DNA from: a virus
DNA: 36,009 nucleotides
IMG/VR virus record: IMGVR_UViG_3300034073_001492
Span: 1-36,009 of that record
Direction: 5' to 3' (one strand)
Below are positions 1 through 36,009 of this stretch, piece by piece (within the stretch, counting starts at the first letter, position 1; each line of letters begins with the position of its first letter). A program made the translations under genes and the position numbers. Under the pieces are notes generated by a model, which saw only the letters and a list, made by a program, of their open reading frames with translations, had not been told where the DNA came from and did not search any database.

Positions 1-109
1 CAGCCACCAATGAAGCAATGGGCTATTGACAGGGAGAAAAGTAGAGGTTCGGACGGTGTGTTGGTCAATGAAGGCTAACTACCCGTTCAACGATACTGGC
101 TTCGGTGTA

Positions 110-361
110 TCACCTCAACCACACGTCGATAAGGCTGTCCTGAACATCGCGTGGAAGCGTGTCTATCCTTTCAATCAGAAGCCCCTTCAGGCGTTCAATC
201 TCTTTACCCCTGTCGTCCACTACCCGTTGTAGTGAATCCACCCGCCTAAAGTCGTATTGTGGCGTTTCCGTGCGTGAACATCCCTTGCCGATAAGAACAC
301 CAGCCAACACGAATACCGCACCAAGCAGCAGCACAAACATCGGTAAATTCATTCTAACCAT
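110..361 (-). CDS. Small membrane-anchored protein, spanin-like
   Basis: The 83-residue product has one hydrophobic segment at about residues 7 to 25 followed by a charged, probably helical tail rich in Asp, Arg and Glu. This is the layout of an inner-membrane spanin or similar lysis accessory. It is the last gene of the leftward late operon, directly after the CHAP endolysin, whose stop overlaps its start as TGATG, so translation is probably coupled. A Cys at residue 28 follows the membrane segment, but no clean lipobox is visible. Function is inferred from topology and position only; no motif identifies it, and it could be an unrelated small membrane protein. Confidence 0.6.
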   Translation of the reverse strand: MVRMNLPMFVLLLGAVFVLAGVLIGKGCSRTETPQYDFRRVDSLQRVVDDRGKEIERLKGLLIERIDTLPRDVQDSLIDVWLR

Positions 362-843
362 CAGTCCAAGTAATTACAGAACGCAATAACCAGCCGTGTG
401 TGGCGTAGCTTCCGCGCCTGCCACCCTCCGCGATCCTGACTGCCATAAGTACCGTCGGGCGTTGTGTTGGCTTCGATAGCATAAAACAATCCGGCTTTCC
501 GGTCGGCCCACTTTTCAAAGATGCCCACATGGTCAGCCCCGCCGTTCTTGTCCCAGTCGAAACAAACGATGTCACCCGGCTGCGGGTCGGTCGTAACCTT
601 CCCATGCTTTCGGGCGTGGTTGACAAGGATAGGCACATACTTTACCCCCTCCGGTGTTTCCACGTCGGCTAATGGGTAGGCTATCCCACAATGCTGCGAT
701 GCCCAAAAATACCAATATGATACAGCCGTAGCGCAATGGGCGTACTTGTACCCTGCGCGATTGTAGAACCAATCGTTGTACTTTTCCGGCCCTCTTGTGC
801 CGATGTCGGCGGATGCGAATTGTAGGATGGATTCCCTTATCAT
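361..843 (-). CDS. CHAP-domain endolysin (peptidoglycan hydrolase)
   Basis: The 160-residue product has the signature of a CHAP (Cys/His amidohydrolase-peptidase) domain: a catalytic Cys in AHCATAVSYWYF (Cys37) and a His in PGDIVCFDWD...GGADHVGIFE (His105), followed by EAN as candidate third catalytic residues. CHAP enzymes cleave peptide or amide bonds of peptidoglycan. No signal peptide or separate wall-binding domain is present, so release would depend on the holin encoded at 2057. I chose the ATG at 843, which forms an ATGA overlap with the preceding gene, over a TTG two codons earlier. It lies between the metallophosphoesterase and the spanin-like gene, consistent with a lysis cassette. 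Confidence 0.85.
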   Translation of the reverse strand: MIRESILQFASADIGTRGPEKYNDWFYNRAGYKYAHCATAVSYWYFWASQHCGIAYPLADVETPEGVKYVPILVNHARKHGKVTTDPQPGDIVCFDWDKNGGADHVGIFEKWADRKAGLFYAIEANTTPDGTYGSQDRGGWQARKLRHTRLVIAFCNYLD

Positions 844-1040
844 GTCCAATGGTATTGCTCAAAAAGTTCTATGTTGATGTGTTCCCTAATCAGTTCCACC
901 TGTTGGTCTGGTCGTAGGTCGTTCCACGTCGTGATTTGATACACTTCCCACAACTTAATAAACACGTCGTCAACAGCAAGCATCCGCTGCGCTTTCTGAA
1001 CGTCGTCGGTTTGGATAGTAATTTTACAACACCCGTCCAT
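840..1040 (-). CDS. Hypothetical small protein in lysis region
   Basis: The 66-residue product is soluble and acidic, with a Cys-Cys pair near the N terminus and a helical-looking C-terminal half. I do not recognise a family. It overlaps the 3' end of the metallophosphoesterase gene by 17 bases and its own stop overlaps the endolysin start as ATGA, which supports it as a translated gene in the operon. The ATG at 1040 is preferred over a TTG one codon upstream. Confidence 0.6.
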   Translation of the reverse strand: MDGCCKITIQTDDVQKAQRMLAVDDVFIKLWEVYQITTWNDLRPDQQVELIREHINIELFEQYHWT

Positions 1041-2040
1041 CAATTATCCTCTTATTGTCAACCGTGAATGAACCGGATTCGTCTATCAGCTCCACCACCG
1101 CAAAGCCATGATTCCATTTGGTGAAAGCAAACGGCCTGTATTCAGGACGCAAATCGCACATACAACCTATCGACCAACAAGCCATCGCGTCACCGTTCAC
1201 GTTGTTCTCATGGTGTGCTGAGGTCTGGTGGTTATGCCCCGCCAACGTCGAACATTTGGCCTTTAAGAACAACCCACGCGCAGGGTTTACAGGTGAAAAA
1301 ATACTCTCCCCCATCTCATGTCCGTGAATGATGTTCAGTTTCCCGAACTTGATTAAAGCCTTTGAATCAATCATCTGCACGTCAAATTCCTTCAACTTCA
1401 GAATGTCCTCCATCCGGAACTCGTTCATCCCGAAAATTTCAGGGGCTTTGGAAATTAGATACTTTTCCCACCGTTCCTCGTGGTTGCCGATCTTGTAATA
1501 AATCGGGCATTTGAACTCCTGGCGCAGCCATGCGAAGAACTCTTTGCCCATCTCAATCTCTTCGCGCATCTTCGGCTTGTCCGGTCGTTTTTCAAAGCGT
1601 GAAATGCCGTAAAAATCCAACAGGTCACCGTTTATCAGGATGCCGTCAATATCCTGAACGTACCCAAACATCACCTCCAACGCCTCAACGGAATGGAACG
1701 GAATGTGAACATCGGAAAACACAAGTAGCTTCTTTGGTCCGTGAATCACAAAATCAGCAACTGGTTCTGCCTTTGATTCGGGAATTGCTGCCCTGATGCC
1801 GTGTTTTTGGGTACTCTTGAACTTATGCTCTTCCTTTGTATTAACAATCACATCTCCACTTGCCCCCGTGTAGTGCCGGATGAAAGATCTCACCTCCTCT
1901 ACGTCCTTGAAGATTTCTGTGTAGTCCTGATAGATCAATCGAGCCAGCCCCAATTTGGACATAGTACCCTCTTTAATCCTGTCAATGTATTCGTCCAAGT
2001 ATTCCTGAACGATTACTGATTTTTCTGATTTTGCAGCCAT
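1024..2040 (-). CDS. Calcineurin-like metallophosphoesterase
   Basis: The 338-residue protein carries the full metallophosphoesterase set: SDVH (D110, H112), NGDLLD (about 137 to 142), GNHE (185 to 188), HGHE (239 to 242) and GHNH (268 to 271). These bind two metal ions and hydrolyse phosphoesters such as nucleotides, nucleic acids or phosphoproteins. The first 90 residues lie outside the catalytic domain and look helical, possibly a DNA- or partner-binding extension. The substrate cannot be read from sequence. The gene sits between the holin and the endolysin, an odd place for a phosphatase or nuclease; many phages carry such enzymes, generally of unknown role. Confidence 0.85.
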   Translation of the reverse strand: MAAKSEKSVIVQEYLDEYIDRIKEGTMSKLGLARLIYQDYTEIFKDVEEVRSFIRHYTGASGDVIVNTKEEHKFKSTQKHGIRAAIPESKAEPVADFVIHGPKKLLVFSDVHIPFHSVEALEVMFGYVQDIDGILINGDLLDFYGISRFEKRPDKPKMREEIEMGKEFFAWLRQEFKCPIYYKIGNHEERWEKYLISKAPEIFGMNEFRMEDILKLKEFDVQMIDSKALIKFGKLNIIHGHEMGESIFSPVNPARGLFLKAKCSTLAGHNHQTSAHHENNVNGDAMACWSIGCMCDLRPEYRPFAFTKWNHGFAVVELIDESGSFTVDNKRIIDGRVL

Positions 2041-2056
2041 GCCCCGAAATTTACGG

Positions 2057-2440
2057 CTATTTTCCGAAATTCCTACGGTTTAACAGTTCCTTAACGTAGT
2101 CCCACACATTCTTGCCAATTATCGACCCCACGTTTTCAAGGATACTCTTAAACTCAATTAACGCAATTACCCCCGTAGAAATGTCGGTGAAAGGAATCCA
2201 GCTAACGCCCATGTGGTTTTGAACGGTGAACCCGGTAATGATTAACAGATTGTAGCTTAGCAGCTTCGGGGCTATCCGGTAGAGGGCTTTAGATTGTATT
2301 TTCTCCCCCCTCTTACGGGCTGCGATTATTCCGGTGATAGTATCAACCGCTACCAATAACCCGCAGGTCGCAAGCGCGGGAACGATCGGGGAAAAGTAGG
2401 CTAAAAGGAAAGCCGCAATTCCGGCAATGTTGTCTTTCAT
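2057..2440 (-). CDS. Phage holin
   Basis: The 127-residue product is strongly hydrophobic in its N-terminal third, including a VDTITGIIAARKRGEKIQSKAL pattern. An Asp followed by a TG-I-A motif, a basic loop and then Ser is typical of the toxin-secretion/phage-lysis holin family. Further hydrophobic stretches at about 60 to 75 and 85 to 95 suggest three or four membrane passes, and the C terminus is basic. Holins permeabilise the inner membrane at a set time to let the endolysin reach the wall. Its start overlaps the previous stop as ATGA. Gene order (holin, other genes, CHAP endolysin, spanin-like) supports the call. Confidence 0.8.
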   Translation of the reverse strand: MKDNIAGIAAFLLAYFSPIVPALATCGLLVAVDTITGIIAARKRGEKIQSKALYRIAPKLLSYNLLIITGFTVQNHMGVSWIPFTDISTGVIALIEFKSILENVGSIIGKNVWDYVKELLNRRNFGK

Positions 2441-2679
2441 AAGTTAGTAAAATAGGTGGTTATTGCATTATTCACGTCGTCATCTTCCCACGTTCCGTTG
2501 ACATACGGCTGAGGTGGCAGCACGTGGTAAATCTTTATGTTCTCCGCGTGGATAATTACGGTCGGCTGGAAGGTTTCCCAGCGCGACACGTCAACGGTCG
2601 TCACCAATTCAATGTCGGGGTTTACTATCGTAACCCCCGGATGGGTTTCGACTTCAAATGTGTTTTTAATTGGTATCAT
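2437..2679 (-). CDS. Hypothetical protein between tail fibre and holin
   Basis: The 80-residue product is acidic and beta-rich, with a Pro-rich turn (LPPQPYVNGTW) followed by an Asp/Glu cluster. No known motif is recognised. It lies 5 bases after the long receptor-binding-type gene and overlaps the holin start by 4 bases. Position suggests a small virion or tail-fibre accessory protein, but this is only inference. Confidence 0.6.
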   Translation of the reverse strand: MIPIKNTFEVETHPGVTIVNPDIELVTTVDVSRWETFQPTVIIHAENIKIYHVLPPQPYVNGTWEDDDVNNAITTYFTNL

Positions 2680-2684
2680 GTTTT

Positions 2685-5510
2685 TTATGATAGTGTTGTT
2701 CCTGTTACTGTAAAAATTCGGCAGGGCATATAAAAATGTTGTGATGAATTGGTCTTTGACGACCTATCCAATTCTCCCGTTGCAGTATTCAAACGTAACG
2801 CTGTGGCCGTGCTGCTATAAGAGGTGGTGGATGTCCATAAGCTACCGCTTGAAATTACGCTTGTCCACGGGGACGGGCCAGTACTGCCAAACATATTTTT
2901 TGAAGCATTGAACAAACTTGCCATTTCATTAAAATTTGGCAATTTCCACCCACTTGTAAATGTGCCTATGCTAACTAATAAAGCTCCATCAATCGCATTG
3001 TTCCAGCTTATACCAGTTCCATTAGTAGTTCTTCGCCAGCCCAATACCGTACTACCATCATAGGTACTCCAATCAATTACTATATCATTCGTATAAGCCG
3101 TACCCCCTAATTCATCGGTAAATCTATCTGTATTACCAAAGGGGTTATTACTTGCCAGCGTGGTGATGTCTGTTGCTCTGCCATCTTCCAAATCCCCATC
3201 ATCGCCAGTACGATACGAAGTTGTTTGCCCCGTTTTCATAAGCGTAGCACCAACTGGCGCAGCAGCCCCGCTAACTGTAATGTCTATCGTGTTACCAGTT
3301 ACAGATACAGCAATAGGTGTTACCGCACTTACCCCATCCGTTAAATTGATGTCAATGGTTTTTATACTTACCACCGTACCCTCTAAATTGCTGTTGACGT
3401 TGACATCGCTATCCGGCACAACCAACGTCCCGCCGCTTTCAATCGTGGCCGTGTAACTCGCATCGCTGTTTTCCACATCAGCATCAGGGGCAGTAATATC
3501 TTCGCTCTCCGTTGCTTTTATTGATGTCGTGCTTAGTGTTACCCCTGCCGTATCTTTTAATACCGCCGTGCTATCAGCCACGTTGTAATTGGTAGTGCCA
3601 TTTGATAATACGGTTTGTGCGCTAATTAAAGTGCTGTCAGACTTGTTCACATTAACTGTTCCGTCTGGCGCAGTTATGTCTTGGCTTTCAGTCGCTTTAA
3701 TTGAAGTCGTGCTGATTATTGTTCCGGCAGTATCTTTCAATACGCCTGTGCTGTCGGCTACGTTGTAAGCATTTGTTCCGCCACTTAAAACAGTAACAGA
3801 TGAAATAAGTGTAGTATCTGATTTGTTCACGTTCACCGTGCCATCAGGGGCAGTAATAGTCGCTGTTTCTGTTGCCGGAACATTCGTAGTGCTTAACGTG
3901 TTACTCGCTGTATCTTCCAACGTAATTACACTATCACTAATCCTCCAATACTGCCCTTGCAAGCTGCCTATTTGGTCGCTGCCCGTTTCTTTTCTAACCT
4001 CAATAGAATCGCTGTCACCGCTGGGTATCGTAGCGACCTGTGTGCCGTTGATGCTGAATGTCGAATCAGGCGCAACAATAGTAGTGGCTGTCTCCGGCTC
4101 AACCGACGTAACGCTTAACTGTGTGCCTTGCGTATTTTCCAAAGTTACCGCAGCAGTATCAATCACCCAATTACTGCCTTGAATACTGCCAACCGGAGTA
4201 ACCTCATCGGATAGCCGAACTACCGGGACGTCTATCGTCCCTTCCGCTACCACCGTGTCGAAAGCAACGCTGTTCACCGTTACCGTTGCGTCGGCTACTT
4301 CAATGGTGTTCGGGTCAGTAATCGTTCCAACGTCTGCGCCTGCGCTGTCGTGGATGTTTAACGCATAAGGCGTACTACTTCCCGCAATGATGGAATTAAC
4401 CAATGAACCGTTAGCGTTAAGCTGTGTGTTGCCTACATATATCTGCGGCGTACCGGGCAGCGTCCCACCTACTCCCCAGATTTCAATACTTCCATCATTC
4501 TCATCGGTCAGCCAAATCTCCGTAGTAACACCAGCAGGGAATGAATCGAAAGCCGTTGAGTTCACCGTTATTGTTGCATCCGGCGCAACAATGGTCGCAC
4601 TATCCCCGCTTCCAATAATGCCCGAATCTAACTCCGTGCCGTCCGTATTTTCTAACGTCCACGTCGCGTCATTGCAGCTCCCGCCCGTACTTGGCACGTC
4701 AACAGTTCCGCCGCTCGCTACGGTGGCGTAGAATACCCCGTCGCGTAATACCAACGCGGGGGCGCATGATGGCGCAGACCCACCCGACGACGTACCAGCA
4801 CAGTTGCAGAACCGTTTGTTCAAAGGAATATCACACTCAAGCATTATTCCGTTGACATCCTGCGCGATAATCAGCGATGTGTTGCCGCGATCGGTGATAA
4901 CAACGCCAAAGTTTATGTGTTCTTCGATTCGGTACTCCGTAAACATTTCCCGCACCACACGCGAATCTTGCCGCACCAACCTGATGAAGTCCTGCACGTA
5001 GGTTCGCATGGATGCCAGCGAATCGTGGTGTTGATCTTCCGTCCAATCGGTCGGATTACCTTCACGCACGAACAGCATCTTAACCTTAAACGTCGTGCCG
5101 ACCTGCTGCGTCCGGTCGATGTTGTTGGTTTCTTCAAATGGTTCAAATGCCCAAATGGCCGGGTACTTGTGGTTTATATCCGACCTCGCACCCACCTGCT
5201 GCTGAATACGAATAGGGCTGCCGTGGAAAAAGAACGGTTCAGGGCGGGTAAATGTTCCCGTCGGTGCGCTGCCGATTTCGATGGTAAACGACGGCACTCC
5301 GCTGTCGATGGCCTGCACACGGTAGTCAGTTCCTGCGATGGTAACGTAGTTCCCGACCGCCAACCCCAACAATCCCGAAACCTCTACCTCATACGTTCCG
5401 TCGCTGTTATCCGTGGCGGCGATTATCGTTCCCGCCGAACGTAGCTGTGCGATAATTGATTCGATGAAATCAATCGCAACGCTGGAGTAGTTATAGTCGC
5501 CGCAAGCCAT
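2685..5510 (-). CDS. Modular tail fibre or receptor-binding protein with Lcl/DUF1566-like tip
   Basis: The 941-residue protein has three parts. Residues 1 to about 235 form a conserved-looking globular base, probably virion-attached. Residues 240 to 750 are a Ser/Thr/Asp-rich run of beta modules, each starting with a (T/D)I(T/V)APD motif and ending with a (T)LSTT-type motif; two of these are near-identical 60-residue units (551 to 610 and 611 to 670). Residues about 815 to 935 resemble the Lcl C-terminal (DUF1566) domain: GWKLPNFNEM, then LWTSTTSYSSTATALRLN and a final Cys-Arg. Such domains have a lectin-like fold and occur at adhesive tips. The likely role is host-surface recognition. The start shares one base with the preceding stop (TAATG). 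Confidence 0.75.
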   Translation of the reverse strand: MACGDYNYSSVAIDFIESIIAQLRSAGTIIAATDNSDGTYEVEVSGLLGLAVGNYVTIAGTDYRVQAIDSGVPSFTIEIGSAPTGTFTRPEPFFFHGSPIRIQQQVGARSDINHKYPAIWAFEPFEETNNIDRTQQVGTTFKVKMLFVREGNPTDWTEDQHHDSLASMRTYVQDFIRLVRQDSRVVREMFTEYRIEEHINFGVVITDRGNTSLIIAQDVNGIMLECDIPLNKRFCNCAGTSSGGSAPSCAPALVLRDGVFYATVASGGTVDVPSTGGSCNDATWTLENTDGTELDSGIIGSGDSATIVAPDATITVNSTAFDSFPAGVTTEIWLTDENDGSIEIWGVGGTLPGTPQIYVGNTQLNANGSLVNSIIAGSSTPYALNIHDSAGADVGTITDPNTIEVADATVTVNSVAFDTVVAEGTIDVPVVRLSDEVTPVGSIQGSNWVIDTAAVTLENTQGTQLSVTSVEPETATTIVAPDSTFSINGTQVATIPSGDSDSIEVRKETGSDQIGSLQGQYWRISDSVITLEDTASNTLSTTNVPATETATITAPDGTVNVNKSDTTLISSVTVLSGGTNAYNVADSTGVLKDTAGTIISTTSIKATESQDITAPDGTVNVNKSDSTLISAQTVLSNGTTNYNVADSTAVLKDTAGVTLSTTSIKATESEDITAPDADVENSDASYTATIESGGTLVVPDSDVNVNSNLEGTVVSIKTIDINLTDGVSAVTPIAVSVTGNTIDITVSGAAAPVGATLMKTGQTTSYRTGDDGDLEDGRATDITTLASNNPFGNTDRFTDELGGTAYTNDIVIDWSTYDGSTVLGWRRTTNGTGISWNNAIDGALLVSIGTFTSGWKLPNFNEMASLFNASKNMFGSTGPSPWTSVISSGSLWTSTTSYSSTATALRLNTATGELDRSSKTNSSQHFYMPCRIFTVTGTTLS
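3501..3860 (-). repeat. Tandem 180-bp repeat inside the tail fibre gene
   Basis: Two in-frame copies (3681 to 3860 encoding residues 551 to 610, and 3501 to 3680 encoding 611 to 670) give near-identical 60-residue units sharing APDGTVNVNKSD, YNVADST, VLKDTAG and STTSIKATES. A third partial copy starts directly after (residues 671 to 677). Older diverged modules precede them. The high identity indicates a recent duplication, and the repeat offers a substrate for length variation by recombination. Confidence 0.85.
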
Positions 5511-6244
5511 TACACTACATTTTTAAGGTACATCGGAACGGTAACAACATCCCCGAAAGGATACCAAGTAAATGTCGTATCGTCCTGTCCGGCGGTAGCC
5601 GTAGCCGTTACCACCGCGCCGGCGATCACGGTAACGGTAAACTGACCGCCGTAGTTCCCTGTCATTACGTCGCCAACATACAAGAATGTTGGCGCAACGG
5701 CGAATGTGATGGTGTACGTGCCAGCCACATTGATAACACTCACCGCATCATCGTACTGCCCGTAATTGGTTTGCAGGAACTTCACGACCTCATCCCGCAG
5801 CGCGATAGCCGTGTTGTAGGCTATCCGTGCCGATACGTTGCGTTGTTGGCGCGTCAGCGTCGAGCTGTTTTCGCCCGAAGGCTCATAGCTGCCTGAAGAT
5901 TGGTGATTGTCGGTAAGCCCCGCGACAATACGCGCAAATGTGAACAGGCGCAGCATACGTTTTACACCCGGACAATATGCCTGCACCAAATTACCTGTGT
6001 CGGCGTTTTCTTCGTCGGTGTCGTAAGCCCCGCCGTTCAATAATACCAAGTGCTTGCTTTTGGTTGGCGTTCCAAGCCCCGCATCAACGTCGGCCATGAA
6101 CGACGTGTACACACGCTGCCCCAGCAGGTCGCGTAAAACTTCGTCCTGTACGGTGTCGATAATCGCGTTGAAGTCCGCGTTCTTATACCCGTTTTTTGGT
6201 AAATCGCACTCGCCAGTGAAGGCTGTTATTTCGTTCAACCTCAT
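5510..6244 (-). CDS. Uncharacterised phage structural protein
   Basis: The 244-residue product has an alpha-helical N-terminal half, including a run describing a small DNA-packaging/connector-like fold (NADFNAIIDTVQDEVLRDLL), and a beta-rich, Thr/Val/Ala-rich C-terminal domain of about 75 residues ending in YPFGDVVTVPMYLKNVV. It belongs with the tail-tip gene block between the fibre and a 170-residue beta protein, with ATGA/TAATG overlaps at both ends. I do not recognise the family with certainty; a tail-associated or adaptor protein is the best guess from position. Confidence 0.6.
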   Translation of the reverse strand: MRLNEITAFTGECDLPKNGYKNADFNAIIDTVQDEVLRDLLGQRVYTSFMADVDAGLGTPTKSKHLVLLNGGAYDTDEENADTGNLVQAYCPGVKRMLRLFTFARIVAGLTDNHQSSGSYEPSGENSSTLTRQQRNVSARIAYNTAIALRDEVVKFLQTNYGQYDDAVSVINVAGTYTITFAVAPTFLYVGDVMTGNYGGQFTVTVIAGAVVTATATAGQDDTTFTWYPFGDVVTVPMYLKNVV

Positions 6245-6753
6245 AACGCGGCTATCTTGTAAGTGATGTAGAATATCAAATCGCTATCCCCTGCGGTAGG
6301 GTCGCCCGTCTGCGTTTGGAACATAAACGCGGCGTTGTTCGCGTAGGTGATGCCGCTGGTTGCCGTCCTTTTATTGATCGATATGGTGATAGCTGCCGAG
6401 AATCCCAACACGTTAGACTGCGCCCATGTGTTCGATACCCCGTCCATCGTCAGCTCCAAAATGGTATTCGTAGCATATGTCGCGCTGTTGTAGCTTGCGG
6501 CAAGGATAACCTCTACCGGGATAATAAATAGCCCCGCCCCCGGAGCGGCAATAAGTTCGACGGGAGTGCTGTTTGATGTCAGCACGTCGGCACTCGCTAC
6601 CGTTACCTTCTTCGTGTAAAGTATTCCGGGCGCGAAGTCCGAATAAGCGATGCTTTTGGAATCATAACCACCACTGCCGTCATCCTGCGAAAGGTACAAC
6701 AAATCCCCATCCTGCATGGCGGTAACCGCCGTCAATAAACTAACCTTGCTCAT
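6241..6753 (-). CDS. Beta-rich virion protein, probably tail-associated
   Basis: The 170-residue product begins with a MSKVSLLTAVTAMQDGDLLYLSQD segment that links it to short trimeric fibre-type proteins, followed by alternating hydrophobic/small residues consistent with a beta-sandwich. It lacks Cys and charged clusters, and has no signal peptide. ATGA overlaps join it to both neighbours, so it is made with the tail-tip proteins. A decoration or small fibre role is plausible; no catalytic motif is seen. Confidence 0.55.
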   Translation of the reverse strand: MSKVSLLTAVTAMQDGDLLYLSQDDGSGGYDSKSIAYSDFAPGILYTKKVTVASADVLTSNSTPVELIAAPGAGLFIIPVEVILAASYNSATYATNTILELTMDGVSNTWAQSNVLGFSAAITISINKRTATSGITYANNAAFMFQTQTGDPTAGDSDLIFYITYKIAAL

Positions 6754-7685
6754 CTGAAATTTCTTTTAATTCGATTTTGAGTTCTTTCTGCAAATAACAA
6801 TGAAAGCATCCTGTTTGGTCGCTTCTGAAGGTCTTTCGATTCTTGGAATGAATCCAATACTACCTGACGGAAAGCGCGTAACCCGCCCAACTGCTGATAG
6901 CTGTCAGGGTTACAGGTGTTGTAGTCCACCACGGTAATCGTGTTGCACAACAAAAACACGTCGATCAAAAACCACCATGTTTCGCGCGTCAGGAACTCGC
7001 TTTCAAAAGTCCACTTCACCGCTATCTGATCTTGTACCTGCTTAATAGTCCGGTCGCTGTCAAGGTAATTATCGGTGATAAACTCCGGCTGTGGCTGCCA
7101 AAAGATCCCCGGCAACCGTAGCTGAAATTCCAAATCCATGCCCGTAAAATCCCAATTATTCCGCTCGATATACCCTGACTGCACCCCGGTAAACCGCGTA
7201 GTGCCGTCGGCGCGCTGGCGGGAATATGGCATAAGGCGGTAGGTATCCGAACGCTTGTCGGCATCCTGACCTAAAAACGTCTGGTTGGCAATAACATGGT
7301 AATCCCCATAACCGAACGTGGCGGCTACCGTGTCCCAGTCCAAACGATACCCGTAGTAGTTCGTCTGAGGCGACCATGTTCCAAGCGGGTAGTACGTTCC
7401 AAGCCCTGCCGTACCGTCGAGAATATCCACCTGCTCGCCGTCCTTATACAACACCATGTTACCTACCGCCGCCGGCCCACTCTTGCGGAACAGAAGCATC
7501 GTTTCGTCGTTCTCGAAATCGTTAGACCCACCACCGAACACAGGCAGCACGGTAACACAATCCGAACACAGGCATAGGCACGAACCGGATTCGTTGGCGC
7601 GTTCCGATACCGAAGCGTCCAGCTTTATCAGCATAGCCTTTTGAGGCTCTACCCACGATGTCGCTATCATCTGCTCGGTTATCAT
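6750..7685 (-). CDS. Uncharacterised tail-tip/baseplate protein
   Basis: The 311-residue protein has a Cys-rich cluster CLCLCSDC at about residues 36 to 43, then a beta-rich region with many aromatic residues (WSPQTNYYGYRLDW), and a helical, basic C-terminal tail (about 275 to 311). The Cys cluster could bind metal or form disulphides. It is coupled by ATGA overlaps to the upstream 796-residue protein and the downstream 170-residue protein. The neighbourhood indicates a distal tail or baseplate component; I cannot name a family. Confidence 0.6.
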   Translation of the reverse strand: MITEQMIATSWVEPQKAMLIKLDASVSERANESGSCLCLCSDCVTVLPVFGGGSNDFENDETMLLFRKSGPAAVGNMVLYKDGEQVDILDGTAGLGTYYPLGTWSPQTNYYGYRLDWDTVAATFGYGDYHVIANQTFLGQDADKRSDTYRLMPYSRQRADGTTRFTGVQSGYIERNNWDFTGMDLEFQLRLPGIFWQPQPEFITDNYLDSDRTIKQVQDQIAVKWTFESEFLTRETWWFLIDVFLLCNTITVVDYNTCNPDSYQQLGGLRAFRQVVLDSFQESKDLQKRPNRMLSLLFAERTQNRIKRNFR

Positions 7686-10072
7686 TCTTCGCGTAGTATG
7701 TTGTTACGTTCGTCGCGCCAATAGTCGCCATCTTCCAGTGATATTTCGTTGCCCGCTTCCCGCTCATCCCAAATACGGGCGGAGATACGGTATGTTGCGC
7801 CGGTGGTTATTTTTGTATGGTCAATCAGGCACTCTAATTTAACCTGTGTTGATGTTACCGTAACCTTGCAAAGCGTTTCACCGGATACGGGTTTAAGGGG
7901 CGCATTCGCCGCCCTGTCCCAAATCGACGAACATTCGGCAATGGTAAACTCGCCGCCGTTTTCAATATCCAAACGTATAACGCCCTCCGCGTCTATCAGC
8001 GTGAACGTGCTGGCTTTCGTGAATGTCGCCACGATTCGCGTATCTTCACCCGAAAGTATATCACCGTTAGTTGTTACCGCGCCCGTGGCATCGAATAGGG
8101 CAATAGAGCCGTAGTATTTAGGCACGACATTACCGTCGCGGTCGTATGTGGCAACAGCACCATCGGGCGAAATAAATCGGTACACGGTATCCGTGCCTTG
8201 GCCGTCGTCAACGGTAACATCCAACACGCCGACGATTGAATACCCGTTGGTTTGCTTCGTGTATGAATTGTTATTTAACCCATTATTCGCCTGATTTGGG
8301 TTGTAAAACACCGCCGCCACGGCAGGGTTGGCAACCCAATCTTCCCACGGAATTTTGAACCCTACCTTTAGCTCATAGGTTTCCGTTACCAACGAGCCGG
8401 AGTAGTTTTTCAGGTACACCTGATTAAACTGGTCGCCGGACTTCAGGGCGTACCCGCGCGAACCGTTGATATTGAATTGTGGCACAGTAGCCCCCGCGCT
8501 ATTTGGCGCAAGTACCGCGCCCTGAACCGGAATAGAATACGAAGTAAGCGGGAAAAAGTCACTGCCGTCGTAAGCCCCCACCCGCCAAATCATTTCCTTA
8601 ATCTGCCGTTGGTAGGTGGAATTAAGGAAAAGGTTTAGAAAGCACTTCATCAGATAGCCGTCCTCAATCCACCCCTTGAAATCGCTGTATCCGGTATTTG
8701 ACCCGTCCACGAAGTAATGAGGCAGGAACTCGAATTGGTCTTTGTTCAACTCGATCAACCCCGAAACGTCGCCTGATTTTTCGTAGGTGTCCACATCCAC
8801 GATGGATGCCATCTTACTACCCGCGCTGTTGACGGTCGATGTGCCGTCGTTTACTATCCAAATTAGGAACGAATCCGACGAAGATAACGCCGCGCGTTGG
8901 GCGGTGGAATAGTCCACATCGAAATCCACCGTAAGCACCTGCCCCGAGAGTGTTCCCGTAAGCCCAGTAATTATCGTACCGTTTGCCGCCGCCGCGCCCG
9001 CTGTGGTGCGCAGCGTTTCAAACATAAAATTCTCGGTGAACGTAGTGGTGGTGTTGATGTAGTCCGATGTGTCGCGTAGGGCTGCAATGCCGACGGTAAA
9101 AGGTACTCCCGCGCTGAAAACGCTGCCGTTGGATGTTACCGTAAAAGATACATTCACCGCACCATTTGCGGATATTTTCGCCGCACCCGTATAGGTCGGG
9201 GCGGATACGGTAAATGTTCCTGTCGCCCCGTTCGGTGTAATCCCAAACCATGACGACGAACCGTTAAGCGTGTCCACCTGAACGGTCTTGTTATCCGAAG
9301 CGTTTGATAGCACACCCCGGAATGTCGCCCGAAATACGTGCTTTACCGGCCATACGGCGGGGGCTATCCCCGTAGAAAGGTTTATCAATTCGCCATCGAC
9401 GTACAGCGGTTGCAACACGAAATCGTGCGTGATTACAATGGTCTGTATGGTGTTTGAATCTGCAAGAGATGAGTGAAGCACCTTAACCGAACCATCCACC
9501 CATGAATTAACAGAACCGAATGCCGTAGCCGTTACCTGCGAAGGCGCGGCTGTGTACACGCCCGATGCCGTCCATTTTTGACTGTTGCCGTCAATCTTGC
9601 TCAGGAAGTTTGTCGTTTCGGTATTGCCCACCAAACCAGATTCATAAACGCAGCCTTCAAGCGCGTTAGTGCCGTAGATGTACATTGTGGTGTATGCCCC
9701 CGCAGATGGAGTTACCCCGCTTATCGTCATCGTCGTGGCATCCACGTATGTAATTGTGGCCGCGGCGAATACGTCGGGGCTTGCCTTGCTGCCGCCGCCC
9801 GTGGTGTAGCCGATAACGGTATCGCCTACGGCGAAGCCGTCCAAAAGAAAGTTACCTGTAACTCGGGTGATGTCCTGACCCGATACCGTGAATGTGTCCG
9901 TGCTGCTGCTTTGTGCAAACCAACGGACAACAAACGTCAGTTCTGCCCGCATTTTTTCACCTACCGTACCGGTGAGGTACGTCGTGAAGTCCGCGGTGTT
10001 TGAGCCGAAATTGCTGCCGTTACGCAGTTCGCTGAAATACTTACGCGACAGATTGATTACTTGAAGCCCCAC
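7682..10072 (-). CDS. Large beta-rich tail or baseplate protein
   Basis: The 796-residue product is dominated by Thr/Ser/Val/Gly-rich segments suggestive of several immunoglobulin-like or beta-sandwich domains, with a central, more mixed domain (about 450 to 600) containing WKG/DWEDW-type aromatics. It is the largest protein between the tape measure region and the fibre, so a tail-tip, side fibre or baseplate role is likely. The start is a GTG four bases downstream of a TAAATTTG promoter box, which favours this start even though the upstream gene overlaps it by 32 bases. Confidence 0.65.
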   Translation of the reverse strand: MGLQVINLSRKYFSELRNGSNFGSNTADFTTYLTGTVGEKMRAELTFVVRWFAQSSSTDTFTVSGQDITRVTGNFLLDGFAVGDTVIGYTTGGGSKASPDVFAAATITYVDATTMTISGVTPSAGAYTTMYIYGTNALEGCVYESGLVGNTETTNFLSKIDGNSQKWTASGVYTAAPSQVTATAFGSVNSWVDGSVKVLHSSLADSNTIQTIVITHDFVLQPLYVDGELINLSTGIAPAVWPVKHVFRATFRGVLSNASDNKTVQVDTLNGSSSWFGITPNGATGTFTVSAPTYTGAAKISANGAVNVSFTVTSNGSVFSAGVPFTVGIAALRDTSDYINTTTTFTENFMFETLRTTAGAAAANGTIITGLTGTLSGQVLTVDFDVDYSTAQRAALSSSDSFLIWIVNDGTSTVNSAGSKMASIVDVDTYEKSGDVSGLIELNKDQFEFLPHYFVDGSNTGYSDFKGWIEDGYLMKCFLNLFLNSTYQRQIKEMIWRVGAYDGSDFFPLTSYSIPVQGAVLAPNSAGATVPQFNINGSRGYALKSGDQFNQVYLKNYSGSLVTETYELKVGFKIPWEDWVANPAVAAVFYNPNQANNGLNNNSYTKQTNGYSIVGVLDVTVDDGQGTDTVYRFISPDGAVATYDRDGNVVPKYYGSIALFDATGAVTTNGDILSGEDTRIVATFTKASTFTLIDAEGVIRLDIENGGEFTIAECSSIWDRAANAPLKPVSGETLCKVTVTSTQVKLECLIDHTKITTGATYRISARIWDEREAGNEISLEDGDYWRDERNNILREE

Positions 10073-10268
10073 GTTGCAAATTTAACAATTCGTCGCGTAT
10101 TTGTGCAATTTCCGACAAACTATTCGTAGCAACTGCCGCTTTTATCCGCGCGATCATAGGCGCGTACTGCTGCCGCACGTCGTCGGGCAACATCATCATT
10201 TGCGCTTCAAACGCCACCCGTGCCTCTTGCAAGGCAACCTCTATCTTACTGATTGTTTCCTTGTTCAT
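10041..10268 (-). CDS. Small helical protein near tail genes
   Basis: The 75-residue product is almost entirely helical, with heptad-like spacing of Ile/Leu/Ala (ISKIEVALQEARVAFEAQMM) and a flexible Ser/Gln-rich C terminus. It overlaps the upstream tail gene by 23 bases and the downstream gene by 32, which is long but in keeping with this packed operon. It may be a coiled-coil assembly partner or chaperone; no family is recognised. Confidence 0.6.
   Translation of the reverse strand: MNKETISKIEVALQEARVAFEAQMMMLPDDVRQQYAPMIARIKAAVATNSLSEIAQIRDELLNLQRGASSNQSVA
10077..10084 (-). promoter_or_regulatory. TAAATTTG -7 box before the 7682-10072 gene
   Basis: TAnnTTTG on the minus strand, four bases before the GTG at 10072, with a TTG 21 bases upstream (plus CAA 10106 to 10108) as possible -33. 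It sits within the coding end of the preceding small gene, so would give an internal transcript for the tail-tip genes. Confidence 0.5.
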
Positions 10269-11970
10269 AGAAAATTTCTTTCAGGTTCGTGGTGTATGGC
10301 TTTCGCACCCATCCGGATATCAACGCCTTGTCGCGACCCATGACCCACTTCAACTCGGATATTTTGGCATTTTCACCGGCGGCGGTGGTGCAGTAGCTTG
10401 ATGATAATAGCTGGTTGAAATTCGCCAACCCGAACGGAATCTCAACGCCCTCAAATAACCACTTCTGACCGCGCCAGTTATTGCGAACAAAGCTATCGTC
10501 CACGTGGTAATTATTCTCCAACGCCTTTGCACCCAACGCCGACCGATGGTTGCTCGGTATGCGCAGCGGAGTACCTGTCATGTACAATAGTTTCGGGACG
10601 TTAATTTGATTACTGCTGATCTGAAGTAGGCCGATACGTTGGGTTATCGAACCGGCCAAATTGCTGTTACCGCCGAAGGCATTAACCACGCTGTCGATAG
10701 TTCCGGCCAACCCTATCAACACCAGTTCCAAATCTGAATAACCTGATTTCCGGCTACCTAAACTCACCGGCAAAGCCACCTCCGACAGCCCCCGCATCGT
10801 TACCCTGCGTTGGTTGCCGACGACAATAGGCTGGGTGATGCGCTCAAAATAGAACCCCGTCACCTCATCCAACGTCCATTGGTCGTTAATATCCTGTTCA
10901 AACCGTACCAACTTGCGCGCCTTCAAGTCCTGCGTGTTGTATATCTTGACCTCATTTAACACGTCAGGTATAACAAACGATGCCGTCTGTTGCCAATACG
11001 CGTCGTTAATTAACGGCTCAAACCTCAGCACGTTACCCTGAATAACAAACTTGCCCGCCCATGTGTCGCGAATAAGCTGCATCAGTTCGTTGACGGTGTA
11101 GCCGTAATCACTTGACCGTGGTATTCCGGTATCGGTCGTCGGTGCGCCGACAAGTTGGCCGGGCAAATCCTTCGATGGGCAGTAGTAGATATTTGTAAAC
11201 TCAGGCACACCAGCAGGTGATGTCCACGAATAGCCGATTTTTTGGCAAAAACGCTGCATCATGCGATCGATCTTGATGCCCTTATGCTTGCGCTTCGGTG
11301 GGTATATGTAGCTGATTATCTCATTACCCAAATTCACCAAGTAGATAATTATTACCGCAGCATAAACCGCGTCGGCAATAATCAGCAGCGCGGCACTCGC
11401 GGCAGCACCGGCCGGGTTCGGTGGCACGTCGGTAGCGTCGCCGGAAATTATTGCTGCGTTCTTGCCTATGTCCTTCGTCAATGCTATCAACTGCTGAAGC
11501 ATCAGGAACGTGGTAAGCGATAGCAGAGCGAACTCCACGAAATTGAACTTTTTTGCAACGATATATTCGATGTCAACATAGTCGGCAGACGTGATAAACC
11601 CATCATTCACCAACAGACGCATGGTAATACCCTCTGCCCGGTCACTTAATGATACCAATCCATCGTCCTGCTTCACAGTACATTGCACGTGAACAGGGTC
11701 GATTTCGCGGAAGTTTTCGTACAAGTCCAAAAAACCGAGAAACACACCCTGCCCCTGTTCGGTGATCTCGAATGGTATGCCTTCAAAAATACCGTATGCG
11801 CCGGTTGAAATCCAATCGCGGATGTATTTCGCCGCTTCGTTTACAAACGTCAGTTCGGACGTTGAAATGTTAGCCTGCACGCTATCATTATCGAACGTCG
11901 CCAGTATTTCCAAATCACCCCAATCGGTAGGCGCGGGTAACGCCTGCCCGGAAATCTTGAACTGCATCAT
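10246..11970 (-). CDS. Tail protein (distal tail/hub-like) with two hydrophobic segments
   Basis: This 574-residue protein is encoded directly after the tape measure gene (ATGA overlap), the position of distal tail or baseplate hub proteins in siphoviruses. Its N terminus (about 1 to 125) is beta-rich, resembling a tail-tube-like domain. It then has two strongly hydrophobic segments, about 146 to 164 (FALLSLTTFLMLQQL) and 191 to 217 (AALLIIADAVYAAVIII), unusual for a soluble virion protein. A mixed alpha/beta region follows. The hydrophobic segments could insert in the host envelope during DNA ejection. Function is inferred from position and topology. Confidence 0.65.
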   Translation of the reverse strand: MMQFKISGQALPAPTDWGDLEILATFDNDSVQANISTSELTFVNEAAKYIRDWISTGAYGIFEGIPFEITEQGQGVFLGFLDLYENFREIDPVHVQCTVKQDDGLVSLSDRAEGITMRLLVNDGFITSADYVDIEYIVAKKFNFVEFALLSLTTFLMLQQLIALTKDIGKNAAIISGDATDVPPNPAGAAASAALLIIADAVYAAVIIIYLVNLGNEIISYIYPPKRKHKGIKIDRMMQRFCQKIGYSWTSPAGVPEFTNIYYCPSKDLPGQLVGAPTTDTGIPRSSDYGYTVNELMQLIRDTWAGKFVIQGNVLRFEPLINDAYWQQTASFVIPDVLNEVKIYNTQDLKARKLVRFEQDINDQWTLDEVTGFYFERITQPIVVGNQRRVTMRGLSEVALPVSLGSRKSGYSDLELVLIGLAGTIDSVVNAFGGNSNLAGSITQRIGLLQISSNQINVPKLLYMTGTPLRIPSNHRSALGAKALENNYHVDDSFVRNNWRGQKWLFEGVEIPFGLANFNQLLSSSYCTTAAGENAKISELKWVMGRDKALISGWVRKPYTTNLKEIFYEQGNNQ

Positions 11971-14900
11971 AGAATGGAATTATTACGGCGGTGGTTATTG
12001 ATGCGCCGCCCCTTGTACTCGATGCGGTCAATGATAGCCCCGGATAGTTTGTCGTAATCCAACGAATGCACAGGCTTCATCTCAATCGCTTGCTTCAGTT
12101 CGTCGAACTTACGCAGCACACCCGCCGAATCCGTCCATTGCGACCGTATCAGCGTCGCCGCCACCGCCCCGCGCTGCACAGACCGCGCCGCACGGGCTGA
12201 TTCTGCGATCTGCACCAGTTCTTCGTTGGATAAGTTACCCAACCGTGCGTTTTCTTCCGGCGACAACACCCGCTCGCGCCCGTCCACGCGCACGATAAAA
12301 TCGTCAACCCCGGTATTGAGCGAACGCGGCAGGTCGTCTGCCACGCGCTCCGTACCTTCAATAAAGGTAGGCAGGTTACGAACAAAGGCCGACAGCAGCG
12401 TAATGTCGCGAATGGTGTTCAATAGCGGCCTGTCATCACCTGCCTGTATCTTTGCGTTGTATGTCTTGAACGCTGTTAATCCTATCTCTGCCAACTGCTG
12501 CCGCCGTTGGATGGCCTTCTTCTGCGCCTCCAATTCCTTTTCACGGGCGATTTCGGCGGATAACGAACGCTGCGCGTCAACATTACCCTGATCGGCAATA
12601 GCGCGCAACGAATCGGCACGTTCACGGGCGGCCTGAATCTCACGGTCAATGTCCGCGATGCGTTCCTCTGCACGTCGGCGTTCACGTTCGGCGAAGGCTT
12701 CTGCCAATTCCTCCAAGTCGTTGTACATCTTACGGCGGGCATCGACGTAATGCGTCAATTCCGGAAACTCGCCATTGTCCGACGCTGCAATATCGTTCAG
12801 CACATCACCGGAAACGCCGCCCGGTGTTTGGCGTTGACGCTGAAGACGGGCAATCTCCGCCTGAAGGTCTGCCTGTTCTTTTATGTACTTGTCGCCGAAC
12901 TCCATGTACACGTCAAGCTGCCGCTGCAAATACTGGATTTCCAACGCTAACAACCGCTGCTGATGTTCCTCTTCGTTGGTAAACGACTGCTCGGCATTAC
13001 GCACCTGTATAGCGTATTGCTTTTCCAACGCCGCCATTTTGCGCTCGATGGCAGAATCCCGTCCTTCGGAAATGATTTCGTCAACCGATTTCAGTTTTTC
13101 GGCCAAATCCCCCGCGTGTTCGGCGGCCTTCTTCGTGTGGCGTTCAACCTTCGATGTAGCTTCGCCCGTATTCGCCGCCGCCGTTGCCGTTTCGTTTGTC
13201 AGCAACATTATCTGATGCTGCCTGTCGGCAATCTTCTCTTTGAAGTTCAATTCTGTTTCAATCGACGTGTTTAGGTAGGCTTGTGCGGCAGCTATTTTTT
13301 TTATATTTTCCTTTATCTCTTCTCCAGCAAAAAATACTTCATCTAAAATCGGACCCGTAACTCCTCTCCCAAACCCTTGACCTGTTAACCTTTCAGCCTC
13401 TTTTTGAAGCCTTGCTTGTTTCTTTTCCAACTCCAAATTAGCTGCCTGCAAATTCTTTATATCACGCTCCGCACGCAAACGGCTGTCCGTTATCTTCTGC
13501 CGCTGCTTTTGTTGAACGTATAAAGCCTTGTTCTGCAACTCCAATTCCTTCGTGCGTAGTTCTTCATCCGTTGCACCTTTCGACCTTGCAATCGCAAGTT
13601 CCTGCTGAATCTGCTTATCCAAAGAATCAACCAACTTGTCGTTAGTCGCCTGCGCCTTTGCCGCTATCTTCTGACCCTCCGATAATGCGTCGTTAAACTG
13701 CTTTTGTAGCTGGATACCGATGCTCGTTTCATCGTTGAACAATACGAAGGCTTCTACCAACGTAAACACGGCAGTAGCTATCCCTGCAAATGGGATGCTT
13801 TTTAATGCCGTTCCAAGCGATTTTACGCCAACCGTACCAGCCTTTGCTGCTGTGCCGATGCCTACTACCGCCGCCCGCATGCCATTGAGGCCGGTAACTA
13901 TGGAAGTAATAAGCCCCTGAATCTTCAACGCGGCCTTAAATGCAAGCCATGACGTGGTGGCCAATACCACTACCTTAATGATAGTTTTCAGATTATCGGC
14001 GACAAACAATATCAAATCCTTCAGGCTAAAGAACGAGCTGCCCGCGTCGTTAAGCTCCAAAATAAAGCCCTCCCACGCGCTGCGAAGAATATCCAAAGCA
14101 CCGGAAAGCGAATCAAGCTGTTCGTTAGCCATCCGTTCCGCAGCACCTCCGGCGTTCTTAAACCTCTCGGTTAACTGGCCAGTCTGCTTGGTTTGGTCGG
14201 TCAATATCAAAAGAGCCGTTTTAGCGTTCTTTCCTACCTCATCCTCCGCGTCTGCAAGGCTTAACCCTTTCTTTGATAAATCTTCCAACGCGGCTGCCGT
14301 AGATTTACCAGTTTTGTCCATTTCGGACAAAACTTGTCGCAATGATGTACCGGCCTGCGACCCCTTTACGCCCGCGTTCGCCAACGCGCCGAGCATGGCG
14401 GTGGTTTCTTCTACGCTCACACCCGCCGCTGCCGCGATAGGCGCAACATACTTCATGGCCTCCGCGAAACTTTCAGCGTCCAACGCGGTGGCGTTAAACG
14501 AATCGGCCATTACGTCAACTACTCGCTGTGTTTCCGAAGCGTCAAGCCCAAAACCACGAACGGTAGCCCCGGCAACCTCCGCAGCACGTCCAAGTTCCAT
14601 ATTGGTAGCCGCCGCCAATGACAAAGTGGCTTCGGTAGCCGCCAAAATTTCAGGCGTTGTAAAGCCGAGTTTTGCGTATTCCGTCTGCAATTCGGCCACC
14701 TCCGACGCGGTAAACTTCGTCGTCGAACCCAACCGCTTTGCGTCTGCCTCTAATTTGGCGAACTCATCACCCGTCGCGCCTGTAATGGCGCGCAGGTTAG
14801 CCATCGCCTGATCGAAGTCCTTGATGATGTTAAAAGCATCACGGGCAATAAATCCAGCCCCGATACCTACACCGAACGTGCCAGCAAGCGAACGCAACTG

Positions 14901-15470
14901 CCCGAACGCGCTACGGTAATTGCCGACGTTGCGCTGATACTGCCCAACGCTCGCGTCGATCTTCTTCAATTCCTTGTCCAACGCGATAACCTCACGTCGC
15001 ATCTCGCGCGTAGCCTTTGAGTTTGCGCCGGTGGCAACTACATAATGCTTGTACTGCCGACGAAGTTCATTCAGTCGCTTGCTCTTTTTTTCGTAGGCCG
15101 TCAGCAACCCTGCCTCTTCCTTCGCGTAATCGCGCACGGCCTTTTTCGTAGCGTTAAGCGTCTGCCGTTCCTTTTCCACGGCCTGCGCCTGTGCCGTCGT
15201 TGCCGCCGTGATCTGTGCCTTTAGCTTTGCCTCTTCCTTTTCCAACTTCACGAACTCGGAATAGGCGGCGGTGGCCTTTTCATACGCTTCCGCCTGCTTC
15301 CTTACCGATGCCCCGTCGTTGCCGCCCGTCATGGCCTCTTTACTCGCCCGCGCAATATCGAGTAACGAATCTTTTAAGTCCTTAACGACGCGCAGAGTGC
15401 TTTCCGCGCTCTCCCGTTGCATCTTAAATACGTCGCCTTCAAATAAGTCTTGTTGCCTGATCTTAGCCAT
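11967..15470 (-). CDS. Phage tail tape measure protein, TP901 family
   Basis: At 1167 residues this is the longest product. The N terminus (about 20 to 185) is a long charged coiled coil; about 217 to 440 matches the TP901 tape-measure core (DFDQAMANLRAITGA, FTASEVAELQTEYAKLGF, AAGVSVEETTAMLGALANAG). A hydrophobic region at about 485 to 590 probably crosses the host membrane during ejection, followed by further coiled coil with many Glu/Arg/Lys. Tape measure proteins set tail length and guide DNA entry, so the tail should be long and non-contractile or flexible. It starts at ATG 15470, seven bases after a TAACTTTG box. The segment at about 13290 to 13420 is AT-richer than its surroundings. 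Confidence 0.9.
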   Translation of the reverse strand: MAKIRQQDLFEGDVFKMQRESAESTLRVVKDLKDSLLDIARASKEAMTGGNDGASVRKQAEAYEKATAAYSEFVKLEKEEAKLKAQITAATTAQAQAVEKERQTLNATKKAVRDYAKEEAGLLTAYEKKSKRLNELRRQYKHYVVATGANSKATREMRREVIALDKELKKIDASVGQYQRNVGNYRSAFGQLRSLAGTFGVGIGAGFIARDAFNIIKDFDQAMANLRAITGATGDEFAKLEADAKRLGSTTKFTASEVAELQTEYAKLGFTTPEILAATEATLSLAAATNMELGRAAEVAGATVRGFGLDASETQRVVDVMADSFNATALDAESFAEAMKYVAPIAAAAGVSVEETTAMLGALANAGVKGSQAGTSLRQVLSEMDKTGKSTAAALEDLSKKGLSLADAEDEVGKNAKTALLILTDQTKQTGQLTERFKNAGGAAERMANEQLDSLSGALDILRSAWEGFILELNDAGSSFFSLKDLILFVADNLKTIIKVVVLATTSWLAFKAALKIQGLITSIVTGLNGMRAAVVGIGTAAKAGTVGVKSLGTALKSIPFAGIATAVFTLVEAFVLFNDETSIGIQLQKQFNDALSEGQKIAAKAQATNDKLVDSLDKQIQQELAIARSKGATDEELRTKELELQNKALYVQQKQRQKITDSRLRAERDIKNLQAANLELEKKQARLQKEAERLTGQGFGRGVTGPILDEVFFAGEEIKENIKKIAAAQAYLNTSIETELNFKEKIADRQHQIMLLTNETATAAANTGEATSKVERHTKKAAEHAGDLAEKLKSVDEIISEGRDSAIERKMAALEKQYAIQVRNAEQSFTNEEEHQQRLLALEIQYLQRQLDVYMEFGDKYIKEQADLQAEIARLQRQRQTPGGVSGDVLNDIAASDNGEFPELTHYVDARRKMYNDLEELAEAFAERERRRAEERIADIDREIQAARERADSLRAIADQGNVDAQRSLSAEIAREKELEAQKKAIQRRQQLAEIGLTAFKTYNAKIQAGDDRPLLNTIRDITLLSAFVRNLPTFIEGTERVADDLPRSLNTGVDDFIVRVDGRERVLSPEENARLGNLSNEELVQIAESARAARSVQRGAVAATLIRSQWTDSAGVLRKFDELKQAIEMKPVHSLDYDKLSGAIIDRIEYKGRRINNHRRNNSIL

Positions 15471-15939
15471 TGTTCTGCAAAGTTACCTTATTTTCGCGCT
15501 TAATCATGTCAATGTAGGTGTAAAACCTGCGAACAGATACCCGCCGCGTATCGATTACGCTACCAAGCCATTTCTCCACCCCCGCCACCGACGATTCAAA
15601 ACTACCTTTTGCATCGTCACGTCGTTGGATGCGCTCCAACTTGCGCTCGTGGCTTTTAATGATGGCCGACAATGAACGCTGCCCCTCCATATACATAATC
15701 ATATACAACGCAAGGGCTTTTTTAGTTTCGTGTATCGCGCTGAACTCTTCGGAAAACCCTACCTCATCCATGAAGCTGTCGTTAATCTTCGTGAACGCCG
15801 CCGCCAGTTCGGACAGGTCGTCAATGGGCGGCAGCTCGTCGTAATCATCAAGCCGCAGCAAGTACCGCAAGTCCATCGTTTCGTGTATCCGGTGGAAGTT
15901 CCACACAGGCAGAGTGTCTATGTCTTTGTAGTGTTTCAT
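15463..15939 (-). CDS. Tail assembly protein upstream of tape measure (hypothetical)
   Basis: The 158-residue product is helical and charged, lacks membrane segments, and is rich in Asp/Glu in the first half and Arg/Lys in the second. It lies immediately before the tape measure gene, overlapping it by 8 bases, the place where tail assembly chaperones are encoded in many siphoviruses. No slippery heptamer joins it to the preceding gene. The ATG at 15939 overlaps that gene's stop as TGATG and is preferred over a TTG one codon earlier. Confidence 0.65.
   Translation of the reverse strand: MKHYKDIDTLPVWNFHRIHETMDLRYLLRLDDYDELPPIDDLSELAAAFTKINDSFMDEVGFSEEFSAIHETKKALALYMIMYMEGQRSLSAIIKSHERKLERIQRRDDAKGSFESSVAGVEKWLGSVIDTRRVSVRRFYTYIDMIKRENKVTLQNNG
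15478..15485 (-). promoter_or_regulatory. TAACTTTG -7 box before the tape measure gene
   Basis: TAnnTTTG on the minus strand seven bases before the ATG at 15470, inside the 3' end of the preceding gene. Possible internal promoter for the tape measure and tail-tip genes; the -33 element is doubtful. Confidence 0.4.
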
Positions 15940-16232
15940 CAATTCAGCTCAAATCTAACCATAGGTTCAGGCGGTTCTTCAAACGCTAAATCAAAAGCCG
16001 CCAACAGGTAAAACTCATGCCGGACGGTTACGCGGTCGAACAACCACTCGACCGCACCACGAATGTCCAAGTCATGATCCATCTGAACGTCAATAATCTC
16101 ATCGCGCGCGTCTTGGAAAAAATCGTAAAATCTTTCTTCTCCATACACCACCTTCAAAGCCAACGTTACCCGCGTGGCGCGTTCGTTGAACCATTTCGGG
16201 CATAGTATATGTTGCTTATACTCCAAGTTCAC
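15939..16232 (-). CDS. Hypothetical tail assembly-region protein
   Basis: The 97-residue product is acidic and probably helical, with a central Asp/Glu-rich stretch (FFQDARDEIIDVQMDHDLD) and a terminal EEPPEP motif. It begins at a GTG that overlaps the previous gene by 17 bases and ends in a TGATG overlap with the next. Together with that gene it fills the slot of tail assembly chaperones, but I see no sequence signature for that family. Confidence 0.6.
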   Translation of the reverse strand: MNLEYKQHILCPKWFNERATRVTLALKVVYGEERFYDFFQDARDEIIDVQMDHDLDIRGAVEWLFDRVTVRHEFYLLAAFDLAFEEPPEPMVRFELN

Positions 16233-16659
16233 TACGAATGATTTTTTCTACACCCCGCAAAATACGCTGGCGCAGCCGTTCGGTATTGCCCGGAGTTAAT
16301 CCCGTGATTGTGTCGCCGTATTTGGCCTCCAATGCGTCAATCTTGCTATCGGTAGCGTCAATGTCAATATCCCCTGATGGTAGCAATATGGCACGGAACG
16401 ACGCATAAAAACGCCCTGTATCCTTCAATGTTACCCTATCCACCGGCTGCCCGCGTTTCAGCTTTCGAGTAACCGTCCGTCGTGTGTAGGCCGGTTCGAT
16501 GGCCGTTTCGTCGGCGCGAATACCAAACCACAACTGTCCTTCGGTGTTCATATCCGATATAACCGCGTCAAGGTTTTCATTGACAAATACCTGCCGCATA
16601 ATCCGTTCCAATCGCATTATTTCCGTAGCTTTTTGAAGGCGGTCGATTAGGATGTCCAT
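16216..16659 (-). CDS. Tail completion/neck-type protein (tentative)
   Basis: The 147-residue protein has a helical N terminus, then TVTRKLKRGQPVDRVTLKDTGRFYASF, a K-x-G-x-P followed by L-x-x-TG-x-(F/L) pattern seen in phage virion-morphogenesis and tail-completion proteins of the gpS/HK97-gp10 type. The C terminus is helical and basic. Such proteins sit at the head-tail or tail-terminator interface. I chose the ATG at 16659; a TTG seven codons upstream would extend into the terminator region. The gene begins 55 bases after a strong intrinsic terminator, so it may be made at a lower level than the major tail protein. Confidence 0.6.
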   Translation of the reverse strand: MDILIDRLQKATEIMRLERIMRQVFVNENLDAVISDMNTEGQLWFGIRADETAIEPAYTRRTVTRKLKRGQPVDRVTLKDTGRFYASFRAILLPSGDIDIDATDSKIDALEAKYGDTITGLTPGNTERLRQRILRGVEKIIRSELGV

Positions 16660-16713
16660 AGGGTAAAGATAAAAAAACAAAACTACAGTTCAACGCGGCA
16701 GACGCATAACAAA

Positions 16714-16738
16714 AAACCCCGGCGACTAACCGGGGTTT
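16714..16738 (-). terminator. Rho-independent terminator after the tail protein block
   Basis: On the minus strand a perfect 9-bp stem AAACCCCGG/CCGGGGTTT with a 7-base loop is followed by a run of six T residues. It lies downstream of the 70-residue gene ending at 16746 and upstream of the gene starting at 16659, inside the leftward structural operon. It could give partial termination after the major tail protein. The plus strand is a weaker terminator (TTTCTTTG). Confidence 0.85.
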
Positions 16739-16745
16739 CTTTGTT

Positions 16746-16958
16746 CTAATCATCGCCGAACCCGACAACAGGCTTCGGCTTCTTGCCCTTCTTCGGCTCA
16801 GACCGCCCGCCGCATAACCGCCATGCCTCCTCCGCATAGTCGCCCAATACCGCGCCCATATTCTCGCGGAACTCTTCGAGCGTCATAGCGGCGACGGCTT
16901 CGGCGTTTAGCCTGCACCTGAACCCCGCCCCAGAAGGGGCAAAAACGACTTCCCTCAT
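16746..16958 (-). CDS. Hypothetical small protein after the major tail protein
   Basis: The 70-residue product has an N-terminal beta hairpin-like segment, a central helix (LEEFRENMGAVLGDYAEEAW) and a Lys/Pro-rich tail. It is separated from the probable major tail protein gene by two bases and from the next gene by a terminator, so it is made with the tail protein. Position recalls small tail assembly chaperones, but the sequence does not identify it. Confidence 0.55.
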   Translation of the reverse strand: MREVVFAPSGAGFRCRLNAEAVAAMTLEEFRENMGAVLGDYAEEAWRLCGGRSEPKKGKKPKPVVGFGDD

Positions 16959-16960
16959 GG

Positions 16961-17884
16961 TTACGGGATAGTGATATCCAACGTGCCGTCGCTGATGGCC
17001 GTGAAGTCGTAGCGGTCTTTGCTGATAGTCAGACGCAACTCATCAGCCGATGTCTGCGCCGACGTAAACACAACCGCGTACTGTCCCGCAACCGTGCTGC
17101 TCTCCGTTACCGATGTCAGCGCAACAGCTCCGGGCGTTGGAGTGATCTCGGCACAGCTAAAGTCTGCCAGCAAAAGGTTTTCAACCGGGTCGCCGTAAGC
17201 GGTAGCCAAGTCGATGGTGAACCCTGCGGTGGTGATGCTGCTCAGAGTACCGTCCACGTCGAGCAGGCCGTAGATGTCAGTAATAGACAGGCCGGTATCT
17301 TCCTGCGAAACCAAACGAAGGTCTGAATCCTTCATGTTGTCGCGGAACTGGAAGCTAATCATGATCTTCGGCACTTCGCTGTCAGTACCCTTCACCATCT
17401 GAACGTCGAAGGTGTCCTGATCGATCAGGATAGGATACGCATACGTCGGCGCGCCGTCGTTTTTGCGATAAACCACGCTAAAGTTCTTGTCAATCACATA
17501 AGCCCCGAAACGGGTGCAGCCAAAAGACTGAAGTTTCTCCAACAACACGGGGTCGGCATCAAGGATGAAACCAGTGAAGGTACGGAATCCCTTACGCACC
17601 TGCGCGCGCTTACCGGAGTTCATCTCTTCATAAACGGTTTCGCCGCGAACGTCCTCAACATTTTCGATGTTCAGGATAGGATAAAACCTGTCCTTGCGAT
17701 CTGAAGCGTCGAGCTTCGGGGTAAGGTTGGCCGGGGTAAAACCGTTGGCGGCCAGTACGCGGTTCTCTGTGCCGTTAGCGGCCAGTTCCGGTACAAGGAT
17801 AAGGTGGCGCGCAATCTCGATTACGTTGGGGCAATCGGGCGTACCGGTATTTTGGAGCGTCGCTCCGCAAACACAATCACTCAT
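16961..17884 (-). CDS. Probable major tail protein with C-terminal Ig-like domain
   Basis: The 307-residue product lies between the capsid and tape measure genes, where the major tail tube protein is expected. Residues 1 to about 230 look like one mixed alpha/beta domain; the last 75 residues (TPTPGAVALTSVTESSTVAGQYAVVF and onward) form an Ala/Thr/Ser-rich beta-sandwich of the kind often appended to tail tube proteins. An N-terminal pair of Cys (CVCG) and a third Cys are present. It overlaps the glycosyltransferase gene by 8 bases. The assignment rests on order, size and Ig-like tail. Confidence 0.65.
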   Translation of the reverse strand: MSDCVCGATLQNTGTPDCPNVIEIARHLILVPELAANGTENRVLAANGFTPANLTPKLDASDRKDRFYPILNIENVEDVRGETVYEEMNSGKRAQVRKGFRTFTGFILDADPVLLEKLQSFGCTRFGAYVIDKNFSVVYRKNDGAPTYAYPILIDQDTFDVQMVKGTDSEVPKIMISFQFRDNMKDSDLRLVSQEDTGLSITDIYGLLDVDGTLSSITTAGFTIDLATAYGDPVENLLLADFSCAEITPTPGAVALTSVTESSTVAGQYAVVFTSAQTSADELRLTISKDRYDFTAISDGTLDITIP

Positions 17885-18620
17885 TTTTCAATTTGTTTTT
17901 AATAGGTTGAGGGAACAATTCATAAGGATCACCAACAGGCGCATCTGCCACGGTATCGGTACGCTTCCAATGCTCGGTCACGCCGTAAAGGTCGCGGCGG
18001 CCATGTGAAATAGTATTGTAACCGTCGGTATGCACCCCTAATGGTATCTCTTTTATGGCTAACGTCGTAATGTTCCCGGCAAGCGAACGCAGCCATGTGT
18101 CAACGCCTTTTTTGGGGTATGGTTCGTGGGCCTTTACGCGAATCCGGTCAAATGCCCGGCGCGAGTACGCCATGAATAACCCTACCGGAGTGTTGGGCCG
18201 GTCGTAAATACAATGCTCACCGTTAAGCAGGTTCAGGAAGTAACCGCGCTTCCAGTACACGAAATCGTTTCCGGCTTCGATAGCGTCAGCCGTTTCACGC
18301 AAGCGCGTAGGATGGCTGTAATTATCCGAAGCACAAAGCACGAATCCCTTACTTTCCGGCGCGATATGGTCATAAATAACCATCCATTTACGTCCCAAAG
18401 GTATCCAAGCACCCAAACGCAGGAACTTAACACCGACGCATCCGGCGGCTGTTAGCCGTTCCCGGAAGGCGGCAAGCCCCTCACGCCCGAAATAATTATC
18501 CGATGGCTCTTCCGCAACAATTAACTCCCATTCGGGCGCGTTCACCTGAGCGCATAGGCTCTCGATCTGCAACCAAATGATGTCGGCGTTGTTATATGTC
18601 GGAAGTGCTACGGTGATCAT
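17877..18620 (-). CDS. Family 2-like glycosyltransferase within the structural operon
   Basis: The 247-residue protein starts with a GT-A fold nucleotide-binding strand (ITVALPTYNNADIIWLQIESL), followed by VAEEPSDN, and has a CASDN motif at about 96 to 100 in the position of the metal-binding DxD of GT2 enzymes. A C-terminal KGVDTWLRSLAG segment resembles the acceptor-side region. It would transfer a sugar from a nucleotide-sugar. The gene is in the head-tail operon, coupled by an ATGA overlap to the small gene upstream and by an 8-base overlap to the tail gene, suggesting virion proteins as acceptors, though DNA or host glycans cannot be excluded. Confidence 0.75.
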   Translation of the reverse strand: MITVALPTYNNADIIWLQIESLCAQVNAPEWELIVAEEPSDNYFGREGLAAFRERLTAAGCVGVKFLRLGAWIPLGRKWMVIYDHIAPESKGFVLCASDNYSHPTRLRETADAIEAGNDFVYWKRGYFLNLLNGEHCIYDRPNTPVGLFMAYSRRAFDRIRVKAHEPYPKKGVDTWLRSLAGNITTLAIKEIPLGVHTDGYNTISHGRRDLYGVTEHWKRTDTVADAPVGDPYELFPQPIKNKLKNE

Positions 18621-18829
18621 TTTTTCCGGGTGCGCTTTGGTTTTTCGGCGGCGGCAGGAATAACCTCAACCGCTACTTCGACGGGAGAATCAGGCTCTAC
18701 CGCAAGCGATTCGCCTTCACATACATACCCGTAGCGTAGCAGTTCATAGTAGTTAGTGGATTTTAGTACAACCTCATCCCCTACCGCGTGGCCGTTGAAC
18801 GCCTTTTTAACCTTTGTCCGATACTTCAT
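18617..18829 (-). CDS. Small basic-tailed protein after the major capsid protein
   Basis: The 70-residue product has an SH3- or KOW-like opening (FNGHAVGDEVVLKSTNYYELL), an acidic, Pro/Val/Ala-rich linker and a Lys/Arg tail (KPKRTRKK). It follows the major capsid gene after a 63-base gap containing a hairpin and a palindrome. Similar small genes in this slot in Bacteroidetes phages are of unknown function; head decoration is possible. Confidence 0.6.
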   Translation of the reverse strand: MKYRTKVKKAFNGHAVGDEVVLKSTNYYELLRYGYVCEGESLAVEPDSPVEVAVEVIPAAAEKPKRTRKK

Positions 18830-18850
18830 ACCCTGCTTTTTTGGTGAAAG

Positions 18851-18872
18851 CCCCCGCCCCGAAGGGCAGGGG
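18851..18872 (-). terminator. GC-rich hairpin after the capsid gene
   Basis: On the minus strand CCCCTGCCC and GGGCGGGGG form a 9-bp stem with one G-T wobble closed by a TTCG tetraloop. The downstream T content is low (CTTTCACC), so it may be a weak terminator or mRNA-stabilising 3' end for the capsid message. Confidence 0.55.
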
Positions 18873-18873
18873 T

Positions 18874-18888
18874 ATCACAATTTGTGAT
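18874..18888. promoter_or_regulatory. 15-bp perfect palindrome ATCACAA-T-TTGTGAT
   Basis: The two 7-base arms are exact inverted copies around one central base. It sits 5 bases downstream of the capsid stop and next to the GC-rich hairpin. It could be a protein-binding site or part of a transcript-end structure; nothing else decides between these. Confidence 0.4.
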
Positions 18889-18892
18889 GGGT

Positions 18893-20296
18893 TTAGGTAG
18901 TTTCAAGTTCAGCCTTCGCGGTAGCAAACACACCCTTAACGAACGCTGTGCGGTCGTTGTGCTTCACCACCAACGCACCACGCCACTCGGCACGGATTGT
19001 CTTGAAGTTCTTGCTGAAATCATCGCTGTCGTACCCAATCTCGATGGTCATCGGTGACTTAGTGTACAGCGTGGCCTTACTGAAATCACCTACAACGAAC
19101 TGCCCTGCGGTTACAACGGTGCTTTCGATAATCGGAACGCCGTCCATAACAAGGGTAGTACCGATGGTCAACAGACGCTCAACGTAACGCTTATCGGTGC
19201 TTGACTGCTTAGTGCTGCGGAAATTGTAAACGTCGCGAGGGTTCATCAGGATGGCCGTTGGCATAGTCTGATTCGCCTCTTTAATCTGAACGATGGCAGC
19301 ACCCAACACGTCAATTTCGTTGGCGTTGTCGATCAGGCCAGCAGAACCACCAGCAGAGAATGTAGTAGCTACGGTGTAGATACCATTCAAAGCAGGGGCA
19401 GAACCGTTGCCGCTGTACGCGCTGTTTTCCACAGCTACAAGCAGCAGATCGCGAAGTTCATTGTTGATGGCTGTTTCCATCCATTCAACATCTTCCAACA
19501 TTTCATCTGTGGCCTTGATAAGCGCGGTCTGCTTAACAACGCTCTGTGATGCAACAACCAAATCAAAGTCGATTTGATTTTTGGCATCACCTTCACGAGT
19601 ACCACCAGCAGCACCATCGCGGTTAGCCTGATAAACCCATTCAATTACGTTACGGCTTGTCGAACCCTGTGCAAACAGGTCAAGCAGCATCGGCATACGG
19701 GTAGCGATGCCGTTCAGTCCGGCGATACGCTCAGGCTGTGGTACAGTTCCACCGCTTACGTTACCGGCAAGGGTCATGTTTGCAGATGCCTTTTGATTGA
19801 TCTCGAAACGAACGAAATCACGTGTTTCGCCTTTAGCAAACGCTTTAATGGCGGCAGCGTTGGCGTTGATAGCCTTACGAGCAGAGGTAAATACACCGTT
19901 TGGCACTTCTTCACCGGCCTTCAGTTTCTTAATCTCCATGCCCTGAGCCTCAAGCGCAACATTGATAGCCTTCATTTGTGCAAGCAGCGTTTCGGCCATG
20001 CCTTCGTTGTATTTGGCTTTCAGCGAATCCAACTCTGTCTTGTCACTCTTTCCAGCCAAATCGCTTTCAAGTTTTGCTAACTTAAACGCGTTTAAGGCAT
20101 TGAAATACCCGGCCAAATCTTCGCCGCTCATAGCCTTCAGCTCATCAACTGATTTTTCCTGAAATTCGTTGTTCTTTACGAAAGGAACGGCAATAGCCGG
20201 AATGGTAAAAGCAACAGCATACCCCGCTCCGGGGTCGATAACAAACGCGCAAACAAGCGCAATTAGGGCCAATGCCCCGAAAATTACTTTTTTCAT
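18893..20296 (-). CDS. Major capsid protein, HK97 fold
   Basis: The 467-residue protein has a delta/scaffold-like helical region (about 45 to 135, KLAKLESDLAGKSDKTELDSLKAKY) followed by an HK97-type capsid domain with NVIEWVYQANRDGAAGGTREGD, ILMNPRDVYNFR, VPIIESTVVTAGQFVVGDF and a C-terminal RTAFVKGVFATAKAELE. The protease gene immediately upstream (ATGA overlap) is expected to remove the N-terminal scaffold. An unusual feature is the extreme N terminus: MKK followed by an uninterrupted hydrophobic segment (about 4 to 40), resembling a signal peptide or membrane anchor, which most HK97 capsid proteins lack. It would be lost on maturation cleavage. Confidence 0.9.
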   Translation of the reverse strand: MKKVIFGALALIALVCAFVIDPGAGYAVAFTIPAIAVPFVKNNEFQEKSVDELKAMSGEDLAGYFNALNAFKLAKLESDLAGKSDKTELDSLKAKYNEGMAETLLAQMKAINVALEAQGMEIKKLKAGEEVPNGVFTSARKAINANAAAIKAFAKGETRDFVRFEINQKASANMTLAGNVSGGTVPQPERIAGLNGIATRMPMLLDLFAQGSTSRNVIEWVYQANRDGAAGGTREGDAKNQIDFDLVVASQSVVKQTALIKATDEMLEDVEWMETAINNELRDLLLVAVENSAYSGNGSAPALNGIYTVATTFSAGGSAGLIDNANEIDVLGAAIVQIKEANQTMPTAILMNPRDVYNFRSTKQSSTDKRYVERLLTIGTTLVMDGVPIIESTVVTAGQFVVGDFSKATLYTKSPMTIEIGYDSDDFSKNFKTIRAEWRGALVVKHNDRTAFVKGVFATAKAELETT

Positions 20297-21129
20297 TTGG
20301 TTAATAGTTTGATAAATAAATCCTTCTTTCTCTGTGCTTCGTTTGGAATGTCATTCGCGCGGCTATCGGCCTCAATAGTGCGCTTCATCGACGGTTCAAA
20401 ATCAAGCTCCATTATCATTTGTGAAAGCTGGGCAAGCTCCAGCTCCATCATTTTCATTCCTTCATCTGACATCTGCCCGCCGGATAGCATCGCGTTGACG
20501 CGGCTAACCTTTTCCTGCAAGCGCAGACGGTGGATGTCCTTGTTGTCCGACTTTATACCGAGCGCAGGTGTCAGCGCATTTGCTCCAAACGCAACCGTTG
20601 ACCCCTCAAATAGTCGTATCTCCTTAACAATCCAAATCCGTTCTTCAGCAGCCTCTGGGTTAATCACACCTGCCAACGCCCGCGCCCATGCGTCCGTGCC
20701 TTTCTCGATCATTTCGATCTGCTGGTATCGGAAGCCGATACTGTGATTGTCGTAGATTCCTTCCTGATACCCGATAAGCGTATCATTCCCAAGCGTGGTA
20801 TTAGCCATGCGGGTTTCAAAGTACAGACCGGCCACCGAGCGGCCATTGATTTCGACAGTCTTTTCTTCAAGCACCTCAATACGTCCGGGCAGGCGGTTAA
20901 GGTCATGCTGTACCGCGTGCTTGATCTTTGCAACCGCGTTACTCTTCGGGCCACGGTCGCCGATGCTTTTAGCCGCCGCACCCATTAACAGCACGTCGCC
21001 GTCGCTGTCGATGTAGTTGTAGGCGTTATATAGCCCCGTTACGACGCGCTTACCCATGTCCACATCCTTAATAGATGCGCCATGAATGGCCGCCTTGACA
21101 GCGTATGGTTTGTCTAATTTCTGCTGCAC
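20293..21129 (-). CDS. Prohead maturation protease, HK97 type
   Basis: The 278-residue product has the S78/U35 prohead protease features: KIKHAVQHDLNRLPGRI with the catalytic His, YDNHSIGFR with the catalytic Ser (S130), and EGSTVAFGANALTPALG. The C-terminal third (about 200 to 278) is helical and charged and may act as a scaffolding domain. It processes the capsid protein during prohead maturation and lies directly upstream of it. The start is a GTG seven bases after a TAATTTTG box; the alternative ATG at residue 25 would cut into the fold. Confidence 0.9.
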   Translation of the reverse strand: MQQKLDKPYAVKAAIHGASIKDVDMGKRVVTGLYNAYNYIDSDGDVLLMGAAAKSIGDRGPKSNAVAKIKHAVQHDLNRLPGRIEVLEEKTVEINGRSVAGLYFETRMANTTLGNDTLIGYQEGIYDNHSIGFRYQQIEMIEKGTDAWARALAGVINPEAAEERIWIVKEIRLFEGSTVAFGANALTPALGIKSDNKDIHRLRLQEKVSRVNAMLSGGQMSDEGMKMMELELAQLSQMIMELDFEPSMKRTIEADSRANDIPNEAQRKKDLFIKLLTK

Positions 21130-21136
21130 TACGTTA

Positions 21137-21144
21137 CAAAATTA
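21137..21144 (-). promoter_or_regulatory. TAATTTTG -7 box before the prohead protease
   Basis: Matches the Bacteroidetes -7 consensus TAnnTTTG on the minus strand, seven bases before the GTG start. It lies just downstream of an intrinsic terminator, so capsid genes may form a separate transcription unit. No clear -33 TTG was seen. Confidence 0.5.
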
Positions 21145-21184
21145 ACACTATTGTCCGAAATATAACACATCGGGGCGAAAAAAA

Positions 21185-21206
21185 GCCCCCGGCAGTTACC
21201 GGAGGC
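21185..21206 (-). terminator. Intrinsic terminator between portal and protease genes
   Basis: On the minus strand an 8-bp stem GCCTCCGG/CCGGGGGC with one mismatch and a 6-base loop is followed by seven T residues. It ends the terminase-portal transcript. An overlapping alternative GGGGC/GCCCC hairpin at 21172 to 21189 exists. Confidence 0.75.
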
Positions 21207-21259
21207 CTTAAACCAAAACACAAAAAAACAGAACACGAAGTTACAAATATAACACATTT

Positions 21260-22528
21260 TCACGAACCCCGCAACCCCTGCTGACGAATTAAAACATCAG
21301 CACCACTTACAACCGACCGCCCCAAATCCTGCCGCGCTTCGTTAGGCGTGGTTATCCCGTACTTAACCTCCTCAACTAAACGCTTCGACAGCGCGATCAT
21401 TTCCTCCCTGAACGCGGCCACCACCGTAACGTCGTAATCAATCCAATACTCCCGCCCATCGAACGCGCCGTATGCCTTCGCCACCCTCCGGTTCAAGTGA
21501 TCGCGCAGGTCGTTCAGCTCAGGCAACACAGCGTCGGTGTATAGCATCTTTACCGCCGTGCTGATATTATTGTACGTGCTGCTATCGCTGTCGTTCATCA
21601 CCTGAATAGGCACACCGTAGATGTTGCAGAACTGCCGCAAATCCATCTTCATGCTGTCGATAATAGCCAGATCCACCGGACTTAACCCGAAATTCGTCCA
21701 CCGCGCGTTGCTGTGCGTTACCACCACTTTACCGCGATTCTCAGCACCGCCGAATACCCTCCGGTAATCTTCTTCTAACCGCTTGGCCTCATCAGGTGAA
21801 ATACCAAACTCTTCCGCCCCGGAGCTAATCATACCTTGCGCCCCGTTGTTCGTAAACGCCCGGTTACTCGCACGCTGCGCCTGATTCGACCGAGCCAGCA
21901 CATCACGCGTCGCGCGTATCGGTGACATACCCCACGCCCACTCATCAACATCATACCGTGGGTTGAACTTCTTTCGGTGGATACTCTCCACCCGCCCAAA
22001 CGTCAAATTCCACGACCCCTGATCGACGCGATACTGAACGTCGTACTCTATGGGGTTGCCACGTAAATACATATCAACAAACTGCACCGGCATATTGTGC
22101 ATCTCGGTGAAGTAGCCTTCAGGGAATCCAACCGGAGTTACCCCATAAATCAGGTTATTGCCCGTTATCAGTTTGAACGCTATCGCCTGCTCCAGCCACT
22201 CGCTCCACCCCATGTACTTGTTGGGCATATCGAGTAGGTCGTTAAGCCGTGTGCCTTCAACCGGGTTATACTCCCCGCCCTTGACTTCGTAAACCTTCCA
22301 CGGCAGCATGACGGCCGCTCGGCAGATACGATTAATTACCGCGTACAAATCAGCATTACGGGCGTAGCCGTCCTTGATGTAGCTGTGTTCGTTGTCGCTG
22401 ACCTCACCGAACTTGTGACCGATCATCCGCGTGACCGCCCCAACCTCCTGAAGTGAGTAGAAATTGTCCGACGTGCTGTTGGTGGGCATAGACTTTAGCC
22501 CGAAGGCCGCTGCGAGCTTCTTTATCAT
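21260..22528 (-). CDS. Portal protein, HK97 family
   Basis: The 422-residue protein matches the HK97-type portal family in size and motifs: NADLYAVINRICRAAVMLPWKVYE near the N terminus, SEWLEQAIAFKLITGNNLIYG, GMSPIRATRDVLARSNQAQRASNRAFTNNGAQG, and the late MKMDLRQFCNIYGVPIQVMND and VKYGITTPNEARQDLG motifs. Portals form the dodecameric DNA entry ring at one capsid vertex. It lies 13 bases after the large terminase gene, and its ATG is four bases downstream of a TAAATTTG box with a possible TTTG -33 element 22 bases further upstream. Confidence 0.92.
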   Translation of the reverse strand: MIKKLAAAFGLKSMPTNSTSDNFYSLQEVGAVTRMIGHKFGEVSDNEHSYIKDGYARNADLYAVINRICRAAVMLPWKVYEVKGGEYNPVEGTRLNDLLDMPNKYMGWSEWLEQAIAFKLITGNNLIYGVTPVGFPEGYFTEMHNMPVQFVDMYLRGNPIEYDVQYRVDQGSWNLTFGRVESIHRKKFNPRYDVDEWAWGMSPIRATRDVLARSNQAQRASNRAFTNNGAQGMISSGAEEFGISPDEAKRLEEDYRRVFGGAENRGKVVVTHSNARWTNFGLSPVDLAIIDSMKMDLRQFCNIYGVPIQVMNDSDSSTYNNISTAVKMLYTDAVLPELNDLRDHLNRRVAKAYGAFDGREYWIDYDVTVVAAFREEMIALSKRLVEEVKYGITTPNEARQDLGRSVVSGADVLIRQQGLRGS

Positions 22529-22532
22529 GTTG

Positions 22533-22540
22533 CAAATTTA
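22533..22540 (-). promoter_or_regulatory. TAAATTTG -7 box before the portal gene
   Basis: Bacteroidetes -7 consensus on the minus strand, four bases from the ATG. A TTTG (plus-strand CAAA at 22563 to 22566) lies 22 bases upstream, an acceptable -33 spacing. Confidence 0.55.
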
Positions 22541-22541
22541 A

Positions 22542-23855
22542 TCAATCGTAACCAATTATGTTCAAAAACGAACGGAGCATCAGCGCGTCCATAAAATCCG
22601 GCGACCGACCTATACGTTCTTTGATCTTGTCCTTGCTGATAATGGCGAGTTTCTTATCGTTATCCACCTCAGCCATTTCCAGTTGTTCAAGTTCCTCAAT
22701 CAGTTGCTCGCGGTACGCAAAATCGGGCATAAGCGATAACACGCCAGCGTTAATCTTGTCGGCCAAATCAAAACACGCCTGCGACTTCCGGTTATTGTAC
22801 TGAGGGCGGCCTGCGCCGGGCATTGGTACTGGTTTTTTCTGTGCCACGAAACCCGTCGCGCCAATAGCATCCACCACACCGCCGCCAACACCGTCCTCAT
22901 CGACACATATCCGGCTCGGCGGCACTTGTAGGCGTGTTGCCATTGCCCTGATAGCGTCGGCGGCTTCGGTGATGCTGCACTTGTCCAACACCACAGCATC
23001 CACCATACGCATACCTGACCAGCCGTAGATAACCGTCCTGTCCTTTCCGTAGCGCGCGATGTCGGCCGTGATACACGTCCGTCCTTCCTGAACGTGCGAA
23101 TTGCGGAACAAATCGAGAATACTCTCATACTTCAACAACGCCGCCGGATTGTCGTCGTATTCCCAATTTCCCAACAGCAGGCGTTCGCGCTTGGACTTGT
23201 CCTTAATAGATCGCAGATTCTCAATGTAGTCTGCCGTCAGGTGCGGGTTGTCCGTTGGTAGGGCTGATATGAACCTGTATCGCGGGTCAAGCGTCCCGGC
23301 CTTCATAGGCTGATAAAAATCTTTGTAAATCCAATTTTTTTTTGGGTTACAGGTTACCAACGTCTTGCCCGGAATACCAAACTGACCGTTAAGGTGACGG
23401 CCTACCCTTGTGCGTAGTGTATCAAACGCCCCTTCGTGAACCTCCCCACCTTCCTCTACCCATCCCATCGTATATTCCGACGAACCGTAGCGTTCAAACA
23501 TCGGGTCGGATGGCAGGTATTTCAGCTCCAACAGGTCTATCCTTGCTCCTGTCCGCGTGTTAATGATGAAATGATCCTGACCGTTGTACTTGAAATCGGA
23601 ACGGGGTATGCTGTGATGCTTCAGGACTTTGAAAAAAGTAATTAGCGTGGTTTCGCGCAGGCGTTTAAGTTCCTCACGCCCGATGTACGCCTTCATCTCA
23701 GGGTACACGTAGGAGCAGTAAATCAACCACTCCGAACCTACCCAACTTTTGCCGCCACCGGCAGCACCGCCATATACGACGGTCTTAATTTCGGGGTCAA
23801 GTAACGCCGACCACGCCTCAGCTTGCTTTGGAAACGCCTTGATATTGACCCGCAT
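22542..23855 (-). CDS. Terminase large subunit
   Basis: The 437-residue ATPase-nuclease that packages DNA. Walker A is GGAAGGGKS (about 29 to 37), the Walker B/catalytic Glu region is MGWVEEGGEV (130 to 139), and TLVTCNP (165 to 171) is a coupling motif. The RNase H-like nuclease domain has ADIARYGKD (D265), CVDEDGVGGGV (D319/D321) and SPDFMDALM (D420/D423) as metal ligands. It overlaps the small terminase by 38 bases. Packaging strategy (cos or headful) cannot be read from it. Confidence 0.93.
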   Translation of the reverse strand: MRVNIKAFPKQAEAWSALLDPEIKTVVYGGAAGGGKSWVGSEWLIYCSYVYPEMKAYIGREELKRLRETTLITFFKVLKHHSIPRSDFKYNGQDHFIINTRTGARIDLLELKYLPSDPMFERYGSSEYTMGWVEEGGEVHEGAFDTLRTRVGRHLNGQFGIPGKTLVTCNPKKNWIYKDFYQPMKAGTLDPRYRFISALPTDNPHLTADYIENLRSIKDKSKRERLLLGNWEYDDNPAALLKYESILDLFRNSHVQEGRTCITADIARYGKDRTVIYGWSGMRMVDAVVLDKCSITEAADAIRAMATRLQVPPSRICVDEDGVGGGVVDAIGATGFVAQKKPVPMPGAGRPQYNNRKSQACFDLADKINAGVLSLMPDFAYREQLIEELEQLEMAEVDNDKKLAIISKDKIKERIGRSPDFMDALMLRSFLNIIGYD

Positions 23856-24114
23856 CGCGTACTATTTCCATATCGAAGCCTTCGACCTTATCGACGGCCA
23901 CGCTGATCTGTGTTTCAACAGGCTTACCGTAGGCACGATTCAACAGCGATTCCATTGCCTTGTTAGTCCCGGTGCGTGAATCTTCGAGAATAGACTTTGC
24001 CACCCAGACCTTGAACGACGGGTATAGTTCCGGCGACATGGTGATGTCCGCCAACTGTTTAGGATTTAACCCTAAACAGTCCTCTATTATCGCTATCGCT
24101 TGCTCTTTTTTCAA
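23818..24114 (-). CDS. Terminase small subunit (start revised)
   Basis: The 98-residue product has a helix-turn-helix-like start (KKEQAIAIIEDCLGLNPKQLADI) and a conserved FKVWVAKSILEDSRTG...SLLNRAYGKP region seen in small terminase and related DNA-binding phage proteins. It would recognise the packaging site and recruit the large subunit. The frame stays open upstream to an ATG at 24174, but those extra residues (Arg-rich, MLRRPLVRFARNSRI) overlap the coding part of the 59-residue gene at 24059 and look like out-of-frame noise, so I prefer the TTG at 24114. The start is the uncertain part. Confidence 0.65.
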   Translation of the reverse strand: MKKEQAIAIIEDCLGLNPKQLADITMSPELYPSFKVWVAKSILEDSRTGTNKAMESLLNRAYGKPVETQISVAVDKVEGFDMEIVRDAGQYQGVSKAS

Positions 24115-24238
24115 CTCTGATGATTTTTGAATCCGGGAATTTCGCGCAAACCTTACCAGCGGCCTCCTTAGCATCAAACGCTGAAAGCGTGAGAAAGGTT
24201 CGCTGACCGTTGATATACGCCTCCACCCGGTACTTCAC
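24059..24238 (-). CDS. Small hypothetical protein, 59 aa
   Basis: Starts at a GTG that shares a GTGA overlap with the stop of the preceding gene and ends inside the small terminase gene. The product (MKYRVEAYINGQRTFLTLSA...AKEAAGKVCAKFPDSKIIRVEKR) reads like a compact beta-alpha-beta fold, with balanced composition unlike a shadow frame. It belongs to the packaging operon. Function is unknown. Its overlap with the terminase gene is what moves the terminase start downstream. Confidence 0.65.
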   Translation of the reverse strand: MKYRVEAYINGQRTFLTLSAFDAKEAAGKVCAKFPDSKIIRVEKRASDSDNRGLFRVKS

Positions 24239-24444
24239 AGCCTGTACTTTCGTTTAACGCCATGCGCTTCAAGGTAATCGGCCTGCCGCCAATCTATCGG
24301 CTGGCGCACCTCTACCTGCCCCTGCATGACGATCAGGTAATTGGTGGTACGCTTGCGCCCGCGCTTGGTTAGGATGTAGCCGTTTTCCCTGATGTAATCC
24401 GTCGCAATTGGCTTCGGCTTACGCTTTCTGAAAGGCCAAATCAT
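24235..24444 (-). CDS. Small basic hypothetical protein
   Basis: The 69-residue product is strongly basic (FRKRKPKP and TKRGRKRTT) with a short beta region, suggesting nucleic acid binding. It is linked by an ATGA overlap to the upstream 58-residue membrane protein and by GTGA to the downstream gene. No family recognised. Confidence 0.65.
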   Translation of the reverse strand: MIWPFRKRKPKPIATDYIRENGYILTKRGRKRTTNYLIVMQGQVEVRQPIDWRQADYLEAHGVKRKYRL

Positions 24445-24617
24445 TTCTTTGAACGTCTGCGAAAGTTAAACATAACAGGCGGCTCGTACTCGCCGCGCAA
24501 TAGTGCGTCGTTACGAAGGTCGCCACCGATAGCCACAAGTAGTATCGGGAACATAAGCAGGTGTTCCCACCCTTGCGCAAACAGTACCCATGCCAGTAGT
24601 GTGATAATGGTTCTCAT
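24441..24617 (-). CDS. Small membrane protein, 58 aa
   Basis: ATG at 24617 to TGA at 24441, with an ATGA overlap to the next gene. The first 30 residues are strongly hydrophobic (TIITLLAWVLFAQGW then LLMFPILLVAIGG), forming one or two membrane segments, and the C terminus is basic (FRRRSKK). It starts 5 bases after the VRR-NUC gene ends. Membrane location is well supported; role unknown. Confidence 0.65.
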   Translation of the reverse strand: MRTIITLLAWVLFAQGWEHLLMFPILLVAIGGDLRNDALLRGEYEPPVMFNFRRRSKK

Positions 24618-24622
24618 GGCGG

Positions 24623-24961
24623 CTAAATTAACACTATTCCATGTTCATCGCAAAAATTTTTTACGGCGGCTTTGGCATCTTCGACGGACCGCACGACGTA
24701 ATACCCCGCGCCGACGGCCTTCGCGTGGGCCTCAAATTTGTGCTGCGCAGGCGACTGCCTTCCGGTCGTCGTCTTGCACTCTAAGTACAGCGGATGGCCT
24801 TGTATAATTAGCAGCAGATCACCCGCGCCAGGATACAACCCCACCGAAGTCTGCGCCATTTCATTCGGGATAGAGTGTATCAGCGCACGGGGGTTCGGCA
24901 GTAGGCAGTAGGTGTTGTTAAACCACCTAACGATGTCATATTGCACTTTTCGTTCGGTCAT
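24623..24961 (-). CDS. VRR-NUC domain nuclease
   Basis: The 112-residue protein is a stand-alone VRR-NUC (PD-(D/E)xK-type) domain: GAGDLLLIIQGHPLYLECKT gives the D...ExK active site, followed by GRQSPAQHKFEAHAKAVGAGYYVVRS, the conserved Q and C-terminal strand. Phage VRR-NUC proteins act as Holliday junction or structure-specific endonucleases. It is the first gene of the packaging/structural operon, which fits a role in resolving DNA before packaging. The ATG lies four bases after a TACCTTTG box. Confidence 0.88.
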   Translation of the reverse strand: MTERKVQYDIVRWFNNTYCLLPNPRALIHSIPNEMAQTSVGLYPGAGDLLLIIQGHPLYLECKTTTGRQSPAQHKFEAHAKAVGAGYYVVRSVEDAKAAVKNFCDEHGIVLI

Positions 24962-24965
24962 GTTC

Positions 24966-24973
24966 CAAAGGTA
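24966..24973 (-). promoter_or_regulatory. TACCTTTG -7 box, probable late operon promoter
   Basis: Bacteroidetes -7 consensus on the minus strand, four bases before the ATG at 24961. It lies immediately beside the G-rich repeat cluster (from 24989), so that cluster may bind an activator of late transcription. No -33 TTG is visible. Confidence 0.5.
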
Positions 24974-25007
24974 GCAAATTCTTATTTGGGTGGGGGTGGT
25001 GGTATTA

Positions 25008-25039
25008 GGGTGGGGGTACTTTTTACCCTACCCCCACCC
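25008..25039. repeat. Perfect 11-bp inverted repeat, G-rich
   Basis: GGGTGGGGGTA at 25008 to 25018 pairs exactly with TACCCCCACCC at 25029 to 25039 across a 10-base loop. It embeds two of the six iteron copies. It could act as a terminator, origin hairpin or regulator site; no T-run follows on the plus strand. Confidence 0.75.
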
Positions 25040-25348
25040 ACTCCAAACCCTTGCTACTGTAAGGCTATCTTAATTTAGGGTGGTATTGGTGGGGGATATT
25101 TCTATAAACTTTAATTCGGAAAGGCTATACCTATGAAAAAAAATCGTGAACACGTTTTTTCTAAAATAAAGTTTAAGAAACTACCCCCACCTTCCCCCAC
25201 CCAAATAAAAAATGTTTCCATGTAGGCTTAGGGGGCTAGGGTTTTCGGCTGGGTGGTATTATGATAATGTTTCCTGCTACTTTTGTAACAATGGTATATA
25301 CAACGGTTACAGGTGTATTAAAATAGGTCTGATTATCAGCGTTTTATG

Positions 25349-25368
25349 TATCCGTTTAAAAACGGATA
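25349..25368. promoter_or_regulatory. 20-bp palindrome TATCCGTTT-AA-AAACGGATA
   Basis: Nine-base arms match perfectly around two central bases, and a further CGGATAA half-site occurs at 25398 to 25404. It lies 90 bases upstream of the -7 box of the rightward gene at 25488. This is the form of an operator for a dimeric regulator; no repressor gene is recognised in the window. Confidence 0.5.
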
Positions 25369-25457
25369 AGCGAAAACGGTAAGTTACTGATTTGTAGCGG
25401 ATAACGAAAAAATATATAAAAAAATGCGAAAAAGTGTAGTATGTAAAGAAATAGGTG

Positions 25458-25465
25458 TATCTTTG
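25458..25465 (+). promoter_or_regulatory. TATCTTTG -7 box upstream of 25488
   Basis: Matches TAnnTTTG on the plus strand, 22 bases before the ATG, leaving a short A-rich leader. A clear -33 TTG was not found. Confidence 0.45.
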
Positions 25466-25487
25466 GGGTAAATAAAAACACAAAACA

Positions 25488-25769
25488 ATGAAAACAGAAT
25501 TCAAAAAAGGCGACAGAGTTATCGCGGTAGAAGATGGGCTTTTTGTTAAGAAAGGCGCAACGGGCATTGTAACCGGAGATCACGTTATTCGCGGCACACA
25601 GACGGTGCAATGGGATTCTCTGATGATGATAAAAAACCCTGACAGCGATGGAGCTTGGCAGCCGATAAGCGACAAAAGGATTAACTTGATCGAAGAAACG
25701 GACATCGAAAGAGCCATGCGCGAAGTTCAGGATGCGGTGAAAAGGTTGGAAAAACTGCTTAAGAAATGA
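25488..25769 (+). CDS. Small hypothetical protein with SH3/KOW-like start
   Basis: The 93-residue product opens with KKGDRVIAVEDGLFVKKGATGIVTGD, a beta pattern typical of small SH3- or KOW-like domains, and ends in a charged helix (ERAMREVQDAVKRLEKLLKK). It is one of only two rightward genes in this part and follows a promoter box. The C-terminal helix may mediate oligomerisation. Function unknown; a regulator of replication or transcription is conceivable given the adjacent control region. Confidence 0.7.
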   Translation: MKTEFKKGDRVIAVEDGLFVKKGATGIVTGDHVIRGTQTVQWDSLMMIKNPDSDGAWQPISDKRINLIEETDIERAMREVQDAVKRLEKLLKK

Positions 25770-25957
25770 AAACCGTAATCGTAACCACGCCGGAGATAGA
25801 GGTGTTTCACAGCTTTCGTTCGGCTTGCAGTCATTACGGGTTATCTTACCACTACCTGAAGGCGCGGAAGATGCCGTTTACCTATAAAGGCGTGACGTTC
25901 TCCAAGCACCCGATCATCAGAACGGTGGAACGTCAGGCTCAGGGGCAGACCCCTTAA
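25766..25957 (+). CDS. Small basic hypothetical protein
   Basis: The 63-residue product, coupled to the previous gene by an ATGA overlap, has a SFRSACSHYGLSYHYLKARK segment that resembles a helix-turn-helix-like recognition motif for plasmid/phage small proteins, followed by a short beta strand. Its 3' end overlaps the end of the convergent primase-helicase gene by 41 bases. DNA binding is possible; not recognised as a family. Confidence 0.6.
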   Translation: MKTVIVTTPEIEVFHSFRSACSHYGLSYHYLKARKMPFTYKGVTFSKHPIIRTVERQAQGQTP

Positions 25958-28007
25958 TGCGAAGGTAGTACCCGTTTCGCCCCTGAATGGTTTTCTTTTT
26001 GAAACGTGCTGAAAGGTAGATGCCTATTTTGCGAATGTTTAGGTTTTTTAATCCGGTTTCTGTTTCCAGCGCGATTTTCACATCCGTTGCCGTATAAAAT
26101 GCCTGCCCTACGTCGAAGAACTTATCAATTAGTTCTTCTTCCGGGCAGGCTTCTTTGTACCCTCCTGTTTCGGCGCGCAAAAGTTCGACTTCTTCACGGC
26201 TGAGGTGGTAGGTCTCACCGGCACGGTAAGCGTATAAGGCTGCCGCCCACACGTCGCGCTTCGTTAGGCGGTTGTACTCGTGGAAGTTGTAGCCACGAAA
26301 CGGTACTGGAAGGATACGGGTGTTGCCCGTTGGGTCGTTAACCACTCCGGCGAAATTTGACGTCCCTATAAGCACTGCCAACCGTGGTATGTCTTTGAAA
26401 TCGGGTGAGTACGGGGCGCGGATGTAGAATGATTGTTTGGATGTCAGTTCTTTGAATCGCATTTCGCTGTTCGCGGACGACATCACCCCGCCGAGTTCGT
26501 CGATGAGGTTTACCAGCTTGTAGCACATAGTCAATTCGACATCCTTATCCGCACCGCCCAAATTTGATTCCGAGTAATATGGTTGCAGTTCGTCTGTAAA
26601 CAGCCCCCTGATGAACCACGTTTTACCGCAGTTTTGTGGCCCTATCAGCACGGGCATCGTTCTTACCACGTCGCCGGACATTGCGGACGCTACTACCGCG
26701 ATGAACCACTTTCTAAGGTAATGGATGTTTTCACCGTCGATCGTGCTTAGAATGTCGTCTAATGCACGGGTACTGCTTGCCGTCAGCGTTTCAAAGTATT
26801 CGCGTAGTGGATTTCTGTCGGTGATGGCTTCGGAGTAAATTATGGCCTCAATATCGGTTTTTGTCACGCCTGAACCGATGGCCTGTTTAGCGGCGATGTA
26901 TAGACTGTTGATGCGAAACTTGTCCAGTTCTCGCTCGCCGTCGTAAATCCGGCCTGTGATGGTGTTACGCCACAGGTTTGTATTGGCGTGGATAAATGCG
27001 ATTTGCTGGGCCGTGGTATCGTCGTCGTCCTGCTTAATCCGTGCAGGCTCGGCCTCCTGAAAAACGCGGGCTGCGGCTTCTTTGGCGAGTTCTTCGGGTA
27101 TTCCGCGCGATAGTATAGACCTGACTGCGGCGGCTTCGTCGCGGTTGGATTTGGCGGCCATTACGGCAGACGTTATCGCGATGGACTCTTGCTGCGTTGA
27201 TGTGGTGAACCCGGCACGTTTGGCAAGGTATAAGAATGAGCCTATGCCGATACCGGAATTGCGCCGATCAAGGCAATGGTTGTACTGAATATCGGCCTGC
27301 TTGCGGTCGTACTTCGGTGAGTTTCGGCATACGGTGTGGAACATATCGCGGCCTGATTCCCCGAGTTCGGACGATATGGCTGCTGCGGTGGTAAAGTATG
27401 TGTGATAATCGGGCGCGAAGTCTATCCCGGAATTGTAAATATCCGCCGCGATACGTTCAAGCTGCGTTCCGGTTGCGATGGTTTTCAGGGGTTTGATAAC
27501 CTTCGTTTTTGCCTCAAAACGCGCTGTTTTTGAGGTTGGATTGATATAGATGTCCGGGTCGAATGACACGTACCTGGCAGAGGCAACGTTTGATGGTGCG
27601 GGGTCGCAAACCTTGCCGTGTTCTTTGAAAAAGTGATCCGCCAACCACCGGAAAGATTCTTTGTGTTTGTCGGGGCGTATCTTAATCAGCGCGGCAAGTC
27701 CTGTGCCTGATGCCGAATAGAAAGCCGCGTACACGTATGGGTCGGCACATAGTACGTCCTTACCGATGTCGTTGTCGAAGTCAAGGCAGATAAAACCGGA
27801 GTGTTGTATCAGGTTTTTTTCAAGGCGGGTGGGAGCAAATACGCCGGAAATGGTAACGGCGGGCAGCGATTTTTTTTCGCGTTTACCGGTTCGCACTTCT
27901 GATATAACGTCTTTCCAATGCCCGTACTGCACGGAATTTATGAAGTCGTCGATGCTGATCTGACGAACCGGTGTGGTGTCAGTTACGCGTGTGAAGTAGG
28001 AGATCAT
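25917..28007 (-). CDS. PrimPol-helicase fusion (BT4734-like N terminus plus VirE-type ATPase)
   Basis: The 696-residue protein has an N-terminal archaeo-eukaryotic primase-like domain with ICLDFDND (about 73 to 80) as catalytic acidic residues and YSASGTGLAALIKI (97 to 110). The C-terminal half is a VirE/SF3-type ATPase with Walker A GPQNCGKT (456 to 463), Walker B LVNLIDELG (498 to 506) and GTSNFAGVVNDPTGNTRILPV (about 540 to 560) as sensor region. Such proteins prime and unwind at phage or plasmid origins. It is the last gene of the DNA metabolism operon, with an ATGA overlap to the helicase gene. It is a probable replication initiator or replicative helicase. Confidence 0.85.
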   Translation of the reverse strand: MISYFTRVTDTTPVRQISIDDFINSVQYGHWKDVISEVRTGKREKKSLPAVTISGVFAPTRLEKNLIQHSGFICLDFDNDIGKDVLCADPYVYAAFYSASGTGLAALIKIRPDKHKESFRWLADHFFKEHGKVCDPAPSNVASARYVSFDPDIYINPTSKTARFEAKTKVIKPLKTIATGTQLERIAADIYNSGIDFAPDYHTYFTTAAAISSELGESGRDMFHTVCRNSPKYDRKQADIQYNHCLDRRNSGIGIGSFLYLAKRAGFTTSTQQESIAITSAVMAAKSNRDEAAAVRSILSRGIPEELAKEAAARVFQEAEPARIKQDDDDTTAQQIAFIHANTNLWRNTITGRIYDGERELDKFRINSLYIAAKQAIGSGVTKTDIEAIIYSEAITDRNPLREYFETLTASSTRALDDILSTIDGENIHYLRKWFIAVVASAMSGDVVRTMPVLIGPQNCGKTWFIRGLFTDELQPYYSESNLGGADKDVELTMCYKLVNLIDELGGVMSSANSEMRFKELTSKQSFYIRAPYSPDFKDIPRLAVLIGTSNFAGVVNDPTGNTRILPVPFRGYNFHEYNRLTKRDVWAAALYAYRAGETYHLSREEVELLRAETGGYKEACPEEELIDKFFDVGQAFYTATDVKIALETETGLKNLNIRKIGIYLSARFKKKTIQGRNGYYLRIKGSAPEPDVPPF

Positions 28008-29428
28008 CGTATAAAATAATCGTTAAATACATCGCCGGGCATGCGGCGCGATAATTGGTATTGTACCCATTTGGGCGAATATCCTTTAAGCCGTGCAAGT
28101 TCCTGTAAAGCCGCTTGCCCGCGAATCCGCGCTATGCGAATAACGAAGTTCATCGTGTAACGTTTGGCATCTTTCAAGGCAATTATATCAGCCATCGTTA
28201 GGTCGGATAGTTTTCGTCCCTTCAGGTATTCGGGCGCGTCGCGTTGCAGTTCCACCCCGACACCGATAACCTGATCGTGTTCGGCGGCAAACTCATGGCC
28301 GCAATGTACGCAGATTTTGGCAGCAGCCAAACATAGGGCGTTGCATTTCGGACATGATTTCGTTGGCGGTGCGCTGGGCTTTGATTTTCGCTTTTTATCG
28401 GCATCGAGCGTCCATGTGCGTGTGTCGTCCCAAAATCCCAAACGGTCGTGATTTAAGCCGAGATCGATCACGGTGAACCGTTCCTTTCCGGGATATATCC
28501 TTGCCCCGCGACCGCAGCATTGCAGCCAAAGGGGCAGCGACATCGTGGCGCGGTTCATTATTACGGTTTCAATTGATGGCTCGTCGTACCCGGTTGTCAG
28601 GATGCCGCAGTTGTTGAGGATTTGGATATGGCCGTCGCGGAAGGCAGCAAGTATTCTCCTGCGCTCGTCGGGGTGCGTCTTTGATGTAACGCTTTCTGAC
28701 GTGTACCCGGCTGCACGGAACGCGTCGCGGGTGTTGTTAGAGTGCTGAATATCACAGTTGAAAACTATTGCCTTTGACCCTGCCGCGTGTTGCTGATAAT
28801 GCTCCACCACCCCATGAAAACGCTTGACGTTATTGTAATGATCGTGTAGCGATTTGGCGGTAAACTCACCCCGTTGCACGGTCAGGTCTGAAAGGTCGTC
28901 CTGCACTTGTATAGGTCGGTAGGTGCAAAGATAACCATCCGCCACAAGGTCGGGTATTTGTACGGGGTCAATTATGTTGGTGTAGAACTTCGCCAAATGC
29001 TTTCCTACGGGTGTAGCTGTTGCCCCGATGGTCGGGGTGTCGCTCCAATGCTCAAGTACCTTCGTGAAGTTACCCCTATGCGCTTCATCCACAATAAGTA
29101 AGTCTGGCGTATAGTTCCATCCTTTCGCAAGCCTACGGGCGACGGTTTCTACCATGCCCACGATAACCGGGGCGCGGTAAGGTATCGAAGCCCCTGCTGT
29201 CAGGTAGTACGGGCGTATAGGCAGCGTACTACCGGCCTGCTGTAATAGTTCTATGCGGTCGGTCAGGATGCAGACTGATTTCCCTTTATTGGCGGCAGAT
29301 TGAGCGATGTGCGAAAACACAACCGTCTTGCCGCCGCCGGTGGGCAGGGAGAGTATCTGCCGCCGATGGTTTTTGAATCCTTCGCGCAGCTGCTCGATGG
29401 CTGTAATTTGGTAAGGTCGTAGGTTCAT
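28004..29428 (-). CDS. SF2 DEAH-box helicase with C-terminal zinc ribbon
   Basis: The 474-residue protein has Q-region and motif I LPTGGGKT (28 to 35), motif II DEAH (114 to 117), motif III GATATP (135 to 140), and motif VI QCCGRGAR (303 to 310), the arrangement of RecG/UvsW/Rad25-like SF2 helicases. A zinc ribbon with C359, C362, C373 and C376 follows. It would remodel branched DNA during replication or recombination and is encoded next to the annealing protein-exonuclease pair. Confidence 0.9.
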   Translation of the reverse strand: MNLRPYQITAIEQLREGFKNHRRQILSLPTGGGKTVVFSHIAQSAANKGKSVCILTDRIELLQQAGSTLPIRPYYLTAGASIPYRAPVIVGMVETVARRLAKGWNYTPDLLIVDEAHRGNFTKVLEHWSDTPTIGATATPVGKHLAKFYTNIIDPVQIPDLVADGYLCTYRPIQVQDDLSDLTVQRGEFTAKSLHDHYNNVKRFHGVVEHYQQHAAGSKAIVFNCDIQHSNNTRDAFRAAGYTSESVTSKTHPDERRRILAAFRDGHIQILNNCGILTTGYDEPSIETVIMNRATMSLPLWLQCCGRGARIYPGKERFTVIDLGLNHDRLGFWDDTRTWTLDADKKRKSKPSAPPTKSCPKCNALCLAAAKICVHCGHEFAAEHDQVIGVGVELQRDAPEYLKGRKLSDLTMADIIALKDAKRYTMNFVIRIARIRGQAALQELARLKGYSPKWVQYQLSRRMPGDVFNDYFIR

Positions 29429-29485
29429 AAGATTTGCCCCCGCCGGTGTGCGAAGTCCGGTAAACGCGTTCGGGGGTTTTGGTGG

Positions 29486-29821
29486 TTAGAACGGCAGGTC
29501 GTCCTCTGACGCTGCCACGGTCGGGGCTTTGTCGGCTGCCGCTGACTGTTGGCCGCGCACGTCGAGATTGCCTAAGATGGGTTTTTCGATGCCGCTTTCG
29601 CGCTGTTCCTTCGAAACCGACTGCTTAATAATGTGTGTCGCGTATTCTTTTAGTTCCTTCATCGGGAAGGCAACGATGTTCAGGTACACGCCGCCCTTGT
29701 CGCCTGCCATTTTTAGATCGTTTGCTTCCAAAGGAATAACGATGCAGTCCACTTGCGTTTTGCCCATCTTCAAGATGGTTGCTTTCTCGAACGCCGCGAG
29801 ATTGATTGACCCTTTGATCAT
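29486..29821 (-). CDS. SSB-like single-stranded DNA-binding protein
   Basis: The 111-residue product has an OB-fold-like beta pattern (KGSINLAAFEKATILKMGKTQVDCIVIPL) and a disordered tail ending in the exact DDLPF form of the SSB acidic tip, which recruits partner enzymes. It lies between the exonuclease/annealing genes and the helicase, as expected for recombination. It is shorter than bacterial SSB (about 170 residues) and the core is diverged, so the call depends mainly on the tail and context. Confidence 0.75.
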   Translation of the reverse strand: MIKGSINLAAFEKATILKMGKTQVDCIVIPLEANDLKMAGDKGGVYLNIVAFPMKELKEYATHIIKQSVSKEQRESGIEKPILGNLDVRGQQSAAADKAPTVAASEDDLPF

Positions 29822-30039
29822 TTTATTTGGGATTTATTAGTTACTACTTCAAGAACATCCATCATCAGCTTCACGGCCGCAGTATTATCGCGCTGCGCGT
29901 CGATCATTTCGCGGCCTATTCGTTTTAACCTGTCGCTGTGGTGGTCGATCAAATCCTCTAAGGCTTTGATGTCCTCATTCGTGCATTCGCCACTTTGTAG
30001 CTTCTGCCGCACCTTGAACATTATGTGTGTATGGTTCAT
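29818..30039 (-). CDS. Small helical hypothetical protein
   Basis: The 73-residue product is mostly helical and charged (VRQKLQSGECTNEDIKALEDLIDHHSDRL). I chose the ATG at 30039, which makes an ATGA overlap with the exonuclease stop; an upstream in-frame ATG at 30057 would overlap that gene by 22 bases. It is also coupled by ATGA to the SSB-like gene. It may be an accessory to the recombination module. Confidence 0.65.
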   Translation of the reverse strand: MNHTHIMFKVRQKLQSGECTNEDIKALEDLIDHHSDRLKRIGREMIDAQRDNTAAVKLMMDVLEVVTNKSQIK

Positions 30040-30734
30040 TTTACCCTGTCCCCCCATTTAGTGGTTGTTAATGATTCGGCTAATTTAATTCGTTCGGCGC
30101 AGAAATCTTTATCTTCCTGTGAAACTTCAAATTCGATTATTCGCCGCGCCGGAATCCTCGAATTTGCTGGCATAGATCGTGGGCGGTTGTAGTCGAAGGC
30201 CGACGCGTACGGCATCTGCCACAATTCGCGGTGCTGCTGCTTTTTGCGGTTGTAGTCCAATATCTCATCTACCTCAGCCTCCGTCGGATAGAAAACGTAC
30301 AGTTGAGCAAACTCCGCCCCCGTGATGCAGGCGTTGGAAACGAGTTGCCAGTAGTATTCGGGCTTGTGCATTTTCAGGTCGGTACACAACGCTAAACCAG
30401 CGTAGGCTTTCATCTGCGGACTTTTAATGTCGCCTACGATTTCCTTACCTACTGTATAGTCCGGCGTACCGGTCCAAAATTCGTATTCAGGATGCGTTTT
30501 CGATGCCTTGTAGGTGGCGCGGTAGTGGATACCGAGATCGCAGGCCAAAAGCCATTCTTCGGCAAGGTTGCCCCATTGCGTGGCGTAGCTGCCCGCGTCG
30601 TCCGACAGGCGGCATCCAAGTTCGCGCTCGATCGATATTTCTTCGATCAGCGTCATTGCGCCCGCGCCAAATCCGTGTGGGCCTTTCCCGTTTGTTAGCA
30701 TCAACGGTGAGATGCGTGAACTGCTGAATGTCAT
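30036..30734 (-). CDS. YqaJ-type recombination exonuclease
   Basis: The 232-residue protein shows the YqaJ/lambda-exonuclease fold: QWGNLAEEW (E), WTGTPDYTVGKEIVGDIKSP with G-x-PD and D-x-K active-site residues, and YYWQLVSNACITGAEFAQLYVFYP with the conserved Gln. It digests one strand of duplex DNA to provide a substrate for the adjacent annealing protein. ATGA overlaps join it to both neighbours. The N terminus has a run resembling the family SRIS motif (TFSSSRISPLMLTNG). Confidence 0.9.
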   Translation of the reverse strand: MTFSSSRISPLMLTNGKGPHGFGAGAMTLIEEISIERELGCRLSDDAGSYATQWGNLAEEWLLACDLGIHYRATYKASKTHPEYEFWTGTPDYTVGKEIVGDIKSPQMKAYAGLALCTDLKMHKPEYYWQLVSNACITGAEFAQLYVFYPTEAEVDEILDYNRKKQQHRELWQMPYASAFDYNRPRSMPANSRIPARRIIEFEVSQEDKDFCAERIKLAESLTTTKWGDRVK

Positions 30735-31363
30735 AATTTCCTGAGTTTATTAAATGCTTTTTGATACGAGATTTCCTCTTTGGTGTCGATGATATGCTTA
30801 ATCGCGGCACGATCTTCGGGGGCAAGTAGTTCCTGCTTTTCATTAAACAGCTGCACGATGTCTGATTCAGTGGCAACCAACAGCGATGTGTAGTCCATCA
30901 CGTCCTTTCGCGACACAGAACGCCCGAAGATTTCACCGAACTGCTCCGCTGCGTCTTTAATTGCGTATGATTTCGCCGATGGTGTGGCAAGTTGTACGCC
31001 GATGGATTTCACGGCGTTGAAGTCAACCGCGCCTGCGCCTTTGTCGGTTTGAATTGGCGAAGCCCCAACCCCGTCATTGTGTTCAATTTCTCCGGTTATA
31101 GGGTTATGAACGAACAGCCTAACGGTAACCACCACGCTGTTGGCGATAAGTTGAACCGAGCGCACTTCCACCCACCAACGGGGGTAGATGCGTGTAAGTA
31201 GATACTCCACCTTCTGAATCGGCAGGTATTTCGTTTTCGACATCGGGTGTTCGCACAGCCATAATTCGGGCGGCTGTTGGTTAAGGAGTACCTGAAGTTT
31301 GTTCGCTGCCAATTCGACAGCTCCGGTTTTTAGTTGTTCGATTGTCGGTAGATTCCAGCTCAT
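30731..31363 (-). CDS. Single-strand annealing protein (Rad52/RecT-like)
   Basis: The 210-residue protein contains GVGASPIQTDKGAG...SIGVQLATPSAKSYAIKDAAEQFGEIFGR, a pattern found in Rad52/Sak-type phage annealing proteins where a KSxAxKDA-type helix precedes the terminal FG. The N-terminal part (YLLTRIYPRWWVEVRSVQLI) fits the beta strands of that fold. It anneals complementary single strands with the YqaJ exonuclease, whose gene follows with an ATGA overlap. Whether it is strictly Rad52 or RecT family is not settled from sequence. Confidence 0.8.
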   Translation of the reverse strand: MSWNLPTIEQLKTGAVELAANKLQVLLNQQPPELWLCEHPMSKTKYLPIQKVEYLLTRIYPRWWVEVRSVQLIANSVVVTVRLFVHNPITGEIEHNDGVGASPIQTDKGAGAVDFNAVKSIGVQLATPSAKSYAIKDAAEQFGEIFGRSVSRKDVMDYTSLLVATESDIVQLFNEKQELLAPEDRAAIKHIIDTKEEISYQKAFNKLRKL

Positions 31364-31602
31364 TTTTTCAGACTTTGGATTTCGTTTTTCAATAGTGCAA
31401 TTTGTGAGTTATACCCTTCGATTAGGTATATTCTGTCGCGCTCGTTTTGTTGCGCGAGTAGGGTCAGGGTGTCGGCCTGAAGGCGTACTTCCCTCTGTAA
31501 TGCGTCGAGATACGGGCAACGTTCGCAGTTTGCTTGCTGTATTGCCTCAATCCCTGTGATAACTGTTGCGGCGAGTGCGCCGGCTTGTGCTATTAGTTCC
31601 AT
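31360..31602 (-). CDS. Small coiled-coil protein, first gene of DNA metabolism operon
   Basis: The 80-residue product has a short hydrophobic N terminus (AGALAATVITGIEAI), a C-x-x-C (CERC) and a long predicted coiled coil (REVRLQADTLTLLAQQNERDRI then SQIALLKNEIQSLKK). The ATG at 31602 is four bases from a TATGTTTG box and fits better than farther upstream in-frame starts, which read through non-coding sequence. It overlaps the annealing protein gene as ATGA. Function unknown. Confidence 0.65.
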   Translation of the reverse strand: MELIAQAGALAATVITGIEAIQQANCERCPYLDALQREVRLQADTLTLLAQQNERDRIYLIEGYNSQIALLKNEIQSLKK

Positions 31603-31606
31603 ACCG

Positions 31607-31614
31607 CAAACATA
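31607..31614 (-). promoter_or_regulatory. TATGTTTG -7 box for DNA metabolism operon
   Basis: TAnnTTTG on the minus strand, four bases before the ATG at 31602. It would drive the leftward replication-recombination operon. No clear -33 element. Confidence 0.5.
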
Positions 31615-31714
31615 ATAGGTTTTTGGCGTGTGGTATCGGTTTGTCTGAATAATAGCGCAATAGCATAAATGCGTTAGGAATATAACAAACCTGCAATTGT
31701 ATTGATTTGCTGTA

Positions 31715-31722
31715 TAAGTTTG
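31715..31722 (+). promoter_or_regulatory. TAAGTTTG -7 box for rightward early genes
   Basis: Matches TAnnTTTG on the plus strand, 13 bases before the ATG at 31736, with a TTG at 31697 to 31699 as possible -33 element (15-base spacing, slightly short). With the box at 31607 it makes a divergent promoter region. Confidence 0.5.
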
Positions 31723-31735
31723 CAAAAACAAAATT

Positions 31736-31915
31736 ATGCTAAGAACAGAACGAACCAAGCCATGCCCGGAATGCGACGGCGACGGCTGCGACCATTGCGA
31801 TAACACCGGTGAGGTGTTGTGGGACGAACAGGACTACATCGACGAAGAGGAATATATGCGCGAAGAGGCGCGAATGGAGGCCTATTATGAAGAACGGGAG
31901 CGTGAACGCGATTAA
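31736..31915 (+). CDS. Zinc-ribbon microprotein, 59 aa
   Basis: The product begins MLRTERTKPCPECDGDGCDHCDN: C-x2-C-x4-C-x2-C, a compact four-Cys zinc site of the DnaJ central-domain type (CxxCxGxG). The rest is a highly acidic/basic helix (EEEYMREEARMEAYYEERERERD). It is likely a small zinc-binding adaptor; role unknown. It is the first rightward gene and overlaps the next by 29 bases. Confidence 0.7.
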   Translation: MLRTERTKPCPECDGDGCDHCDNTGEVLWDEQDYIDEEEYMREEARMEAYYEERERERD

Positions 31916-32153
31916 GTCGCCGTGGTTTCGCGTCAAGGGTGAGCGGTACACGATAGTCTGCACGGCTGGCGACGTTCACACCTTAGTACGCGACCTTGAC
32001 GGTGAGCGGTTTAATGTTGATCACGACGCTCTTATAGAAAGAATAAACGCTAATTTAGACACTTATGAGTTATTGGACATATCCGGGGCAGCCGTACAAG
32101 GTGCAGGCGGCCACGATTCGATGGCGGTCAAAGCCCGAAAAGGTAGGGCGTAG
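31887..32153 (+). CDS. Small hypothetical protein, 88 aa
   Basis: The product is beta-rich in its first half (SPWFRVKGERYTIVCTAGD) and then a short helical segment followed by a basic tail. I chose the ATG at 31887, preceded by GGAGG at good spacing, over an in-frame ATG at 31809 that would read the zinc-ribbon gene out of frame. No family recognised. Confidence 0.6.
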   Translation: MKNGSVNAIKSPWFRVKGERYTIVCTAGDVHTLVRDLDGERFNVDHDALIERINANLDTYELLDISGAAVQGAGGHDSMAVKARKGRA

Positions 32154-32166
32154 GCGGCCTTTAGGA

Positions 32167-32454
32167 ATGATATTAGAAGCCGTTTCCATCGGCACGAATA
32201 TCCCGGTAACGATCATAACCAGTCGCGACCGCCACGGGTATATCGTTGACGCTCGGCAGATGTATTTTTACCTTGCTGTTAAAGACGGCTGGACGCTGGA
32301 GGCGACGGGTGATTTTATCGGCCTAAACCACGCTACGGTGTTAAGCGGCAAGCGCAAGGTTGAAAACGCGCTGGAGGTGCGGGATACGCGAATAACGGCC
32401 TATCACCGGGCGGCGGTTGAGGTATTAAATCAGATGAGTGATGAAACGCGATAG
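32167..32454 (+). CDS. DnaA domain IV-like DNA-binding protein
   Basis: The 95-residue product matches the C-terminal DNA-binding domain of DnaA, with R-x-x-(G)YIVDARQMYFYL, then FIGLNHATVLSGKRKVEN in place of the (R/G)RDHSTVLH signature. It lacks the AAA+ domain and so is a stand-alone DnaA-box reader. It may direct replication proteins to an origin or regulate transcription. I chose ATG 32167, 13 bases after the previous stop; an in-frame start at 32065 would overlap that gene by 89 bases. Confidence 0.7.
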   Translation: MILEAVSIGTNIPVTIITSRDRHGYIVDARQMYFYLAVKDGWTLEATGDFIGLNHATVLSGKRKVENALEVRDTRITAYHRAAVEVLNQMSDETR

Positions 32455-33280
32455 GATACCTGACATAGCCCAATGCACGGTCAACAGCGTGTCCGGCGGC
32501 AAAACATCTGCATATATGGCGGCTAATCACCACGCCGATGTAAACATATTCGCCATTGTGTGCATAGAGGCTGAATACTGCCGCCCATCTGACAAATCAT
32601 TGGTGCAGTATGTTTCTGATAAATTAGGTCGCGATTTTATTGCGACTGCGGAAAGCGACAAGACCCTATATGTTGTCAGGGATTTAGAACAACTCATAGG
32701 CAAGCCTATAACATGGGTGGCAGGAGAAACATTTGAATCAGTTATACGCAAGAAGAAAGCCCTTCCAAATCAGATGTGGCGGTTCTGCACGACGGAAATG
32801 AAGATGAGGCCGATATTTGAATACTGCCATAGCAATTACGGAATGGTTTCAATGAACATAGGTTTTCGTTACGACGAATCAGAGCGCGCGAATAAAGAAA
32901 ATACATCCTTCAAGACCGTAATTGGTCAGCACGAATCGGGGCGTAACAAGTGGGATGACATAGAATGGCGAACTTTACATTACCCGTTAATTGACAATAA
33001 GGTCACGCATTATCAAGTATCGGAATGGGCGAAGAAAACAGGGCTTCCGTTCCCGGCAGATTCAAATTGCGTGGGGTGTTTTTGGAAACCATTTCAGCAG
33101 ATCAGAAAGAACTGGGACGACGAGCCGCAAAAGATGCGATGGTTTTCTGAGCAGGAGAAAAAAATGCGACGGAGGTTTAAGAAGGAGATGGACTACGCGA
33201 CAGCCAAAAAGATAGGGTTGCAGATTGATTTTTTCTTTGGCACAGGTTCAGGGTGTCAGGCCGGATATTGCACGGACTAA
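32441..33280 (+). CDS. PAPS-reductase family (N-type ATP pyrophosphatase) protein
   Basis: The 279-residue protein has the PP-loop SVSGGKTS (about 16 to 23), WVAGETFESVIRKKKALPNQMWRFCT and a C-terminal Cys set CVGC...GCQAGYC that could bind a metal or iron-sulphur cluster. The family adenylates substrates to activate sulphate or thiol transfer; some phage and DndC-like members act in nucleic acid modification. It overlaps the DnaA-like gene by 14 bases. An 18-bp direct repeat flanks its start and its end. The substrate is unknown; assimilatory sulphate reduction is unlikely in isolation. Confidence 0.75.
   Translation: MKRDRIPDIAQCTVNSVSGGKTSAYMAANHHADVNIFAIVCIEAEYCRPSDKSLVQYVSDKLGRDFIATAESDKTLYVVRDLEQLIGKPITWVAGETFESVIRKKKALPNQMWRFCTTEMKMRPIFEYCHSNYGMVSMNIGFRYDESERANKENTSFKTVIGQHESGRNKWDDIEWRTLHYPLIDNKVTHYQVSEWAKKTGLPFPADSNCVGCFWKPFQQIRKNWDDEPQKMRWFSEQEKKMRRRFKKEMDYATAKKIGLQIDFFFGTGSGCQAGYCTD
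32461..32478 (+). repeat. 18-bp direct repeat, copy 1
   Basis: TGACATAGCCCAATGCAC occurs here, in codons 7 to 13 of the PAPS-reductase-family gene (DIAQCTV), and again at 33297 to 33314 just after the gene ends. After it the two copies differ at one base and then share GT. Confidence 0.9.
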
Positions 33281-33296
33281 TGAAAGAGAAACTCCT

Positions 33297-33314
33297 TGAC
33301 ATAGCCCAATGCAC
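33297..33314 (+). repeat. 18-bp direct repeat, copy 2
   Basis: Exact copy of 32461 to 32478. It lies in a short open frame beginning at the ATG at 33280 (MKEKLLDIAQCTV), coupled as TAATG to the stop of the preceding gene; identity to the first gene stops soon after the repeat. This looks like the start of a duplicated gene whose remainder has been lost. Confidence 0.9.
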
Positions 33315-33330
33315 AGTTATTCCCGCGCTG

Positions 33331-33633
33331 TTAGTCTTTGGTCAGATACATCACAGCACCAAGCACAGCTACACCGCCCGTCAGCCATTGCCACAGTTTG
33401 CGCTTGTTGCTCTCGATACGGGCGGTGTCCTGTGCTATAACGACAGCTTGGCGCAGGTCGGTGTTGATCGCAGAAAGGTCGGTGATCTGTTGCTCTTGCA
33501 GGGTGATAATGCTATCTTTGGTTGCTCGGTTCATCAGGCACTCGACACATTCCAGAGCCTTAGAGCGCTTGATGCAGATGGTGTCCTGACCGGATGCCGT
33601 AAAGGGGATGACAAGTAGTAAGTATTTAAGCAT
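33331..33633 (-). CDS. Secreted/membrane coiled-coil protein, spanin-like
   Basis: The 100-residue product begins with a hydrophobic signal-like segment (MLKYLLLVIPFTASGQ), has a central coiled coil (DSIITLQEQQITDLSAINTDL) and ends in a short hydrophobic segment (about 81 to 96, WLTGGVAVLGAVMYL) before TKD. This is a membrane-tethered layout, close to spanins or lysis accessory proteins. The ATG at 33633 lies three bases from a TACCTTTG box. It is isolated on the minus strand among rightward genes, so it may have been inserted or duplicated from a lysis region. Confidence 0.65.
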   Translation of the reverse strand: MLKYLLLVIPFTASGQDTICIKRSKALECVECLMNRATKDSIITLQEQQITDLSAINTDLRQAVVIAQDTARIESNKRKLWQWLTGGVAVLGAVMYLTKD

Positions 33634-33636
33634 GAA

Positions 33637-33644
33637 CAAAGGTA
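33637..33644 (-). promoter_or_regulatory. TACCTTTG -7 box for the 33331 gene
   Basis: TAnnTTTG on the minus strand three bases before the ATG at 33633, supporting that start over a TTG two codons upstream. Confidence 0.5.
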
Positions 33645-33653
33645 GTAAATATG

Positions 33654-33686
33654 CGGGTAAACGCTGTTATGTGCAGTTTATACCCG
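33654..33686. repeat. Left edge inverted repeat of the cassette block
   Basis: CGGGTAAAC (33654 to 33662) and GTTTATACCCG (33676 to 33686) form an imperfect palindrome. The middle contains AAACGCTGTTATGTGCAG, which resembles the right end of the cassette repeats (AAACCGCTGTTACCTGC at 35119). It may be the left border or a decayed recombination site. Confidence 0.45.
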
Positions 33687-33716
33687 ATAAGGTATGATAT
33701 GTTATTCAAATAAATT

Positions 33717-33850
33717 GCAGGTAACGTTCCACGTATTGCCGAAGGCGGGGCATTAAACCGCAAATGTTTAATTGAAAAACTAAAGTTGAATGACAGATAA
33801 AGTTGAATTGAAAAACGTCACCCCCGCTTTTGGCAATACGGTGTACCAGC
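33717..33850. repeat. attC-like palindrome E1
   Basis: Outer boxes GCAGGTAACG (33717 to 33726) and TACCAGC (33844 to 33850). Inner arms 33732 to 33750 and 33821 to 33840 match 17 of 19 positions (CGTATTGCC...GCGGGG). The left side has extra unpaired bases between outer and inner arms, giving a bulge, and the middle is an A/T-rich loop of 70 bases. Confidence 0.75.
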
Positions 33851-33851
33851 A

Positions 33852-34523
33852 GTGCCTTCTTCGGAGGTTTACAATGAGGATTGTGTAGAGGCTTTAAAAC
33901 GCTTTGACGATAATTACTTTGATTTAGCAGTTGTTGACCCGCCTTATGGAATAGATATGTCGCAAGAATTATTTAAGCGTGGGCAAACTTGCAAAAAAAA
34001 CGGATACAAAGAACACTTGAATAAAGACTGGGATAAACAAGTTCCCGAACAAGATTATTTTGATGAATTGTTTAGGGTTAGCAAAAATCAAATCGTTTTT
34101 GGGGCAAACTATATGACTAAATATTTACCTGAAAGTATGGGTTGGATTGTTTGGAATAAAGTTCAAAGAGGATATTCTTTTGCCGATGGTGAATTAGCTT
34201 GGACGAGCTTTAAAAAAGCGTTGCGAATATTTGATTATGCAAGAGGAAATGAAAGTGGATTTGCCCCAAAACTAAAAGGAACTGAAAGGGCTGGAATAAA
34301 CATACATCCAACACAAAAACCTATTGCTTTGTATGATTGGATTTTTGCAAATTATTCAGAGCGTGGGCAAATAATTCTTGACACTCATTTAGGTAGTGGA
34401 AGTTCAAGAATTGCAGCAAATAAGGCGGGTTTAAACTTTATAGGATTTGAAGTAGATGAAGACTACTATGAAAGACAAGAAAAGCGTTATCAAACCTTTA
34501 TTAGTCAGTTGCGAATGTTCTGA
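33852..34523 (+). CDS. DNA methyltransferase, beta-class (cassette 1)
   Basis: The 223-residue protein has catalytic motif IV DPPYGI (29 to 34) before the AdoMet-binding motif ILDTHLGSGSSRIAA (175 to 189), the beta order of N6-adenine or N4-cytosine methyltransferases, with HPTQKP (about 152 to 157) between. There is no long target-recognition insert and no adjacent endonuclease, so it is an orphan enzyme that could protect phage DNA from restriction. It starts at a GTG right after the right end of repeat E1. Composition is AT-rich compared with the phage genes. It is a paralogue of the enzyme at 35083. Confidence 0.85.
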   Translation: MPSSEVYNEDCVEALKRFDDNYFDLAVVDPPYGIDMSQELFKRGQTCKKNGYKEHLNKDWDKQVPEQDYFDELFRVSKNQIVFGANYMTKYLPESMGWIVWNKVQRGYSFADGELAWTSFKKALRIFDYARGNESGFAPKLKGTERAGINIHPTQKPIALYDWIFANYSERGQIILDTHLGSGSSRIAANKAGLNFIGFEVDEDYYERQEKRYQTFISQLRMF

Positions 34524-34536
34524 TGGAACGTCCACA

Positions 34537-34684
34537 GGCATTGCACCTAACGGTTTGCAGCCTTGTTTAGTGCGGGCTTAATAGCACTATATTTGATTTG
34601 AAAACTAAAACTTAATAAAATGGAAAAACTTTCTTTCGGAGACGAAAACCCCGCATTGAACAAGGGTGCTGTTACCAGCAGTGC
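34537..34684. repeat. attC-like palindrome E2
   Basis: Left GGCATTGCACCTAAC (34537 to 34551) pairs with the complement of the right TGTTACCAGCAGTGCC; inner arms GCAGCCTTG (34557 to 34565) and CAAGGGTGC (34661 to 34669) pair with one mismatch. The loop includes a TAGTGC/GCACTA hairpin (34568 to 34589) and a promoter box. The right half lies inside the next coding sequence. Confidence 0.7.
34588..34595 (+). promoter_or_regulatory. TATATTTG -7 box within E2
   Basis: TAnnTTTG 24 bases before the ATG at 34620, in the loop of the palindrome, so each cassette may carry its own promoter. Confidence 0.45.
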
Positions 34685-34991
34685 CTTGTCGGATATGATG
34701 GCACAAATTACTAAGAACTTTGCAGAGGCAGAGGAAAATGTAATTAAAGAAGTATTGAGACAAATACTAAAACGTGAACCAACTTTAGAAGATGCAAAAG
34801 ACTTGCATAAATTTCAAAAAGAAGGTGAATTTGATAAATACTATTTGGCTTATAAAAATCTAAAGTTGGGTACTATTTACCGAAATACAAATATAGAAGG
34901 TGGCAAAATGGGAGTTGAATTTGTGCCATTTGAAATGAAAGACTTTTTAGAACCTGCAACTAATTCAGATGGAACTAAGGTTACGTTCTGA
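34620..34991 (+). CDS. Unknown protein of cassette 2
   Basis: The 123-residue product is helical in its middle (KNFAEAEENVIKEVLRQILKREPTLEDAKDLHKF) and ends in a beta segment with VEFVPFEM. No family is recognised. The first 22 or so residues (through VTSSAL) are encoded by the loop and right half of repeat E2; a pair of ATG codons at 34695 and 34698 could start a shorter form. Flanked by two methyltransferase cassettes, it might be an accessory, but that is only context. Confidence 0.65.
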   Translation: MEKLSFGDENPALNKGAVTSSALSDMMAQITKNFAEAEENVIKEVLRQILKREPTLEDAKDLHKFQKEGEFDKYYLAYKNLKLGTIYRNTNIEGGKMGVEFVPFEMKDFLEPATNSDGTKVTF

Positions 34992-35140
34992 GGCATTGCT
35001 GGTAACGTTTTCGGGCTTTGCGTTCGTTGGGGATTACCAGCACTAAAGCCGATTAGGAGTACGAACTTAAATTTTAGCACAAATGATTATAGAAAGCAAT
35101 ACACCCCCCAATGACGCAAAACCGCTGTTACCTGCTGGTG
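34992..35140. repeat. attC-like palindrome E3
   Basis: Left GCTGGTAAC (34998 to 35006) matches the complement of the right GTTACCTGC (35127 to 35135) at 8 of 9 positions. Inner arms CGGGCTTTGCGTTCGTTGGGG (35012 to 35032) and its partner at 35106 to 35125 match at most positions. As in E1 and E2, the left side has about four extra bases between outer and inner arms. The loop holds the start codon of the next gene. Confidence 0.75.
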
Positions 35141-35814
35141 CGGTTTCAAAGGACGGGATTTCATTGATACACGGAGATAGTTTGCAAGCCTTAAAAAGCT
35201 ATGGCGATAATTATTTTGATGTAGCAATAGTTGACCCACCTTACGGAATAAACCACAGCGAAATAGCGGGCAAGCAAAGCGGCACAAAATACGGTAATGC
35301 TGCTGCTGCAAAAAGACAATACACCGTAAAAGATTGGGATAAGCAAATACCACCACCAGAGTATTTTGTGGAGCTTTTCAGAGTATCTAAAAATCAAATT
35401 GTGTGGGGAGCAAATTATATGACAGAGCATTTGCCACCAAGTATGGGTTGGGTGTTTTGGGATAAAGATAATGGCACAAATGGTTTTTCAGATGGCGAAC
35501 TTGCTTTTAAATCATTTGACAAAGGATTGAGAAAAGTAAAGATAACTTGGAACGGGATGATACAGTATGATATGAAAAACAAAGAGGATAGAATACACCC
35601 AACCCAAAAGCCAATACAACTTTACAAATGGTTACTTGAAAACTATACGAGCGAAGGCGATTTGATTTTAGATACTCATTTGGGAAGTGGGAGTATAGCC
35701 ATAGCTTGTCATTATATGAAACGAAAATTAATAGGATACGAAATTGATGCAGAGTATTTCCAAAAGGCTTGCAAACGATTTGAAGAACAAACTCGTCAAA
35801 CAGCACTATGGTAG
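35083..35814 (+). CDS. DNA methyltransferase, beta-class (cassette 3)
   Basis: The 243-residue protein is a clear paralogue of the enzyme at 33852: DPPYGI (51 to 56), KDWDKQ, ELFRVSKNQIVWGANYMT, HPTQKP and LILDTHLGSGSIAIA. It has the beta-class motif order and lacks a restriction partner. About 24 N-terminal residues precede the conserved start and come from the loop and right half of repeat E3. The two enzymes differ between DPPYGI and KDWDKQ (here NAAAAKRQYTVKDWDKQ), a segment that may set target specificity. AT-rich; probably acquired as a cassette. Confidence 0.85.
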   Translation: MIIESNTPPNDAKPLLPAGAVSKDGISLIHGDSLQALKSYGDNYFDVAIVDPPYGINHSEIAGKQSGTKYGNAAAAKRQYTVKDWDKQIPPPEYFVELFRVSKNQIVWGANYMTEHLPPSMGWVFWDKDNGTNGFSDGELAFKSFDKGLRKVKITWNGMIQYDMKNKEDRIHPTQKPIQLYKWLLENYTSEGDLILDTHLGSGSIAIACHYMKRKLIGYEIDAEYFQKACKRFEEQTRQTALW

Positions 35815-35819
35815 CACTT

Positions 35820-35863
35820 GCAGGTAACTGGGGGCTTGTGGCGTATTTATAGCGTTTAGCCCC
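35820..35863. repeat. Partial attC-like element E4 at the right edge
   Basis: Left box GCAGGTAAC (35820 to 35828) repeats the E1/E3 left ends, and GGGGCT (35831 to 35836) pairs with AGCCCC (35858 to 35863). No GTTACC right box follows, so it is truncated, decayed or the last site of the array. Confidence 0.5.
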
Positions 35864-35876
35864 GAATTTCAATAAC

Positions 35877-36009
35877 ATGGTGAAGAAAATAGACTTCAAG
35901 ACAATACGCACAGAGGGGACATTCGGCGAGCCAATGCGGTTGGCTTACTTGGTTCTAATCGACGACACCTCAAAGGTTGTGAAAATCACCCGCACGGTGT
36001 TGACATCAG
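35877..36009 (+). CDS. Hypothetical protein, runs off window end
   Basis: An open frame from ATG 35877 to the last base; the visible 44 residues (MVKKIDFKTIRTEGTFGEPMRL...) have balanced composition like the phage genes. If the window is a circular genome cut at its ends, the frame continues into base 1 and stops at TGA 27 to 29, giving a 53-residue protein. Function unknown. This marks the return from the AT-rich cassettes to phage-like sequence. Confidence 0.5.
   Translation, partial: MVKKIDFKTIRTEGTFGEPMRLAYLVLIDDTSKVVKITRTVLTS

Follow-up and report, generated by a model that had tools for sequence, protein, structure and literature searches.

The three-gene array in the window, the whole 36,009-nucleotide stretch of viral DNA that was analyzed, is best read as a set of mobile cassettes belonging to an integron-like system of Bacteroidota. 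The cassettes would move by tyrosine recombination at G^TTA, with a candidate recombinase (here called int) acting in trans. We put the probability of this reading at roughly 85%. The system appears to be widespread in Bacteroidia and largely unrecognized, and the phage seems to carry its cassettes. No description of it was found in the open-access literature; subscription papers and preprints were outside the scope of that search.

The phage array

The IMG/VR virus record that supplied the window is a tailed phage, with PHROG matches to terminase, portal, major head protein, and tape measure. Between 33.66 and 35.83 kb it carries two genes for orphan N6/N4 DNA methyltransferases and one for a 123-aa unknown, with palindromes between the three. 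An earlier note on this DNA had reported three palindromes separating three genes at 33.7 to 35.8 kb, and all are present in the sequence. All parts of the array are given for the + strand. It opens with the remnant of an upstream element (33655 to 33677, read from the sequence), in which a decayed element end (about 33655 to 33668, right end ..CGCTGTTA) comes with its 12-nt box, ATGTGCAGTTTA; this agrees at 9/12 positions with the trailing box ahead of the first hairpin, taken as reverse complement. Positions 33666 to 33725 form a mini-cassette without a gene, with lead GTTATGTGCAGT and trail ATTGCAGGTAAC, whose own ends match at 9/12 positions.

Three attC-like hairpins follow, each ahead of one gene. 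E1 (33718 to 33849; 90.8 bits under the family covariance model R1, described below) precedes gene 1 (33852 to 34523), an orphan N6/N4 DNA methyltransferase (Pfam PF01555, E value 7e-16). The start of gene 1 is uncertain: the frame is open from 33807, without an ATG ahead of the GTG at 33852. E2 (34544 to 34678; 95.9 bits) precedes gene 2 (34620 to 34991), whose 123-aa product, of unknown function, had zero matches in Pfam, PHROG, and NCBIfam. E3 (34999 to 35134; 94.4 bits) precedes gene 3 (35083 to 35814), the other orphan N6/N4 DNA methyltransferase (PF01555, E value 5.6e-21). Genes 2 and 3 have their ATG start codons inside the preceding element, within the loop. The array ends at 35814 to 35828 with the trailing (closing) box of cassette 3, GCACTTGCAGGTAAC, part of inverted repeat I1, and no hairpin comes after it.

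E1, E2, and E3 were all in the alignment used to train R1, so their R1 scores speak for consistency and are not an independent test. Independent support came from BLAST of the region, which matched unrelated sites on two plasmids, at the elements only. Across 138 nt, E3 shares 75.7% identity with an element on a Riemerella plasmid carrying erm(F) and beta-lactamase genes, and E1 is 73% identical to a lone element on an Adhaeribacter plasmid. Folded as single-stranded DNA, E1 and E2 beat all 200 shuffles (z scores of −3.3 and −3.2), whereas the energy of E3 was unremarkable (z score of −0.2). The note's description of the palindromes was largely accurate, though it did not include the decayed upstream end, the mini-cassette, or the closing box. 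The asymmetry does fall on the same side in E1 to E3, with a left spacer of ~6 nt versus ~2 nt on the right, and the left box ends in AAC and the right box reads GTTACC or TACC, except that the right box of E1 is GTACC, one T short. The absence of an integrase was also upheld: a recombinase HMM run against all frames of the window gave zero matches, so the integrase that a complete integron would carry is not aboard.

Other features lie upstream of the array. A 280-aa protein (32438 to 33280, +) with an SGGKTS motif and cysteines resembles, by eye, PAPS reductase or ATP pyrophosphatase; it had no Pfam or NCBIfam match. A 21-nt direct repeat (TGACATAGCCCAATGCAC..., 95%) lies on either side of its gene, at 32461 to 32481 and 33297 to 33317. 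A phage protein encoded at 32065 to 32454 (+) has a DnaA C-terminal DNA-binding domain (PF08299, E value 1.4e-8).

The element family and the cassette unit

An exact 19-base left-arm pattern gave 96 matches in genome contigs, nearly all from Bacteroidota, and nearly all of these had a pairing right arm ~122 bases onward. A similar pattern gave 49 matches in viral contigs; a first viral scan with a gap of 70 to 100 had used the wrong spacing, and its 22 matches were at chance level and were discarded. Because the element seeds came from exact-pattern searches, subfamilies with other arms are undersampled. In an alignment of 74 sequences, 16/23 pairs change on both sides; 0/500 shuffles were as high, and all slid controls were lower. 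The elements therefore meet the integron definition in being imperfect palindromes with base pairing and covariation. Under R1, the covariance model built from this alignment, they form one homologous family, which bears out the earlier claim of a shared plan. Members range from 83 to 187 nt and are hairpins, not dif-like sites, and Rfam holds no family that matches them. A short-loop element (~95 nt) was seen beside the 134-nt form in viral loci L216, L220, L232, and others.

R1 found ~340 elements in the loci collected, many in head-to-tail arrays of 5 to 12 at a spacing of 0.5 to 1 kb. Among phages that have been isolated, Flavobacterium phage hemulen6-1 has at least four. Elements were present in 200/295 sampled Bacteroidia genomes (species), about two thirds. 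Only 1/229 Gammaproteobacteria had one, though 88/229 have IntI above the cut-off, so R1 is not simply a detector of classical attC. Across 252 elements, only the AAC/GTT of the boxes and the next base are conserved. RYYYAAC occurs in 6%, GTTRRRY in 5%, and both in 0%, which is chance, so the strict attC consensus is indeed unmet. The searches that the note had proposed found the family beside unrelated genes (antibiotic-modifying enzymes, GmrSD, toxins, and nucleases) and adjoining tyrosine recombinases. Palindromes that never flanked different genes, or that served as ordinary terminators for the methyltransferase genes here, would have refuted a cassette array; with many unrelated genes flanked and tyrosine recombinases adjoining, that outcome is in favor of cassettes.

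If cassettes circularize, complementarity is expected between the two ends of a cassette. An element in place, by contrast, takes its ends from neighboring cassettes, and these need not match. Among 197 cassettes, own ends were complementary over GTT plus 12 nt, whereas the ends of the same element were at the shuffled level. Match frequencies at positions 1 to 12 after GTT were.92,.89,.85,.90,.84,.83,.58,.03,.80,.81,.81, and.70, with background beyond; the near-zero value at position 8 reflects a fixed G/T mispair. Own ends matched at 6.2 to 6.6 of 8 informative positions versus 2.8 after shuffling (0/1,000 shuffles, in the viral and bacterial sets separately). In the phage array, the ends of cassette 2 match at 11/12 positions and those of cassette 3 at 10/12, versus 8 and 6 for E2 and E3 in place. 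Cassette 1 shows no excess (8/12), perhaps because its lead box is altered. As far as sequence can tell, own-end complementarity is the mark of units that would circularize and cross over at G^TT.

The limits of the unit were seen directly in a second phage. Positions 35003 to 35828 (+) are 97.0% identical (blastn) to a block of another phage contig (L222); the block starts at the TAACG of E3 and stops at GGTAAC, the flanks are unrelated between the two phages, and there is no target duplication beyond the TAAC box. The same limits recur at 73 to 74% identity in L030 and, within 7 nt, in L248. These limits define the phage unit as hairpin, downstream gene, and trailing box, so that E3, gene 3, and the closing box make up a complete mobile unit. 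A unit made of a gene and the following element (+ direction) was ruled out by this block, by the attI-like site described below, and by resistance cassettes of Empedobacter and Riemerella.

Published integration events give a further view of the unit. The resistance genes aph(3')-IVb, lnu(H), and blaRATA integrate without homology in Riemerella anatipestifer; exactly 27 bp and 140 bp came in with aph(3')-IVb, an attC-like fold was noted, no integron was nearby, and the mechanism was left open (PMC13148043). On plasmid pRCAD0416RA-1, two elements flank the aph(3') gene (262 aa), and the interval from GT^T to GT^T takes in 27 bp upstream and 140 bp downstream. The unit that integrates in R. anatipestifer is thus equal, to the base, to the predicted cassette, a correspondence between sequences only. 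On R. anatipestifer plasmids (L356 and L357) and Empedobacter plasmids (L264 and L265), family elements separate resistance genes (aph, estT, tet(X), blaOXA, erm(F), lnu(H), and arr); no int is annotated in the examined stretches of these four.

Phage and bacterial cassettes differ in gene orientation. In bacterial and plasmid cassettes, 104/107 callable genes run in the classical sense and typically start 25 to 50 bp after the box. All 70 of 70 viral cassette genes are flipped relative to the element (3/107 in bacteria), and 28/70 start inside it. Phage cassettes therefore look like a separate pool. Among 73 phage cassette proteins, 15 had N6/N4 methyltransferase domains and 6 had C5 methyltransferase domains, counts with a small bias because a few phage loci came from a methyltransferase search. 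Bacterial cargo is diverse and includes adenylyltransferases, Arr, LinB-like proteins, GmrSD, toxins, and nucleases.

The array-adjacent recombinase and its attI-like site

When 12 array-bearing genomes were searched for IntI-like proteins, none had an IntI above the cut-off. The same genomes contained a group of tyrosine recombinases of ~345 to 410 aa, several of which lay close to elements or at the end of a contig. The array-adjacent int proteins are ~345 to 385 aa long and have an extra N-terminal domain as well as SAM-like and catalytic domains, without the IntI-specific insert. A profile of six of them (A3, threshold E ≤ 1e-60) found relatives in 147/295 class-wide Bacteroidia genomes, and int and R1 elements co-occurred by genome with an odds ratio of 10 (P = 1e-16, Fisher test, uncorrected for genome kinship). 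No int match at E ≤ 1e-60 was found in 68 element-bearing genomes, which could be drafts or could have lost the gene, as in CALINs.

Location was compared at 40 of the best int loci, picked blind to elements, and at 20 XerC/XerD-type control loci from array-bearing genomes. R1 found 79 elements in the former and 0 in the latter. Of 78 tabulated elements, 76 lie on the 3′ side of int, and 76/76 of those point to int. A second int subfamily also lies beside arrays, mostly in the same geometry (read by eye from coordinates). In four of its members (G093:C7, G123:C1, G244:C2, and G258:C14; loci L465, L470, L472, and L473), it is the 5′ end of int that faces the array, which is the orientation of classical integrons. 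A search of viral contigs gave only distant relatives and no int of the array clade.

In most loci, a site reading ..NNNNTAACT and then (T/C)TTATA (AACT..TTTATA) lies ~95 to 120 bp 3′ of the int stop, between int and the array. In its common versions, the reverse complement is TATAAACAAG^TTANNNN, and the core, TATAAACAAG^TTA, resembles the attI1 core. In most of the 17 loci that allowed the test, the ends of the cassette last before this site are complementary, which indicates that the last unit ends at the attI-like site without its own hairpin on that side. Read toward the site, the elements resemble attC (TAACA...CGTTA), and the order of the array is classical. Many assemblies break ~100 bp 3′ of the int stop, which is the attI-like site (e.g., G155:C21, G095:C19, and G225:C6), and this suggests mixed populations or repeats there.

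The int clade had support of 100/99 and stood apart from IntI and Bacteroidota XerC/D (midpoint root; bootstrap not settled). The distance from box I to box II is 92 aa in int versus 133 in 24 IntI and 96 in Xer proteins, so the IntI-specific additional domain is absent from int. That domain marks IntI integrases (Messier and Roy 2001, cited in PMC9668308). Against TIGR02249, int scored 204 to 215 bits (cut-off, 265), with the alignment broken at model positions 180 to 238. It reached the cut-off of NCBIfam NF040815 ("site-specific tyrosine recombinase/integron integrase," XerA type), scoring 220 to 230 bits against 220; that model's name, however, points to archaeal XerA, with no link to cassette arrays. 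An AlphaFold model of int was poor (pLDDT, 67; pTM, 0.38), so structural comparison adds nothing, and its Foldseek matches (TM score of ~0.3) were set aside because the model cannot carry an argument about fold.

Relation to integrons and other explanations

The system shares with IntI/attI/attC integrons its arrays of mostly single-gene cassettes with one hairpin each, crossover at G^TT, complementary unit ends, and a tyrosine recombinase with an attI-like site beside it. It differs in an int that lacks the additional domain, has an extra N-terminal domain, and usually has its 3′ end toward the array, and in boxes of ~15 bp that are cassette specific, carry the fixed G/T mispair, and do not fit GTTRRRY. 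The elements behave as attC sites do and the array works like integron cassettes, yet two defining features, the IntI additional domain and GTTRRRY boxes, were tested for and not met. It is therefore classed not as a classical integron but as an integron-like Bacteroidota system with its own recombinase. This agrees with the earlier note, which had proposed a cassette array of a related but distinct kind; boxes and recombinase are both unlike those of classical integrons.

Standard integron finders detect almost none in Bacteroidetes, with one complete integron, in Salinibacter (PMC9024848). Phage CALINs have been described in 17 cases with attC/IntI models, and one attC of Polaribacter phage P12002L was recombined with attI1 by IntI1 (PMC9892861). 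Like our array, these come from Bacteroidota phages that have no integrase and carry attC-like sites between genes for DNA methyltransferases; that work does not describe the wider family, a recombinase belonging to it, or the flipped genes. That precedent, along with the general plan shared with attC, favors a true classical CALIN, whose elements IntI-type integrases would recognize, with the Bacteroidota int incidental. The methyltransferase spacers of P12002L look like short-loop family elements, although R1 scores there are weak (21 bits) and a match to the IntI1-tested site is unconfirmed. We consider this explanation unlikely in view of the near absence of R1 elements from Gammaproteobacteria rich in IntI, the lack of an IntI above the cut-off in all 12 array-bearing genomes checked, and consensus boxes at chance level only. 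Movement by host XerC/XerD, as in pdif modules and without a dedicated enzyme, has in its favor that every host has Xer proteins and that, with int missing from phages and plasmids, the enzyme must come from the host. Action by XerCD is not ruled out, but elements lie in a fixed geometry near int genes (79 at 40 genes) and not near the 20 Xer genes compared, and the sites are hairpins with cassette-specific boxes; we hold this to be quite improbable.

The unit ends are mutual inverted repeats, as they would be if the units were miniature transposons that a transposase mobilizes through 15-bp terminal inverted repeats. Such ends would be fixed rather than cassette specific, and this idea also fits poorly with head-to-tail arrays of one hairpin per unit, with a block common to two phages that lacks target duplication beyond the TAAC box, and with the adjoining tyrosine recombinase; it is very hard to sustain. 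Almost no weight remains for the palindromes being mere terminators or regulatory hairpins of phage genes. They do sit between genes, and part of the phage genes have their start codon inside an element, but unrelated genes are flanked, in opposite orientation in phages and bacteria. The complementarity joins unit ends 0.6 to 1 kb apart, a feature for which a local terminator would have no use, and together with the exact phage block it already contradicts this account.

Under the preferred reading, an integron-like cassette system, each unit would be one gene with one attC-like hairpin that circularizes and then reinserts via tyrosine recombination, with the G^TTA box as the point of crossover. 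The phage itself has no recombinase, and the best candidate is the array-adjacent int of Bacteroidota. Supplied in trans from the host chromosome, int would work on the element folded as a single strand. The role of int as the enzyme is inferred, as are strand choice and trans action on phage DNA; int might be associated with the arrays and yet not act on their elements. In bacteria, the attI-like site beside int (reverse complement TATAAACAAG^TTA...) would be the entry point for new cassettes. The phage would keep a cassette pool in which orphan DNA methyltransferases are common, plausibly as a defense against host restriction, a role that is likewise inferred, with genes that point opposite to the hairpin and often start within it.

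We also regard as likely, with distinctly more reserve than for the array itself, the broader proposal that Bacteroidota have a second, IntI-independent integron. It would have its own lineage of hairpin-reading tyrosine recombinases without the additional domain, its own extended, cassette-specific boxes, and its own attI, would be common in Bacteroidia, would contribute to the spread of resistance, and would include a separate phage pool with flipped genes. The proposal raises the question of how a recombinase without the IntI additional domain recognizes a hairpin site. If it is true, acquiring genes by cassette capture would be routine across a major phylum (200/295 sampled Bacteroidia species), the published and unexplained integration of resistance genes in Riemerella would be accounted for, and phages would gain a route for swapping anti-restriction methyltransferases.
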